In this document: positions 1-64,000 of the stretch, piece by piece
Position numbering within the stretch: position 1 is the first letter of the stretch
Layout of the letters: every line of letters starts with the position of its first letter
Position numbers and translations under genes: made by a program
Assembly: GCF_001463885.1 (NCBI RefSeq)
Contig: NZ_BBWQ01000020.1
Location: forward strand, 1-64,000
Length of the DNA: 64,000 nt
Source of the DNA: Aureimonas altamirensis
GTDB taxonomy: Bacteria > Pseudomonadota > Alphaproteobacteria > Rhizobiales > Rhizobiaceae
Direction of reading: 5' to 3'
The notes under the pieces: generated by a model
The model's input: the letters and a program-made list of their open reading frames with translations, nothing else
Databases searched by the model: none
What the model was told of the DNA's origin: nothing

Positions 1-2142
1 CACCTCCGTCTCCAGGATGCCGCCGGCGCCGACATAGTCGCCGAGGATGGTGAGCGTTCCGATGGAGGTGCCCGGCGCGACGGTGCCGGCATTGCTGGTC
101 GGGCCGACGAAGCCGTTGCCCTCCAGCCGGCCGCCGGCCAGGACGTCGACCGTGCCGCCGAGGATGCCGTTCACCTGCAGGGCGCCGCCCGATATCGTGC
201 TGATGCCGCCAAAGCCGGCATGGGCGGCGTTGAGGATGGTGCGCCCGGCCAGCACGTCGATCTCGCCATCGCCCGCGATGGTGCCGACGCCCGTCTGCGG
301 GGCCTGCAGGTCGAACTGGTAGCCGTTGCTGGAATGGTTGAACACCAGCCGCCCGTCGCCGGGGCCGAACTGGAGCGTCGGCGTATTGATGGCGCCCGGC
401 GCAACCGGGGCCGTACCCTCCAGCCCGCCGATCACCACCGTGCCGGTGGAGCCGGCCACCGGGCCGACGATGAAGTCGCCGGGCGTCGTCAGCACCGCGC
501 CGGTGGCCAGCAGCAGCGTGCCTGCGCCGGCAGCGCCGGAAAGCGCCTGGCCGACATAGGTGTTGGCCGGGGCAAGCGTTGCACCCGCGACCATGCCGAA
601 GATGCCGCCCTGCACATAGAGATCGCCGGTAAACCCATTGCCCGCGCCCCCGGCAAGGTCCAGCCGTCCCGGCCCGATCTGCACGAGGTTGCCGGTGCCG
701 GAGATGGCACCGCCCCAGAGCACGTCATCGGAGCGGTTGAAGGCGAAGGTTCCGCCTGCGCCGATGTCCACCGAACCGACAATGGAGCCACTGGTGCCGC
801 CCGTTCCAAGCTGCAGCGTTCCTTCGGATATGGTGGTGCCGCCGGCGTAGGTGTTGGATGTCGTCAGGGCGACGGTGCCCACCCCGACTTTCTCCACCGC
901 ACCGCTGCCGGCAATCGTGCCGGCATAGGTTTCGTCGACGCCTTGCGTGAAACGGACGATGCCGTCGGTAAGGATCGAAGGCGTCAGCGCCGACGCCGCC
1001 CCTTCGAGCGTGCCGGCCGGCGCGACGGTCATCGAGCCGCCATAGCCGCCATTGGTGCCGGTCAGGCGGAGCGTGCCTGCATAGACGGTGGCCGAGGTGA
1101 TGTCGGTCAGCGAGCCGCCAAGGGTCCAAAGCCCGGGCTCGGTCTTCGACAGGGTTTCGAAAGACGTGATGGAGCCGGCATCCAGCACCGTCGGGCCGAA
1201 ACCGGCCAGCACGAGTGCGTCCACCCCGGTTCCGCCGGTGATCGCCTGCGTCGGTGCGATTGTGCCGTCGGCCAGATTGCGCAGCGTGACAAGGTCGTTG
1301 TCCGGCCCCATGTCGATCAGACCGGTGATCGTACCCCCTCCCTGCCACAGGAAATTATCGTTCCCCGTGCTCATCCGGACCTCGCCGGATACCGCGCCAC
1401 CGGTGATCTGAACGATGTCATTGCCGCCGCTGACGCTGATATTGCCGCCGATGCTGCCCGCAGAAACGAATATCTGGTCGTCGTCGAACCCGGTTACGAG
1501 GTTGCCGATGATCGAGCCGCCCGACATGTCGAAGATGTTCTTGTCGAGCTTCATATCGACCCGGCCGATGGTTCCGTCGGTCATGGTGGCGACATCGCCA
1601 TCCTCGAAGGCACCGACGATCGTCCCGCCCGACATGAAGAAGATGTCGCGTGAGTCCCCTTGCGCAAGGGACCCGATGCTTCCGCCGCGCATGATGAACG
1701 TGTCGATCCCGTTGCCCTGGCTGACTGCACCCGAAACCGTTCCGCTGTCGATCTCGAAAAGGTCCTGCCCCCCTCCGGTCACGATCGCGCCCGTTACGGT
1801 GGCTGTGCTGGCTGGAGAGAATGTTATGGAGCTGGTGCCGATGGTGTTGGTGTAGCCGGCGATGACCCCGCCATTCAGCAGGACGGTCTTGACGCCGGAG
1901 CCCCCGGTAAACCCGCCGCCGTACGTGCCGCTGTCGACAGTCAGGGTGTCGTCCCCGGCAAGAAGGTCGATCGTTGTCGCTTCCGGATCCGGAAGCGTCG
2001 CAGCATCGCACAGCACGATGTCGTTTCCCGCGCTTGCCGGGGTGCATCCGGCATTCGCCTGGTCGGCGAAGAGAGCGATGGCAACCCACGATGTCGTCGC
2101 GAGCAGCGATGCGGATTTCAATGCCTTGGCAGAAAACTTCAT
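1..2142 (-). CDS. Autotransporter adhesin, N-terminal passenger part (runs off window start)
   Basis: The minus frame starting at 2142 stays open for 714 codons to the window edge, so the C-terminal part, expected to hold the translocating beta-barrel, is not seen. Residues 1-31 form a signal peptide (basic start, hydrophobic core, ANA cleavage site). Residues about 122-290 carry tandem short repeats with a (N/D)D-x-(F/I)-x-(M/V)-x-GG-x-(I/V)-x-G pattern, as expected of a parallel beta-helix. From about residue 400 the sequence has autotransporter-associated beta-strand repeats (NTYAGGTTISEGTLQ is typical), and near the edge the GTLTILGDYVG strand that usually precedes the barrel linker. Composition is rich in Gly, Thr, Ala and Asp with almost no Cys, normal for a secreted passenger. 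Likely a surface adhesin. Passenger specificity cannot be read from the sequence. Confidence 0.85.
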   Translation of the reverse strand, partial: MKFSAKALKSASLLATTSWVAIALFADQANAGCTPASAGNDIVLCDAATLPDPEATTIDLLAGDDTLTVDSGTYGGGFTGGSGVKTVLLNGGVIAGYTNTIGTSSITFSPASTATVTGAIVTGGGQDLFEIDSGTVSGAVSQGNGIDTFIMRGGSIGSLAQGDSRDIFFMSGGTIVGAFEDGDVATMTDGTIGRVDMKLDKNIFDMSGGSIIGNLVTGFDDDQIFVSAGSIGGNISVSGGNDIVQITGGAVSGEVRMSTGNDNFLWQGGGTITGLIDMGPDNDLVTLRNLADGTIAPTQAITGGTGVDALVLAGFGPTVLDAGSITSFETLSKTEPGLWTLGGSLTDITSATVYAGTLRLTGTNGGYGGSMTVAPAGTLEGAASALTPSILTDGIVRFTQGVDETYAGTIAGSGAVEKVGVGTVALTTSNTYAGGTTISEGTLQLGTGGTSGSIVGSVDIGAGGTFAFNRSDDVLWGGAISGTGNLVQIGPGRLDLAGGAGNGFTGDLYVQGGIFGMVAGATLAPANTYVGQALSGAAGAGTLLLATGAVLTTPGDFIVGPVAGSTGTVVIGGLEGTAPVAPGAINTPTLQFGPGDGRLVFNHSSNGYQFDLQAPQTGVGTIAGDGEIDVLAGRTILNAAHAGFGGISTISGGALQVNGILGGTVDVLAGGRLEGNGFVGPTSNAGTVAPGTSIGTLTILGDYVGAGGILETEV

Positions 2143-2504
2143 CGACGTCGCTCATCAACAGAAAGGCAAGCTTATCTTTGAGAAACCATCAATGACCCAA
2201 TTCCGCCTGCATGCAACTTTCGATGCACATTTTGATGCTTATGAACACGCTCCGTTGCGATAATGTCATTCGGCTCCGATACTGTGGACACCTCGCGGCA
2301 AGCTCGGTGAGGCCGTGGCTTAAGAAATATTTCCTAGACGGTATACAACCAACGGTTATGATTCCTAACTTCCGTCAATACCTCGATTGGCGGATAGATT
2401 AAGCCTATCGTGCTAGGGCCGAATAAATGTGCGCCATAGAATATCGATCTGCCCGCACATAATATTTCTTTGTCGAATTGGCAAAGATGATCTGATTTAC
2501 GAAA
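2143..2504. other. Intergenic region between divergent autotransporter and GMC oxidoreductase genes
   Basis: These 362 bases are visibly more AT-rich than the flanks. They should hold the promoters of both divergent genes. I found no convincing coding frame, strong -35/-10 pair, long inverted repeat or RNA gene. Confidence 0.5.
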
Positions 2505-4166
2505 ATGCCATTCCATGCTGATAGTTTATCGCACGACAGTGTGCATGCCGATGGTGCCCCACCCTATGACGCCATCGTCGTGGGCAGCGGCGCGGCAGGC
2601 GGCGTGGCATGCCATGAGCTGACGCACGCCGGCTTGCGTGTCCTGGTGCTGGAGGCCGGCTGGCAGCCGACGTCACCTTTGGCCGGCGTCAATGCGCCGT
2701 CTGCGCGGATCATCGCTTCTATCACCAACAGCCTGCGCCGCCGCGCCATTCCGCCTGCTCTGAACGCCGTGGGCATGAAGGCCCTGTCGGCCTATGGCAG
2801 GCTCCGGCAGCCCATTCAGTCGCGCTGCTTCGCGTGGAAATTGTCTCCAGGCTCCCTCGTCGACGATCGCGACTGCCCGTATGAGACCGCGCCGGGTACG
2901 AAGTTCAACTGGTTTCGATCCCGCCAGGTCGGGGGCCGGATGATGGTGCCGGGCCATGGGCGGCAATATTATCGCATGGCCAATGCCGATCTGGATGCAG
3001 ACGCCCACGGTCGGCCCGCATGGCCGGTCGGTCTGTCCGAGCTCGAGCCCTGGTACGCAGCGACGGAAGAGAAGCTGCGCCTGAGGGGTGGAAACGACAG
3101 TTCCAGGCTGGTGCCGGACAGTCGCCTTCACACCGTCGTCGCGCCACGGCCCGAAGAGGCGGCGATGATGGCCGCGCTTGAAGACCTGTCGCCCGACATG
3201 CACCCCATTCTCGGCCGCTATGCACCGCCGTTGGACTGGATTTCGATGGCCGCCAGAACCGGCCGCCTGACCCTGGCCACGGGCGCGATCGTCGATCACG
3301 TGCGCAGGGACGGCAATGGCTGCGTCACCGGCGTCGGCTGGATCGATGGGCGCAGCGGCAAACGCCGGTCGGCGGAAGCGCCGATCGTCTTCCTGTGCGC
3401 TTCGGCTTTCGAGTCCACGCGTATCCTTCTGATGTCGCGCGATCCCGCCAACCGGGAGGGCCTCGGCATGCATTCAGATGCGCTTGGACGTTACGTCATG
3501 GACCATGCCGTCGCCAGTTGCGCCGGCCACATTGGCGTGCGGACGGGCGACGACACGACGGAAGGCGAGCATGGCCGCTGCATCTATGTCCCGGCAATGG
3601 CGCATGTGGACCACCCGGCGACGGGCACGTTGCTGGAAGGCCCCTTCGGCCTGCAGATCCATCGCCAGCCGATGGGTAGCGAGCGGGCCCGGATCGACAT
3701 TGTCGGCTTTTCGCCGATGCGCCCCCGCCCGGAGAACCGTATAAGCCTGTCGTCCCGAAAGGACCGGTTCGGCCTGCCCATCCTGAGCATCGATTGCCGC
3801 TACGACCATGCCGACAACGCCATCGCCGGGCACATGATGGAGAAGGTGGCGGAAGCGGCCAAGGCGCTGGCCCTCGACGTCGAGTATATCAGCAAGGAAA
3901 TCGCCCCGCCGGGCACCGGCATCCACGAGTGCGGCACGGCACGAATGGGCTCCGACCCATCCACCTCCGTCGTCGATGCCAATGGCGAGTGCTGGGACAC
4001 CAAGGGGCTTTACGTCACCGATGCGGCCGCGATGCCGTCGCTTGGCGTGCAGAACCCGACGCTGACGATCATGGCTCTGTCGGCGCGGGCTGCCGCACAC
4101 GCCGCCGGCCGGCGGCTCGAGCCGGCGGCCGAGCCCGAGCGCCGCCGGGTGGAAGAGTTCATCTGA
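2505..4166 (+). CDS. GMC-family FAD-dependent oxidoreductase
   Basis: A 553-residue flavoprotein of the glucose-methanol-choline family, expected to oxidise an alcohol (often a sugar or cyclitol hydroxyl) to a carbonyl. The N-terminus has the FAD dinucleotide fold motif GSGAAGG near residue 27, ending in the acidic VLEAG strand. The C-terminal GMC domain has the catalytic His in HECGTARMG (about residue 472) and the paired Asn in QNPT (about residue 516). The PROSITE-type PRGK signature of choline dehydrogenases is replaced by SRQVGGR, placing it in the more divergent GMC branch that includes sugar and aminoglycoside dehydrogenases. It lies convergent with, and overlaps by 8 bases, a DegT aminotransferase. 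Oxidation followed by transamination of the same position is a plausible joint role. No good Shine-Dalgarno precedes the ATG. Confidence 0.85.
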   Translation: MPFHADSLSHDSVHADGAPPYDAIVVGSGAAGGVACHELTHAGLRVLVLEAGWQPTSPLAGVNAPSARIIASITNSLRRRAIPPALNAVGMKALSAYGRLRQPIQSRCFAWKLSPGSLVDDRDCPYETAPGTKFNWFRSRQVGGRMMVPGHGRQYYRMANADLDADAHGRPAWPVGLSELEPWYAATEEKLRLRGGNDSSRLVPDSRLHTVVAPRPEEAAMMAALEDLSPDMHPILGRYAPPLDWISMAARTGRLTLATGAIVDHVRRDGNGCVTGVGWIDGRSGKRRSAEAPIVFLCASAFESTRILLMSRDPANREGLGMHSDALGRYVMDHAVASCAGHIGVRTGDDTTEGEHGRCIYVPAMAHVDHPATGTLLEGPFGLQIHRQPMGSERARIDIVGFSPMRPRPENRISLSSRKDRFGLPILSIDCRYDHADNAIAGHMMEKVAEAAKALALDVEYISKEIAPPGTGIHECGTARMGSDPSTSVVDANGECWDTKGLYVTDAAAMPSLGVQNPTLTIMALSARAAAHAAGRRLEPAAEPERRRVEEFI

Positions 4167-5295
4167 CGATACCGCGCGCGATGCGGCGCATGAGTGCGGA
4201 CGGATAGTTCATGCCCAAATTCACCACGCAGGTGCGATCGAGTATGTCCAGCGTCCTGGAACACATGTCCCGGTCGTAGCGGATCTCCCGGTTCGCCCAC
4301 GCCCACGGGTTCAGCTTCGGGTGGGACGTACGCTGGGCCAGGATGGGCTCCCAGTTGGTATAGACGTGCTTCGAGCTGTCGCGCAGACGGTTCCAGACGC
4401 CGCGCCGCGACTGCAACTCGATGGCCTCCTCCTTCGACGGGGCCAGAATCGTCAGGCTGACCGCGCTTTCGGCATCGTTGTGCGGCGTCACGCGGAAGCT
4501 GGAGCTGCCCGACAGGATATCGGCCATCATGGCGCGACGATTGCGCATGCGCTCCAGCATCGGAACGACCTTCTTGAGCTGCACCGTCAGCATCGCGGTC
4601 TGGATTTCGGTAACCTTGTAATTGACGCCGATGAGGGCCGGCTCTTCCAGCGGCTTCTCGTGGTCGCGGATCAGGTCGCCAAGGTCGTGATAGCCCCGGG
4701 CCCGGGCGAAATATCGGCTGTTGCCCGTCAGCACAGCTCCGCCTTCTCCGATATTCATGTTCTTCATCTTGTTGAAGCTGTAGGCGCCGAGGTCGCCGAT
4801 CGCGCCAAGATGCCGGCCCTTGTATCGCACCCCGACGGCCTGGCAGGCATCCTCGATGACAAGCAGTCCACGCCTTGCGGCAATGGCCATGATGGCATCC
4901 ATGTCGCACGGCGCATTGCCCATGTGCACCGGCATGATGGCCCGCGTATAGGGCGTGATCTTCTGCTCGATGTCGTGAGGGTCGATGGTCAGCGTTTCAT
5001 CGATATCGACGAAGATCGGCACCGCGCCGACAATGACGACGGCGGCGGCCGTGGCCATCCACGTATAGGCCGGAACGAGAACCTCGTCCCCGGGCCCGAT
5101 CCCCGCGCCGACCAGCGCCGAGATAAGCGCGGCCGTTCCCGACGAGACCGCCAGTGCATGCCGGGCGCCCGTCACCTCTGCCAGGCGCTGCTCGAAGGCA
5201 TTGGTGAAGCGTGCTTCCTTGCCGTGGCGCGCCAGGTGACCCCGCGCGATCGCACGACCGGCGGCGATCCACTCCTGCATTCCCATCGATGGCAC
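4159..5295 (-). CDS. DegT/DnrJ/EryC1/StrS family aminotransferase
   Basis: A 378-residue PLP-dependent sugar or cyclitol aminotransferase. Residues SSGTAAL at 51-57 bind the cofactor phosphate, D149 in IEDACQA should contact the pyridine nitrogen, and K178 (SFNKMKNMNIGEGG) is the Schiff-base lysine, positioned four residues before GEGG as in the family. The start is the GTG at 5295, preceded at good spacing by GGAGGAG. These enzymes install an amino group on a keto-sugar using glutamate or glutamine as donor. The 3' end overlaps the end of the convergent GMC gene by 8 bases. The exact substrate (keto-hexose, cyclitol or polysaccharide precursor) is not determinable here. No glycosyltransferases flank it. 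Confidence 0.88.
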   Translation of the reverse strand: MPSMGMQEWIAAGRAIARGHLARHGKEARFTNAFEQRLAEVTGARHALAVSSGTAALISALVGAGIGPGDEVLVPAYTWMATAAAVVIVGAVPIFVDIDETLTIDPHDIEQKITPYTRAIMPVHMGNAPCDMDAIMAIAARRGLLVIEDACQAVGVRYKGRHLGAIGDLGAYSFNKMKNMNIGEGGAVLTGNSRYFARARGYHDLGDLIRDHEKPLEEPALIGVNYKVTEIQTAMLTVQLKKVVPMLERMRNRRAMMADILSGSSSFRVTPHNDAESAVSLTILAPSKEEAIELQSRRGVWNRLRDSSKHVYTNWEPILAQRTSHPKLNPWAWANREIRYDRDMCSRTLDILDRTCVVNLGMNYPSALMRRIARGIVR

Positions 5296-5397
5296 CTGAA
5301 CTCCTCCGGCCCTGAAGCCTGTCCTCGTCTGCTGAGGATGCCATCTTCCCTTTCCCGGCGGAGTTGGCAGCGCGAACTTCCTGTCGCGGCACTACCA

Positions 5398-5417
5398 AAA
5401 AGGCGTAGTCGCCTTTT
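5398..5417. promoter_or_regulatory. Perfect inverted repeat between the aminotransferase and diguanylate cyclase genes
   Basis: AAAAGGCG, a TAGT loop, then CGCCTTTT form a perfect 8-bp stem about 100 bases upstream of both divergent starts. It could be an operator, or a short hairpin ending in T4 that acts as an attenuator for the plus strand. The rest of 5296-5518 shows no gene. Confidence 0.4.
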
Positions 5418-5518
5418 GAGAAAACATCCTTAGATTGCACGCATACAATACTATGGATATGTCACGTCCAAGTCTGCAGCCGCCGTATCCGGGTCCAACT
5501 CCCTGGTAGCGCGTATTC

Positions 5519-6931
5519 ATGCGTGAAAGCTGGAAAGCCATGACGTCAGATGCCTCCAGCGAGCGGGTCGTTCGCATTGCCCTGTTGTTCTCGATCGTCT
5601 TCGGCGCGTGCCTGATAGGTATATTCTCCCGTCCGGTCGGTCTTCTGGCCGCGTTCTGGCCTGCCAATGCCATCGTCGTCGGCGTGTTCGCCCGCTACCG
5701 CAAACTCGGGCATCCGCTGGAATGGGTTGCGGTGGCCGCCGGCTTCGTGGCGGCGGATCTTGTCACCGGAAGCACGATCAGCGCCGCGCTTCTGCTGAAC
5801 GCGGCCAATCTCCTTGGCATCGTAGCGGGTGTCGTCATGCTGCGGGACATGTCGCCACAGGAGTTCCGCCTGCGGCGCCCCAATTCCGTGATCAAGCTGG
5901 CGGCGGCGGCCTGCGTGCCGGCCTTGATCACCTCCACCTGCGGCGCCCTGGCGTCCAACGCGCTTTTCGGGCATGCCCTGATTGCTTCCTTTGCGCAGTG
6001 GCTTTCGGCCGAGATGACGAGCTACGTCGCCATCCTGCCCTTTATCGCGACGTTTCCCCATCGCTGGCGTCGCGCTCTCAGGCAGCACAATTCGGACCGG
6101 ACATCGGTGCGGCGCCTGGCGGCCCCGACATTGACGTTCGGCCTGTGCTGCCTGTTCGGCGTCGTCGTCGGCGGGCCGGGAGCCGTTTTCTTTCCGCTTC
6201 CGGCATTGCTGTGGTTTGCGATCTCGCTGCCGCTCTTCACCAATACAATCGTGCTTCTTCTGTATCTCGTGCTGGCCAATGTCGCGATCGCCTCCGGGCT
6301 CGTCGATATGCGCGTCGATCTGGCCGATGCACGCAATATCGTCTCGCTCCGATTTGCGCTGACGCTGCTGATCCTCGGCCCTCTCGCCGTCTCATCCATC
6401 AGCTCGAGTCGTTTGGTCTTGATGCGGCAGCTTCAGAAGGCACTGGCAACGGACTCGCTGACGGGCGCCCTGTCCCGTCCGGAGTTCCTGCGCCGCGCCG
6501 GCAGCGCCGCGGCGCAGGCACGATGTGCCGTCCTGGTGCTCGATGTCGACCGCTTCAAGCTCATCAACGACACCTACGGCCACGCGGCCGGCGACGCCGC
6601 CTTGCGCAGCTTCGCCGATGCCGTGCGCAGGGCACTGCGCGATGGTGACCATTTCGGTCGCATGGGCGGCGAGGAATTTGCCCTCATTCTGCCGAACACG
6701 CGGACGCGCGAGGCATTCCTGTTCGCCGAAAGGCTGCGAGAGGCGATATCCTTCATGACCGTCGAAATGCGCGAGGTCCGCGCATTCGGCATCACGGTCA
6801 GCATCGGCCTCAGCTCGACAGAGCCGGGCGGAAACAGCCTGTCCGACGCGCTTCAGAAGGCCGACAGGCTTCTCTACTCGGCCAAGAAGGGCGGCCGCAA
6901 CCGGGTGATGTCCGAGCTTGTCCCCGCCTGA
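5519..6931 (+). CDS. MASE1-GGDEF diguanylate cyclase
   Basis: A 470-residue membrane-bound diguanylate cyclase expected to make cyclic di-GMP from two GTP. Residues about 15-300 are a string of hydrophobic helices resembling the MASE1 sensor domain (FWPANAIVVGVFAR is typical of it). A GGDEF domain follows from about residue 310. The signature is GGEEF at residues 383-387, a form compatible with activity, and the inhibitory I-site RxxD is present at R374-D377, five residues upstream, so product inhibition is likely. The DVDRFKLINDTYGHAAGD stretch is canonical. An alternative start is Met8 (5540). The neighbouring adhesin and polysaccharide genes are plausible outputs of cyclic di-GMP signalling, but no direct link is visible. 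Confidence 0.9.
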   Translation: MRESWKAMTSDASSERVVRIALLFSIVFGACLIGIFSRPVGLLAAFWPANAIVVGVFARYRKLGHPLEWVAVAAGFVAADLVTGSTISAALLLNAANLLGIVAGVVMLRDMSPQEFRLRRPNSVIKLAAAACVPALITSTCGALASNALFGHALIASFAQWLSAEMTSYVAILPFIATFPHRWRRALRQHNSDRTSVRRLAAPTLTFGLCCLFGVVVGGPGAVFFPLPALLWFAISLPLFTNTIVLLLYLVLANVAIASGLVDMRVDLADARNIVSLRFALTLLILGPLAVSSISSSRLVLMRQLQKALATDSLTGALSRPEFLRRAGSAAAQARCAVLVLDVDRFKLINDTYGHAAGDAALRSFADAVRRALRDGDHFGRMGGEEFALILPNTRTREAFLFAERLREAISFMTVEMREVRAFGITVSIGLSSTEPGGNSLSDALQKADRLLYSAKKGGRNRVMSELVPA

Positions 6932-6953
6932 ACCAGGCGTTAGGCAATCCCCC

Positions 6954-7109
6954 ATGGAAAGCCCCTGCCTGAAGATCTGCACCTTCGACAAACGCCTTGG
7001 CCTGTGCACGGCGTGCCTGCGCACGATCGACGAGATCGCCCGATGGGGCAGCATGAGCGATGCCGAGCGCGCCGCCATCATGGCCGCCCTTCCGCACCGG
7101 CGCAGGTGA
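6954..7109 (+). CDS. DUF1289 family small zinc-ribbon-like protein
   Basis: A 51-residue protein that fits the DUF1289 family: SPC-x3-C near the start (C5, C9), then C18-x2-C21 and RTIDEIARW, followed by MSDAER. Four cysteines in two pairs suggest metal binding. The family is widespread in proteobacteria and has no established function. I chose the internal ATG at 6954 because the family normally begins with a few residues before SPC. The longer frame would overlap the linker after the cyclase gene. Confidence 0.8.
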   Translation: MESPCLKICTFDKRLGLCTACLRTIDEIARWGSMSDAERAAIMAALPHRRR

Positions 7110-7179
7110 CGGAACCAGACACGGCTTTGCCGCATTATCGCCTAAATGATGAAAGTGCGTTAACCGGGAGGCGATACTC

Positions 7180-7410
7180 ATGGTCAGCATGTCGGTAGAT
7201 ACGGTCGAGACCTTCATCGTGCCCGACGAGGTCATGGTACGCCGGCGCGTACTGCCGGCCGGCCGCTATCGCGGCCAGCATCGCGGGTCCATCTGGGAGA
7301 TCCTCCTCAGCGACGATGAGCGCCGGGAGTTCGGTTATCGCCGGCCGGCACTGAATGTCACGGAACTCGTATCGGAAGGCTATGTGCTGACCGAGCGCCC
7401 GTCCGCCTGA
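7180..7410 (+). CDS. Small hypothetical protein
   Basis: A 76-residue frame with a strong GGGAGG Shine-Dalgarno at proper spacing before the ATG, so it is probably expressed. The protein is soluble, charged, without signal peptide or cysteines, and ends only 3 bases before the stop of the convergent dehydrogenase gene. I do not recognise the family. Confidence 0.55.
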   Translation: MVSMSVDTVETFIVPDEVMVRRRVLPAGRYRGQHRGSIWEILLSDDERREFGYRRPALNVTELVSEGYVLTERPSA

Positions 7411-7413
7411 CGC

Positions 7414-8295
7414 TCACCGCTGCCGGAGATACTTGATCACCGCCGAAAAATCCTCGCCGCCGCCACCGGCCGCATCGAACGCCTCGTAGATTTCCTTTGC
7501 GTGCCGGCCGAGGGGCGTTGCCGCCCCCGAACCGTCGGCAGCCTCCCGCGCCAACCCCAGATCCTTCAGCATCAGCGCGGCTGCGAAACCGGGCTTGTAA
7601 TCGCGGTTGGCCGGCGATCCCGGAACCGGCCCGGGCACGGGGCAATAGGTGGTGAGGGACCAGCATTGGCCGGACGATGTCGACGCAACGTCGAACAGCG
7701 CCTGGTGCGACAGGCCCAGCTTCTCGGCCAGCACGAAGGCTTCCGCAACGCCGATCATCGATATGCCGAGGATCATGTTGTTGCAGATCTTGGCCGCCTG
7801 CCCTGCCCCGGCCGCGCCGCAATGGACGATCCGCTTGCCCATAAGCGCCAGCACCGGCTGTGCGGCGGAGAACGCTTCGTCCGAGCCGCCGCACATGAAG
7901 GTCAGCGTCGCAGCTTCCGCACCGACCGTGCCGCCGGATACCGGCGCATCCAGCGACAGCATGCCGGCTGCGGCGGCCATGGCATGCGCCTCGCGTGCGC
8001 TGTCGACATCGACGGTCGAGCAGTCGACGAGCAGCGCGCCCGGAGCGGCCAGCGACGCCAGCTCCGTCCAGACGCCGATGACATGGCGACCGGCCGGAAG
8101 CATCGTGATGACGGCCTGCGCATCGGCCACCGCATCGGCAAGCTCCGCAGCCAGGGGCAGCCCGGCCTGCTGCGCTGCGGCGCGGGCGCCCCCGGCAAGG
8201 TCGAAGCCGACGACCCGGTGGCCGGCCGCCTTGAGATTGAGGGCCATGGGCAGCCCCATATTGCCGAGGCCGACAAAGGCGATCCGCATGCTCAT
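7414..8295 (-). CDS. mmsB: 3-hydroxyisobutyrate dehydrogenase-like NAD(P)-dependent beta-hydroxyacid dehydrogenase
   Basis: A 293-residue member of the beta-hydroxyacid dehydrogenase family. GLGNMG at residues 9-14 starts the dinucleotide-binding fold, DAPVSGG (residues 116-122) is the substrate-binding segment, and K169 in GAGQAAKICNN is the catalytic lysine. The C-terminal GEDFSAVIKYLR ending is typical of 3-hydroxyisobutyrate dehydrogenases, which oxidise 3-hydroxyisobutyrate to methylmalonate semialdehyde in valine breakdown. It is the last gene of an importer operon, 10 bases after the GMC dehydrogenase gene. No semialdehyde dehydrogenase or acyl-CoA hydrolase is nearby, so the true substrate may be another beta-hydroxyacid produced by its operon partner. 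Confidence 0.85.
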   Translation of the reverse strand: MSMRIAFVGLGNMGLPMALNLKAAGHRVVGFDLAGGARAAAQQAGLPLAAELADAVADAQAVITMLPAGRHVIGVWTELASLAAPGALLVDCSTVDVDSAREAHAMAAAAGMLSLDAPVSGGTVGAEAATLTFMCGGSDEAFSAAQPVLALMGKRIVHCGAAGAGQAAKICNNMILGISMIGVAEAFVLAEKLGLSHQALFDVASTSSGQCWSLTTYCPVPGPVPGSPANRDYKPGFAAALMLKDLGLAREAADGSGAATPLGRHAKEIYEAFDAAGGGGEDFSAVIKYLRQR

Positions 8296-8305
8296 TGCCT
8301 GTCTC

Positions 8306-9895
8306 CTATTGCGCCAGGATCATGCGTGCCGCCTTTTCGGCGATCATGACCGTGGGCGAGTTGGTATTGCCGGACGTGATCGTCGGCATGATCGAAGCGT
8401 CGGCCACCCGCAGGCCGTGTACGCCACGGACCCGCAAATGCGGGTCCACGACCGAGTCTGGATCGCTCCCCATCCGGCAGGTGCCGACGGGGTGGAAGAT
8501 GGTCGTGCCGATGTCGCCGGCGGCGCGCTCCAGCTCTTCCTGTGTCGCAAAGGACGGCCCCGGCTTGAACTCCTGCGGACTGTAGCGTGCAAGCGCCGGC
8601 TGGCCCACGATGGCGCGGGTGATGCGAATGGAGTCGGCCGCGACGCGCTTGTCCGCCTCCGCCGACAGGTAGTTGGGGCGGATGGCCGGCTGCGCGCGGT
8701 GGTCGGGCGAGCGCAGATGCACGCTGCCCCGGCTTTCGGGGCGCAGATTGCAGACGCTGGCGGTGAAGGCCGGGAAGGAATGGACGTTCTCGCCGAACTT
8801 CTCGAGGCTGAGGGGCTGCACGTGATATTGCAGATTGGCCGTTTCGAAGGCCGGGTCCGACCGCGTGAACACGCCAAGCTGGCTGGGCGCCATGGACATC
8901 GGGCCCGACCGCGACAGGGCATATTCCAGGCCGATCATCATCTTGCCGGCCATGGTGGAGGCACGCTCGTTCAGCGTGCGGATGCCGGACACCTTGTAGG
9001 CGCAGCGCAATTGCAGGTGATCCTGCAGATTCTCGCCGACGGAGGGGCGGTCGACGACCGTCTCCATCCCTGCCTCGCTCAGCACGCTGCCGCTGCCGAT
9101 CCCGGAAAGCTCCAGGATATGCGGAGAGCCGATGGCCCCGGCGCTCAGCACCACTTCGGCACGGCAGGCCGCGCGGTGTATCGCGCCGGCCATCTCGTAC
9201 TCCACGCCGACGACGCGGCCCTCCTCGATCAGAAGGCGGCGCACCTGTGCGCCCGTCCGGACCGAAAGGTTCGGCCGCTTCTCGGCCGGCCGCAGGAACG
9301 CCTTGACGGTGTTCCAGCGTACGCCGCGCTTCTGGTTGACCTTGAAGTAGGACGAACCCTCATTGTCGCCGCGGTTGAAATCCTCGATCTTCGGGATGCC
9401 ATATTGCGCGGCCGCCTCGCGGAAGGCATCGAGGATATCCCAATGCAGCCTGGCGGTCTCGACACGCCATTCGCCGCCAGAGCCATGCATGGCGTCGGCC
9501 CCGGCGTAATAGTCCTCGCTGGCGCGGAACAACGGCAGCACGTCGTCCCAGGCCCAGCCCTCGCAGCCCATCTGGCGCCACAGATCGTAGTCCCTCGCCT
9601 GGCCGCGCATGTAGATCATGCCGTTGATGGACGAGCAGCCGCCCAGCACCTTGCCGCGCGGATAACCCAGCGCGCGGCCGTTCAGGCCTTCCTCCGCCTC
9701 GGTGGAAAAGCACCAGTCCGTGCGCGGGTTGCCGATGCAGTACAGATAGCCGACCGGAATGTGGATCCAGGCGTAATTGTCGCGTCCGCCCGCCTCCAGC
9801 AGCAGCACGCTGCGCGTGCCGGCCGACAGGCGGTTGGCGAGCGTGCAGCCGGCGGTGCCGCCGCCCACGACGATGTAGTCGAATGTTTCGGACAT
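8306..9895 (-). CDS. GMC-family alcohol/choline dehydrogenase-like flavoprotein
   Basis: A 529-residue GMC oxidoreductase of the choline dehydrogenase/alkanol dehydrogenase branch. It has the FAD motif GGGTAGC near residue 11, the first GMC signature PRGKVLGGCSSING around residue 79, the second signature SAGAIGSPHILELSGIG around residue 250, and the C-terminal HPVGTCRMG and NTNSPT segments holding the catalytic His and Asn. It probably oxidises a primary alcohol to an aldehyde and passes electrons to the quinone pool or another acceptor. The gene starts 4 bases after livM and is followed by a beta-hydroxyacid dehydrogenase. Import plus two oxidation steps suggest a catabolic unit for an alcohol-type substrate. 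No BetB-like aldehyde dehydrogenase is present, which argues against simple choline metabolism. Confidence 0.88.
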   Translation of the reverse strand: MSETFDYIVVGGGTAGCTLANRLSAGTRSVLLLEAGGRDNYAWIHIPVGYLYCIGNPRTDWCFSTEAEEGLNGRALGYPRGKVLGGCSSINGMIYMRGQARDYDLWRQMGCEGWAWDDVLPLFRASEDYYAGADAMHGSGGEWRVETARLHWDILDAFREAAAQYGIPKIEDFNRGDNEGSSYFKVNQKRGVRWNTVKAFLRPAEKRPNLSVRTGAQVRRLLIEEGRVVGVEYEMAGAIHRAACRAEVVLSAGAIGSPHILELSGIGSGSVLSEAGMETVVDRPSVGENLQDHLQLRCAYKVSGIRTLNERASTMAGKMMIGLEYALSRSGPMSMAPSQLGVFTRSDPAFETANLQYHVQPLSLEKFGENVHSFPAFTASVCNLRPESRGSVHLRSPDHRAQPAIRPNYLSAEADKRVAADSIRITRAIVGQPALARYSPQEFKPGPSFATQEELERAAGDIGTTIFHPVGTCRMGSDPDSVVDPHLRVRGVHGLRVADASIMPTITSGNTNSPTVMIAEKAARMILAQ

Positions 9896-9899
9896 GATA

Positions 9900-10889
9900 T
9901 CAGGCGCCGAGACGCTCCATGATGCGTCGGCCCAACCGGGAGTTCTGGAACTCGCCCACGATGCCGCGGCGGAATACCAGCACGCATACCATGAAGATCA
10001 GGCCGGTGATGATGGTGACGGGAAAGGACGAGGTGGCAAGGTAGTTCTGTAGCGTCACCACGATGGCCGCGCCGAAGAAGGGCCCCAGCATGGTGCCAAT
10101 GCCGCCGAGCAGCGTCATCAGGATCACTTCGCCCGACATCTGCCATGCGACGTCCGTCAGCGTCGCGAACTGGAACACCAGCGCCTTGACGGAGCCCGCC
10201 AGGCCGGCCAGCGTCGCCGACATCACGAAGGCGGCGAGCTTGTAGGAATTGACCGAGTAGCCGAGCGAGATGGCGCGATTTTCGTTTTCGCGGATCGACT
10301 TCATGATCATGCCGAAGGGCGAATGCACGATACGGTAGATGGCGAACATGCCGATCAGGAAAACCGCAAGCACGAAATAGTACATGTTCAGGCTTTGGCC
10401 GAGGTCCAGAAAGCCGAACAGCGTTCCCCGCGGCACCGCCTGAATACCGTCCTCGCCGTGGGTGAAGGGCGCCTGCAAACAGAAGAAAAAGAACATCTGC
10501 GCCAGCGCCAGGGTCACCATGGCAAAGTAGATTCCCTGCCTGCGGATCGCCAGAAAGCCCATGACGAGGCCAAGCACCGCGGCGCCCGCCATGCCGACGA
10601 GGATGCCCAGCTCCGGCGACAGGCCCCACACCTTCACCGCATGGGCGGTGATGTAGGCCGCCCCGCCGAAGAAGGCCGCATGTCCAAAGGACAGAAGGCC
10701 GGTATAGCCGAGCAGCAGGTTGAACGCCGAGGCGAAGAGCGCGAAGCACAGGAGCTTCATCAGGAAGATCGGGTACAGGCCCAGCGGCGCAAGGATGAGG
10801 GCCGCGATCGCGATGGCCAGCAGCGCCAGCCGCACCGGCGCCGCACCCCGGCGTTCGACGGCGGCCACGCCGTAAGTCGCGTTTGCCAT
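9900..10889 (-). CDS. livM: Branched-chain amino acid-type ABC transporter permease LivM
   Basis: A 329-residue inner-membrane permease of the LivM family with about eight to ten hydrophobic helices. LLSFGHAAFFGGAAY and the cytoplasmic loop SIRENENRAISLGY, which contacts the ATPases, are typical. I placed the start at the ATG at 10889, two bases after the livH stop. The longer open frame upstream of it is out-of-frame livH sequence. It should pair with LivH to form the translocation channel. Confidence 0.9.
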   Translation of the reverse strand: MANATYGVAAVERRGAAPVRLALLAIAIAALILAPLGLYPIFLMKLLCFALFASAFNLLLGYTGLLSFGHAAFFGGAAYITAHAVKVWGLSPELGILVGMAGAAVLGLVMGFLAIRRQGIYFAMVTLALAQMFFFFCLQAPFTHGEDGIQAVPRGTLFGFLDLGQSLNMYYFVLAVFLIGMFAIYRIVHSPFGMIMKSIRENENRAISLGYSVNSYKLAAFVMSATLAGLAGSVKALVFQFATLTDVAWQMSGEVILMTLLGGIGTMLGPFFGAAIVVTLQNYLATSSFPVTIITGLIFMVCVLVFRRGIVGEFQNSRLGRRIMERLGA

Positions 10890-10891
10890 TG

Positions 10892-11776
10892 TCAGGCCCT
10901 CCCGAACAGGCCGGCGGGCCGCACCAGCAGCACCAGCGCCATGATGACGAAGATGACGATATTGGACGCCTCGGGATAGAAGACTTTGGCCAGCCCTTCG
11001 CAGAGCCCCAGCAGATACCCGGTGACGATGGCCCCGCCGATGGAACCCATGCCGCCCACAACCACGACGGCGAAGACGATGATGATGATGTTGGAGCCCA
11101 TCAGAGGGCTGACCTGATAGACGGGCGCCGCGAGAATGCCCGTCAACCCGGCCAGCGCCGCGCCGAGGCCATAGGTGAAGGTGAGCAGAAGAGGCACATT
11201 GATGCCGAAAGCGCGCACCAGCGTCGGGTTTTCGGTCGCGGCGCGCAGGTAGGCCCCAAGCTTGGTCTTCTCGATCAGCAGCCATGTCGCCAGGCACACG
11301 ACCAGCGATGCGACAACGATGAAGCCGCGATAGTTGGGCAGGAACATGAAGCCGAGATTGGTGCCGCCCGCGAGTTGCGGCGGCGGCGCGTAAGGCTGGC
11401 CGGATGCGCCGAAATAGTAGCGGAACGTACCTTCGAGCACGAGCGCGAGGCCGAAGGTGAACAGCAGCCCGTACAGGTGATCGAGGTCGTAGAGGCGCGA
11501 CAGCGCCAGCCTTTCGATCAGCCCGCCGGCCAGCCCGACGATCAGCGGCGCCAGGATGAGCGAAGGCCAGAAGCCGATGCCGCCATAGGTCAGCAGAAGA
11601 TAGCCGGCAAAGGCGCCGAGCATGTATTGCGCGCCATGGGCGAAATTGATGATGCGCAGCAGGCCGAAGATGACGGCAAGGCCAAGGCTGAGCATCGCAT
11701 AGAACGAGCCGTTGATGAGCCCGACCAGCAATTGCCCCATCAGGGCCTGGATGGGCACGCCGAAGATCATGGTCAT
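10892..11776 (-). CDS. livH: Branched-chain amino acid-type ABC transporter permease LivH
   Basis: A 294-residue integral membrane protein with the LivH hallmarks: a GLINGSFYAMLSLGLAVIFG first helix, RIINFAHGAQYMLGAF, and a RAATENPTLVRAFGIN coupling loop. It ends in VLLVRPAGLFG, the standard LivH terminus. It follows livF by 4 bases in the operon. The family transports branched-chain amino acids but also urea, short amides and aromatic acids, so substrate depends on the binding protein. Confidence 0.92.
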   Translation of the reverse strand: MTMIFGVPIQALMGQLLVGLINGSFYAMLSLGLAVIFGLLRIINFAHGAQYMLGAFAGYLLLTYGGIGFWPSLILAPLIVGLAGGLIERLALSRLYDLDHLYGLLFTFGLALVLEGTFRYYFGASGQPYAPPPQLAGGTNLGFMFLPNYRGFIVVASLVVCLATWLLIEKTKLGAYLRAATENPTLVRAFGINVPLLLTFTYGLGAALAGLTGILAAPVYQVSPLMGSNIIIIVFAVVVVGGMGSIGGAIVTGYLLGLCEGLAKVFYPEASNIVIFVIMALVLLVRPAGLFGRA

Positions 11777-11780
11777 GAGC

Positions 11781-12517
<737 letters not shown>

Positions 12518-12521
<4 letters not shown>

Positions 12522-13324
12522 TCCTGTGTTCCCATATAGGCGGTTCGGACGCGAGGATCGTTGGACACCGTCTGGTAGTCGCCGGCCGCCAGGATCTCGC
12601 CGCGCTGAAGCACGGTGATCCGCTGGCACAGATTGGCCACCACCTTGAGGTTATGCTCCACCATCAGGACGGCGCGGTCCTGCCCGACACGCCGGATGAG
12701 CTCCGATACCGTTCCGATATCCTCCTGCCCCATGCCGGCCATCGGCTCGTCGAGCAGCAGGACCTTCGGGTCGAGCGCCAGTGTGGTTGCGATCTCCAGA
12801 ACGCGTTTGCGCCCATAGGACAGATCGGCGGCCAGCGCGTTTCGCGCTTCGGCCAGCCCCACCTCTTCGAGCAGTTCGAGCGCCCGTGCGTTCAGCACGT
12901 CGAGCGCCGATACCGGCCGCCAGAACTGGGTGGCCAGACCGCGCGGCCGCTGCAGCGCCACGCGGACGTTTTCCAGAACCGTCAGATGCGGAAAGGTCGC
13001 CGATATCTGGAAAGAGCGGACAAGCCCCTTGCGCGCCACCGCCGAGGGCGAGGCGCGGGTGATATCCTCGCCGTCGAAGGTGATCTGCCCGCGTGTCGGC
13101 TGCAGGAACTTGGTCAAAAGGTTGAAGACCGTCGTCTTGCCGGCTCCATTCGGCCCGATAAGGGCATGAACCTCCCCGTGCCGCACATCCAGATCGACAT
13201 TGTTGACGGCGGTAAACCCTCCGAAGTCCCGGCGCAGCCCGCGGCACGACAGAAGCACAGCCCCTGCCTTGCCGGCCTGCGCCCCGTCGCCCGGATGCGG
13301 CTGGTCTGTCATCGGCGCCCCCAT
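12518..13324 (-). CDS. livG: ABC transporter ATP-binding protein LivG
   Basis: A 268-residue ATPase with Walker A GPNGAGKTT, the family-typical FQISATFPHLTVLENV Q-loop segment, a signature reading LSYGRKRVLEIA (LivG proteins commonly lack the canonical LSGGQ), and Walker B LLLDEPMAGMG. Two nearby starts are possible, 13324 and Met5 at 13312; the latter has GGGGG just upstream. The gene begins 5 bases after the binding-protein stop. Confidence 0.92.
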
Positions 13325-13329
13325 GCCGC

Positions 13330-14535
13330 TTACTGCGTCACAAGCGGGCAGCCGCTTTCCTCGGCGGACAGATAGGCCTGGGCGCCCGGGATGGTGGCAA
13401 GCACCTTGTAGTAATCCCAGGGCTTGGTGCTTTCGTCCGGCGACTTCACCTCCATGAGATACATGTCATAGACCATGCGCCCATTCGCCAGCACCTTGCC
13501 GCCACGACCGAACACGTCGTCCACCGGCATTTCGTGCAGCACCTTGGCAACCGCCTCCGTCTCGTCGGTGCCGGCCTTCTGGATGGCCTTCAGATACTGG
13601 GTGACAGTGGAGTAGGTGCCCGCCTGCACCATGTTGGGCATGCGCTGCGTACGCTCGAAGAAGCGTTGCGAAAACTCGCGGCTTTCGTCGTCACGGTCCC
13701 AGTAGAACCCCTCGGTCAGGGTAATGCCCTGCGCCGCCTGCAGGCCGAGGCCATGCACCTCCGCCAGCGTGAACAACAGCGCCGCCAGCTTCTGGCCGCC
13801 CTGCACGATCCCGAATTCCGATGCCTGCTTGACGGTGTTGGCGGTATCCAGGCCGGCATTCGCCATGCCGATCACCTTTGCGCCGGAAGCCTGCGCCTGC
13901 AGCAGGAAGGACGAGTAATCGGTATTGGACAGCGGATGCCGCACCGATCCAAGCACCGTGCCGCCATGCTCCGTCACGAATTTCGACGTCTGCTCTTCCA
14001 GCGAGTAGCCGAAGGCATAGTCCGCCGTCAGGAAGAACCAGGTATCGCCGCCCTGCTCCACCAGGGCGCCGCCCGTGCCGACGGCCAGAGCGTGGGTATC
14101 GTAGGCCCAATGGAACCCATAGGGGCTGCATTGCTCTCCGGTCAGGGCCGTCGTGGCCGGCCCCGTCGCCATGGTGATCTTCTTCTTTTCTTTGGACAGG
14201 CCCTGTACCGCAAGCGCCACCGAGGATGTCGTCAGCTCCATGATGGTGTCGACATTCTCCGTATCGTACCACTGGCGGGCGATATTGGAGGCGACGTCCG
14301 GCTTGTTCTGGTGGTCGGCGGTGATCACCTCGATGGTCGCGCCGTTGACCGTTCCGCCGAAATCCTCAACGGCCATCAGCGCCGCCTCGTAAGACCAGCG
14401 GCCGCCGAAATCGGCGTAGACGCCGGACTGATCGTTGAGGATGCCGATCTTGACGACATCGTCGGATATCTGCGCCATTGCCGGCATGGCGACGGCGGCC
14501 AAAAGGGCTGCGGTCAGGACGGACAGTTTATGCAT
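13330..14535 (-). CDS. Periplasmic ABC transporter substrate-binding protein (type I, Leu/Ile/Val-like)
   Basis: A 401-residue periplasmic binding protein. The start at 14535 has GGGAGGC as Shine-Dalgarno and opens a textbook signal peptide ending MPAMA before QISDD. The mature protein begins VVKIGILNDQSGVYADFGG, the start of the first lobe in the LivJ/LivK fold. It belongs to the branch of long (about 400-residue) family members with the TGPATTALTG and TADYAFG segments, many of which bind ligands other than branched-chain amino acids. It is the first gene of the importer operon. The operon's oxidoreductases suggest an alcohol or hydroxyacid ligand, which is inference only. Confidence 0.88.
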   Translation of the reverse strand: MHKLSVLTAALLAAVAMPAMAQISDDVVKIGILNDQSGVYADFGGRWSYEAALMAVEDFGGTVNGATIEVITADHQNKPDVASNIARQWYDTENVDTIMELTTSSVALAVQGLSKEKKKITMATGPATTALTGEQCSPYGFHWAYDTHALAVGTGGALVEQGGDTWFFLTADYAFGYSLEEQTSKFVTEHGGTVLGSVRHPLSNTDYSSFLLQAQASGAKVIGMANAGLDTANTVKQASEFGIVQGGQKLAALLFTLAEVHGLGLQAAQGITLTEGFYWDRDDESREFSQRFFERTQRMPNMVQAGTYSTVTQYLKAIQKAGTDETEAVAKVLHEMPVDDVFGRGGKVLANGRMVYDMYLMEVKSPDESTKPWDYYKVLATIPGAQAYLSAEESGCPLVTQ

Positions 14536-14776
14536 TGAGGAAGCCTCCCGGGTGCCACGATTCAGGTCCACGGGAAATGCAGCATCGCGGCAAGGGCCGC
14601 GGCGACGCATCAAGCGCCACAATACGTCATCCTCCCGGCGCCCGCCGCGTTCTGTGCCGCGATCAGGCTGAGAATTGAGCGGCTCCGTTTCCTGCGGTGA
14701 ACCAGCCACAACCTCTGCGACAAAGGCTAGCATCGGCATGATGCGCCGCATATGGAATTTTCCGCACAAGATATGT

Positions 14777-14808
14777 ACGCTTTCGTACAGGCAATTGTAC
14801 GAAAGCGT
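14777..14808. promoter_or_regulatory. Perfect 13-bp inverted repeat (operator candidate) upstream of the LysR gene
   Basis: ACGCTTTCGTACA (14777-14789) and TGTACGAAAGCGT (14796-14808) are perfect inverted copies around a 6-base GGCAAT spacer. The repeat lies 6 bases before the LysR start, in the 279-base region shared with the divergent importer operon. Its position suggests autoregulation by the LysR protein, possibly by covering its own ribosome-binding region, and control of the importer. Confidence 0.7.
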
Positions 14809-14814
14809 GGCACC

Positions 14815-15735
14815 ATGCCGGGTAGCGGCTTCGACTGGGACGATTTGCGTTACTTTCTGGCGGTGGCGCAGACCGGCCAGCTTTCGTCGGCGGCGCGGCG
14901 CCTGCGAAGCAATCACGTGACCGTATCGCGACGGATCGACCGGCTCGAGCATTCCCTGTCGCTGCGCCTGTTCGAGCGTTCGCCGCGCGGCTACACGCTG
15001 ACCGGGGTGGGAGAGCGCCTCGTTGCCCATGCACAGGCGATGGAGCAGACCGCCGACGGGCTGCACGAGATCATCTCGGGCGAGGCGGCGGCCCTGCGCG
15101 GCGTCATCCGCCTATCGACGCCCGAGGGGTTCGGCAGTTTCTTCCTGTCGTCTCGCCTGCCGGATTTCGCCTCGCGCAATCCCGGTCTTCTGATCGAGTT
15201 CATGACGCTGCAGCAAATCCTGTCGCTGTCGCGGCGCGAAGCCGACATCTCCGTCGCCCTGCACCCGCCGGCCGCCGGACCGTATCAGGTCGAGAAGATC
15301 GCCGGCTATCGCCTGCTCGTCTATGCCAGCCGATCCTATCTGGACTCGCACCCGCCCATCCGCAGCCGCGCCGAGGCGATGGAGCATCCCCTGGCGGGCT
15401 ATATCGACGATATGATCTTTGCGCCGGGGCTGGACTATCTGCGTGACATCCTGCCCGGCAAACGCGCCGGCTACCAGAGTTCCAGCATCATCGCCCAGCT
15501 TGCCGCGGGGCTGGCGGGCTACGGCATGACCATCCTTCCCTACTTCATCGCGCGCGCCTATCCGCAGTTGGTGCCGGTTCTCCCGCAGGAGCTTCATATC
15601 GAGCGGGAATACTGGCTGTCGTGCCGCGAAGACCTTGCCGATGCCCCCCGTATCCGCGTCGTGCGGGACTTCATCCGGCGCGAGGCCGCCGCCTTCGAGG
15701 ACATGTTCATGGCGCGTCCGATCCTGCCCGACTGA
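14815..15735 (+). CDS. LysR-family transcriptional regulator
   Basis: A 306-residue regulator. The winged helix-turn-helix is at residues about 6-65 (WDDLRYFLAVAQTGQLSSAARRL), followed by a linker helix and a substrate-binding domain opening with GVIRLSTPEGFG. I chose the ATG at 14815 because LysR proteins start a few residues before the DLRYF helix; a longer in-frame start at 14752 would place the perfect inverted repeat inside the coding region. It is divergent from the importer operon and 65 bases upstream of lrgA in the same direction. The classical arrangement predicts that it controls the importer and itself. Confidence 0.88.
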   Translation: MPGSGFDWDDLRYFLAVAQTGQLSSAARRLRSNHVTVSRRIDRLEHSLSLRLFERSPRGYTLTGVGERLVAHAQAMEQTADGLHEIISGEAAALRGVIRLSTPEGFGSFFLSSRLPDFASRNPGLLIEFMTLQQILSLSRREADISVALHPPAAGPYQVEKIAGYRLLVYASRSYLDSHPPIRSRAEAMEHPLAGYIDDMIFAPGLDYLRDILPGKRAGYQSSSIIAQLAAGLAGYGMTILPYFIARAYPQLVPVLPQELHIEREYWLSCREDLADAPRIRVVRDFIRREAAAFEDMFMARPILPD

Positions 15736-15799
15736 CCTTCTTTCGCGGCCCGCCGCCATCGCCTAAGCTGCCGCGCGTCGTCCGGAGACTAACGCCTAC

Positions 15800-16183
15800 A
15801 TGTTGAAACCGATCGCCCTTATCCTTGCATGCCAGCTTGCCGGCGAAGCCGTCGCGCACGGTTTCGGCATGCCCGTGCCCGGCCCCGTCATCGGGCTGCT
15901 CCTTCTCTTCGCTCTACTTCTGGCAACCGGCAGCGCCGGCCGCGGCGTACTCGACGCGGGGCCGGACGGTGCGCTGGGCGGCGTGGCCGACAAGATCCTC
16001 GGCATGCTGGGACTTCTGTTCGTTCCGGCCGGCGTCGGGCTTGTGGATCATCTCGGGCTGCTGTCCGGCAATGCCTTGGCCTTCGCCGCGATCCTGGTCG
16101 TTTCGGTGGTGGTGACGCTGCTGGTGACGGTCGTCACCTTCGTGGGGGTCCACCGGCTGACGAAAGGCCGGGGCGACGCATGA
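15800..16183 (+). CDS. lrgA: CidA/LrgA family holin-like protein
   Basis: A 127-residue membrane protein with four hydrophobic helices. The N-terminal segment with QLAGEAVAHGFGMPVPGPVIGLLLL and the LLFVPAGVGL motif are characteristic of the CidA/LrgA family. Family members act with LrgB-type partners on cell lysis or on export of small metabolites such as pyruvate, depending on the species. A CCGGAGA Shine-Dalgarno precedes the ATG. The stop overlaps the lrgB start in ATGA. Confidence 0.88.
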   Translation: MLKPIALILACQLAGEAVAHGFGMPVPGPVIGLLLLFALLLATGSAGRGVLDAGPDGALGGVADKILGMLGLLFVPAGVGLVDHLGLLSGNALAFAAILVVSVVVTLLVTVVTFVGVHRLTKGRGDA

Positions 16184-16908
16184 TCGGCACGCCGACCCCC
16201 TTCGAGCTGTGGGCCTATTTGTCCGCATCCCCGCTGCTGTGGCTGACGGTGACGCTGCTGGCCTGGCTGGTTGCCGACGAGATCGCCATCCGCACGGGCC
16301 GCAATCCCGCGGCCAACCCGGTATTGATCGCCATTCTCATCATCGCGGCGCTTCTGACCATCACGGGCACGCCGTATCGAAGCTATTTCGACGGTGCGCA
16401 GTTCGTCCATTTTCTGCTGGGCCCCGCAACCGTGGCCCTCGCCATTCCGCTGTATCGCGCACGCCGCGTCATCATGGACAATTTCGTGCCCCTGCTGGCC
16501 GCCCTGGTCATCGGTTCGGCAACGGCCATCGCCGTCACCGTACTGATGGCGCGGTGGCTGGACCTACCGCAGGTGGCCATCCTGTCGCTTGCGCCGAAAT
16601 CGGCGACGGCCCCCGTTGCCATGGGTATCTCGCAGGCCATTGGCGGCCAGCCGGCGCTGACGGCCGCCATGTGCATCCTGACGGGCATCATCGGCGCCCT
16701 GATCGTCACGCCGATGATGAACGCCCTGCGCATCCGCAACTATGCCGCGCGCGGCTTCGCCGTGGGGCTCGCCTCGCATGGCATCGGCACGGCGCGCGCC
16801 TTTACCGTCGATTCCCTGGCCGGGGCCTTCGCTGGTATCGCCATGGGACTGAACGCGCTGACCACCTCGATCATCCTGCCGCCGCTGGTTGGACTGCTGA
16901 TGCGTTGA
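16180..16908 (+). CDS. lrgB: LrgB family protein
   Basis: A 242-residue inner-membrane protein with the LrgB core: NPVLIAILIIAALL near the start, the LLGPATVALAIPLY helix, SLAPKSATAPVAMGIS, and the conserved GLASHGIGTARAF segment near the C-terminus. It is translationally coupled to lrgA by a 4-base overlap. The two proteins are expected to act as a unit in the membrane. Its 3' end lies 4 bases from the stop of the convergent lipoprotein gene. Confidence 0.9.
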   Translation: MIGTPTPFELWAYLSASPLLWLTVTLLAWLVADEIAIRTGRNPAANPVLIAILIIAALLTITGTPYRSYFDGAQFVHFLLGPATVALAIPLYRARRVIMDNFVPLLAALVIGSATAIAVTVLMARWLDLPQVAILSLAPKSATAPVAMGISQAIGGQPALTAAMCILTGIIGALIVTPMMNALRIRNYAARGFAVGLASHGIGTARAFTVDSLAGAFAGIAMGLNALTTSIILPPLVGLLMR

Positions 16909-16912
16909 TGCG

Positions 16913-17185
16913 TCAGTTCAACCGCCCCTGCCGACACCGCTCATAGGCGCGGTCTGCGGCGCGCTCGGCCGTCTGCCGCGTCATCAGGCGCGACGACAGG
17001 CTGCCGCGATCGTCCGAATAGTCTTCCAGCGCGTTGTAATAGGTCTGGCGCGCATAATTGTCGCAACGCGACACGGGGGCGTCGTCGGGTGCAACGATTT
17101 CGCCGCGAAAAGCCGTCGCACCGCCGGCGACGGTGCATCCCGACAGCATCAGGACCGCTATCGAGAGTGTGGATAAGGTGCGCAT
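16913..17185 (-). CDS. Small putative lipoprotein
   Basis: A 90-residue protein starting at the ATG at 17185, which has GGAGG at good spacing. Residues 1-16 form a lipoprotein signal peptide with an LSGC lipobox, so Cys16 is probably lipidated. The mature part is hydrophilic, rich in Arg, Tyr and Asp, and ends in a short amphipathic segment. No known family recognised. Likely periplasmic face, inner or outer membrane. Confidence 0.7.
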   Translation of the reverse strand: MRTLSTLSIAVLMLSGCTVAGGATAFRGEIVAPDDAPVSRCDNYARQTYYNALEDYSDDRGSLSSRLMTRQTAERAADRAYERCRQGRLN

Positions 17186-17291
17186 TGCGGTTCCTCCGCT
17201 GTCGGATCTCCGGCGCCCGGCCGGCTTCGCTTGGCTGGCGCAAGGTTTAAGGCGGAAAATGGTCGATCCGAAGGACAAGGCGAGAGGACAG

Positions 17292-17570
17292 ATGACCATT
17301 TCCGGCCACAACGAAACGCTGGTGACGACCCGTTTCCGGACACACGGCTATGCGGGCGCGTTGCTGTTTACCTTCTGCCCGCCCATCTTCCTGTATGAGA
17401 CCTACCAGCTCTTCTATACGACGGCGATGGAAGACAATCCCCTGATCGGGCTCTTTGCCGCCGCCGCGCTTATCCTGTCCTTCGCCAGCGTGCCGCTGAT
17501 GCTGATCGGCCGCCGGCAGCGCTATGTCCTCGTTTCCGTTCCCGGCCCGGCAACAGGCGACGTCGTTTGA
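17292..17570 (+). CDS. Small membrane protein of unknown function
   Basis: A 92-residue protein with two hydrophobic segments (about residues 20-40 and 52-73) separated by a short polar loop, and a positively charged RRQRY after the second. The start at 17292 has AGAGGA upstream. An in-frame ATG at 17259 with AAGGCGG is a credible alternative that adds 11 residues. I do not recognise a family. Confidence 0.6.
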   Translation: MTISGHNETLVTTRFRTHGYAGALLFTFCPPIFLYETYQLFYTTAMEDNPLIGLFAAAALILSFASVPLMLIGRRQRYVLVSVPGPATGDVV

Positions 17571-17643
17571 GGCCAGGGGGGTGCCGCAGACAGGGCGGCG
17601 CCCTATCCTTCCGTTGCATGACGACCAAACGAAGGGGAAAGAC

Positions 17644-18063
17644 ATGCGCGCCCTGATCATGGCGGGTCTCTCCGCATTCGCCATCCTTACATCCGGCGCG
17701 CTGGCGGACGAGCCCGCCGGCATGGCGCCGGTGGGCGCCTGGACGGTCGAGACGATCGGCGATGCCGGCGTGCTGGACCAGAGCGAGCCATCGCTGATCA
17801 TCCAGGCGGATGGCCGCGTCAACGGCTCCAGCGGTTGCAACCGCTACAGTGGAACGGCCACGCTGGCCGATGACGAGATGGGTTTCGGGGCGCTTGCCTC
17901 CACACGCATGGCCTGCGCCGGTGCGGTGATGGAGCAGGAGCGGGCCTTTCTCTCAGCGCTGGAAAGCGTCACCGGGTGGCGTGAGGATGCCGATGGCCGC
18001 CTTGTGCTGCTGGGTGCCGACGGCACCAGCCTGATGGTGCTGGTGCGCGGCACCAACGCCTGA
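17644..18063 (+). CDS. META (HslJ-like) domain protein
   Basis: A 139-residue exported protein. Residues 1-21 are a signal peptide ending in GALA. The rest is a single META domain: GAWTVETI, the core GRVNGSSGCNRYSGT, and a later TRMACAG segment followed by ALESVTGW. The family occurs in HslJ of E. coli, linked to novobiocin resistance and heat shock, and in many envelope proteins of unknown role. The start has GAAGGGG upstream. Convergent with phaB, 9 bases apart. Confidence 0.82.
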   Translation: MRALIMAGLSAFAILTSGALADEPAGMAPVGAWTVETIGDAGVLDQSEPSLIIQADGRVNGSSGCNRYSGTATLADDEMGFGALASTRMACAGAVMEQERAFLSALESVTGWREDADGRLVLLGADGTSLMVLVRGTNA

Positions 18064-18072
18064 GCGCGTAGC

Positions 18073-18804
18073 TCAGGCGAGATACTGGCCGCCATTCACC
18101 GTTACGGTGGAACCGGTGACGAAGCCGGCATCCTCGTCCACCAGGAAAAGCACGGTGCGGGCGATCTCGTCCGCCTGCCCCAACCTGCCGACGGGGATCT
18201 GCGGCAGGATATGCTTCTGCATGACATCGTCGGAGATCGTCGACATCATGTCGGTGTCGATATAGCCGGGGCAGATGGCGTTGACCGTGATGCCCTTGCG
18301 GGCGCCCTCCTGGGCAAGCGCCTTGGTGAAGCCAATATCCCCGGCCTTGGCGGCCGAGTAGTTCACCTGGCCCATCTGGCCCTTCTGGCCGTTGATCGAC
18401 GAGATGTTGACGATGCGGCCGAACTCGCGCTCTCGCATCCCCTCCCAGACAAGGCGGCTCATGTTGAAGAGGCCGGTCAGGTTGGTGGCCACGACCTCGT
18501 TCCATTGCTGCGGCGTCATCTTGTGGAACATCGCGTCCCGCGTGATGCCGGCATTGTTGACGAGGATGTCCGGCGCGCCCAGCGCCTCCGTGACGGCGGC
18601 GACGCCGCGCCCGCAGGAATCATAGTCGGATACGTCCCATCGGAAGGTGGCGATGCCTGTATCCGCCGTGAAGCGTTCCGCCACCGCTTCGTTGCCGCAG
18701 TAATTGGCGGCGACCTTGTAGCCCGCCGCCGCAAGCGCCCTGGCGATGGCCGCGCCGATACCGCGCGTGCCACCGGTTACGATTGCCGTCCTCTGCATGC
18801 GCAT
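18073..18804 (-). CDS. phaB: Acetoacetyl-CoA reductase
   Basis: A 243-residue short-chain dehydrogenase that reduces acetoacetyl-CoA to (R)-3-hydroxybutyryl-CoA with NADPH, the second step of polyhydroxybutyrate synthesis. It has the TGGTRGIG cofactor motif (residues 10-17), NNAG (83-86), and the catalytic set S136, Y149, K153. The INGQKGQMGQVNYSAAK segment and the C-terminal GQYLA ending are close to known PhaB proteins and separate it from FabG. It follows phaA by 48 bases. A start at Met3 is also possible. Confidence 0.93.
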   Translation of the reverse strand: MRMQRTAIVTGGTRGIGAAIARALAAAGYKVAANYCGNEAVAERFTADTGIATFRWDVSDYDSCGRGVAAVTEALGAPDILVNNAGITRDAMFHKMTPQQWNEVVATNLTGLFNMSRLVWEGMREREFGRIVNISSINGQKGQMGQVNYSAAKAGDIGFTKALAQEGARKGITVNAICPGYIDTDMMSTISDDVMQKHILPQIPVGRLGQADEIARTVLFLVDEDAGFVTGSTVTVNGGQYLA

Positions 18805-18852
18805 GTCCTCCCACTCGACGCCGCCGGCCTTGCTGCCAGGCGATTCTTTTTC

Positions 18853-20037
18853 TCACATGGCTTCGAAACACATGGCGATGCCCATGCCGCCACCGATGCA
18901 GAGGGTGGCCAGCCCCTTGCGCGCGCCCCGCCGCTGCATCTCGAACAGCAGCGTGTTGGCGATCCGCGCGCCGGAGGCGCCCACCGGATGCCCAATGGCG
19001 ATGGCGCCTCCATTCACGTTGACGATGTCCGGGTTCCATCCAAGATCCTTGTTGACCGCGCAGGCCTGCGCCGCAAAGGCTTCGTTTGCCTCGATGAGTT
19101 CGAGGTCCTCGATCGACCAGCCGGCCTTTTCCAGCGCCCTGCGGGATGCGGGGATGGGGCCGGACCCCATCAACGCCGGGTCCACGCCGGCCGTCGCCCA
19201 GGATACGATGCGCGCCATCGGCGACAGTCCACGGCGTGAGGCCTCGTCCTCGGACATCAGCACCAAGGCGGCCGCACCGTCATTGATGCCGGAGGCGTTC
19301 GCCGCCGTGACGGAACCCTCCTTGTCGAAGGCCGGCCGCAGCTTCTGCACCTTGTCCAGCGTCGTGCCGGGTTTGATGTATTCGTCCTGGTCGACGACCG
19401 TGTCGCCCTTGCGGCCCGCCACCGTGAAGGGCACGATCTCGTCGCGGAAACGGCCTTCCCCTTGCGCCTTCTCGGCCTTGTTCTGCGAGGCCACGGCAAA
19501 GCCGTCCTGCTCGTCGCGCGTGATCTGCCACTGGCGGGCGACGTTTTCGGCGGTGATCCCCATGTGATAGCCGTGGAAGGCGTCGATCAGGCCGTCCTTC
19601 AGCATCGTATCCACCAGCTTCAGGTCACCCATCTTCTGCCCACCGCGCAGATGCGCCGCATGCGGCGCCATGGACATCGATTCCTGCCCCCCGGCCACGA
19701 TGACGCGGGCATCGCCCAGGGCAATCTGCTGCATTCCCAGCGCCACGGCACGCAGGCCCGAGCCGCAAAGCTGGTTCAGCGCCCAGGCCGTGGTTTCCTT
19801 CGGGCATCCGGCCTTCATCGCCGCCTGCCGGGCCGGGTTCTGTCCCTCGCCCGCCTGCAGGATCTGACCCAGGATCACTTCGTCCACCTCGGCTGCGTCC
19901 ACGCCGGCGCGTGCGAGCGCAGCACCGATCGCTGCGGCGCCCAGTTCATGCGCCGGCACATTGGCGAAGGCGCCGTTGAACGCGCCGACCGGCGTGCGGG
20001 CGGCGCCCACGATGACGATGGATTGAGCGGCACTCAT
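18853..20037 (-). CDS. phaA: Acetyl-CoA acetyltransferase (beta-ketothiolase)
   Basis: A 394-residue thiolase that condenses two acetyl-CoA to acetoacetyl-CoA. The acyl-binding nucleophile is C91 ([11 protein letters not shown]), with H350 ([14 protein letters not shown]) and C380 (TLCIGGGMG) completing the active site. Length and the phaB neighbour identify it as the biosynthetic thiolase of the polyhydroxybutyrate pathway. It is divergent from the regulator phaR. The polymerase gene phaC is not in the window. Confidence 0.93.
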
Positions 20038-20155
20038 GATGAAAATTCCTCCTTTAAGGCAGGTCGAGCCTGCCCTTCCCGCCCATCAAAACCCGGACGC
20101 GGGACTTTGTGAAGGGACGGCACGGTACAAAAGAGCATCCTCGCATGACAAAGGT

Positions 20156-20184
20156 TTGGATTGCCGCGCTATGACCGGTATGTT
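20156..20184 (+). promoter_or_regulatory. Possible promoter for phaR
   Basis: TTGGAT, a 17-base spacer and TATGTT give a weak sigma-70-like pair about 75 bases before the phaR start. It matches the consensus only partly and is offered as a candidate. Confidence 0.25.
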
Positions 20185-20257
20185 CTTTTAGGCAGTGCAG
20201 CATTCGCCCGCAGAGGCGAAGCGGCATCGCGGAGGCGCAATGCTCGGGAGAGAGACT

Positions 20258-20866
20258 ATGGCTCGCAGGAACGAAACGACGGTCATCAAGAAATACGCAA
20301 ACAGGCGTCTCTACAACACCGGCACCAGCATGTACGTGACGCTGGAAAACCTGGCCGCGATGGTGAAGGGCAACGAGGATTTCGTCGTCCAGGACGCCAA
20401 GACTGGCGAAGACATCACCCATTCCGTCCTGACGCAGATCATTTTCGAGCAGGAAAACAAGAACGGCCAGAACCTGATGCCGATCACCTTCCTGCGCCAG
20501 CTCATACGCTTCTACGGCGATCAGATGCAGATGGTGATCCCGGCCTATCTGGAACAGTCGATGACGTCCTTCTCGCACGAGCAGGAGCGCTTCCGGACCA
20601 ACCCGGCGGAGGCGGTCGCGCAGACGACGCGGCTGATCGAGGATCAGGTGCGCCGCAACACGGAACTGTTCCGCCAGGCGATGAGCGTCTTCAACCCCTT
20701 CATCGCCAATGCCATGACCGAGGGGCAGCCGGCGCCCAACGGAACCGCGCACACGGCCGGGAAGGCGGGCGGCGGTGCATCCCCCGCGGATGACCTTGCA
20801 GCCATGCGGCAGGAGCTTGCCGACATGCAGAAGCGTATCGAGGCGCTCGACTCCCGCAAAAGCTGA
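20258..20866 (+). CDS. phaR: Polyhydroxyalkanoate synthesis repressor PhaR
   Basis: A 202-residue regulator that in related bacteria binds both DNA and polyhydroxybutyrate granules and represses phasin and synthesis genes until polymer appears. The N-terminal domain (TVIKKYANRRLYNTGTSMYVTLENL, given here only to its start) is the PHB/PHA accumulation regulator DNA-binding domain, followed by a second conserved domain to about residue 130, an Ala/Gly-rich linker and a C-terminal coiled-coil segment. The start at 20258 has GGGAGAGA. An upstream ATG at 20240 with GGAGG is an alternative. Divergent from phaA across 220 bases. Confidence 0.92.
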   Translation: MARRNETTVIKKYANRRLYNTGTSMYVTLENLAAMVKGNEDFVVQDAKTGEDITHSVLTQIIFEQENKNGQNLMPITFLRQLIRFYGDQMQMVIPAYLEQSMTSFSHEQERFRTNPAEAVAQTTRLIEDQVRRNTELFRQAMSVFNPFIANAMTEGQPAPNGTAHTAGKAGGGASPADDLAAMRQELADMQKRIEALDSRKS

Positions 20867-20888
20867 AACCCGCTTTGCCGCAACGCAA

Positions 20889-20914
20889 GAAGGCCGGTGC
20901 ATGCACCGGCCTTC
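20889..20914. terminator. Palindromic bidirectional terminator between phaR and rpmF
   Basis: GAAGGCCGGTGC is followed by its exact inverse, giving a perfect 26-base palindrome (inner AT centre). It starts 22 bases after the phaR stop and lies 49 bases from the rpmF stop, between convergent genes. T-tracts are weak on both sides. Confidence 0.7.
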
Positions 20915-20963
20915 CCGTCAACATCGAACCATTCGGGCCGAGCAACGGCCCTTCCGGTTAAAC

Positions 20964-21143
20964 TTAGTCCTGAGCCTTCAGAACCTGGCGGCCGCGATAG
21001 ACGCCCGTCTTCAGGTCGATGTGGTGCGGGCGGCGCAGCTCGCCCGAGTTCTTGTCCGTGACGTAGGTCGGGGCGCTCAGCGCATCGGCCGAGCGGCGCA
21101 TGCCACGCTTGGAGGGCGTCGTCTTTCTTTTGGGTACGGCCAT
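20964..21143 (-). CDS. rpmF: 50S ribosomal protein L32
   Basis: A 59-residue protein that matches L32 from its [17 protein letters not shown] start through SADAL and the basic C-terminus with [19 protein letters not shown]. This is the cysteine-free form common in alphaproteobacteria. The ATG at 21143 is preceded by GGAG. The 217 bases up to mtgA hold its promoter and no other gene that I can see. Confidence 0.96.
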
Positions 21144-21360
21144 GTCGTGCTCCGTGGCGATGACGGCCCGGGCCCCATCGCTTGTCTGTCCTGTTGTCGC
21201 CATCGGCATCGGGCTCGATCGGCTCCGGCACCGTCCACGTTGCAGCCGACCGTGGATCGCCCTTGAGCAATCCCACGTATTCACCTGCATCGGGGAAATC
21301 GTGACAGCCCAATACCAAAAGCGGCGACGAAAGAAAAGTCCCCCTGCCCGCTTCGTACCA

Positions 21361-22107
21361 TCAGCGCCCGAGGTCCAGGCACTGGGTGTAATCTCCCGAT
21401 GCCCGGGCCCGCGCCTGGATGCGATCCGCCATCCGCGCCAGCCCGGCGCTTGGCTTTGCCGGATCGCGTGACAGAGGCGACGGCAGCGTCACTGCCAGAA
21501 GCGCCGCCTGCCGGCTTGAAAGGTCGGCAGCGGGGCGGTTGAAATAGTAGCGCGACGCGGCCTCGATGCCGTAGACGCCGGGCCCCCATTCGGCAACGTT
21601 GAGATAGATTTCCATCATGCGGCGCTTGGTCCACATCGTGTCCGCATACATGGCCAGGGGCAGTTCAAGCCCCTTGCGCACATAGGAACGACCGTTCCAC
21701 AGGAACAGGTTCTTCACCGTCTGCATGGGTATGGTGGAGGCGCCCCGGCTGGGTCCGTCGCTACTGAAGGCGCGGTCCATCACCCCGGCGAACTCGGCCC
21801 AGTCGACGCCTCCATGGGCGCAGAACTGGCCGTCTTCCGACATCATCACCGAGCGGACGAGCACAGGTGCGATGTCCTCCAGCGGCACCCACTGCCTGTC
21901 ATAGGGCTGGAAGGCAAAATGCTCCGAGAGCATCAGAGTCGATACGGGGCGCGTGGTCGGCATCGCGTAGATCGGCACCAGCACCAGCGGCAACGCCACG
22001 ACGGCCAGGATCAGCAGCACTGCGAATCGCTTCAGCCGCCCGCCGAACGTTCGCTTCCGCACCTGCGGTTTCCTTTCCGGTTCAGCATCGAGGTTCAGTT
22101 CGCTCAT
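21361..22107 (-). CDS. mtgA: Monofunctional biosynthetic peptidoglycan transglycosylase
   Basis: A 248-residue inner-membrane enzyme of glycosyltransferase family 51 that polymerises lipid II into glycan strands. One N-terminal membrane anchor spans residues about 28-48. The family motifs are present: [11 protein letters not shown] with catalytic E91, [17 protein letters not shown], and [21 protein letters not shown]. There is no transpeptidase domain, as expected for MtgA. Transcribed away from ispA and toward rpmF. Confidence 0.95.
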
Positions 22108-22215
22108 GTCCCCACATCGCCTGCCGGCACTGCGCCGCGCCTAAAGGCCTTGCCCGCCGACGGCCAGTCCGGCACACGGGGAGTTCCCGCATAAGCATGG
22201 TCAGGAACGCGCCTC

Positions 22216-23127
22216 GTGACAAGCTCCTATTCCCCGGCATTCTCCGACAGGCTCAACGCAACCGCCGCGGCGGTGGAGACGGCTTTGGCCGGCACCTTGT
22301 CGGCATCCACGCCGCTTCTGGCGGACATGCCGGACCGGCTTGCCGATGCGATGCGCTACGGCTCACTCGGCGGCGGCAAGCGGCTTCGCCCATTCCTGAC
22401 CCTCGAATCGGCGGCGCTTTTCGGCGTTCCGCCGGCTGGTGCGGCGCAGGTTGCAGCCGCGCTGGAATGCATCCACTGCTATTCGCTCATCCATGACGAC
22501 CTGCCCGCCATGGATGACGATGATGTGAGGCGCGGCCGTCCGACGGTGCACAAGGCCTTCGACGAGGCCACGGCCATCCTTGCGGGCGACGGCCTTCTGA
22601 CACTCGCCTTCGGGCTTGTCGCTCAAGCGGAAGACCTGTCGCCCGCGGCACGGCTGAGCCTCGTTGTGCTTCTGTCGCGCGATGCCGGGGCGGCCGGCAT
22701 GGCCGGTGGCCAGATGCTCGACCTCATGGCCGAGACCGTTACTCTGGACGAGGCGTCCATCGCCCGCATGCAGGCGATGAAGACCGGCGCGCTGATCGCC
22801 TTCGCCTGCGAAGCCGGCGCCGTGCTGATGGATGCCTCGCCGGCCGACCGCGCACGGTTGCGCCGCTTCGGGGAAGTGGTCGGGCTCGCCTTCCAGCTTG
22901 CCGACGACCTTCTGGACGAGACGGCCGATGCGGCGACGCTGGGCAAGGCCGCCGGCAAGGATAGGGACAGGGGCAAGAAGACGCTGCCGGCGTTGCACGG
23001 GCTGCAATGGACGCGCGATCGCCTGTCGCAATTGGTGTCGGAGGCGGAGGACCTTCTGTCACCCTTCGGCGAGGCGGGCGCCACCCTCTGCGAAACCGCC
23101 CGCTTCATTGCGGGGCGCGACCGCTGA
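22216..23127 (+). CDS. ispA: Farnesyl diphosphate synthase (geranyltranstransferase)
   Basis: A 303-residue all-helical prenyltransferase that adds isopentenyl diphosphate to dimethylallyl and geranyl diphosphate. The first aspartate-rich motif is DDLPAMD at residues 94-100 followed by DDDVRRGRPT, and the second is DDLLD at 230-234; GGGKRLRP (52-59) binds isopentenyl diphosphate. The DDxxxxD spacing of the first motif marks the bacterial short-chain type. The start codon is GTG. The gene is convergent with a lytic transglycosylase, 4 bases apart. ispG lies nearby, but xseB and dxs, often neighbours of ispA, are not in the window. Confidence 0.94.
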   Translation: MTSSYSPAFSDRLNATAAAVETALAGTLSASTPLLADMPDRLADAMRYGSLGGGKRLRPFLTLESAALFGVPPAGAAQVAAALECIHCYSLIHDDLPAMDDDDVRRGRPTVHKAFDEATAILAGDGLLTLAFGLVAQAEDLSPAARLSLVVLLSRDAGAAGMAGGQMLDLMAETVTLDEASIARMQAMKTGALIAFACEAGAVLMDASPADRARLRRFGEVVGLAFQLADDLLDETADAATLGKAAGKDRDRGKKTLPALHGLQWTRDRLSQLVSEAEDLLSPFGEAGATLCETARFIAGRDR

Positions 23128-23131
23128 AGCG

Positions 23132-23986
23132 TCAGTTGCGCAGCACGACGCAGGCGCCTCCATCGCCGCGCAGGCGGGTGCAGATGGCATTGGCCTGTGC
23201 CCGGCTGTCGGCTCCCACCCGCACCGCGGTGATACGGCGCGGACCGGAAGCCGGGCGGGCGCGCATCAGGATCGGATCGACACCGCCCAGGATCGCCGGG
23301 TGGGCATCCTGCAGCCGCCGGTAGATGCGCAGTGCAATAGCCTCGTTGACATGGCCGGCCACCTGCACGCCCCATGGCCGCATCGGCGCGCTTTCCGCCA
23401 GCGCGAAGACCGCGCGCGTCTCCATGATCGGCAGCCGCCGGCACGAATCCTCGAAAGACAAGGCCGCGTCCAGCGGCTTTGCTTCGAAATCGCGGCCCAC
23501 CTCGTCCCGAAACCAGGAAGCGGGATAGGCGGTGATCGACAGGACATAGTCTTCCGTCTCGAAGGGCAGCCGGCCACCCGCCCGCATCCAGCGCTTCACC
23601 CGGTTGATGCCGCCATTATAGGCGGCTGCGGCAAGGCCCCACGAGCCGAGCTCGGCCTTCAGGTCGCGCAGATAGCTGGCGGAATGCGGGATCGCCTGCT
23701 TCGGGTCGAACGGGTCTTCTAGGCCGCGCTCGGCCGCCGTATAGGGCATGAACTGGGCGATGCCGCGCGCCCCGACCGGCGAGATCGCCCCGGCATCGAA
23801 GCGGCTCTCCTTCCAGATCAGGCGGGCGAAGAAATCCGGCGACATGCCCGCCTCGGCGGCATTGTCCGCTATGAGATCGCAGATCGCACCGACGGGCGAG
23901 TCGGCTTCGGCCTCTTCGGCGAGCGTGCCCACGGCGCCAAGCGCCCAGACCGTCGCGGCAACCGGCAAAAGGCGAAGCCACCGCAA
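23132..23986 (-). CDS. Lytic transglycosylase (SLT family), probable TTG start
   Basis: A 284-residue periplasmic muramidase-like enzyme that cleaves peptidoglycan to anhydromuropeptides. I chose the TTG at 23986: it has AGGGG 8 bases upstream, lies just after the ispG stop, and opens a signal peptide (basic MRWLR, hydrophobic core to about residue 20). The longer frame would run into ispG. The SLT core is residues about 45-150 with catalytic E60 in WKESRFD, then GARGIAQFMP and AAYNGGINRVKRW. A C-terminal region of about 80 residues with RITAVRVGA may be a SPOR-like domain. Probably cotranscribed with ispG. Confidence 0.85.
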   Translation of the reverse strand: MRWLRLLPVAATVWALGAVGTLAEEAEADSPVGAICDLIADNAAEAGMSPDFFARLIWKESRFDAGAISPVGARGIAQFMPYTAAERGLEDPFDPKQAIPHSASYLRDLKAELGSWGLAAAAYNGGINRVKRWMRAGGRLPFETEDYVLSITAYPASWFRDEVGRDFEAKPLDAALSFEDSCRRLPIMETRAVFALAESAPMRPWGVQVAGHVNEAIALRIYRRLQDAHPAILGGVDPILMRARPASGPRRITAVRVGADSRAQANAICTRLRGDGGACVVLRN

Positions 23987-23997
23987 CCGACCGGCCC

Positions 23998-25254
23998 CTA
24001 TTGTGCGGCGACCGGCCTGCCGAAGCGCCGCTCGATGTAGTCGGCCACCATGACGCGGAATTCTTCGGCGATATGCGCGCCGCGCAGCGTCGCCACCTTC
24101 TGCCCCTCTATGTAGACGGGCGCGGACGGGACTTCGGCAGTGCCGGGCAGGGAAATGCCGATATCGGCGTGCTTGGATTCGCCGGGGCCGTTGACGATGC
24201 ACCCCATCACGGCAACCGACAGGCTTTCCACTCCGGGATATCGGTCACGCCATTCCGGCATGGCGGCCCGGATATCGGATTGGATCGTCTCGGCCAGTTC
24301 CTGGAAGAGGGTCGAGGTGGTGCGTCCGCAGCCGGGGCAAGCCGCGACGATGGGTATGAACTGGCGGAAGCCCATCGTCTGCAGGATCTCCTGCGCCACC
24401 TGCACCTCGCGCGTGCGGTCGCCGCCGGGCTCCGGCGTCAGCGACACGCGGATCGTATCGCCGATGCCCTCCTGCAGCAGGATGCCCATTGCGGCCGACG
24501 AAGCGACGATGCCCTTCGAGCCCATGCCGGCCTCGGTCAGGCCCAGATGAATGGCGTGGTCGGTGCGCCGCGACAGGTCGCGGTAGACGGCGATCAGGTC
24601 CTGCACGTTCGACACCTTGGCGGACAGGATGATGCGCTCGCGCGCCAGCCCCGTTTCTTCCGCCAGCGCCGCCGAATGCAAGGCGGACTGGATGATCGCC
24701 TCGCGCATGACGGCCCTGGCGGGGCGCGGCGTCGGCAGGTGGTTGTTCTCGTCCATCAGGCGCGTCAGCAACTCCTGGTCGAGAGAGCCCCAGTTGACGC
24801 CGATACGCACGGGCTTGTCGTGGCGGATCGCCATTTCCACGATATCGATGAACTGCCGATCCTTCTTGTCCTTGAAGCCGACATTGCCCGGGTTGATGCG
24901 ATACTTGGCCAGCGCGGCCGCGCAATCGGGATAATCGGCCAAGAGCTTGTGGCCGATATAATGGAAGTCGCCCACCAGCGGCACGTCGAGGCCGAGCCTT
25001 TCGAGGCGCTCGCGGATACGCGGCACCGCCGCGGCCGATTCCGGCCTGTCCACGGTGATGCGCACGATTTCCGAGCCGGCCTGCGCAAGTTGCGCCACCT
25101 GCCTGACCGTCGAATCGATATCCGCGGTATCGGTGTTGGTCATGGACTGGACCACCACGGGTGCGCCTCCGCCGACACGCACGCCACCCACATCGACGCC
25201 CACCGTGGGCCGGCGTGGCAACGGGTCTGCGATAATATCCTGCATCATGGTCAT
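23998..25254 (-). CDS. ispG: 4-hydroxy-3-methylbut-2-enyl diphosphate synthase (flavodoxin)
   Basis: A 418-residue iron-sulfur enzyme of the methylerythritol phosphate pathway. It opens with [27 protein letters not shown]-type sequence, has the [14 protein letters not shown] stretch of the barrel, and carries the cluster ligands in CPGCGRTT and in [10 protein letters not shown] favour the ATG at 25254 over an in-frame GTG at 25287, which has no Shine-Dalgarno; ATG at 25248 is also possible. Together with ispA it places isoprenoid supply in this region. Confidence 0.94.
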
Positions 25255-25373
25255 GGATGGCGTCCGGGCTTGCCTATGGTCGTGCACACCATATAGGGCT
25301 TCACCGGGCGGGAAAATGGCAGGCGGCGATCACCGTCGCGCCTGCCCGGATGTCATGCAATCGGAAACCACCC

Positions 25374-25532
25374 ATGTCCTTCGGCGCAATCGTCAATCTC
25401 GCCGCTCTTCTTCTCTTCATCGCAGCCTGGCCGGTTTGGCCCTGGTCGCGCACTCTCAGCCCGCGGCCGGCCATCGTGGCCGGCATCGTCCTGACGATCG
25501 CCGTGCTCGCATGGGTGACGCAGATCATCTGA
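25374..25532 (+). CDS. Small hypothetical membrane protein
   Basis: A 52-residue frame with two hydrophobic segments (about residues 5-21 and 33-50) around a PWSRTLSPRP turn. The Shine-Dalgarno is weak. It sits 85 bases before a DUF3309 gene on the same strand. No family recognised; it may be a genuine two-helix micro-membrane protein. Confidence 0.45.
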   Translation: MSFGAIVNLAALLLFIAAWPVWPWSRTLSPRPAIVAGIVLTIAVLAWVTQII

Positions 25533-25617
25533 TCGTGACTGCCCGCAGCCCGATGGAACCGGCAGCCTGCCAGCGGCCTTTTACAGGGAAGCAACAGTAT
25601 TCGCGGAGCTGCGTGAC

Positions 25618-25776
25618 ATGTCCCTCGGAACGATCCTCGTCATCATTCTCGTACTGCTTCTCATCGGCGCGTTCCCCAGCTGGGGCCATTCGCGCAGCTG
25701 GGGATACGGGCCGAGCGGCATTCTTGGCTTTATTTTGATCGTCGTGCTGATCCTTTTGCTGCTCGGCCGGATCTAG
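25618..25776 (+). CDS. DUF3309 family small membrane protein
   Basis: A 52-residue protein that matches the DUF3309 pattern along its whole length: MSLGTILVIILVLLLIGAFP, a central WGHSRSWGYGPSG, and a second hydrophobic helix ending LLLGRI. Two transmembrane helices flank an aromatic, Ser-rich turn. The family is common in alpha- and betaproteobacteria and has no known function. Convergent with pyc. Confidence 0.85.
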   Translation: MSLGTILVIILVLLLIGAFPSWGHSRSWGYGPSGILGFILIVVLILLLLGRI

Positions 25777-25796
25777 AGCCCTCATATCGTTGCCCG

Positions 25797-28700
25797 TCAG
25801 GCAAAGCTGACCAGAAGATCCTTGGCGTCGATCTGGTCGCCGGCCTTTACATTGACCGACTCGATGACACCGTCGCGCTCGGCATGGAGCGCCGTTTCCA
25901 TCTTCATCGCCTCGATGGACAGAAGCACGTCGCCGGCCCTGACGCTTTGCCCCGGTGATACAGACAGCGTCGAGACGACACCGGGCATCGGCGCGCCGAT
26001 CTGGTTGGCGTTTGCCGGGTCCACCTTGGCGCGCGCGATCACCGAGTCTGCGCGCGAGCGATCCGGAACCTTGATACGCCGCGGCTGGCCATTCAACTCG
26101 AAGAAGACGGTGCGCATCCCCTTTTCGTCCGTATCGCCGATGCCCAGGCAACGCACCACCAGCGTCTTGCCGCGCTCCAGGTCGACGAGGATCTCCTCCT
26201 CCTGCGCGATGCCGTAGAAGTAATTCAGGGTCGGCAGCATGGAGACGGGCCCGTACCGATCCGCCGCAAGGGCGAAATCGGTGAAGACCTTGGGATACAT
26301 CAGGTAGCTGGCGAAGGCCTGGTCGTCGATCTCGCCCCCCAGCTTCTCCTCGACAGCGCGCCGCTCCGCATCGAGGTCGGCGGGGGCAATCAGCGCGCCG
26401 GGCCGCACGGTGATCGGCTTATCGCCCTTCAGAGCCTTTTTCTGCAGCGCTTCGGGCCAGCCGGCCGGAGGCTGGCCGAGATCGCCCCTCAGCATCGAGA
26501 CGACCGATTCCGGAAAGGCGATCTCGCGAGCCGGGTCCTGCACCTCGGCGACGGTCAGATCCTGCGATACCATCATCAGGGCCATGTCGCCGACCACCTT
26601 GGACGACGGCGTAACCTTGACGATGTCGCCGAACATCCGGTTCACGTCCGCATAGGTCTGCGCCACCTGATGCCAGCGCGTATCGAGCCCGAGCGAGCGC
26701 GCCTGCTCCTTGAGGTTGGTGAACTGCCCGCCCGGCATCTCATGCAGATAGACCTCCGATGCCGGCCCCTTGAGGTCGCTTTCGAAGGCGGCATACTGTC
26801 CGCGCACCCCCTCCCAGTAGAAGGAGATGCGCCGGATGGCCTCCTGCGACAGGCCGGGGTCGCGCTCGCTGCCCTCCAGCGCCGCGACGATGGAGCCGAG
26901 GCAGGGTTGCGAGGTGTTGCCGGACAGCGCGTCCATGGCGGCATCCACCGCATCGACGCCGCTTTCGATCGCGGCCAGCACCGTGGCCGCCGCGATGCCC
27001 GAAGTGTCGTGCGTGTGGAAATGGATGGGGATCGAAATCTCGTCCTTCAGGGCCCGGAACAGCGCGCGCGCCGCAGCCGGCTTGAGCAGGCCGGCCATGT
27101 CCTTGACGCCGAGGATGTGCGCACCGGCGCTTTCCAGTTCCCTGGCCAGATCGACATAATATTTCAGGCTGTAGGTCGGCCGGCTTTCATCGAACAGGTC
27201 GGCCGTGTAGCAGAGTGCGCCTTCGCACAATTTGTCCGCCTCCAGCACCGCATCCATCGACACGCGCATGTTCTCGACCCAGTTGAGGCAGTCGAACACG
27301 CGGAACAGGTCGATGCCGCCCCGTGCCGCCTCGGCCACGAAGCGCTTGACGACATTATCGGGATAGTTGGTGTAGCCGACCCCGTTGGAGCCGCGCAGCA
27401 GCATCTGCAGCAGGATGTTGGGGGCACGCTGGCGGATCAGCGCCAGCCGCTCCCAGGGGTCTTCCGTCAGGAAGCGCATGGAGACGTCGAATGTGGCGCC
27501 GCCCCAGCATTCGAGGCTGAGCAGTTGCGGCAGGCCCCGTGCATAGGAATCGGCCACCGCTGCGATGTCGAAGGTGCGCATGCGGGTGGCCAGAAGCGAC
27601 TGGTGGCCATCGCGCATGGTGGTGTCCGTCATCAACACCTGCTTCTGGGCCAGCATCCAGTCGGCAAAGCCGCGCGGACCCAGCTCGTCCAGCTTCTGGC
27701 GCGTTCCGGGCGCGATCTCGGCATGGAACAGCGGCGCCTGCGGGCGGCGCAGGTCGGCCGCCGGCCGCGGCCTCCCCCGCGTTTCGGGATGGCCGTTGAC
27801 CGTGACATCGGCAAGATAGGTCAGGAGCTTGGTTGCGCGGTCACGCCGGCGCACCTGCCGGAACAGGTCCGGCGTCGTATCGATGAAGCGGGTCGTATAG
27901 CTGTTGTCGCGAAATTGCGGGTGGCCGATGATCGCTTCCAGAAAGGTCAGGTTGGTAGCCACGCCCCGGATGCGGAACTCGCGCAGGGCGCGGTCCATCC
28001 GCGCGATGGCCTCCTCGGCCGTCGGGGCCCAGGCTGTCACCTTTTCCAGCAGCGGATCGTAGAAGCGCGTAATCACCGCTCCCGAATAGGCGGTGCCGCC
28101 ATCGAGCCGGATGCCGAAGCCCGTTGCCCCGCGATAGGCGGTGATGCGGCCGTAATCCGGTATGAAATTGTGCTCCGGATCCTCCGTCGTGATGCGGCAT
28201 TGCAGCGCGTGGCCGTTCAGCTTGATGTCGTCCTGCGCCGGTACGCCCGATTCCGGCGTGCCGATGGCATGCCCGTCCAGAATGTGGATCTGCGCCTTCA
28301 CGATGTCGATGCCGGTGACTTCCTCCGTCACCGTATGCTCGACCTGGATGCGCGGATTGACCTCGATGAAGTAGAACGCGTCGGTATCGGCATCCATCAG
28401 GAATTCCACCGTGCCGGCGCCGACATAGTCGGTGGCCTCGGCGATCCTGCGGGCATGGGCCGCTAGTTCGCGGCGCTGGCGATCGGACAGATATGGTGCC
28501 GGCGCCCGCTCCACCACCTTCTGGTTGCGTCGCTGGATCGAGCAGTCCCGCTCGAACAGGTCCACCACATTGCCGTGCGTATCGCCGAGAACCTGCACTT
28601 CCACATGGCGGGCGCGCTCGACGAGCTTCTCGAGATAGACTTCGTCCTTGCCGAAGGCGGCCCGCGCCTCGCGCTTGCCTTCCGTCACCTCGCGTTCAAG

Positions 28701-29252
28701 ATCGGCTTCGGCCCGGATGGCGCGCATGCCGCGTCCGCCACCGCCCCACGACGCCTTGAGCATCACAGGGTAGCCGATCTGCGCCGCCAGCCGGCGCACC
28801 TCTGCCATATCGTCGGGCAAGGGGTCGGTCGCCGGCACCACCGGCACGCCCACCTCGATGGCCAGGTTGCGCGCCGCCACCTTGTTTCCGAGGCGGCGCA
28901 TCGTATCCGGCCGTGGGCCGATGAAGGTTATGCCGGCTTCGGCGCAGGCATCGGCAAATTCCGGGCTTTCGGAAAGCAGGCCATAGCCCGGATGGATCGC
29001 GTCGGCGCCGGAGGTGCGTGCAACGCGGATGATCTCCTCGATCGACAGATAGCTTTCGATGGGGCCAAGGTCGCGCGTCAAATGCGGCCCACGGCCGATC
29101 TGGTAGGATTCGTCGGCCTTGAAGCGATGGAGGGCGTACTTGTCTTCCTCTGCCCACACGGCAACCGTCTTCAGGCCCAACTCGTTGGCGGCCCGAAACA
29201 CCCGGATGGCGATTTCGGACCGGTTAGCGACCAGGATCTTGGCTATCGTCAC
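25797..29252 (-). CDS. pyc: Pyruvate carboxylase
   Basis: A 1151-residue biotin enzyme that makes oxaloacetate from pyruvate and bicarbonate. The order is biotin carboxylase (about 1-450, with GGGGRGMR glycine loop and FIEVNPRIQVEHTVTEE), carboxyltransferase (about 535-830, DTTMRDGHQSLLATR and the metal-site lysine in LGVKDMAGLLKP near 715), an allosteric/tetramerisation region, and the biotinyl domain with K1117 in EAMKMET. I placed the start at GTG 29252: GGAGGGG lies at the right spacing and the family begins directly with KILVANRSEIAIR. The gene is monocistronic in appearance and the main anaplerotic enzyme here. Confidence 0.96.
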   Translation of the reverse strand: MTIAKILVANRSEIAIRVFRAANELGLKTVAVWAEEDKYALHRFKADESYQIGRGPHLTRDLGPIESYLSIEEIIRVARTSGADAIHPGYGLLSESPEFADACAEAGITFIGPRPDTMRRLGNKVAARNLAIEVGVPVVPATDPLPDDMAEVRRLAAQIGYPVMLKASWGGGGRGMRAIRAEADLEREVTEGKREARAAFGKDEVYLEKLVERARHVEVQVLGDTHGNVVDLFERDCSIQRRNQKVVERAPAPYLSDRQRRELAAHARRIAEATDYVGAGTVEFLMDADTDAFYFIEVNPRIQVEHTVTEEVTGIDIVKAQIHILDGHAIGTPESGVPAQDDIKLNGHALQCRITTEDPEHNFIPDYGRITAYRGATGFGIRLDGGTAYSGAVITRFYDPLLEKVTAWAPTAEEAIARMDRALREFRIRGVATNLTFLEAIIGHPQFRDNSYTTRFIDTTPDLFRQVRRRDRATKLLTYLADVTVNGHPETRGRPRPAADLRRPQAPLFHAEIAPGTRQKLDELGPRGFADWMLAQKQVLMTDTTMRDGHQSLLATRMRTFDIAAVADSYARGLPQLLSLECWGGATFDVSMRFLTEDPWERLALIRQRAPNILLQMLLRGSNGVGYTNYPDNVVKRFVAEAARGGIDLFRVFDCLNWVENMRVSMDAVLEADKLCEGALCYTADLFDESRPTYSLKYYVDLARELESAGAHILGVKDMAGLLKPAAARALFRALKDEISIPIHFHTHDTSGIAAATVLAAIESGVDAVDAAMDALSGNTSQPCLGSIVAALEGSERDPGLSQEAIRRISFYWEGVRGQYAAFESDLKGPASEVYLHEMPGGQFTNLKEQARSLGLDTRWHQVAQTYADVNRMFGDIVKVTPSSKVVGDMALMMVSQDLTVAEVQDPAREIAFPESVVSMLRGDLGQPPAGWPEALQKKALKGDKPITVRPGALIAPADLDAERRAVEEKLGGEIDDQAFASYLMYPKVFTDFALAADRYGPVSMLPTLNYFYGIAQEEEILVDLERGKTLVVRCLGIGDTDEKGMRTVFFELNGQPRRIKVPDRSRADSVIARAKVDPANANQIGAPMPGVVSTLSVSPGQSVRAGDVLLSIEAMKMETALHAERDGVIESVNVKAGDQIDAKDLLVSFA

Positions 29253-29362
29253 GGAACGTCCCCTCCACTGCACATATGCGAGCCGTCAGGCCCATTTTTG
29301 TTGCAGCGCAAGATTGAGGGGCGTTCACGCGAGATTGCAAGCAGGATTCCGCGAACGGACGT

Positions 29363-32059
29363 TCACCCGCGCGGCGTACTCAAAAGGGCCAGCGGCACGC
29401 CGTCGAACAGCTCCTCCAGGCGCAGTTCGCGGTCCAGCGTCACCGGTTTTCCCGTAACGGCGTCCGACAGGCGGCGCCCGGCCAGCACGGCCGGCACCAC
29501 CACACGCGTATCCCCGACTGTGATGCCGCTCAGGTCGGAACGCCCGTCCAGAAGCGTCAGGCAAAGGCGGGGCGCCACCACGATTGCCGCATCGTCGCCG
29601 CTCAACCGGGCAAAGGCCAGAAAATGCGATGCAGCCGCGCCTTCCACCTCCAGCGGGAGATAGTCGCCGACGGTGAACAGGCCCGGCCGGGCCCCGCGCG
29701 CCGCAAGGCCGACCGCCGTCAACCGCGCCTTGGCGACGCCGTCGCGCCAGTGCGCCGCCGCGTCGCGGACCGGCTCGCCACTGCGCAGCGCCGCCAGGCG
29801 GGCATCGAAGTCGACGAGCCGGCGATTGTCCGGGTCGACGAGGCTGTTGTCGTAGAATTCCGTCCCCTGATAGATATCCGGCACGCCGGGCGCACCCAGC
29901 CGCACCAGTGTCTGGGACAGGCTCGTCAGCGCACCCGCAGCAACGAAGGGCTGTACCCGCTCCCAGAAGGGTTCAAGAAAAGCCGGTTCGAAGGCGGCGT
30001 CCACGAAGGCAAGCAGAGCCTCTTCGTAAGGCTCGTTGGGCGCGGTCCAGCTGGTGAACTGCTTGGCCTCGCGCACCGCCTTCTCCATGAAGGCACGCAT
30101 CCGCTGGCGGATCTCGTCGCGGGCCGTGGCATCCCTGGGGTCGAAGTCGGCAGGCAGGACGCCCAGCAAGGACTGGTAGAAGCCCCATTCGGTCGCCGGG
30201 TCCGGCGACAGGCCACCATCGTCGAGGCTGACCCGGTACGGCGCCAGCGCATCGGCCGCATAGCGCACGATCTCGTTCCAGGCGTCGGGCGCCTCGCTGA
30301 TCGTGTAGATGCGGGCCCGCGCATCTTCACCGCGCTTGGTATCGTGCGTCGACAGTGCCAGGAGCCCTTCGGGCTGGTCTTCCAGCCGGATCTGCATCGC
30401 CGTGTGGAAAGCGTCGATATCGGCCCCGTAATGGTCGGGCTCTCCTCCGACTTCGTTGAGGGCGATCAGGCGGTTCCACCGGTAGAAGACGGTATCCTCG
30501 ACCGCCTTGGCCATCACCGCACCGGTGGTCTGCTGGAAGCGGCGGGTGAAGTCGAGTGCGCCGGCCATGGCTGCGCCATCCTCGAAGTCGAGTTTCAAGA
30601 GCCGACCGACGAAGGCGACCGGCTCGTCCGCTTCCACCTTGCGGGCGGCCTGCACCCATGCGACCGCGCCATCGATGATCTCGATGTCTTCGGCCGGAAT
30701 GCCGTCGATACCGGAATAGGTCCGATAGACCGGCAGCGCCGTCGCGAATTCGAGGATCGAGCGTTGCAGCGTGTCGGGCCCGAAGTCGCGCGTCGCCAGG
30801 CCCTGGCGGGCGACCGAAAGGGCTATGTCGGTCAGCACAGCCAGTTCGCCGGCAAGGTTGTGGCTGAAGATGTAGCGCTTCTGCTTGTGAACCTGCGCTT
30901 CCAGCGTCGCCTCGCCGCCGACGAAGGCATCGTAGGCCTGCGTCATCGCCGCTTCCTGCGCGGCATCGACATAAAGGCCGGAGATTGCGGAGATGAACTC
31001 GTAGCCGGTGGTGCCCTCGACATTCCAGCTGCGCCGCAGGCGCTCCGGTCCCGTCAGGATCTTCTCAACATGGATCACCGCCTCGCTGGCCCCGGCCCTG
31101 TCCAGCACGGTCCTGAGATCGCCCAGATAGCCCTTCGGATCGGCGACGCCGTCGACATGGTCGATGCGGATACCGTCGAGCCGCCCCTCGCGCGCCAGCC
31201 GCACTATGGTGCGATGGCTTTCGCGGAAGACGCGCCGGACTTCCTGCCTAACCCCGATGAGGTCGGCGATCTCGAAGAAGCGGCGATAGGACAGCTTCTC
31301 CCGCGCAAGCCGCCACCAGGCCAGGCGCCAGTTCTGGCGCTCGTGCAGAGCATGCAATGCCGCCTTGTCGCCATTCACCTTGGCGACGGCCTGCTCGAAG
31401 GCGGCCAGAAAGTCGTGATCTTCCAGAAGTTCGGCGATGCGCTCGACGAGGTCGTCGCCATCGGCCGGCTCGGCACCGGCGAACAGCCGGATCAGCGGCT
31501 CGCGCTGGGGATGATCGAGAAAGCCGAAAATAGCGGGGAAGGTGCGCGGATCGACCGGCAGCTCGTAACCCGAAGTGGAAAAGCGCAGCTCACGACGGCC
31601 GATATCCAGGACGACGGCAAGATCGCCGTTTTCGAGCGCCTCCCCATAGGGCTGGCCCAGAACGGGGATGAGGATCTTTTCCGCCTCCCACGAGATGTCG
31701 AAGGTGCCCGCATGACGGCTCTCCGAACCCCAGCGCAGCACATCCTCCCACCAGCCATTGGCCGGCGAGACGCCCATATGGTTGGGCACGAAGTCCAGGA
31801 TCAGGCCAAGCCCCGCATCGCGCAGGGCATAAGACAAGGCGTCAAAGCCGGCATCGCCGCCAAGCTCGGGCTCGAAGCGGTTATAGTCGACCACGTCATA
31901 GCCGTGGGTGGAGCCGGGCGACGCCTCGAAGACCGGCGAGGCGTAGAAATGGCTTATGCCGAGCTCGGTCAGATAAGGCACCAGGGCGCGGGCATCGTCG
32001 AAGCCGACGCCATTGCGAAATTGCAGCCGATAGGTTGCGGACAGCGTGCGGCTGGTCAT
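29363..32059 (-). CDS. treY: Malto-oligosyltrehalose synthase
   Basis: An 898-residue glycoside hydrolase family 13 enzyme that converts the reducing-end linkage of maltodextrin to an alpha,alpha-1,1 bond. It opens with TYRLQFRNGVGFDDARALVPYLTELGISH-type sequence (here cited by its start), has VPNHMGV, the nucleophile Asp in GIRIDHVDGVADP (about residue 298) and the acid/base Glu in HVEKILTG (about 331). The length is normal for TreY, larger than other family-13 enzymes. Start and malQ stop overlap in ATGA. With TreZ it forms the trehalose-from-glycogen route. Confidence 0.94.
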   Translation of the reverse strand: MTSRTLSATYRLQFRNGVGFDDARALVPYLTELGISHFYASPVFEASPGSTHGYDVVDYNRFEPELGGDAGFDALSYALRDAGLGLILDFVPNHMGVSPANGWWEDVLRWGSESRHAGTFDISWEAEKILIPVLGQPYGEALENGDLAVVLDIGRRELRFSTSGYELPVDPRTFPAIFGFLDHPQREPLIRLFAGAEPADGDDLVERIAELLEDHDFLAAFEQAVAKVNGDKAALHALHERQNWRLAWWRLAREKLSYRRFFEIADLIGVRQEVRRVFRESHRTIVRLAREGRLDGIRIDHVDGVADPKGYLGDLRTVLDRAGASEAVIHVEKILTGPERLRRSWNVEGTTGYEFISAISGLYVDAAQEAAMTQAYDAFVGGEATLEAQVHKQKRYIFSHNLAGELAVLTDIALSVARQGLATRDFGPDTLQRSILEFATALPVYRTYSGIDGIPAEDIEIIDGAVAWVQAARKVEADEPVAFVGRLLKLDFEDGAAMAGALDFTRRFQQTTGAVMAKAVEDTVFYRWNRLIALNEVGGEPDHYGADIDAFHTAMQIRLEDQPEGLLALSTHDTKRGEDARARIYTISEAPDAWNEIVRYAADALAPYRVSLDDGGLSPDPATEWGFYQSLLGVLPADFDPRDATARDEIRQRMRAFMEKAVREAKQFTSWTAPNEPYEEALLAFVDAAFEPAFLEPFWERVQPFVAAGALTSLSQTLVRLGAPGVPDIYQGTEFYDNSLVDPDNRRLVDFDARLAALRSGEPVRDAAAHWRDGVAKARLTAVGLAARGARPGLFTVGDYLPLEVEGAAASHFLAFARLSGDDAAIVVAPRLCLTLLDGRSDLSGITVGDTRVVVPAVLAGRRLSDAVTGKPVTLDRELRLEELFDGVPLALLSTPRG

Positions 32060-33900
32060 GTGTGTCGGGGCCTTTCCTCGCGCATGGCGGCAGCCATGGC
32101 CTTGAATATCGGATGGTCTTCCAGGGCTTCGAGGGGGACTTCGCCGCGAATGCGCCAGTTGGGGTAGGCGTCGGTGGTGCCGGGCAGGTTGGGCTGGCGC
32201 AACGCCATCACCATGTCGTCCAGTTGCACGGCAAAGAGATGCGAGCGCGTCCGCGCCGCAAAGCGATGGATGGCCAGGGCCAGGTCCAGGGGCAGCGCGT
32301 CCGGCAGCGCCGACCGGTCGTTCAGCGGCCCGGCGAAATCGTCCGGCAACAACCCTTCCAGCCGCAGGGCGTGCAGCAGGGCATGGCGGTCATTGTCGCG
32401 TTCGGCCCTGTCGCGCCGCGTCGATACTTCGTCCTGGCGGCCGGCATCCGCCCGCAAGGCGATGTCGCTTGCGGCCCACCAGCCGGCCAGCGTGGCCAGA
32501 TCGTGGGTAGAGATGCAGGCCAGCGAGCCGACCGGATACTGCGCGGGGGCTATGAAGCCTTCCCACTCCCGTTTTTCAAAATAGAGCACCCGATAGGACA
32601 GGATGTTGGCCGCCTTCATCACCGGCCGGAACCCTTCGGGCACGGTGCCGAGATCTTCGCCGATGACGATGCAGCCATTGGCGCGCGACGCCCTGGCCGC
32701 CACATCCACCATATCGCCCAGCGGATAGCGGACATACCCGCCGTCGCGGGCATCATGCCCGCGCGCGATCCACCACAGGCGGGCCAGCCCCATGACATGA
32801 TCGATCCGCACGGCACCGGCATTCTTCATGAGGGCGTCGTAGGCTTCGGCCAATGGCCTGTAGTTGCGCTTTGCCAGCGCCTCCGGCGACAGGGGCGCCA
32901 ACCCCCAGTCCTGGCCGGCGGCGTTGAACATGTCCGGCGGCGAACCGACGCGCGCATCCGGCATCGTCACGTCCGGGTCTGCCCACGTCTCCGCCCCATC
33001 GGGCGAGACGCCAACCGCGAAATCGAGATAAAGCCCGATGCTCATGCCCGCCGCCAGCGCCCGCTTCTGCGCGTTGCGAAGCTGCGTTTCGGCCGTCTGC
33101 TGCAACCATATGTGGAACAGGATGTCGCTCGCGTGCTCCGCCGCGAAGGCGCGCACCGCGTCGTGCTCCGGGTGCCGGAAGGGTTCCGGCCAACCATGCC
33201 AACCGGCGCTGCCGCCGGCGGCAGCGAAGTGCATGGACAGCGCCTCGAACAGGGCGAAATTTTCGATTGCGTCTGCATGCCGCTCGCAAAACGCGCTCAG
33301 CGCCGGCTCGTCCACGGCCTCGCCGCGATCGAAGATGCGACGCAGCACCGCCGCGCGGGCCCGGCCGGCGCGCGGATAGTCGATCAGGTCGCCGTCGAGG
33401 CCGTCGAACAGCGACGGATCTTCCGCCGCAAGCTCCGCCATCGCCTCGGCGCCGCCCGGCAGAACGTCTACCGCAATGTAAAACGGGTTCAGGAAACGGC
33501 GGGTCGATGGCGAATAGGGGCTGAAATGCCCGGGATTGGCGAAGAACAGCGCATGCAGCGGGTTGACGCCCAGGAATGCCGCCCCGGCCCTTCCGGCAAT
33601 CTCGGCTAGATGGCCGAGATCCTCGAAATCGCCGAGGCCGACGGTGCGGGAGGATCGCAGGGCATAAAGCTGGCAGGTCACCCCCCAGGCCGGCTTGCCC
33701 TGCGGTGCGACGCAGGCTAGGTCCGGCACATGGCGGGCCGCCTCGAAGCGGCCCGGCTGGGCCGCGTCCGGGTCGATCCCCATGACGGTCAGGAGCGAGC
33801 GAAGCGCCGTCTCGCTCAGGCTCCTCTCATCCCCCGTCTCCGAAGTATAATGCGTCTGTATTCCGTGGCTTCTCGCAAGAGACACCAGATCATGCGTCAT
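32056..33900 (-). CDS. malQ: 4-alpha-glucanotransferase (amylomaltase)
   Basis: A 614-residue glycoside hydrolase family 77 enzyme that transfers maltodextrin segments. Family features are VTCQLYALRSSRTVGLGDF, FLGVNPLHALF, SPYSPSTRRFLNPFYI, the nucleophile Asp in VRIDHVMGLARLWW (about residue 366) and GEDLGTVP (about 413). It overlaps treZ and treY by 4 bases on either side, so the three are translationally coupled. It probably remodels maltodextrins into chains long enough for TreY, or recycles the short ones. Confidence 0.94.
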   Translation of the reverse strand: MTHDLVSLARSHGIQTHYTSETGDERSLSETALRSLLTVMGIDPDAAQPGRFEAARHVPDLACVAPQGKPAWGVTCQLYALRSSRTVGLGDFEDLGHLAEIAGRAGAAFLGVNPLHALFFANPGHFSPYSPSTRRFLNPFYIAVDVLPGGAEAMAELAAEDPSLFDGLDGDLIDYPRAGRARAAVLRRIFDRGEAVDEPALSAFCERHADAIENFALFEALSMHFAAAGGSAGWHGWPEPFRHPEHDAVRAFAAEHASDILFHIWLQQTAETQLRNAQKRALAAGMSIGLYLDFAVGVSPDGAETWADPDVTMPDARVGSPPDMFNAAGQDWGLAPLSPEALAKRNYRPLAEAYDALMKNAGAVRIDHVMGLARLWWIARGHDARDGGYVRYPLGDMVDVAARASRANGCIVIGEDLGTVPEGFRPVMKAANILSYRVLYFEKREWEGFIAPAQYPVGSLACISTHDLATLAGWWAASDIALRADAGRQDEVSTRRDRAERDNDRHALLHALRLEGLLPDDFAGPLNDRSALPDALPLDLALAIHRFAARTRSHLFAVQLDDMVMALRQPNLPGTTDAYPNWRIRGEVPLEALEDHPIFKAMAAAMREERPRHT

Positions 33901-35780
33901 TCGGCCAGCCCCTCGATCACATCATGGCGACCGAGCATAAAGCCGACGCTGAATCCGCGCATCCGTCCCTCCCGCAAATCGTCGAACGTCCCGCCATGAT
34001 TTGCGAAGACCTCCGTTGCCCCTTCCAGAAGGCTTGGATCGAAATCCTCGCCGATGTCCCATGGCGCGTCGTCCAGATTGGCGAAGCAGTGGTAGAAGCG
34101 GCCAGGCGCAAGCTCCCAGGAAACGATCATCGCCCGCCCGTCGACCAGCGCCTTTCCGGTGCCGCCGGGTGCGTCGGCCAGAAGGGGGAACAGATGGTCG
34201 CGGCGCGCTTCCAGAAGCTGCTGCGTGACCTGCAACCGCCGCCGGTTTACCGGCCGTTCCTTCAACGACCATTCCAGCCGCGAGGTCAGGAAGGTGGATT
34301 CCGCATTGGGATCGGGGAAGACCTCTTGCGCGTGCGGGTCCTCGAACGCCGAGAACTTGGCAAACTCGGCCTTGCGTCCGCGCGATACGGCAGCTCCCAA
34401 CTCCCCATCGAAATCCGTGAAGAAACAGAATGAGTTGCAATCGCCGAACTCGTCGCCCTGGAACATCAGCGGAATCTGCGGCCCCAGCAGCAGAAGCGCC
34501 TGCAGACAATCGAAGGCCCGCGCCGAACTGAGCGAGCGGAGGCGGTCGCCGAAGGCGCGATTGCCGATCTGGTCGTGGTTCTGCAGGAAATTCACGAAGG
34601 CGGTCGGCGGCAAATGGTCGGACGTTTCCCCGACATCGCGGTCCCGATGCGGGGAATGTTCGCCCTGATAGACGAAGCCCGTCGCCAGCGCCGTTGCGAT
34701 CTGCTCCACCGTGTCAAACTCGTAGTCGATGTAGTAGCCTTCGCGGTCGTTGGTCGCCAGCACATGCGCCGCATGGTGGAAATCGTCGTTCCACTCGCCG
34801 GAGATGACGGGGACGGAGCCATCCGCGCCCCGCTCGATGAAGCGGGTGATGTTGCGTTCGTCTTCGGTGGTCAGATGGACGTGGCGGTCCGGGAAGGCGG
34901 CGCGCACACGTTTGGCCAGTTCCTCCACCAGCGGCGTGTCGGTCGTATCGTGGATGGAATCGATGGCGTCCAGGCGCAGGCCGTCGATCCGGTACTCTTC
35001 CAGCCAGTACAGCGCATTCTCGATCATGAAATCGCGCACGGCCGGCTCGTCATAGGCGATGGCCGGACCCCATGGCGTATGTATTTCCGATTGGAAGAAG
35101 TCCGGCAGGTAGGAGGGGATGTAGTTCCCGTCCGGTCCGAAGTGATTGTAGACGACGTCCAGGAACACCATCAGCCCACGCTCGTGCGCCGCATCCACCA
35201 GCCGCTTCAGGCCGCGATGGCCGCCATAGACGCCGTGCGGGCAGTACAGCAGGACACCGTCATAGCCCCAGCCGCGCCGACCGCCGAACTCGGCAACCGG
35301 CAGCAGCTCGATAGCCGTAATGCCCGTGGCCTTGAGATGGTCGAGCCTTTCGATGGCGCTGTCGAACGTTCCTTCGTCGGTGAAGGTGCCGACATGCATT
35401 TCGTAGAAGACCGTCTCGTGCCAAGGCCGGCCGCGCCATGCCGAGGTGCGCCATTCATAGGCGTGCGGGTCCACCAGCCGGGACCGGCTGTGCACATCGA
35501 AGGTCTGCTCGCGCGAGGCTGGGTCCGGCACCGGCTTGCCACCGTCGACGCGGAATCCATAGGCACCGCCCACGGGTACCGCATCCGTCTTAAGACGCCA
35601 CCATCCCTCGGCGTCCTTGTCCATCGCCAGGAATGCCGTTTCGTCCCCTTCGCCGGCCGCAAGCTCTACCGTTGCTGCATGCGGCGCCCAGAGCTGGAAC
35701 AACGCGCCGCCATCGACCGGCCGCGCCCCCCAACTCGTCTGACAGGAAAAGCGCGTTGCGATCTGTCCACCCTCGGCCAT
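33897..35780 (-). CDS. treZ: Malto-oligosyltrehalose trehalohydrolase
   Basis: A 627-residue family-13 hydrolase that releases trehalose from maltooligosyl-trehalose. An N-terminal carbohydrate-binding-like domain (GALFQLWAPHAATVELA) is followed by the barrel with EMHVGTFTDEGTF, DVVYNHFGPDGNY, the nucleophile Asp in GLRLDAIDSIHD (about residue 270) and the Glu in LTTEDERN (about 304). GPDGNY after NHF and the ELLPVAEFGG segment separate TreZ from glycogen branching enzyme. It starts 14 bases after the metallopeptidase gene and overlaps malQ by 4 bases. Confidence 0.94.
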   Translation of the reverse strand: MAEGGQIATRFSCQTSWGARPVDGGALFQLWAPHAATVELAAGEGDETAFLAMDKDAEGWWRLKTDAVPVGGAYGFRVDGGKPVPDPASREQTFDVHSRSRLVDPHAYEWRTSAWRGRPWHETVFYEMHVGTFTDEGTFDSAIERLDHLKATGITAIELLPVAEFGGRRGWGYDGVLLYCPHGVYGGHRGLKRLVDAAHERGLMVFLDVVYNHFGPDGNYIPSYLPDFFQSEIHTPWGPAIAYDEPAVRDFMIENALYWLEEYRIDGLRLDAIDSIHDTTDTPLVEELAKRVRAAFPDRHVHLTTEDERNITRFIERGADGSVPVISGEWNDDFHHAAHVLATNDREGYYIDYEFDTVEQIATALATGFVYQGEHSPHRDRDVGETSDHLPPTAFVNFLQNHDQIGNRAFGDRLRSLSSARAFDCLQALLLLGPQIPLMFQGDEFGDCNSFCFFTDFDGELGAAVSRGRKAEFAKFSAFEDPHAQEVFPDPNAESTFLTSRLEWSLKERPVNRRRLQVTQQLLEARRDHLFPLLADAPGGTGKALVDGRAMIVSWELAPGRFYHCFANLDDAPWDIGEDFDPSLLEGATEVFANHGGTFDDLREGRMRGFSVGFMLGRHDVIEGLAE

Positions 35781-35794
35781 GAAATATTTCCTTC

Positions 35795-36925
35795 CTAGCC
35801 AGCGGCCGTTTCGGGTTGCTGACTTTCGACAAGCTCTTCAGAAAGTCCGGCCCGTGCCTCCGTGCCGATGCGCCCATGCACAAGGTCGTGGATGAAGCCG
35901 AGCTTCTGGATCACCACCGGCGACAGGACGAACGGATAGGCATCGTTGAGGCCCATGGACCGGTTCAGCGCGTTGATCGCAGCCGATAGCGCCAGCCAGG
36001 CCTCGGCTATCTGGTCGATGGTCGTGTTCTGGCCGTAGATGTCGAAATCCAGCTCCGTCGTCAGGATGCCGTCCCGGTCCAGCCGCGGTGACAGCGTCAT
36101 GCCGAGAGCGCCGCCCGTTTCCAGCGTATCCACGATATGCAGGTAGTGGGCCCAGGTCTCGGCGAAGTCTTCCCAGGGGTGCGCACCGGCATAGGACGAT
36201 ACGAAATTGTCCTGCCAGTTTGGCTGCGGGCCGTTGGCGTAGTGGGTTTGCAGGGCCTGCCCGTAATCCTGCGAATCATCGCCGAAGACGGCTCGGCAGG
36301 CTTCCAGGGCATTGCCGTCCCGCACCAGCCGGTCCCAGTACCAGTGGCCGACCTCATGGCGCATATGGCCGAGCAGCGTTCTATAGGGCTCGCCCAGCTC
36401 GGCGCGCCGCTTCTCGCGTTCGGCGTCGTCCGCCTCTGCCAGCGCGATGGTGATGAGGCCGCGATCATGCCCCGTCATGACGTTGCCGCCCGTTTCAGGG
36501 TCATGCGTCAGGAAATCGAAGCCAAGCCCTTCCGGATCCTCCGCACGGGTCATCAGCGGCAGTCGCAGGCGCAGCAGCGAGTAGAACAGCCGCTGCTTGG
36601 CAAACTCCATCTTCTGCCACAAGGCGACATTCTGGGGGTCGGACAGATCCGGCACCGTCAGGTTGAAGCGCGAGGCGATGGACAGCGTCTCCGGGCTGTC
36701 GGATGGCAGCAGCCAGTTGCAGACCCCGTAGCGATAATTGTCGCAGTACTTCCAGTGCTCGCCATTGGCGCGGCGGCCAACCGATACGAAGTATTGGCCG
36801 TCCGGCTCCAGGGCCAGCATGCGGTTGGTCAGGGGCTCGTAACCGAGCGCGTGTCCGCAGCGTTCGCAGACCGTGTTGGTGAAGTAGACCACCTGATCGC
36901 AGGAGGGGCATGAAAAGAGCTTCAT
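35795..36925 (-). CDS. Zinc-ribbon putative metallopeptidase (COG4307-like)
   Basis: A 376-residue protein with an N-terminal four-cysteine zinc ribbon (C6, C9, C20, C23), a middle region with [12 protein letters not shown], and a metalloprotease-like H190-E-V-G-H194 motif followed by a conserved [13 protein letters not shown] helix likely to supply the third zinc ligand. It matches the uncharacterised family annotated as putative zinc-binding metallopeptidase. I prefer Met at 36925 over an in-frame GTG at 36937 that has no ribosome site. It is the first gene of the treZ-malQ-treY operon and is divergent from the transglutaminase/ATP-grasp operon, so it could serve either. Its peptide substrate is unknown. 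Confidence 0.85.
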
Positions 36926-37106
36926 GGCGAGAGGCACCTTCGAAAGCAGCGGCGGGGGGTTGATCGGCGGTCAGGAATGTGTGGGCGAACGTTCGGTTCC
37001 AAATGCCACGTCATGCTGCGATGCAAACGCTTGTGGCGGGGAACGGTTCGGCTATGGTTCGATAATAATTTTCGGAACCAGCAGGTCGAAGGCGCGTACC
37101 GAACCC
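36926..37106. promoter_or_regulatory. Shared divergent promoter region of the trehalose and peptide-ligase operons
   Basis: These 181 bases separate two divergent operons. They contain a perfect 10-base palindrome CGAACGTTCG at 36986-36995 and several GGTTC half-sites, one facing a GAACC near 37075. No clear sigma-70 pair is visible. These repeats are candidates for a common regulator. Confidence 0.35.
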
Positions 37107-40100
37107 ATGTCGATTCTTGCCGCACTGAACCACGTCACGCATTACCGCTATGACCGCCCGGTCCGGCTTGCTCCGCAAACGATACGGCTTCGTCCGGCCC
37201 CGCATTCGCGCACAAGGGTTCCGTCCTACGCGCTGAAGATCACCCCGGCCAACCACTTCATCAACTGGCAGCAGGACCCGTTCGGCAACTACCTCGCCCG
37301 GATCGTCTTCCCGGAGACGACGACCGAGTTCCGCATCGAGGTGGACCTCGTTGCCGACATGTCGGTCTATAACCCCTTCGACTTCTTCATCGAGGACAGC
37401 GCGGAGAAGGCCCCGTTCACCTACTCCGAAGACCTGCACGAGGAACTGAAGCCCTATCTGGCCCACGATCCCGCCGGGCCGCTTCTGCAGACGTTCTTGT
37501 CCGAAATCGACACGACGCCGATCACCACCATCGATTTCCTCGTGGCGATGAACCGCAAGGTCGAACAGACGGTCGACTATGTGATCCGCATGGAGCCCGG
37601 CGTCCAGACACCGGAAGAGACGCTGGCCCGCCGGTCCGGCTCCTGCCGCGACTCCGCCTGGCTGCTGGTGCAGACCTTCCGGCACCTCGGCCTCGCCGCC
37701 CGCTTCGTCTCCGGCTATCTAATTCAGTTGAAGCCAGACACCGTCGCCCTCGACGGGCCGGCCGGAACCGACCATGATTTCACCGACCTGCATGCCTGGA
37801 CGGAGGTGTATGTTCCGGGCGCCGGCTGGATCGGCCTCGACCCGACATCGGGCCTCCTGACAGGCGAAAGCCACATCCCGCTGGCCGCGACGCCGCACTT
37901 CCGGTCGGCCGCGCCGATCTCTGGCGCCGTCGACTATGCCGAAGTCGAGTTCCATTTCGACATGACGGTACGGCGCATCGCCGAACGGCCCCGCGTCTCG
38001 TACCCGTTCCCCGACGAAAGCTGGCAGTCGCTGGATGCGCTGGGCGAGGCCATCGACGCCGATCTTGCCGCAGCCGACGTGCGCCTGACCATGGGCGGCG
38101 AGCCCACTTTCGTTTCCATCGACGATTTCGAGGCGCCGGAATGGAACGCCGAGGCGACCGGGCCGGCCAAGCAGGGCCTTGCGGACGATCTTATCCGCCG
38201 CCTTCGCACACGCTTTGCCGATGGCGGCTTTCTGCATTTTGGCCAGGGCAAATGGTATCCCGGCGAAACCCTGCCGCGCTGGACCTACTCGCTCTACTGG
38301 CGCAAGGACGGCAAGCCGATCTGGAAGAACCCCGCCTTGATCGCCGAGGACGCGCACAGCGATACGGCGACCATCGAAGCGGCCGAAACCCTGTTGCGGA
38401 CCGTCGCCCAGACGCTGGGCGTCGACCCTGCCAATGCGGAGCCGGCCTTCGAGGATCCGTCTTACTGGCTGGTGCGCGAAGCGCGGCTGCCGGACAATGT
38501 CGATCCGACGGATTCCAAGCTGGACGACCCCGAGGAGCGCGCCCGGCTGGCGCGCGTCTTCGACAGGGGGCTGCACAAGCCGTCCGGCATGGTGCTGCCG
38601 GTGCAGTCATGGCAGGCCGCCGACCAGGCCGGCGGCCGGCGCTGGATTTCCGAAAAGTGGCGCACCCGGCGCGGCAAGCTGTTCCTGGTGCCGGGGGACA
38701 GTTCGGTCGGCTATCGCCTGCCCCTGACCGCATTGTCGCATATTCCGCAGTCCTCGTACCCCTACGTCAACCCGGCCGACCCGATGCAGCCTTTCCCGGC
38801 CCTGCCCGAGCCGGCCAATTTCGGCCGGCCCCAGCCGCGTATCGAGGCTGCGGCGCCGCAGCGGGCCCTTGCCCCGGCCGCGATCGACGAGATCGCCGGC
38901 TCTGTCCGCACGGCGCTGTCCATCGAGCCGAAGGACGGCAAGCTCTGTGTCTTCATGCCGCCGGTGGCCACGGTGGATGAATATCTGGATCTGCTCGCGG
39001 CCATCGAGGATGCCGCCGAAGCGGTGTCCATGCCGATCCGGATTGAGGGCTATCCGCCGCCCTTCGATCCGCGCATCAACGTCATCCGCGTCGCGCCCGA
39101 TCCCGGCGTCATCGAAGTCAACGTCCATCCGGCCGCAAGCTGGCGCGAGGCGGTGTCGATCACGACGGGCGTCTACGAAGACGCGCGCCAGTCGCGCCTC
39201 GGCACGGAAAAGTTCATGGTGGACGGGCGGCATGTCGGCACCGGCGGCGGCAACCACGTGGTTGTCGGCGGGGCGACGCCGCTCGACAGTCCCTTCCTGC
39301 GCCGGCCCGATCTGTTGAAATCGCTGGTGCTGTACTGGCAACGGCATCCGGCGCTGTCCTACCTGTTCTCGGGCATGTTCATCGGCCCCACCAGCCAGGC
39401 TCCGCGCATCGACGACGCGCGTCACGACAGCCTTTACGAGCTGGAGATCGCCATGGCCAACGTGCCGGCGCCGGGTGCCGGCACCGCGCCGCCGCCCTGG
39501 CTCGTGGACCGTCTGTTCCGCAACCTCTTGACCGATGTGACCGGCAATACGCACCGCTCCGAAATCTGCATCGACAAACTGTTTTCGCCCGATGGCCCCA
39601 CCGGCCGCCTCGGCCTGGTGGAGTTTCGCGGCTTCGAGATGCCGCCGGACCCGAAGATGTCGCTGGCCCAGCAATTGCTGGTGCGGGCGCTGATCGCCTG
39701 GTTCTGGAAGGAGCCGCAGGACGGGCCATGCACGCGCTGGGGCACAAGCCTGCACGACCGGTTCATGCTGCCCGCCTTCGTCTGGCGCGACCTCCTGTCC
39801 GTCCTCGGCGATCTGGAGCGCGCGGGCTATCCGGTCCGTCCCGAATGGTTCGAGGCGCAGCACGAATTCCGCTTTCCGTTCTGCGGCCGCATCGAGCGTC
39901 AGGGCCTGTCGCTGGAGTTGCGACAGGCGCTCGAGCCGTGGCACGTCATGGGCGAAACGGGCGCCATCGGCGGCACCGTCCGCTTCGTGGACTCTTCGGT
40001 GGAGCGGCTGCAGGTGAAGCTTTCCGGCTTCGACCCGGCGCGCCATGCGGTAACGTGCAACGGGCGTTTCGTGCCGCTGACGGCAACGGGCACAAGCGGC

Positions 40101-40427
40101 GAGGCCGTGGCAGGCGTGCGCTACAAGGCGTGGCAACCGGCCAGCGGCCTGCATCCCACCCTTCCGGTCAATGCGCCGCTGACCTTCGACATCTACGATC
40201 GATGGTCGGGCCGCTCGCTGGGCGGCTGCGTCTATCACGTCGCCCATCCCGGCGGCCGCAACTACGAAACCTTCCCCGTCAACGCCTATGAAGCGGAGGC
40301 GCGAAGGCTCGCCCGGTTCGAGGATATCGGCCATACGCCGGGGCGTTTCCAGCCCGCGCGGGAACTGCCCGATCCGTCCTTCCCCCTGACGCTCGACCTG
40401 AGGCGTCCGAGCCACCTTGCTTTCTGA
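37107..40427 (+). CDS. Transglutaminase-like protease domain fused to DUF2126
   Basis: A 1106-residue cytoplasmic protein. Residues about 1-110 are a transglutaminase N-terminal domain ([20 protein letters not shown] is typical). The transglutaminase/cysteine protease core follows with the full triad C180 (SGSCRDSAW), H229 (LHAWTEVY) and D245 (GLDPTSG), so the enzyme should be active. From about residue 325 it is DUF2126, opening with [21 protein letters not shown] and containing GQGKWYPGE and FRGFEMPP. This fusion is the signature large protein of a predicted peptide-ligation system with ATP-grasp/alpha-E partners. Start at ATG 37107; the frame is open upstream but lies in the promoter region. 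The downstream gene overlaps by 11 bases. Confidence 0.9.
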
Positions 40428-42645
40428 CGCCCGCCCCCCGCGGCACGGCGCGCCGCAACCCTATCGGCCGGCCGGCATCGACGAGATGGTCGATGCGGGT
40501 GGCGTCGTGCGTCCGCACTACCGGAGCCTCGTCGACGCGCTTGCGACGATGCCCGTAGCAGAGCAGGTGCGGCGTCAGGGCCAGGCCGAGCAATATCTGC
40601 GCGAGGCCGGCGTCTACTATCGCGATACGGCGGAAGGCGCGGGTGCGACGGCGGCCGAGCATGCCTGGCCGCTGGCCTTCCTGCCGCTGGTCATCGACGC
40701 CGCCGAGTGGCGCGGGCTGGAGGCGGCGTTGATCCAGCGGGTCCGCTTTCTGGAAAGCCTTTTGACCGACGTCTACGGCGACCGCGCTCTGGTAACCGAA
40801 GGCCTCCTGCCCGGGACGGTGCTTGCCGGCAACCGCGAGTTCCTGCACCCGCTTGCCAACCAGGCGCATAACGGCCTGCCGCTGCTCGGCTTCGTCGCCA
40901 TGGACCTGATGCGCGGCGCCGACGGCGTCTGGCGCCTTCTCGGCGACCGGACCCAGGCACCGTCGGGCGCGGGTTTCGCCCTCGAAAACCGCGTGGCCAC
41001 CGCAAGAGCCTTCCCCGAGCTCGTCCGGGATGGGCGGGTGCGCCGGCTGGCCGGCTTCTTCAAGGGCTTCAGGGATGCGCTGAATGCGCGCAATGCGGCC
41101 CTCGGCGGCGAATCGATCGGCATTCTCAGCCCCGGCCTGATGAGCGAAACGTCGTACGAACACGCCTATCTGGCCCGCTATCTCGGCTTTCAGCTCGTCG
41201 AAGGCGGCGACCTGACCGTGCGGCAGGACCGTGTCTTCGTGCGCAGCGTCGAGGGCGACCGGCCCGTCGCCGTCCTCTGGCGAAGGCTGGACGCGGATTT
41301 CGCCGATCCTGTCGAGTTGAACGGCGACAGCCGCATCGGCGCGGCCGGATTGTCGCGTAGCGTCCGCGCCGGCAACCTTCTGATGGTCAACGCGCTGGGC
41401 TCCGGCTTTCTCGAAGATCCATCCCTTGCGCCGTACATGGACACGCTCGCGGAAAGGCTGATCGGCGAAAGGCTGCTCATGCGGCCGGCCCAGCAGACGT
41501 CCGTGCCCTCCACCGCGCCGGTCCTGTCTTCGGGTTCGCTGTCGCCGCGGCCCGTGACGCTGCGGGTATTCCTGGCGCGCGGTCGCGACGGATGGCATGC
41601 CATGCCGGGCGGCTTTGCCCGCGTGGCGGAAGTCGCGCTGCCCGGCGCAGCCATCCGCGCCGGGGGCCGCTCGGTGGATGTGTGGGTGATGTCGGACGAG
41701 CCCCAATCGGATCTCACCTTGCTGTCGCGCGACGCGGTCTTTTCCCGGCGGCTTCCCGGGGCGCTGCCGGCGCGCGCGGCAGACAATCTGTTCTGGCTGG
41801 GGCGGCAGGTCGAGCGGCTGGAGCAGGCCAGCCGCATCATGCGCACGCATCAGGGGCGGCTGGCGGATGCGGCGCCGCTTGCCGAAGTGGACAAGGCGTT
41901 ACGCGGCGCCCTGATGCGTTTCGGGCTGGATGCGGACAGCCCATTGCCCGGCCTTGCCGCGCTGGCCGGCATGGCCTGCGACATCGCGGCCCGCATCCGC
42001 GACCGGTTTTCACCGGATGGCTGGCGCGTCCTTTCGGAAATCCCGCCGCTTCTGGCGCAGGCCCGGCCCGCAACGCATGCCGAGGCCGCCGCCGTCGCCA
42101 ACGGCATTCTTGGCCGGCTGTCGGGTTTCACCGGCCTTGTCGAAGAAAACATGTACCGGCTGAACGGCTGGCGCTTCCTGCAATGCGGCCGCAGGATCGA
42201 AAGGGGCATCGCATTCTGCGAATCGCTGGCCGACCTGGTCCGCCCCGATCTGGGCGACGAGGCTTTGGACGCCATCCTTGAGCTGGCCGACAGCCGCCTC
42301 ACCTATCGCCGCCGCTACTCGGTGGAGCTCTGGCGGCATGCGGTGCTGGACCTTTCCGTGCTCGATCCGCTCAACCCGCGTTCGGTAACCTTCCTTGCCG
42401 AAGAACTGGATGCCATCATCCACGCATTGCCGGGTTTCCAGGCCGGCGAGCCGCTGACGCAGCCCGGCCGGCGCATCGCCCGGCTGGCCGTCCGCCTGCG
42501 CACGGCGGACCCGCGCGAGGTCGACGCCGCCTTCCTGAAGCGCGTTGCGCAGGACATGCGCGATATTTCCGAACTTCTGTCCGAGCGGTATTTCGCGCCG
42601 GTGGCAGCGCATCCGTCGGCCTATGGCGGAAGCACGGTAGAATAG
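40417..42645 (+). CDS. Circularly permuted ATP-grasp domain fused to alpha-E domain
   Basis: A 742-residue fusion starting at a TTG inside the end of the preceding gene. Residues about 20-425 match the circularly permuted ATP-grasp family ([28 protein letters not shown], cited by its start; [66 protein letters not shown]). Residues about 440-735 are the alpha-helical alpha-E domain ([19 protein letters not shown]). In many genomes the two are separate adjacent genes. ATP-grasp domains form amide bonds from a carboxylate and an amine with ATP. Comparative genomics predicts a peptide or small-molecule ligase, but no product is established. Confidence 0.88.
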
Positions 42646-42649
42646 GCCC

Positions 42650-43561
42650 ATGCGTTACGATATCCGCCTTCGCATCGGCTACGACTATGCCTTTCCCGTC
42701 CGCAGTGCCCATCATCTGCTGCGGGTTGCGCCGCGCATCGACCGCGGGCAGACGATCCATGCGCTGTCGCTCGATCTTGCCCCGAAGCCGGACGAGACAC
42801 TTCAGGAGAGCTGCTTTTTCGGCAACCGGACGCACCACCTTCTGCTGAGCCGGCCGCACACTGCGCTGTCGGTCGAGATGCGCGCCCGGGTCGAGGTCCG
42901 GCGCATGGAGCCCGACCTTTCGCAAGGGCCGGACATCGCAACCCTTGCCGACCTGGCGCGGCGGACCCGCGCCGAAAGCGGCCAGAGCCCGATTTACCAT
43001 CTGGCAGCCAGCCGCATCGTGGCTCCCCTGCCGGAAGCGGGCGTCTTCGTGTCCGAAAGCCTGAGCGGCCGGTCGCCCGGCCTCGGCGTTCTTGCCGTCG
43101 CGCAGCGCATTGCCGGCGAGTTCACCTACGAGCCGGGCTTTTCGTCGCTGGCCACGACGCCGGCGCAGACCCTGTCCAGCCGCCGCGGCGTCTGTCAGGA
43201 TTTCGCGCATCTGATGATCGCGGGCCTGCGGCAGGCCGGCATTCCGGCGGCCTATGTTTCGGGCTTCCTGCGGACGGACCCGCCGCCCGGCCAGCCGCGC
43301 ATCGAAGGCGCCGATGCCATGCATGCCTGGATCGAGGCGTGGCTCGGCCCCGACCTCGGCTGGGTCGGCTTCGACCCGACCAATGGCTGCCTTGCCGGCG
43401 AAGGTCATGTGGCCGTGGCCTTCGGCCGCGACTACGCAGATGTTGCGCCGGTTGCTGGTGTCGTCACCACCACCGGCGCGCAGGCCACCGATCATGCGGT
43501 CGACGTGGTGCCCGAAAACGAGCCGCCGGCCTCGTGGCAGGCTTTGCTCGCCGCGTCGTGA
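42650..43561 (+). CDS. Transglutaminase-like cysteine peptidase
   Basis: A 303-residue protein with a transglutaminase N-terminal region (MRYDIRLRIGYDYAFPVRSAHHLLRV, cited by its start) and a catalytic core with C182 (RRGVCQDFAH), H225 (AMHAWIEAW) and D242 (GFDPTNG). The triad spacing is close to that of the large fusion protein upstream. It lacks a signal peptide, so it acts in the cytoplasm. It starts 4 bases after the ATP-grasp/alpha-E gene and completes the three-gene operon. It may hydrolyse or transfer the amide bonds the ligase makes. Confidence 0.88.
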   Translation: MRYDIRLRIGYDYAFPVRSAHHLLRVAPRIDRGQTIHALSLDLAPKPDETLQESCFFGNRTHHLLLSRPHTALSVEMRARVEVRRMEPDLSQGPDIATLADLARRTRAESGQSPIYHLAASRIVAPLPEAGVFVSESLSGRSPGLGVLAVAQRIAGEFTYEPGFSSLATTPAQTLSSRRGVCQDFAHLMIAGLRQAGIPAAYVSGFLRTDPPPGQPRIEGADAMHAWIEAWLGPDLGWVGFDPTNGCLAGEGHVAVAFGRDYADVAPVAGVVTTTGAQATDHAVDVVPENEPPASWQALLAAS

Positions 43562-43623
43562 CACTGGCCGCCCATCCGTAAAAAGCAGTTTCTGTTTGGC
43601 CCCGGATTGAATATATGCGGGCA

Positions 43624-45435
43624 ATGAGCACCAAGACCGCCCTCGACCGTATCCGCAACTTTTCCATCGTCGCCCATATCGACCATGGCAAGTCCACGCT
43701 GGCCGACCGCCTGATCCAGGTGACGGGCGGTCTCGACACGCGCGAGATGAAGGATCAGGTGCTCGACTCGATGGATATCGAGCGCGAGCGCGGCATCACC
43801 ATCAAGGCGCAGACGGTGCGCCTGCACTACACCGCCCGCGACGGGCAGATGTACGTCCTGAACCTCATCGATACGCCCGGCCATGTCGACTTCGCCTACG
43901 AAGTCTCGCGCTCGCTGTCGGCCTGCGAGGGGGCGCTGCTGGTGGTCGACGCGGCGCAGGGCGTGGAAGCGCAGACGCTCGCCAACGTCTATCTGGCGCT
44001 CGACGCCAACCTCGAGATCGTGCCCGTTCTCAACAAGATCGATCTGCCGGCGGCCGAGCCCGACCGCGTGAAGGAGCAGATCGAGGAAGTCATCGGTCTC
44101 GACGCCTCGGACGCGGTGATGATCTCGGCCAAGTCGGGCCTCGGCATCGAAGACGTTCTGGAAGCCATCGTCACGCGGCTGCCCTCTCCCAAGACCGGGG
44201 ACCGGTCCGCACCGCTGAAGGCCATGCTGGTCGATAGCTGGTACGACGCCTATCTCGGCGTGGTCGTGCTGGTGCGCGTCATCGACGGCGAAATGAAAAA
44301 GGGCCAGACCATCCGCATGATGGGCACGGACGCCAAGTATCCGGTGGACCGGGTCGGCGTCTTCACCCCCAAGATGGTGGCCGTCGAAGCGCTCGGCCCC
44401 GGCGAGATCGGCTTCATCACCGCATCCATCAAGGAGGTTGCCGATACGCGCGTCGGCGACACCATCACCGAGGACAAGCGCCCGACGGCCGACATGCTGC
44501 CCGGCTTCAAGCCGGCGCAACCGGTTGTCTTCTGTGGCCTGTTCCCCGTCGATGCCGCCGATTTCGACGATTTGCGCGCGGCGATGGGCAAGCTCCGGCT
44601 GAACGACGCGTCCTTCTCCTTCGAGATGGAATCCTCCGCCGCCCTCGGTTTCGGCTTCCGGTGCGGCTTCCTGGGCCTGCTGCACCTGGAAATCATCCAG
44701 GAGCGGCTGAGCCGCGAGTTCGACCTCGACCTGATCGCGACCGCCCCTTCGGTCGTGTACACGATCCGCATGTCGGACGGGTCGGAAATCCAGCTTCACA
44801 ACCCGGCCGACATGCCCGACGTGATGCGCATCGACACCATCGAGGAACCGTGGATCCGCGCCACGATCCTGACGCCGGACGATTACCTCGGCAACATCCT
44901 GCAACTCTGCCAGGAACGACGTGGCATTCAGGTGGACCTGTCCTATGTGGGCAAGCGCGCCATGGTCACCTACGAACTGCCGTTGAACGAAGTCGTCTTC
45001 GATTTCTACGACCGGTTGAAGTCCATCTCCAAGGGCTATGCCTCCTTCGACTACCAGATGGTCGACTACCGCGAGGGCGACCTCGTCAAGATGAGCATCC
45101 TCGTGAATGCGGAGCCGGTCGACGCCCTGTCGATGCTGGTCCACCGCAACCAGGCAGAGCGGCGCGGCCGCGCCATGTGCGAGAAGCTCAAGGAGCTCAT
45201 CCCGCAGCATCTGTTCAAGATTCCGATCCAGGCGGCCATCGGCGGCAAGGTCATTGCCCGCGAGACCATCTCGGCGCTCCGCAAGGACGTGACCGCCAAG
45301 TGCTACGGCGGTGACGCCACCCGCAAGCGCAAGCTGCTCGACAAGCAGAAAGAGGGCAAGAAGCGCATGCGCCAGTTCGGCAAGGTGGAGATTCCGCAGG
45401 AAGCCTTCATCGCCGCACTGAAGATGGACAGCTAA
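43624..45435 (+). CDS. lepA: Elongation factor 4 (LepA)
   Basis: A 603-residue translational GTPase. The G motifs are [20 protein letters not shown] and NKIDLP, followed by domain II, an EF-G-like domain with [17 protein letters not shown], and the LepA-specific C-terminal domain with [23 protein letters not shown] (cited by its start). The [12 protein letters not shown] start at 43624 resembles other LepA N-termini. A start three codons upstream (43615) cannot be excluded. It acts on the ribosome in initiation or back-translocation under ionic stress. Confidence 0.96.
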
Positions 45436-45450
45436 GCGGACGGAATCCCC

Positions 45451-46731
45451 TTGCCCCCGATATCCGACACCGTGGCGTCCGGCACCCATGCCGGACTCGA
45501 CTTCGGCACGACCAATTCCACGCTTGGCATTGCGGCGCGCGGCGGGTCTCCGCGTCTTCTGCCCGTCGAGGGCGACGCGCTGACCATTCCCTCGGCGCTG
45601 TTCTTCAGCCTCGAGGACGGCCACACCTATTTCGGCCGGAAGGCCGTATTGGAATATGTCGAGGGCGCGGAAGGCCGCTTCATGCGCGCCCTGAAAAGCA
45701 TACTCGGCACATCGCTCATGAATGAGACGACGCTTGTCGGGCGCGAGCGCAAGAGCTTCCAGGATCTTATCGGGCGTTTCCTGCGCCACATGCGGGAAAG
45801 GCTGGAATCGGCCGGCGTGCAGGCCGACAAGGTCGTGCTGGGGCGTCCGGTGCACTTCATCGACGACGACCCGGCCGCCGATGCCACGGCAGAGGCGCAA
45901 CTGGCAGCCGCGGCGCGCGCCGAAGGCTTCGCCCATGTCGAGTTCCAGTACGAGCCGGTCGCCGCCGCGCTGTACCGGGAGTCGATGCTGGATGCCGAGG
46001 AACTGGCCCTGATCGTCGATATCGGCGGCGGCACATCCGACTTTTCGGTGGTGCGCCTGTCACCGGAGCGCGCCCGCGCGCATGACCGGTCGTCCGATAT
46101 CCTCGCCTCCACCGGCGTGCATGTCGGCGGCACGGATTTCGACCGGCTGCTGAGCATACGCCATGTCATGCCGCATTTCGGGCTGGGAAGCCTGTACGCC
46201 GACGGCAAGCGCAGCCTGCCCGTCTGGTACTTCAACGACATGGCGACGTGGCATCGCATCAACCTGCTCTACACGCCGAAGGTCCTGCGGGACATGCGCG
46301 ACCTGGAGCGTGCCGCGGCGGAACCCGAGCGTCTGGACCGGTTTCGCCATCTCGTGGAACATCGCTCCGGGCATCGGCTGGCCGGCGCCGTCGAGGCCGG
46401 CAAGATCCGGCTGACGGACGCGCCGGAAACCGAAATCGTCCTCGACGAGCCCGGTCTCGACTTTTCCCTGACCGTCTCACGGGTCGCCTTCGAGGATGCC
46501 ACGCGCGATCTCGTCGGCAAAATCCAGGCCAGCCTTGCAGAGGCCCTGGCCACGGCGGGCGTTTCGGCAGAGGCCGTCGACAGTGTCGTCCTGACGGGTG
46601 GCGGCGCGGAAGTGCCGGCCGTGCGCATGGCCGCCACGGCATCCCTGCCGCATGCGCGGGTCATCCGCTCCGATGCCTTCGGCAGCGTCGGCCTCGGCCT
46701 GGCGCTGGATGCCGCGCGGCGGTTTGGATAA
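45451..46731 (+). CDS. Hsp70-family ATPase without substrate-binding domain (YegD-like)
   Basis: A 426-residue protein covering an actin/Hsp70-type nucleotide-binding domain: phosphate-1 motif GLDFGTTNST (residues 15-24), phosphate-2 motif VDIGGGTSDFSVV, and adenosine motif LTGGGAEVPAVR near residue 385. The C-terminal peptide-binding domain of DnaK is missing, as in E. coli YegD. It starts at a TTG 15 bases after lepA with GGACGGA upstream, so it is probably cotranscribed with lepA. Its client is unknown; YegD-like proteins may be specialised chaperones. Confidence 0.87.
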   Translation: MPPISDTVASGTHAGLDFGTTNSTLGIAARGGSPRLLPVEGDALTIPSALFFSLEDGHTYFGRKAVLEYVEGAEGRFMRALKSILGTSLMNETTLVGRERKSFQDLIGRFLRHMRERLESAGVQADKVVLGRPVHFIDDDPAADATAEAQLAAAARAEGFAHVEFQYEPVAAALYRESMLDAEELALIVDIGGGTSDFSVVRLSPERARAHDRSSDILASTGVHVGGTDFDRLLSIRHVMPHFGLGSLYADGKRSLPVWYFNDMATWHRINLLYTPKVLRDMRDLERAAAEPERLDRFRHLVEHRSGHRLAGAVEAGKIRLTDAPETEIVLDEPGLDFSLTVSRVAFEDATRDLVGKIQASLAEALATAGVSAEAVDSVVLTGGGAEVPAVRMAATASLPHARVIRSDAFGSVGLGLALDAARRFG

Positions 46732-46796
46732 AGCTTTCGTTCCAAACGCAAGGCGCGGCGATTCGAGGATGGCCGGGCCACCAGGGAAGGAAACCC

Positions 46797-47222
46797 ATGA
46801 CACTGACGCTCGACCACGCCCGCAAGATCATCTCCGCCAGCCTTGCCAAGGCGGCCGAAGGCAAGTTCAAGCCGCTGACCGTGGCCGTGCTGGATGCCGG
46901 CGGTGCGCTGATTGCCCTGGAGCGGCAGGACGGCACGTCGCGCATGCGCCCCGACATCGCCATCGGCAAGGCCAATGGCTGCATCGCGATGGGCCTCGGA
47001 AGCCGCGCCTTGTTCAAGCGCGCGGAAGAGCAGCCCTATTTCATCCAGGCAATGAACAGCCTTGCCGGCGGCAGCCTGGTGCCGGTGCCGGGCGGTGTCC
47101 TGATCCGCAATGACGGCGCGATCATCGGCGCGGTCGGCATCACCGGCGACACGTCCGACAATGACGAAGCTGCCGCGATCGCGGGCATCGAGGCGGCGGG
47201 TTTCACGGCTGACGTAGGCTGA
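46797..47222 (+). CDS. GlcG/HbpS family (DUF336) protein
   Basis: A 141-residue protein of the GlcG/HbpS fold family. It starts with LTLDHARKIISASLAKA, contains VAVLDAGGALIALERQDG, and ends with GAVGITGDTSDNDEAAAIAGIEAAG. The ATG at 46797 has AGGGAAGG upstream. Family members occur with glycolate oxidase genes, diol dehydratase clusters and haem-binding systems, so function is not fixed. Here it is followed 6 bases later by a P-loop kinase gene. Confidence 0.85.
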   Translation: MTLTLDHARKIISASLAKAAEGKFKPLTVAVLDAGGALIALERQDGTSRMRPDIAIGKANGCIAMGLGSRALFKRAEEQPYFIQAMNSLAGGSLVPVPGGVLIRNDGAIIGAVGITGDTSDNDEAAAIAGIEAAGFTADVG

Positions 47223-47228
47223 CCGCCG

Positions 47229-47882
47229 ATGGCGCCGGACATCACCATAGAGGACCTCGTCCAGCTTGCCCTTCGGCAGGCCGGCGATGGCCGGCGCATC
47301 GTCGTTGCACTCGCCGGCCCACCCGGGGCCGGCAAATCGACGGTCGCCGGCCGCCTTGCGCATGCGCTGAATGAGGTGAGGCCCGGCATCGCCGCCCTGT
47401 TTCCGATGGATGGCTACCATTTCGACGATGCCGTCCTGAACGCGCGCGGGCACCGCCCGCGTAAAGGCGCTCCGCATACCTTCGATCTTGGCGGCTATCG
47501 GGCCATGCTCGACAGGCTGCGCGCCGACGACGCAACCGACATCGCCGTGCCGGTCTTCGACCGCACGCTGGAGATCGCCCGGGCCGGCGCGGACATCGTG
47601 CCGGGCCCGGCCCGCATCATCGTCACCGAGGGAAACTACCTGCTTCTCGATGCCGATGGCTGGCGCGAGCTGCGCAGTCGCTTCGATATCGCGGTGTTCG
47701 TGACGGCGCCGATGGCCACCATCGAGGAGCGCCTTCGGCAGCGCTGGCTGGGCTTCGATTACGACGATGACGCCCTTCTTTTGAAGATGGAAGGCAACGA
47801 TCTTCCCAATGTCCGGCTCGTGCTGGGCTCCAGCGCGCAAGCCGATTTCACCCTCCACACCGACGGGTCCGAATTGGTCTAA
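47229..47882 (+). CDS. P-loop sugar/nucleoside kinase (uridine kinase/FrcK-like)
   Basis: A 217-residue kinase with Walker A GPPGAGKST at about residues 30-38, FPMDGYHFDDAVLNARGHRPRKGAPHTFD (cited by its start) as substrate-binding region, and VTEGNYLL as the Walker B-like strand. It resembles the rhizobial fructose-transport-associated kinase FrcK and pantothenate/uridine kinases. No sugar transporter is adjacent. It likely phosphorylates a sugar or nucleoside. The neighbours (GlcG-like protein, dehydrogenase) suggest a carbohydrate salvage role, which is inference. Confidence 0.8.
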   Translation: MAPDITIEDLVQLALRQAGDGRRIVVALAGPPGAGKSTVAGRLAHALNEVRPGIAALFPMDGYHFDDAVLNARGHRPRKGAPHTFDLGGYRAMLDRLRADDATDIAVPVFDRTLEIARAGADIVPGPARIIVTEGNYLLLDADGWRELRSRFDIAVFVTAPMATIEERLRQRWLGFDYDDDALLLKMEGNDLPNVRLVLGSSAQADFTLHTDGSELV

Positions 47883-47948
47883 CCACTTGCCCTGAAGCCG
47901 CGCTTCGCCCTATTGAACCTGCGATTGGATCAATGGGCAGGAGACACA

Positions 47949-48680
47949 ATGATCGACCTTTCGGGAAAGACAGCCTTCATAACCGCGGCTGCGCAGGGCA
48001 TTGGCAAGGCTACGGTGGAACTGTTCGCCGCGGCCGGGGCGCGGGTGATCGCCTCCGATATCAACGAGGCGGCATTAGGCGAACTTTCAAGCCTTGCCGG
48101 CGTGGAGACACTGAAGCTCGACGTGCTCGACGCAGCGGCCGTAGAGGCGGCGGCGGTCAAGGCAGGCCCGATCGACATTCTCTTCAATTGCGCGGGCGTC
48201 GTGCATTCCGGGACGATTCTGGACTGCAGCGACAAGGATCTGAACTTCGCCTTCGATCTGAATGTCCGCGCCCAGATGCACACGATCCAGGCGGTCCTGC
48301 CCGGCATGCTGGAGCGTGGCGACGGCTGCATCATCAACATGGCGTCCGTTGCATCCAGCGTGAAAGCCGTGCCGAATCGCTTTGCCTACAGTGTCACCAA
48401 GGCGGCCGTAATCGGCCTGACCAAATCGGTCGCCGCCGACTATGTCGGCAAAGGTATCCGCTGCAACGCCATATGCCCCGGCACCGTCGATTCCCCCTCG
48501 CTTCAGGAGCGCCTGCGCGCCGGGGGCGATTATGAAGGCGCCCGCGCCGCCTTCATCGCGCGCCAGCCCATAGGCCGGATCGGCCAGCCGGAAGAGATCG
48601 CGGCACTCGCGCTGCATCTGGCCACCGCCACCTATACGACCGGCCAGATCCACGTGATCGACGGCGGCTGGACGGCCTGA
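47949..48680 (+). CDS. Short-chain dehydrogenase (2-keto-3-deoxy-L-fuconate dehydrogenase/BDH2-like)
   Basis: A 243-residue short-chain dehydrogenase. Cofactor motif AAAQGIGKA (residues 13-21), NCAG (80-83) and catalytic S133, Y147, K151 coincide in numbering with human BDH2/DHRS6, and the ASVASSVKAVPNRFAYSVTK and GTVDSPSLQERLRA stretches are shared with that subgroup. Bacterial members include 2-keto-3-deoxy-L-fuconate dehydrogenase. D37 after the second strand favours NAD. The ATG at 47949 follows AGGAG. A strong hairpin follows the gene. Confidence 0.85.
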   Translation: MIDLSGKTAFITAAAQGIGKATVELFAAAGARVIASDINEAALGELSSLAGVETLKLDVLDAAAVEAAAVKAGPIDILFNCAGVVHSGTILDCSDKDLNFAFDLNVRAQMHTIQAVLPGMLERGDGCIINMASVASSVKAVPNRFAYSVTKAAVIGLTKSVAADYVGKGIRCNAICPGTVDSPSLQERLRAGGDYEGARAAFIARQPIGRIGQPEEIAALALHLATATYTTGQIHVIDGGWTA

Positions 48681-48690
48681 CCTCTTTGGA

Positions 48691-48717
48691 CAGGGCGGGG
48701 ACAGCATCCCCGCCCTG
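48691..48717. terminator. Hairpin terminator between the dehydrogenase and EamA genes
   Basis: CAGGGCGGGGA, a CAGCA loop and TCCCCGCCCTG form a perfect 11-bp stem between convergent stops (48680 and 48732). No long T-tract follows, so it may act in both directions with partial Rho dependence. Confidence 0.75.
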
Positions 48718-48731
48718 CCCCGCTTAGGCGG

Positions 48732-49610
48732 TTACAGGCGCTTACGGTTCTCGCGCCACCAGATATAGATGCCGCTGGCAATCAGGATCGCGGTGCCCGC
48801 CAGGGTCAGGGGGTGCATCGGATCGCCGAACCAGAAGATGCTGAGCAGCGCCGAGAACATCACCTGCGAATACAGGAAGGGTGACAGAAGCGACGCCGGG
48901 GCGAAGGAAAACGCCTTCACCAGCACGGTATGGCCCAGGGCGCCGAACGCACCCATCACGAACATCAGCACCCATTGCCAGAGCTCCGGCGTCTGCCACA
49001 CGGGCAGCACCACGAAACACATGATGACCATGCCTGCGGCGGTTGTGTTGAACTGCGTCACCGCAGGGTTTTCCGCATGCGCCAGATGGCGCGTCATCAA
49101 CAGGTACACGGAATTGCTGACGACGGCGGCCAGCGGCAGCAGCAGCCACGGATCGGTACGGCCGAGCTCCGGGCGCACCACCAGAAGCACGCCGACAAAG
49201 CCCGCGACGACCGCTGTGATGCGATGGATGCCGATCGTTTCCTTCAGCACCAGGACCGACAGGAGCGTCACGAACACTGGCGAGAAAAACAGGACGGCCG
49301 TGGCGTCGGCCAGCGGCACGTGCGCGATGGCCATGTACATCAGCAACGTGGATGACAGCAGGCACATGCCGCGCACGAACTGCAGCATGGGATGGCGCGA
49401 CCGCAGATAGCCGAAGCCGCCGCTGCGCGCGGTAAGGATGCCGCCAACCAGGATCGTGTGGAAGACGTAGCGCCCCCACACGACCTGCATGACGGGCAGA
49501 ACCCCTGTCAGGCTCTTGGCCACGGCATCCATGGACGAGAAGATCATCCCGGCGGCCAGCGTAAGCAGGATGCCGCCGAGTATGGAAGTGGACGCTGTCT
49601 GGCTGGGCAT
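48732..49610 (-). CDS. EamA/DMT-superfamily transporter
   Basis: A 292-residue inner-membrane protein with ten hydrophobic helices in two homologous halves, the EamA layout. FSSMDAVAKSL in helix 1, YMAIAHVPLADATAVLFFSPVFVTLLSVLVLKE (cited by its start) at the end of the first half, and ASLLSPFLYSQV in the second are typical. Likely an exporter of a small metabolite. The substrate is not predictable. There is no good Shine-Dalgarno at the ATG. Confidence 0.88.
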   Translation of the reverse strand: MPSQTASTSILGGILLTLAAGMIFSSMDAVAKSLTGVLPVMQVVWGRYVFHTILVGGILTARSGGFGYLRSRHPMLQFVRGMCLLSSTLLMYMAIAHVPLADATAVLFFSPVFVTLLSVLVLKETIGIHRITAVVAGFVGVLLVVRPELGRTDPWLLLPLAAVVSNSVYLLMTRHLAHAENPAVTQFNTTAAGMVIMCFVVLPVWQTPELWQWVLMFVMGAFGALGHTVLVKAFSFAPASLLSPFLYSQVMFSALLSIFWFGDPMHPLTLAGTAILIASGIYIWWRENRKRL

Positions 49611-49710
49611 GTCGATGCTACGGGAGGTGGGTTCAGGTTCCTTCCATAAAGCCTGTTTGCCTTACCATTGGAATGATTATTGCGCACAAGGCGCATAATT
49701 CCGTGTGCCG

Positions 49711-50538
49711 TCAGGCGGTCAGCGCCAGCGCGCTGGCGGTTTCCCCGCCGCCGATAATCATCGGCTGACGCCAGACGACGCCGCGTGGAGCGTCGAAGCG
49801 CGTGAAATCCTTCCAGTCATGGGCAGCGTCCTGCCGCGTCAGCACCGTTCCGCCTGTCGCCTGCACCAGGGGCACGCCACCGGCGACATCCCATATGTTG
49901 GGCGAATCGAAGCGCGCGCCCGCCAGAAGCCCGGCTGCCACGAAGGCGCATTCCGCCGCCGCCGAGCCGGTCTGCCGGGCCTCGTAGCCAAGGCTCATGT
50001 CGGTCATCAGATTGGGCATGGCGACGATGCGTCGCTTGACGGCCGAGCGGTCCACCGCCTCGATGCGCGCCCCGTCGAAAAACAGCGAGCCGCCCTTGGT
50101 CGCATGATAGACCCCCGGCCGCAGCGCATGGCTGGTCGAACACCAGACCGCGCCGACGATAGGGTCGCCCTTGTGCACCAGCCCGATGGAGGCCGCGAAG
50201 ATGGGAAAGCCGTTGACGAAATTGGCCGTTCCGTCGACCGGATCAATCACCCAGGTATAGTCGGCAGGCGGCAATTCGCCGCCGCCCTCCTCTTCGCCGA
50301 TGATGGCGTGTGTAGGGTATCGCTCGGCAAGGCGCTCGCGCAGCACCGCCTCGACGGCGCTGTCGATTTCGGACACCGGGTCGCGGAACTCGGCCTCCGC
50401 CTCTTCCTCGCGCGACAGTTTCTTGTACTTGACCGCCAGGGCAGTACCGAGCGACGCGATGATGCGGTCTCCGGCCAGTTGCGCCAGCTCCACGGCGAGG
50501 CGTTCCAGATCCCGAAGATCGTCCTTGGCTTCGCTCAT
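49711..50538 (-). CDS. Inositol monophosphatase family protein
   Basis: A 275-residue magnesium-dependent phosphatase. The metal-binding signatures are GEEEG, WVIDPVDGTANFVNG and NIWDVAGGVPLVQATGG. The family covers inositol monophosphatase, 3'-phosphoadenosine nucleotidase and fructose bisphosphatase-like activities, and the sequence does not settle which. Its start overlaps the stop of a PfkB kinase gene by 4 bases, so the kinase and phosphatase are made together, which suggests a shared sugar- or cyclitol-phosphate metabolism. Confidence 0.88.
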   Translation of the reverse strand: MSEAKDDLRDLERLAVELAQLAGDRIIASLGTALAVKYKKLSREEEAEAEFRDPVSEIDSAVEAVLRERLAERYPTHAIIGEEEGGGELPPADYTWVIDPVDGTANFVNGFPIFAASIGLVHKGDPIVGAVWCSTSHALRPGVYHATKGGSLFFDGARIEAVDRSAVKRRIVAMPNLMTDMSLGYEARQTGSAAAECAFVAAGLLAGARFDSPNIWDVAGGVPLVQATGGTVLTRQDAAHDWKDFTRFDAPRGVVWRQPMIIGGGETASALALTA

Positions 50539-51485
50539 TTCAGTTCCTCGATCTGAACCCGCCCGGCCACGATTTCGATATCGTGCAGGTTGCCGGTTCC
50601 GCGCCCATGGCGGGTCACGTTCATTGCGCCGGCGGCCGTCGCCAGTTTCAGGCAGGCATCCGGCTCGTCGCCACGGGACAGGGCAACGGCAAGCGCGGCG
50701 GTCATGGAATCTCCGGCGCCCGAATGGTCGCGCGGGGTCAGTTGCGGGGCCTTCGCCTCCCAGAAGCGATCCTGCATCAGGGCCAGGGCGCCGGCGCCCG
50801 CGCAGGAGACGACGATATTGTCGGCCTTCTTGCGCAGGCTCTCCATGGCCTTCATCAGGCTTTTGCGGCTGTCGTCCTTGGCCAGGCCCGCGGCCTGCAA
50901 CTCTTCGTGGCTCACCTTGATCAGGGTGAGGCCTTCTTCCACCGCATCCAGGACGGTGCCTGCGATATCGGCGACGGAGATGACGTCGTTGGCCTGCAGG
51001 TCGCGGGCCAGCCGCGTGTAGATTTCAACGGGCACGACTTTGCCGTCGGGTACGCCGGTCACGATCATCGTGCCGCAGCGTATGCCCTCGGCCAGGGCCG
51101 CGTTGTAAAGATCGTCCACCTCGTGACGGTCCAGCCGTGGCGGCGGCACCGTGGCGATTTCCTTGCGCTGGCCGCCGCGTCGGTCGTTGATATATCCGCC
51201 ATTGGCGTGGCGTATCGGTACGGCGCGCATGTCCAGCCCTTCGGACCGCACCAGCGCCTCGATCAGGGTGCGTGCCTCGCCGCCCACCGGCCCCACCAGC
51301 AGGGCCTTGCCACCCAGCTCGGCCGCCATGCGTGCGGCCCAGACGCCCTGTCCGCCAGCGTGGAAATAGACTTCGTCCTCGCCGCTGGCCAGCTTCTCGA
51401 TGGTGATGGTGAAAAGCGGCCATGGCGCGAAGACCGCGATCTCCGACGAGGCCTCCCGTTTACGCGCTACCTTATCGCTTGGCAT
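50535..51485 (-). CDS. PfkB-family carbohydrate kinase
   Basis: A 316-residue ribokinase-superfamily kinase. It contains the first-signature-like GGQGVWAARMAAELGG, and the anion-hole signature DHSGAGDSMTAAL with the catalytic Asp near residue 257. The region VLDAVEEGLTLIKVSHEEL matches 1-phosphofructokinase/hexose kinase members. Start at 51485 with GGGAAG upstream; the longer frame runs into the preceding terminator. Coupled to the inositol monophosphatase-like gene by an ATGA overlap. Confidence 0.86.
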   Translation of the reverse strand: MPSDKVARKREASSEIAVFAPWPLFTITIEKLASGEDEVYFHAGGQGVWAARMAAELGGKALLVGPVGGEARTLIEALVRSEGLDMRAVPIRHANGGYINDRRGGQRKEIATVPPPRLDRHEVDDLYNAALAEGIRCGTMIVTGVPDGKVVPVEIYTRLARDLQANDVISVADIAGTVLDAVEEGLTLIKVSHEELQAAGLAKDDSRKSLMKAMESLRKKADNIVVSCAGAGALALMQDRFWEAKAPQLTPRDHSGAGDSMTAALAVALSRGDEPDACLKLATAAGAMNVTRHGRGTGNLHDIEIVAGRVQIEELK

Positions 51486-51554
51486 GATCTTCCCGCGGTT
51501 GTTTCGCTGACCAGAGGAAGCGACAAACCACCGCATCGGTTGCCCGGCATGCAT

Positions 51555-51583
51555 AAAAAAACCCCGGCTCGATCGGCCGGGGT
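51555..51583 (-). terminator. Rho-independent terminator of the min operon
   Basis: Read on the minus strand, ACCCCGGC and its complement form an 8-bp GC-rich stem around a 7-base loop, followed by seven T residues. It lies 10 bases after the stop of the small min-operon gene. Confidence 0.9.
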
Positions 51584-51592
51584 CAGGCCGTT

Positions 51593-51757
51593 CTAGTTGA
51601 CGCGGCGCGCTTTCTCGACCGCTTCCTCGCACACCTCGACATGCTTGAGGAGCGCGTCGTTGGACAGGATCGCCGCGATGCTGCGGATGTTTCGACCCTG
51701 CATTTCCGGGGTTTCCTGCACCTTCTGCAACCGGACGAGAAGTTCGGCTCTGCTCAT
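51593..51757 (-). CDS. Small conserved-looking protein at the end of the min operon
   Basis: A 54-residue protein, MSRAELLVRLQKVQETPEM and so on, with a good AGGAGA ribosome site 8 bases before the ATG at 51757. It is charged and predicted helical, without a membrane segment. The frame fills the space between minE (42 bases upstream) and a strong terminator (10 bases downstream), which supports real expression with minCDE. I do not recognise the family. Confidence 0.65.
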   Translation of the reverse strand: MSRAELLVRLQKVQETPEMQGRNIRSIAAILSNDALLKHVEVCEEAVEKARRVN

Positions 51758-51799
51758 CGTCGTCTCTCCTTTCGCTTCGTCCTCGTATCCGAAGACCGA

Positions 51800-52084
51800 T
51801 CAGCCGTGTGCGGTACGAACCTCGCGGTCCATGACCGGCTCGGCAATCGGCAATTCGATATCCACCTCCAGCATGGAGATGGCGTCACCGCGATCCATCG
51901 ATACCTTGACCTTCTCCGGGTCGATGGACACGTGCTTGGCGATCACCGCCAGGATCTCCTCGCGAAGGATGTTCACGAGGTCGGACTGGCCCACGGCGGC
52001 CCGCTCATGCGCCAGCAGAACCTGCAGGCGCTCGCGCGCGGCCGGCGCCGTATTGCGTCGGGCAAAGAGGTTGAACAGGTTCAT
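51800..52084 (-). CDS. minE: Cell division topological specificity factor MinE
   Basis: A 94-residue protein. The N-terminal [29 protein letters not shown] segment (cited by its start) holds the membrane-targeting and MinD-contact region, and the rest ([32 protein letters not shown]) forms the dimer domain. It stimulates MinD ATPase and confines the division inhibitor to the poles. The start overlaps the minD stop by 4 bases. Confidence 0.96.
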
Positions 52085-52896
52085 GCCGCCCTCCTGCCGA
52101 AGAGTTTGCCAAGCAGGCCGCGCTTGTCGGTGGGCACGATCATCGGCACGGCATCGCCGTTCAGGCGGCGGGCCGCATCCATGTAGGCGCGCGCCGGGGC
52201 GCTGTTGGCATCCGACAACGTGACGGGCGTGCCAAGGTTGGAAGCGCGCAGCACCTCGGCGCTTTCCGGAATGATGCCGAGAAGCGGGATGGAGAGGATC
52301 TCCAGCACGTCCTCGACCTTGAGCATGTCGCCACGCTCGGCCCGCACCGTATCGAAGCGGGTCAACAGCAGGTGCTTTTCGATCCGCTCGCCGCGCTCGG
52401 CGCGTTCGGTCTTGGAATCGAGCAGGCCGATGATGCGGTCCGAATCGCGCACCGACGACACTTCCGGATTGGTGACGACGACCGCGATGTCGGCATGGCG
52501 CATCGCCAGCGTGGCGCCGCGCTCGATGCCGGCCGGGCTGTCGCAGATCACCCAGTCGAACTGCTCCTTCAGCTCGCCCATCACGCGTTCGACACCCTCG
52601 GTGGTGAGGTTGTCCTTGTCGCGCGTCTGCGAGGCAGGCAGCAGGTGCAGCGTGTCGACGCGCTTGTCGCGGATCAGCGCCTGCGGCAGCTTGGCATCGC
52701 CCTGGACCACGTTGATGAGATCGTAGACGACCCGGCGCTCGGCGCCCATCACCAGATCCAGGTTGCGCAGGCCGACGTCGAAATCGACGACCACGACCTT
52801 CTGGCCGCCCTGCGCAAGCGCGGCGCCCAGCGCGGCGGTCGAGGTCGTCTTGCCGACTCCTCCCTTGCCCGACGTCACCACCAGAACTTTTGCCAT
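52081..52896 (-). CDS. minD: Septum site-determining ATPase MinD
   Basis: A 271-residue ParA/MinD-type ATPase with the deviant Walker A GKGGVGKT at residues 10-17, the switch [14 protein letters not shown], and [12 protein letters not shown] as Walker B region. The C-terminus [13 protein letters not shown] is the amphipathic membrane-binding helix. The ATG at 52896 follows AGGAC, 18 bases after the minC stop. It recruits MinC to the membrane and oscillates with MinE. Confidence 0.97.
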
Positions 52897-52913
52897 TATC
52901 GACGTCCTTTCGT

Positions 52914-53666
52914 TCAAGCCAGAACGGCTGCCTTCAATACATCCCCGTCCAGCCAGACCTGCACGGCCTGGCCCCGGAGTTTCTGTTCCATGTCTTCCGC
53001 GGTCTTGTAGAGGCCGTCGATCGCGATCAGCTCGGCCTCGAGCCTGCGGCAGAAGATGCGCGCCTTCGGGTTGCCGGCAGAGCCCGCCAGGGCCCGGCCG
53101 CGAAGCGCGCCGTAAACGTGGATGGAGCCGCCTGCCACGATCTCCGCCCCGGACGAGACGGACCCCAGCACGGTCACATCCCCATCGGGATGGATGATCG
53201 ACTGGCCCGAGCGCACGCTCTCCTCGACGATCAGCGTGGAATTGCCCTGCGGCGGCACATAGACGCTGGATGCGGCATCGCGCGCAGGCTCGCTGCGCGC
53301 CTTGGGGCCGGCAGCCGGCGCTGCGCCCTCGTCCGGCACCTCGACGTCCGCCGCCGGGCGGCCGCCGCGCATCTCGGGCGGCATGCCGGGGCCAAGCAGC
53401 GAGGGCTTGGCGCCCTCGATGCCCATGATCCTGACATTGCGCTTTGCCAGCTCGTCGATCAGGGATTGCAGGGTCTCCCGCGTGATCGGCAGGCCGGCGA
53501 CGTCCAGCACGATGGGCCGGCTCAGGAAGAAGCCGGTGGAGCGCCGGGCAAGGTCATCCAGTTCGTGGAGCCAATCCTCGAAAGGCAGCTCCGGCGACAG
53601 AACGAGCGCCAGAAAGGACCGTCCGCGCAGGCGGATAGCTTTGCGACTGGTCAAGGTTTCATTCAT
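52914..53666 (-). CDS. minC: Septum site-determining protein MinC
   Basis: A 250-residue FtsZ inhibitor. Residues about 1-100 are the N-terminal FtsZ-acting domain ([20 protein letters not shown]), then an Ala/Pro/Glu linker, and the C-terminal beta-helix domain starting [15 protein letters not shown] with [25 protein letters not shown] (cited by its start), the MinD-binding part. I chose Met at 53666 because an upstream in-frame ATG would extend through the CtrA-like motif region. Confidence 0.95.
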
Positions 53667-53707
53667 CTTGGTTAACGAGTGGTTTCCATGGTGTACGGCC
53701 TCCACGG

Positions 53708-53722
53708 TTAACACTCGGTTAA
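53708..53722. promoter_or_regulatory. CtrA box (TTAA-N7-TTAA) upstream of minCDE
   Basis: TTAA at 53708-53711 and TTAA at 53719-53722 are separated by exactly seven bases (CACTCGG), the full consensus for the alphaproteobacterial cell-cycle regulator CtrA. It is centred about 50 bases before the minC start. A further TTAA lies at 53672-53675. In a region this GC-rich the exact spacing is unlikely by chance. Confidence 0.8.
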
Positions 53723-53783
53723 TTCCCGAACCTTGCGCCTTTGCAGCGTCGGCAGGTTTTTTTCGGGTCGGCCGCGCAGCGCC

Positions 53784-54773
53784 TCAGGCGACGCCGGCCC
53801 GCAAGAGGTCGAGCGTGCGGATAAAGCCCACCGGCTCCCTGCCCGCCACCACGAAGAGAGCGCCGATCTTGCGGGCTTCCATCAGCGTCAACGCTTCGGC
53901 AGCCAGGGTCGACGCGCCGACGACGATCGGTTCGTGCGTCATCACCGCCGAGACCGTGCGCTCGGCAAGGTCGGGCGACAGATGACGTCTGAGGTCGCCG
54001 TCCGTGATCATCCCGACAAGGTCGCCCGCCGCATCGACCACGCCGACCGCCCCGAAACCATGGGCCGACATCACGCGGACGGCCTCGGTGACGTTCGCGT
54101 CAAGGCCCGTCAACGGCAGGGATTGCCCGGTGTGCATCAGGTCTCCCACCGTCTGTAGCTGGGCGCCCAGCTTGCCGCCGGGGTGGAATATCTTGAAGTC
54201 GTCCGGCGAGAAGCCGCGATCCTCGATCAGCGCGACGGCGATGGCATCGCCGATGGCAAGCTGCATGAGGGTGGAGGTGGTGGGCGCCAGATTATGCGGA
54301 CATGCCTCGCGCACGCGGGGAAGGACAAGCGGCACCGTCGACGCCATCGCAAGCGTGCTGTCGCCGGCGGCGGTCAACGAGATCAACGGCACCTCGAATC
54401 GCTTGGCATAGGTGATCGTCTGCGCCAGTTCGCTGGTCTCGCCCGACCAGGACAGCGCCATGATGACGTCCGTCCTGTCGATCATGCCGAGATCGCCGTG
54501 GTTCGCCTCCGTCGGGTGGAGATGATAGGCGGGCGTACCCGTAGAGGCGAATGTCGCCGCGAGCTTGCGTGCGATGTGCCCACTTTTGCCGACGCCGGTG
54601 ACGATCAGCCGGCCGGGCCGCAGGCGGATCAGCGCAACGGCGTCCGCGATGGCCTTTCCCAGCGGCCCGTTCCGGATGTCGGCCGACAGTATTTCGAAAG
54701 CATCGCTTGCGGCCGAAAGGCTGCGGAGCGCCGAGCCCACGACGGCAAGCGAACGGTCTTCATCTTTTGACAT
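53784..54773 (-). CDS. kdsD: Arabinose-5-phosphate isomerase (KpsF/GutQ family)
   Basis: A 329-residue sugar isomerase that interconverts ribulose 5-phosphate and arabinose 5-phosphate, precursor of Kdo in lipopolysaccharide. An SIS domain occupies residues about 35-185 (TGVGKSGHIARKLAATFASTGTPA, cited by its start; HPTEANHGDLGM; SWSGETSEL), followed by two CBS domains (about 205-325). All usual KpsF motifs are present. It follows the GntR gene by 20 bases and precedes minC by 117 bases. Confidence 0.92.
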   Translation of the reverse strand: MSKDEDRSLAVVGSALRSLSAASDAFEILSADIRNGPLGKAIADAVALIRLRPGRLIVTGVGKSGHIARKLAATFASTGTPAYHLHPTEANHGDLGMIDRTDVIMALSWSGETSELAQTITYAKRFEVPLISLTAAGDSTLAMASTVPLVLPRVREACPHNLAPTTSTLMQLAIGDAIAVALIEDRGFSPDDFKIFHPGGKLGAQLQTVGDLMHTGQSLPLTGLDANVTEAVRVMSAHGFGAVGVVDAAGDLVGMITDGDLRRHLSPDLAERTVSAVMTHEPIVVGASTLAAEALTLMEARKIGALFVVAGREPVGFIRTLDLLRAGVA

Positions 54774-54793
54774 CTGGTCTTCCGGGGCTGATC

Positions 54794-55507
54794 TCAGCTG
54801 TTCTCGTAGAACAGATCCTGCCCCAGATAGCAGCGCGCGACCCGCCGTTCCAGCGCCACGCCATCATAACTGAAGATGATGCGGGTCAATTGCAGAAGGG
54901 GCTCGCCCGTCGGTACGCCGAAAACACGCGCATCGTCGGCATCGGCCACGATCGGGCTGACAGTCTCGGTCATGCGGACGGCCAGGCTATGCGCGAACCA
55001 GCGCGCCTCGGCGGCTTCCAGCAGGGCGGCCGCGCCGCGCGCGCCGGCCGCCGGCACGAACGGGCTTTGGGCGATCTCGGTCAGAAAGATGCGCCCGCCA
55101 TGCCGACGCTGCCGCCGCATGGCCAGGATTTCGCTGCCTGCCACGATCTTCAGGTCGGCGGCGACGGCGTCGTCCGCCTTGGAGATGGATGCGCCGATCA
55201 GGTCGAGTTCACCGGCGACGCGTTCGCCATCTGCATCGAGAAAGGTGACAAAGCGCCTGGACGCTTCCTCGCCGGACGCGTTCAGGATCAACGTTCCCTT
55301 TCCCTGGGAGCGATCGAGCACGCCGTACTGATCGAGAATATCGAAGGCGCGCCGCACCGTGCCGATGGAAAGACCGAGTTCGCGGGAGATCTCCGTCTCG
55401 CTGGCTATGAATTGGCCGGCGGGCCAGACACCAGAGACTATTCGACCTATGAAGTCGTCAACGACCTGCAGATACAAGGGCCTAAGATCAAAAGTCTTCA
55501 GGCTCAT
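54794..55507 (-). CDS. GntR-family regulator with UTRA effector domain
   Basis: A 237-residue HutC-subfamily repressor. The winged helix (residues about 10-75) shows LYLQVVDDFIGRI, LGLSIGTVRRAFDIL and the QGKGTLI wing; the UTRA ligand-binding domain fills the rest. The ATG at 55507 is preceded by TAGGGAG. UTRA regulators usually bind sugar phosphates or amino acid derivatives. It is transcribed with kdsD and is divergent from zwf-pgl-edd. A short GTGC-N6-GCAC repeat at 55538-55551 lies upstream and could be its operator. Confidence 0.88.
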   Translation of the reverse strand: MSLKTFDLRPLYLQVVDDFIGRIVSGVWPAGQFIASETEISRELGLSIGTVRRAFDILDQYGVLDRSQGKGTLILNASGEEASRRFVTFLDADGERVAGELDLIGASISKADDAVAADLKIVAGSEILAMRRQRRHGGRIFLTEIAQSPFVPAAGARGAAALLEAAEARWFAHSLAVRMTETVSPIVADADDARVFGVPTGEPLLQLTRIIFSYDGVALERRVARCYLGQDLFYENS

Positions 55508-55823
55508 TTCACTCCCTACGCGCCGCAATATTCAGCTGTGCGTTATAGCACGACAAAAAAATGATGAAAGTCCTTACAATTCAATAAATTACGAATGTTA
55601 AGTGTATATTTGTTTAGATAACTGAGACTTCTGGTTATAGTATTGTTGACCACGCAATTACATTATCGGTGCGGACTCCGGTTCATTCGGATGCCGTCCT
55701 GCCCAACCCGGCGAGCACAGCCGAAATGCCGCTCTGCGCGCTTTCATTTTCAATCGATTAGATTTACCCTTGTCCGCGGGTCGCCCTATAACCGACTCAA
55801 GGATTTCAGCAGGATTCGTATTC
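55508..55823. other. AT-rich divergent promoter region between the GntR gene and zwf
   Basis: The part nearest the GntR gene (about 55550-55670) is strikingly AT-rich against the GC-rich background, consistent with promoter and UP-element function. It has no credible coding frame. I found no confident -35/-10 pair or HexR-like palindrome. Confidence 0.45.
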
Positions 55824-57302
55824 GTGACCAGCCACATCATCCCGGTAGACAGTTTCGACTATGTTGTTTTCGGGGGCAACGGCGACCTGGCAGAGCGCAA
55901 GCTGTTGCCGGCCCTCTATCACCGCGACCTCGACGGACAGATTCCCGACGATTCCCGCATTATCGGCGCGTCGCGGACGTCGCTCAGCGACGAGGAATAC
56001 CGTGCCTTCGCCCGTGCGGCGATCGACCGCTTCGTGGCGGCGGAAGATCGTGACGAGGCGGCCATCGAACGCTTCATCGGCCGACTTTTCTACCTGACGG
56101 TCGACGCGCGGGCCGATGGCGGCTGGAACGAACTGAAAGCGCTGCTGGACCAGGCGCCACCAAGCCGCATCCGCGCCTTCTACCTTGCGGTGGGGCCGTC
56201 TTTGTTCGGCGATTTCGCCATGCGCATCCGAAGCTTCGGCCTTGTCAACGACTGCACGCGCCTGGTGGTGGAAAAGCCGGTCGGGCGCGATCTCGAATCC
56301 GCCCGCGCATTGAACCGCATCATCGGCGAACATTTCGAAGAGCATCAGGTCTTCCGTATCGATCACTATCTCGGCAAGGAGACGGTGCAGAACCTGATGG
56401 CGCTGCGCTTCGCCAACATGCTCTACGAGCCGCTGTGGAACTCGGCCTTCGTGGACCATGTGCAGATCACGGTCGCCGAATCGGTCGGCCTCGAAGGGCG
56501 TGCCGGCTACTATGACAAGGCCGGCGCGCTGCGCGACATGGTGCAGAACCACATCGTGCAGCTCATGTGCCTGGTGGCGCTGGAGCCGCCCGGCGCCATC
56601 GACGGCAATGCCCTTCGCGACGAAAAGCTGAAGGTGCTGCGGGCGCTGAAGCCCATCGACGCGCGCAATGTCGAGCATGTCACCGTCCGCGGACAGTACC
56701 GGTCGGGCGCCTCCAATGGCGGGCCGGCCCGAAGCTATCTGGAAGATCTCGGCGAAGACTCCAGCAACACCGAGACCTTCGTCGCCATCAAGGCCGAGAT
56801 CAACAACTGGCGCTGGGCCGGCGTGCCCTTCTACCTGCGGACGGGCAAGCGCCTGACGCAGCGCATGAGCGAGATCGTCGTCACCTTCCGGCCCATTCCG
56901 CACAACATCTTCGGCGGCGCGGCCGGCCATGTGCAGCAGAACCAGCTTGTGCTGCGCCTGCAGCCCGACGAAGGCGTCAAGCAGTGGCTGATGATCAAGG
57001 ACCCGGGCCCCGGCGGCATGCGCCTGCGCCACGTGCCGTTGGACATGAGCTTCGCCCAGTCCTTCGGGGTTCGGAACCCGGACGCCTACGAGCGCCTGCT
57101 GATGGATGTCATTCGCGGCAACCAGACGCTGTTCATGCGGCGCGACGAGGTGGAAGCGGCCTGGGAATGGGTGGACCCCATCCTGTCCGCCTGGGAAGAG
57201 AAAGACATTCGCCCGCAAGGGTACACCGCCGGCACATGGGGCCCCTCGGGCTCCATCGCGCTCATCGAGCGCGACGGCAGAACCTGGCACGAACCGGAGT
57301 AA
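55824..57302 (+). CDS. zwf: Glucose-6-phosphate 1-dehydrogenase
   Basis: A 492-residue enzyme that oxidises glucose 6-phosphate to 6-phosphogluconolactone with NADP. FGGNGDLAERKLLPALY is the cofactor-binding start, and RIDHYLGKE at residues 178-186 is the active-site signature with D180, H181 and K185. The start is GTG 55824, with AGGA about ten bases upstream; the resulting length fits the family. First gene of zwf-pgl-edd. Confidence 0.96.
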   Translation: MTSHIIPVDSFDYVVFGGNGDLAERKLLPALYHRDLDGQIPDDSRIIGASRTSLSDEEYRAFARAAIDRFVAAEDRDEAAIERFIGRLFYLTVDARADGGWNELKALLDQAPPSRIRAFYLAVGPSLFGDFAMRIRSFGLVNDCTRLVVEKPVGRDLESARALNRIIGEHFEEHQVFRIDHYLGKETVQNLMALRFANMLYEPLWNSAFVDHVQITVAESVGLEGRAGYYDKAGALRDMVQNHIVQLMCLVALEPPGAIDGNALRDEKLKVLRALKPIDARNVEHVTVRGQYRSGASNGGPARSYLEDLGEDSSNTETFVAIKAEINNWRWAGVPFYLRTGKRLTQRMSEIVVTFRPIPHNIFGGAAGHVQQNQLVLRLQPDEGVKQWLMIKDPGPGGMRLRHVPLDMSFAQSFGVRNPDAYERLLMDVIRGNQTLFMRRDEVEAAWEWVDPILSAWEEKDIRPQGYTAGTWGPSGSIALIERDGRTWHEPE

Positions 57303-57311
57303 GGGCGGACC

Positions 57312-58013
57312 ATGGATCTGCGTTTCCACGAATATCCGACGCGCGAGGCCCTGGCCGAAGGCCTGGCGACGGGCCTGGCCGCCGTGCTTGCCACGGCAAT
57401 CGACGCACGCGGCGCCGCGACGCTTGCCGTTTCAGGCGGTTCCACGCCCCGACTTCTGTTCGAGCGCCTGTCGCAGGCCGATATCGAATGGGACAGGGTG
57501 TGCGTCCTCCTCGTCGATGAACGCTGGGTGGACGAGGACAGCGATCGATCCAACGCGCGTCTCGTGCGCAACGGACTTCTGGTCGGCAGGGCCGCCAAGG
57601 CGCGCTTCGAACCCTTCTTCATACCGGGTCGGACCGCGGCGGAAGCCGCGCCGGACCTGTCGGACCGGTTCGCCGTCATCGCGCGGCCTCTCGACGCGGC
57701 CATACTGGGCATGGGCAATGACGGTCATACCGCGTCCTTCTTTCCCGGCTCCGAGCAACTCGGGGCGGCGCTGGCGCCCTCCGACGGGGCCAGCGTCGTC
57801 GCCGTGGAGGCGCCCGGCGCCGGAGAGCCGCGCGTTACGCTGACGCTGCCTCTTCTCCTGTCGGCGCATTTCCTGGCGCTGCACATCGAGGGCGAGGACA
57901 AGAGGGAAACCCTGGGGCTGGCGCTTGCCGACGGCCCGCTGGAAGAGATGCCCGTCCGGGCCGTGCTGCGGCAGGAAAGCCGCGACGACCTGCAGATATT
58001 CTGGGCGCGCTGA
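57312..58013 (+). CDS. pgl: 6-phosphogluconolactonase
   Basis: A 233-residue hydrolase of the DevB/SOL family. [17 protein letters not shown], the [25 protein letters not shown] stretch (cited by its start) and [15 protein letters not shown] are its three conserved motifs. It starts 9 bases after zwf and ends 10 bases before edd, so the three enzymes are made from one message. Confidence 0.95.
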
Positions 58014-58023
58014 GGAGCTTCGA

Positions 58024-59841
<1,818 letters not shown>

Positions 59842-59906
59842 AGCCGCCCGCGACGCGCGCGCTTCTTCCTTGATCGATGGAAACGCTCTAGAATGATAGG
59901 ATGGTG

Positions 59907-59927
59907 GGGACGATCTCGGATCGTTCC
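59907..59927 (+). promoter_or_regulatory. Small inverted repeat in the leader of the polysaccharide gene
   Basis: GGGACGAT, a CTCGG loop and ATCGTTCC form a short stem (one G-T pair) upstream of the CapD-like gene. It may be an operator or leader hairpin; no function is demonstrated. Confidence 0.3.
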
Positions 59928-59989
59928 AACCATTTCCTGCAATGCGTACGGGGCCCATCGCGCCTCCGGCGCCTCGGTTCCGGAAGGCC

Positions 59990-61954
59990 ATGTTCGACAC
60001 GAAGCCGCATCTGCCGCGCGGGTCGCTCCGCTCTCTCGGCATCGTCCACGACGTGCTGGTTGCGGCCTTGTCGATGGTGCTGTCGCTGGGCCTCGCCTGG
60101 AACTTCAACGCCTTCAGCGTCTACTGGCAGCTCTGGGCCATCGTCGGCAGCTTTGCCCTGACCTCCGCCCTGATGTTTCCGCTATTCTCGTTGAACAGCG
60201 GCGCCTGGCGCTATGCCTCGCTGCTCGACGTCGTGTCCATCGTCAAGGCCGTGACCGCCATCGTGACGGTCTTCCTGCTGGGGCATTTCATCCTGTTTCG
60301 CGGCGCCTACCTGCCGCGTTCGGCCCTTGTGATGTGCTGGTTCATCATGATCGTCGGGCTGGGCGGGCCGCGCCTTATCTACCGCCTGTCCAAGGAGCGC
60401 GGTTTCAACGAAACGGCCACGCGGCCGCTCGGCATCGGCAAGGTCGAGCATATCGTGCTCTACGGCTTCAACGACAATGCGGACCTTTTCATCCGCAATG
60501 CCCGCCGCTCGCAGCCGAACACCCATATCGTCGCCATCCTCGACCCTCGGCCCAAGAACTGGCGCCGCCGGCTGCACGGCGTGCGGGTGGTGGGCGATCT
60601 GTCGTCGCTCGTGACACTGGCCCGCAAGAGCGAGCTGTCGGCCAGCCCGATCTCGCAGATCGTCGTTACGCAGACAAACCTGCCGCCGCTCGACATGGCC
60701 AATGTGGTGGAGGCGGCGGCTCCGATGAAGATCGCCGTCAAACGCCTGCCGGATATCTCGAAGGCCGGCGGCGTCGATAGCGAGGCGCCCATCGAGGCGC
60801 TGCCCGTATCGCTGGAAGATCTTCTCGGCCGCCGCGAGGTGGATCTGGAAATCCGCGAAGTGGCGCAGCTCATCAACGACCGCGCCATTGCCGTGACAGG
60901 CGCGGGCGGCAGCATCGGATCGGAACTCTGCAAGCAGATCGCGGCCTTCCAGCCCAGCAAGCTGCTGCTGATCGACAGTTCCGAGTTCAATCTCTATTCC
61001 ATCGGCCGCCAGCTTGCGACCGCCTTCCCCGGCGTCGAGCGGGAAGAGCGGATCCTCGACGTCCGCATGGCCGACCGTGTTCTGGCGGCCTTTACGGACT
61101 TCCGGCCGGATGTCGTCTTCCACGCGGCGGCGCTGAAGCATGTGCCGCTGGTGGAGCAAAACCCGGTCGAAGGTATCGAGACCAACCTCATCGGCACACG
61201 CAACGTCGCCGACGCGGCCCTGGCGGCAGAGGCGGCGGCCTTCGTGATGGTGTCGACCGACAAGGCGGTCAACCCGGCCAACGTCATGGGCGCCACCAAG
61301 CGCGCCGCCGAGGCCTATTGCCAGGCGCTGGATCTGTCGGGCAGCGCCACGCGCTTCATGACGGTTCGTTTCGGCAACGTGCTCGGCTCGGCCGGATCGG
61401 TCATCCCGCTGTTCCAGTCCCAGTTGCAGCGCGGCGGTCCGCTTACCGTCACGCATCCGAAGATCACCCGTTTCTTCATGACCATCCCGGAGGCCTGCCG
61501 CCTCATCCTGCATGCGGCGGGGCACGGCGTTGCCGCACGCACGGAGCGGGGGCGGATCTTCGTGCTGGATATGGGCGAGCCGATCCTGATCTCCGAACTG
61601 GCCGAACGGCTGATCCAGCTTGCGGGCCTGCGTCCCGGCGTCGATATCGCCATCGAATATATCGGCCTGCGCCCTGGTGAGAAACTCTATGAAGAGCTGT
61701 TCGGCGATGGCGAGATTATCGAGCGGACCGGGCGCGAGGGCCTTCTGGCGGCCAGCTCCCGGGTGTCGGACACATCGTTCCTGAGGCGCAATTTCGAGGC
61801 GCTGGAAAAGGCCATCCGCGCCAACGACGCCAGCCGTGCCATCGCTCTCCTGTCGCATATCGTGCCCGATTACCGGCCCGCGCAGAGCGAGCGTCCGGCC
61901 TTGAACGACATTGCGGGCGCGGCGCCATCGCTTCCGCCGCCGCCGGCATCCTGA
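59990..61954 (+). CDS. Membrane nucleotide-sugar 4,6-dehydratase/epimerase (CapD/WbpM-like)
   Basis: A 654-residue polysaccharide biosynthesis protein. Four hydrophobic helices (residues about 15-140) anchor a first Rossmann-like domain (about 145-280) and the catalytic short-chain-dehydrogenase domain from about 300, with cofactor motif TGAGGSIGSE (near 303) and the STDKAVNPANVMGATKRAAE segment (near 423), typical of UDP-GlcNAc 4,6-dehydratases of the large WbpM type. A C-terminal Pro/Ala tail follows. Met at 59990 has GGAAGG very close upstream; an in-frame ATG at 59942 would add 16 residues. It likely supplies a deoxy-amino sugar for surface polysaccharide. Confidence 0.88.
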   Translation: MFDTKPHLPRGSLRSLGIVHDVLVAALSMVLSLGLAWNFNAFSVYWQLWAIVGSFALTSALMFPLFSLNSGAWRYASLLDVVSIVKAVTAIVTVFLLGHFILFRGAYLPRSALVMCWFIMIVGLGGPRLIYRLSKERGFNETATRPLGIGKVEHIVLYGFNDNADLFIRNARRSQPNTHIVAILDPRPKNWRRRLHGVRVVGDLSSLVTLARKSELSASPISQIVVTQTNLPPLDMANVVEAAAPMKIAVKRLPDISKAGGVDSEAPIEALPVSLEDLLGRREVDLEIREVAQLINDRAIAVTGAGGSIGSELCKQIAAFQPSKLLLIDSSEFNLYSIGRQLATAFPGVEREERILDVRMADRVLAAFTDFRPDVVFHAAALKHVPLVEQNPVEGIETNLIGTRNVADAALAAEAAAFVMVSTDKAVNPANVMGATKRAAEAYCQALDLSGSATRFMTVRFGNVLGSAGSVIPLFQSQLQRGGPLTVTHPKITRFFMTIPEACRLILHAAGHGVAARTERGRIFVLDMGEPILISELAERLIQLAGLRPGVDIAIEYIGLRPGEKLYEELFGDGEIIERTGREGLLAASSRVSDTSFLRRNFEALEKAIRANDASRAIALLSHIVPDYRPAQSERPALNDIAGAAPSLPPPPAS

Positions 61955-61963
61955 AACGATGAT

Positions 61964-63475
61964 CTAAAGCCGGTGCGGCCCGTTGCGCTCGTCATGGCGG
62001 CGCTGCAGCTCTTCGGGACTCATGATGCGCGCGGCACCTCCGCCATCGAGTTCGGCCTGCCGACGCGCCGTCATCTCACGCAGTTCGCGGCGAAGGCGCT
62101 CGCGGCGGCGCAGGACCGCGTCATCCACCTGCGGTTCGTTCCCCGCTTCTGGCGGTTCGTTGCCCGGTTCGGCCTGGGGTTCGGGTTCGGGCCGGCGCTC
62201 CGGCTCCGGCGCGGCATCGGCCGCGCGCGGCTCAGCGGTTTCGGCCGGGGGTGCAAGGCGCAATGCGTCGCCCCGCCGTGCCAGATCGACAGGCGCATAG
62301 GATACATCCGACAGGACCACTTCCGTCCGGCGCGCGCCCTGCCCCAAGGCGCGCGACAGGCCGTAAGCCGCCAGAATGAGAAGGCCGGCCAGGATGCCGC
62401 CGGCCGCGCCCATCAACCCGTAGGCGGCCTCCGACGGGCCGTCGCGCAAGGCGGGCGGCTTCGCTGCAATCACTATGGCAACCGGAGCCACCGGGGCGCG
62501 GCGGGTGAGTTCATCCCGCGCTGCGCTTGCCTCTGCCAGCGCGGCGCGCAAGCGGTCCACCTCGGGCGACTCCCGGACGGGGCCTGCCGCGGCCGAATCG
62601 GCGGCCGCTGGCGGGGCCGGCTCGGCCAGCGCCGCATCCAGCGCTGCCTGACGTTCCGCCACAAGGCGGGTGGCCTCCTGCCGCGTTGCGGCCTCGGCGG
62701 CCGCCAGCCGTCGGGCGGCTTCCACGCGGCGCGGATGCCGGGGCCCATAGGTTCGCGATAGAAGACCAAGTTCCGCTGCCGCAGCATCGCGCCTTTCGGA
62801 CAAGGTGCGAACGCTTTCCGGCACATCGCCGCTGCCCGATCCGCCGTTGGATATCCGCTGCAGCGCAGCCAGTTGTTGCTGAAGGCGCGACACCTCCGCA
62901 TTCGGCGCATCCCTGTCGGGTTCCGGCTCGGCCGTGGGTTGCACCGTGGCAAGCGCGGCTTCGGCTTGCGCGAGGGCGGTCTCGGCATGGCGCACATGGC
63001 GCTCCGCTTCGTCCTGCTCTGCAGTGCGCCTGCCTTCGACGTCACGCGCCTCGCGCTCTGCGAAGGCGCGTGCGATGGCGTTGGCATCCCGCGCAGCGGC
63101 CTCGGCCGAGGCGGCCCGCACGAGGATATCAGCCGTCAGCTCGCCCTGCGGGCTGTGGACGGCCACGCGGCTGCGCAGGTCGGCCAGGTCCGGCGACGCC
63201 GCAGCCAGAACATCATCCCCCGCGATCCGCGCCAGCTTGCCGCGCAGCCGTGGCAGAAGGATCGCATCGTCGCCGCCGTCTGCCGGGCGGTAGGCATCCG
63301 GTTCCAGCGCAATGCGCGCAACGGCCGAATAGACCGGCTCGGACAGCCGGTCGAAGGCGACACCCGCCACGGCCCCGCATGCGGCGGCCAGCAGCAGAAC
63401 CACGCCCCAGCGCAATGCGGCGGGCGGGCGCTTCCGCGCTGTACCGTCGGGTAGCGGCCGGGTGATGCGAGGCAT
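61964..63475 (-). CDS. GumC/Wzz-like polysaccharide chain-length protein without kinase domain
   Basis: A 503-residue inner-membrane protein. One helix at about residues 22-42 and a second at about 345-372 enclose a periplasmic region with long Ala/Glu/Arg coiled coils, the topology of polysaccharide copolymerases. YGPRHPRRVEAARRLAAAE is close to the GumC/ExoP motif. The cytoplasmic tail has no Walker motifs, so no tyrosine autokinase; instead it has a Pro/Glu-rich stretch with repeated GNEP units (about 415-455) and a basic C-terminal helix. Met at 63475 follows AGGAC. Convergent with the CapD-like gene. Confidence 0.78.
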   Translation of the reverse strand: MPRITRPLPDGTARKRPPAALRWGVVLLLAAACGAVAGVAFDRLSEPVYSAVARIALEPDAYRPADGGDDAILLPRLRGKLARIAGDDVLAAASPDLADLRSRVAVHSPQGELTADILVRAASAEAAARDANAIARAFAEREARDVEGRRTAEQDEAERHVRHAETALAQAEAALATVQPTAEPEPDRDAPNAEVSRLQQQLAALQRISNGGSGSGDVPESVRTLSERRDAAAAELGLLSRTYGPRHPRRVEAARRLAAAEAATRQEATRLVAERQAALDAALAEPAPPAAADSAAAGPVRESPEVDRLRAALAEASAARDELTRRAPVAPVAIVIAAKPPALRDGPSEAAYGLMGAAGGILAGLLILAAYGLSRALGQGARRTEVVLSDVSYAPVDLARRGDALRLAPPAETAEPRAADAAPEPERRPEPEPQAEPGNEPPEAGNEPQVDDAVLRRRERLRRELREMTARRQAELDGGGAARIMSPEELQRRHDERNGPHRL

Positions 63476-63540
63476 GAAGCGGGTCCTGGATGATGCGGGG
63501 CGTGCAGCCTTGAGTGTCGCCGAACATGGCAAACAAACAT

Positions 63541-64000
63541 TTAAACCTGCGGTTGCCGCCTGTCACCCGTCGCCGGCGTTCTGGGCGCCAGCGCCGGGAT
63601 GGCGGGTTGCGACAGGCTGGCCCGCCAGGTGCCATCGCCGACCAGCCGTGCGATTACATCGCCCAGCGCTCGCGCAACCGCTTCGCTGCCGCGTGGGTTG
63701 ACGGTGCGTTGCGATACGACGACCGACAGCCGCCAGGACGGCGTCGGATCGCAGATCTCCAGCGCCACCATCTCGTTCCGCGCAAGCTCGTCCAGAAAAG
63801 CGAAATGCGGCATGATCGCGCCGAACCCTTCGGAGGTGACAAGCCGGGCTATGGCAGGCAGGCTGTCGCAATCCAGCGCATCCACGGTCATGCCGCGCCG
63901 CGCCGCCAGCCGCTCGACAACGGTGCGCAGCGCATGCGGGCGGCCCGGCAGAACGAGCGGCATGTCGAACACCCGGTCGAAGGCAACCTGACGACGACGC
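63541..64000 (-). CDS. LysR-family regulator, C-terminal part (runs off window end)
   Basis: The last 152 or so codons of a LysR-type regulator. The visible part is the second half of the substrate-binding domain: FDMPLVLPGRPHALRTVVERLAARRG (cited by its start), TSEGFGAIMPHFAF and VALEICDPTPSWRLSVV are typical. The DNA-binding half lies beyond the window. The first in-window Met-like codons are internal, not a true start. Confidence 0.75.
   Translation of the reverse strand, partial: RRRQVAFDRVFDMPLVLPGRPHALRTVVERLAARRGMTVDALDCDSLPAIARLVTSEGFGAIMPHFAFLDELARNEMVALEICDPTPSWRLSVVVSQRTVNPRGSEAVARALGDVIARLVGDGTWRASLSQPAIPALAPRTPATGDRRQPQV

Follow-up and report, generated by a model that had tools for sequence, protein, structure and literature searches.

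A predicted pseudo-ATP-grasp fused to alpha-E, encoded beside a DUF2126 putative amidoligase in Aureimonas altamirensis

Gene organization of the locus

A four-gene locus was analyzed in the window, which denotes here the whole stretch of 64,000 nucleotides of Aureimonas altamirensis DNA under study. The genes and their features are as follows.

35795..36937, minus strand: zinc-ribbon (PF10005) and Peptidase_Mx (PF15887) protein with an HEVGH motif (profile matches)
37107..40427, with the ORF open from 36924, plus strand: transglutaminase-like domain and DUF2126, a putative GS-fold amidoligase (Pfam profiles)
40417..42645, plus strand: pseudo-ATP-grasp fused to alpha-E, 742 aa (profiles, alignment, and model)
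40684..41628, plus strand: remnant of a circularly permuted ATP-grasp domain, with about 60 residues missing at a junction near 41485
40942..40950, plus strand: G176-D177-R178 replacing the metal-binding E-x-N (alignment)
41764..42594, plus strand: alpha-E domain (PF04168; profile match)
42650..43561, plus strand: second transglutaminase-like protein with the triad C182/H225/D242

An earlier note on this DNA had described these four genes as a predicted peptide-ligation system. Its gene positions, order, and strands agreed with the coordinates and with the profile matches, which scored 1321 bits for DUF2126 (cut-off 27), 334 bits for CP_ATPgrasp_2, and 174 bits for Alpha-E. The divergent peptidase was also confirmed on the minus strand, with HEVGH at residue 194, two CxxC motifs, a zinc ribbon, and a match to the Peptidase_Mx profile. 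Both Cys-His-Asp triads were present at the claimed residues. In the DUF2126 protein the triad is C180/H229/D245 when counted from 37107, near which homology begins, and C241/H290/D306 in the longer frame that reaches back to 36924; in the separate transglutaminase it is C182/H225/D242. The 11-base overlap and the 4-base gap of the plus-strand trio match the coordinates, given a putative TTG start at 40417, and no intergenic gap in the trio exceeds 4 bases. None of the four locus proteins was named by NCBIfam above its cut-off.

Tblastn searches with eight window proteins demonstrated that the order peptidase, DUF2126, fusion, and transglutaminase was the same in all 11 genus loci that span it (L007–L017); locus L020, inside which the contig ends, was left out of this count. 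The domain matches of the locus and its genus-wide order are more than chance. The same searches placed treZ and malQ next to the four-gene set in genus loci. In the window, the minus-strand stretch 29363–35780 next to the peptidase holds Alpha-amylase-family, 4-alpha-glucanotransferase, and CBM48 amylase genes, which adjoin the peptidase across the genus and are probably treY, malQ, and treZ, as named from their Pfam matches. The gene treY also appears in a nitrogen table of P. putida (PMC8050072), perhaps by coincidence. On the plus strand, an HSP70/MreB-like protein and then an HbpS-like protein are encoded at 45451–47222, downstream of a presumed lepA.

The ATP site of fused and stand-alone ATP-grasps

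The ATP-grasp part of the window fusion covers positions 1–268 and 331–374 of CP_ATPgrasp_2 (PF14403), and Pfam positions 269–330 are absent. The domain accordingly measures 945 bases compared with 1131 in stand-alone copies. Direct alignment identified the absent segment as VVKEVHGSGGYG of the stand-alone relatives, which ruled out an intact ATP-grasp with a poor profile match. An assembly error behind the gap was ruled out as well, since two other genomes of the genus (G005 with locus L010, and G012 with locus L017) share the 742-codon frame and have an ATP-grasp span identical to that of the window. When the features of PF14403 were inspected, the ATP-binding lysine and the glycine-rich loop were lacking, and in the alignment the metal motif LEDN of stand-alone relatives reads LGDR in the window, so that E-x-N is lost. 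We take the lysine, the glycine loop, and E-x-N to be the ATP and metal binders, as in glutathione synthetases, and enzymes of that group were among the structural matches of the fusion model.

That model (AlphaFold2, 73 sequences, mean pLDDT 91.4) had as its top structural match 3n6x, a putative glutathionylspermidine synthase from Methylobacillus flagellatus, which is also the closest match of the ATP-grasp part by sequence and its only PDB relative found in this way. Residues 342–392 of 3n6x have no partner in the window protein. In addition, 3n6x is a 474-residue chain without alpha-E, whereas the window ATP-grasp is fused to alpha-E. The descent from CP_ATPgrasp_2 and its fold are still recognizable in the fusion from the profile, from the sequence and structure match to 3n6x, and from the domain tree. 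The earlier note was right about a single ATP-grasp/alpha-E chain with a permuted fold, but the ATP-grasp domain in it is incomplete. We consider it nearly certain that the window ATP-grasp lacks a canonical ATP site, and very unlikely that it forms amides by the usual chemistry.

To place the window protein among its relatives, 140 domains of at least 180 bits, from 131 of 143 sources (142 loci and the window), were compared. Classing by profile score gave 121 fusion-type and 19 stand-alone domains; these rows are not independent, and many are near relatives. Among the stand-alone domains, E, N, and K were each kept in 18/19 and all three in 17/19; the two exceptions together make up a single broken Halomonas gene, one half each. 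Fusion-type domains kept E in 1/121, K in 8/121, and N or all three residues in 0/121, with R at the N position in 114/121. One fusion-type row (the second piece of L106) is a fragment without the motif positions, and the metal motif was lost in all 120 rows readable at N, the window included. The contrast as an artefact of profile-score classing was ruled out, since selecting the frames that also encode alpha-E led to the same picture (n = 100; E in 1, N in 0, K in 5, and all three in 0). In the other 21 fusion-type frames no alpha-E was visible, mostly because the end of a contig or of a sequence excerpt had clipped them.

The fusion motifs were read in Pseudomonadota, one Acidobacteriota, and one Actinomycetota, and E and N were also lost in the acidobacterial L133, the actinobacterial L134, and beta- and gammaproteobacterial fusions. 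The lysine, in contrast to E and N, was kept in eight fusions (L024, L036, L043, L133, L138, L140, L142, and L143), mostly outside the relatives of the window. ATP-site loss is thus graded, and the pattern suggests that loss of the metal motif came first, with erosion of the loop following later on or elsewhere. In a tree built from 106 thinned domains by a quick method, with a midpoint root and some long branches, one branch with an SH-aLRT of 100 separated fusions from stand-alones. The distance between the two anchors of the loop region was 94–96 residues in the window clade, L040, and L135, compared with 155–157 in stand-alones and a median of 160 among fusions; it ranged from 94 to 147 within the genus. 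L040 and L135 share 93.5% identity, whereas identity between L040 and the window is 39%; the loop segment was therefore probably removed almost completely on at least two occasions. On the whole, ligase activity is likely to be generally absent from the fusion subfamily.

Database records give both gene sets the same name, "circularly permuted type 2 ATP-grasp protein." In L135, from a plasmid of Halomonas sp. PA16-9, DUF2126, the stand-alone ATP-grasp, a transglutaminase, and Mx are each split over two frames, either because the genes are truly decaying or because of errors in sequencing.

An open frame of 742 codons is common to the three species that have the deletion. Among them, dN/dS was 0.160–0.200 for the ATP-grasp part, 0.053–0.107 for alpha-E, and 0.080–0.094 for DUF2126, and it was 0.063–0.071 for the intact stand-alone ATP-grasp of the same three genomes. 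Over 73 aligned fusions, D177, R178, R289, D297, and the PGG and D-x-W positions were invariant or nearly so. The fusion is a maintained pseudo-ATP-grasp under purifying selection, with a constraint weaker than that on its neighbors.

Two other accounts of the fused domain were weighed against these data. The model of the earlier note, an active ATP-dependent amidoligase, draws on the recognizable fold, the CP_ATPgrasp_2 score of 334 bits, and 3n6x as the best structural match; with the lysine, the glycine loop, and the metal ligands all missing, the role of amide maker is withdrawn from the fused ATP-grasp, and we regard such activity as scarcely credible unless the protein binds ATP in some novel manner. 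The loss of ATP-binding residues found in the window had been set beforehand as counter-evidence to joint ligation. At the other extreme, the ATP-grasp part could be merely decaying and the protein now only an alpha-E carrier. It does evolve faster than alpha-E and than the stand-alone enzyme, and its loop is shorter in the genus than in stand-alones (94–147 versus 155–157 residues). However, its dN/dS of 0.160–0.200 is far below 1, the listed positions are invariant or nearly so across the 73 fusions, and the model folds with high confidence; mere decay is therefore improbable.

Partner genes in this and other genomes

The earlier note overlooked that DUF2126 is itself a predicted amidoligase. 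It is described as a putative amidoligase in Pfam, and the transglutaminase fusion has been assigned, together with GCS2 and PafA, to the carboxylate-amine ligase superfamily (PMC2588565). This superfamily includes the Pup ligase, and the same source favors peptide products over protein tags. The transglutaminase–carboxylate-amine ligase family represented by Rv2566 joins the same domains as the DUF2126 protein of the window, and its predicted role is peptide synthesis, not protein conjugation; the section on this family mentions neither an ATP-grasp neighbor nor a lost ATP site (PMC2588565). Of 17 chosen polar positions in the DUF2126 domain, 15 were invariant in 131/131 proteins and two in 130/131, which demonstrates constraint rather than catalysis because the positions were picked for being conserved. 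The transglutaminase triad of the DUF2126 protein was kept in 131/131, and the separate transglutaminases retained C in 110/111, H in 111/111, and D in 109/111. The model of the DUF2126 protein (mean pLDDT 78.6) had transglutaminases as its leading matches, followed by YbdK (prob 0.96, E 0.012) and, more weakly, by GmaS and glutamine synthetases (prob 0.47–0.72). These matches lend weak support, in the expected direction, to a GS fold of DUF2126; by sequence, the protein had transglutaminase matches only among solved structures. The C-terminal DUF2126 domain, a predicted amidoligase, is the remaining ligase candidate of the locus.

A second ligase candidate lies outside the window. Contig C5 of the same genome carries an intact stand-alone ATP-grasp, alpha-E, and an Anbu-like proteasome subunit in one row, and its ATP-grasp may, from its sequence, be such a ligase. 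The only two Bact_transglu_N matches of the genome are inside the window, and with this profile no match was found near the stand-alone ATP-grasp in 13/13 genus genomes; in the order-level relatives G013, G016, and G017, Bact_transglu_N does adjoin it. The Anbu operon described elsewhere comprises ATP-grasp, alpha-E, transglutaminase, and Anbu, families that are common to the window locus or genome (PMC5666114, PMC6376114). Unlike that operon, the window locus has no Anbu but does have DUF2126, a metallopeptidase, two transglutaminase domains, and a fused ATP-grasp whose ATP site is lost. In Yersinia, the stand-alone ATP-grasp of the Anbu operon freed phosphate from ATP, no peptidase activity of Anbu was detected, and pull-downs of the operon proteins gave no specific interaction and no complex (PMC6376114).

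The distribution of these genes was surveyed in 150 Pseudomonadota genomes (completeness of at least 90 requested), in which DUF2126 was found in 46, the fusion in 45, the stand-alone ATP-grasp in 84, and Peptidase_Mx in 24. DUF2126 and the fusion occurred together in 42/150, DUF2126 alone in 4, and the fusion alone in 3 (Fisher 7e-29, kinship ignored). The co-occurrence proposed by the earlier note was thus upheld for this pair, which was present in 42/46 DUF2126 genomes and within 10 kb in 42/42 genomes having both. In one of the four DUF2126 genomes in which no fusion was found, DUF2126 is at a contig end. In G056, G084, and G096 (2.3–2.9 Mb genomes), no fusion was found and DUF2126 directly adjoins Anbu; such genomes may have a version of the system that lacks the pseudo-ligase. 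The stand-alone ATP-grasp was present in 45/45 fusion and 46/46 DUF2126 genomes, within 10 kb of DUF2126 in 26/46 and farther off or on another contig in 20/46. Anbu was found in 28/46 DUF2126 genomes and within 10 kb in 11/46; as 18/46 had no match, it is not obligatory. Peptidase_Mx occurred in 17/46 and within 10 kb in only 6/46, and the metallopeptidase largely does not hold as a member of the set, contrary to the earlier proposal.

Among the best 80 named loci by DUF2126 alignment, mostly from Alphaproteobacteria, the fusion was found in 75 and Mx in 7; L099 is cut by a contig end, and no fusion was found in L054 (contig end), L055, L079, and L120. The stand-alone ATP-grasp, alpha-E, DUF2126, the fusion, and the transglutaminase form one-row clusters in Caballeronia (L136 and L144, with Mx in the row too), on an Enterobacter plasmid (L142), and in Burkholderia (L140 and L143). 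Judged by its gene content, the window genome seems to resemble such a cluster split in two. The 90.7-kb IncFII plasmid of Enterobacter roggenkampii that carries L142 has IS6/IS26-type transposases on both sides of the cluster.

Nitrogen control has been reported for related operons. In B. cenocepacia H111, I35_5080-83 encode, in this order, ATP-grasp, alpha-E, transglutaminase, and a large transglutaminase protein; when nitrogen was limiting, an ntrC mutant expressed these genes at a lower level (log2 -6.0 to -9.4; PMC5491218). In the Burkholderia locus L143, from another strain, the large protein is DUF2126, followed by the fusion and a transglutaminase, and by analogy with this order I35_5083 may be the DUF2126 protein. 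In P. putida, genes of the Anbu operon (PP_2685-2688) were induced in connection with nitrogen (PMC8050072, PMC7801951), although PP_2685 itself was up by only 1.12 in the first of the data columns in PMC7801951. Anbu operon proteins were steady under various other conditions (PMC5666114). On an Acidithiobacillus caldus megaplasmid (L141), DUF2126, the stand-alone ATP-grasp, alpha-E, ntrC, glnL, and an aliphatic amidase lie within 20 kb; the DUF2126 frame there has no transglutaminase match, and a separate transglutaminase frame is found upstream. A sigma-54 scan at 36850–37130 of the window found no good site, the best one having 8/12 matches, and nitrogen control of the window locus was not upheld. 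B. cenocepacia has one NtrC-controlled locus, whereas the window genome has two loci and no good sigma-54 site was found.

Possible function of the gene set

We propose, with a probability of roughly 0.55, that the window locus is the accessory arm of an amidoligase system of the Anbu type and that in this genome it has become separated from the core of that system. An amide or isopeptide bond would be formed with ATP by the intact ATP-grasp, by DUF2126, or by both, and the pseudo-ATP-grasp/alpha-E chain would assist without catalysis, either by holding the substrate or by regulating the active ligase. Transfer or cleavage of the bond would fall to the transglutaminase domains, and Anbu and, where present, the metallopeptidase would trim the product. 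The make-and-break set of the earlier note could survive in this form, with DUF2126 and the remote stand-alone ATP-grasp as possible makers, but not by way of the fused ATP-grasp.

Alternatively, the DUF2126 locus could be self-contained, with DUF2126 as the sole ligase, the pseudo-ATP-grasp/alpha-E chain as its partner, and the stand-alone/Anbu operon as a separate paralogous system of the same genomes. Such independence would fit the proximity of DUF2126 and the fusion within 10 kb in 42/42 genomes, the 20/46 genomes in which the stand-alone copy is farther off or on another contig, and the DUF2126 dN/dS of 0.080–0.094. It sits poorly with the presence of the stand-alone ATP-grasp in all 46 DUF2126 and all 45 fusion genomes, with its location within 10 kb of DUF2126 in 26/46 and that of Anbu in 11, and with the genus Anbu operon, which lacks its transglutaminase as judged by Bact_transglu_N; we hold it to be conceivable, though rather unlikely. 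A bolder version of the accessory-arm reading is doubtful. It would make the stand-alone ATP-grasp and the pseudo-ATP-grasp/alpha-E chain an obligate pair of active and dead ligase, with DUF2126 as a second ligase, which attach and remove an amide-linked group on which Anbu and the transglutaminases act in nitrogen starvation. The tagging or storage chemistry distinct from pupylation that forms part of it is just as speculative.

Iyer 2009 is said to be the main source of the old prediction of these genes as a peptide or amide system. The Anbu, ATP-grasp, alpha-E, and transglutaminase genes have been discussed since 2008–2009 (PMC5666114, PMC6376114), and the function of Anbu was still not known in 2021. 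Our literature search, which did not reach subscription papers, found no paper on an inactive ATP-grasp or naming DUF2126. Apparently, neither the pseudo-ligase subfamily nor the finding that it occurs alongside a stand-alone copy has been reported before, although Iyer 2009 may mention inactive members.

The loss of the ATP site is readable from sequence alone and separates two gene sets that share one record label. Ligase assays on the fusion will not succeed if it is a pseudoenzyme; DUF2126 and the stand-alone ATP-grasp are then the enzymes that merit testing, and the fusion may be their partner. The window clade and a Halomonas-type lineage offer natural variants lacking the site for genetics. 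A pseudo-ligase kept beside intact partner enzymes would thus shift what should be tested for the function of this gene set.
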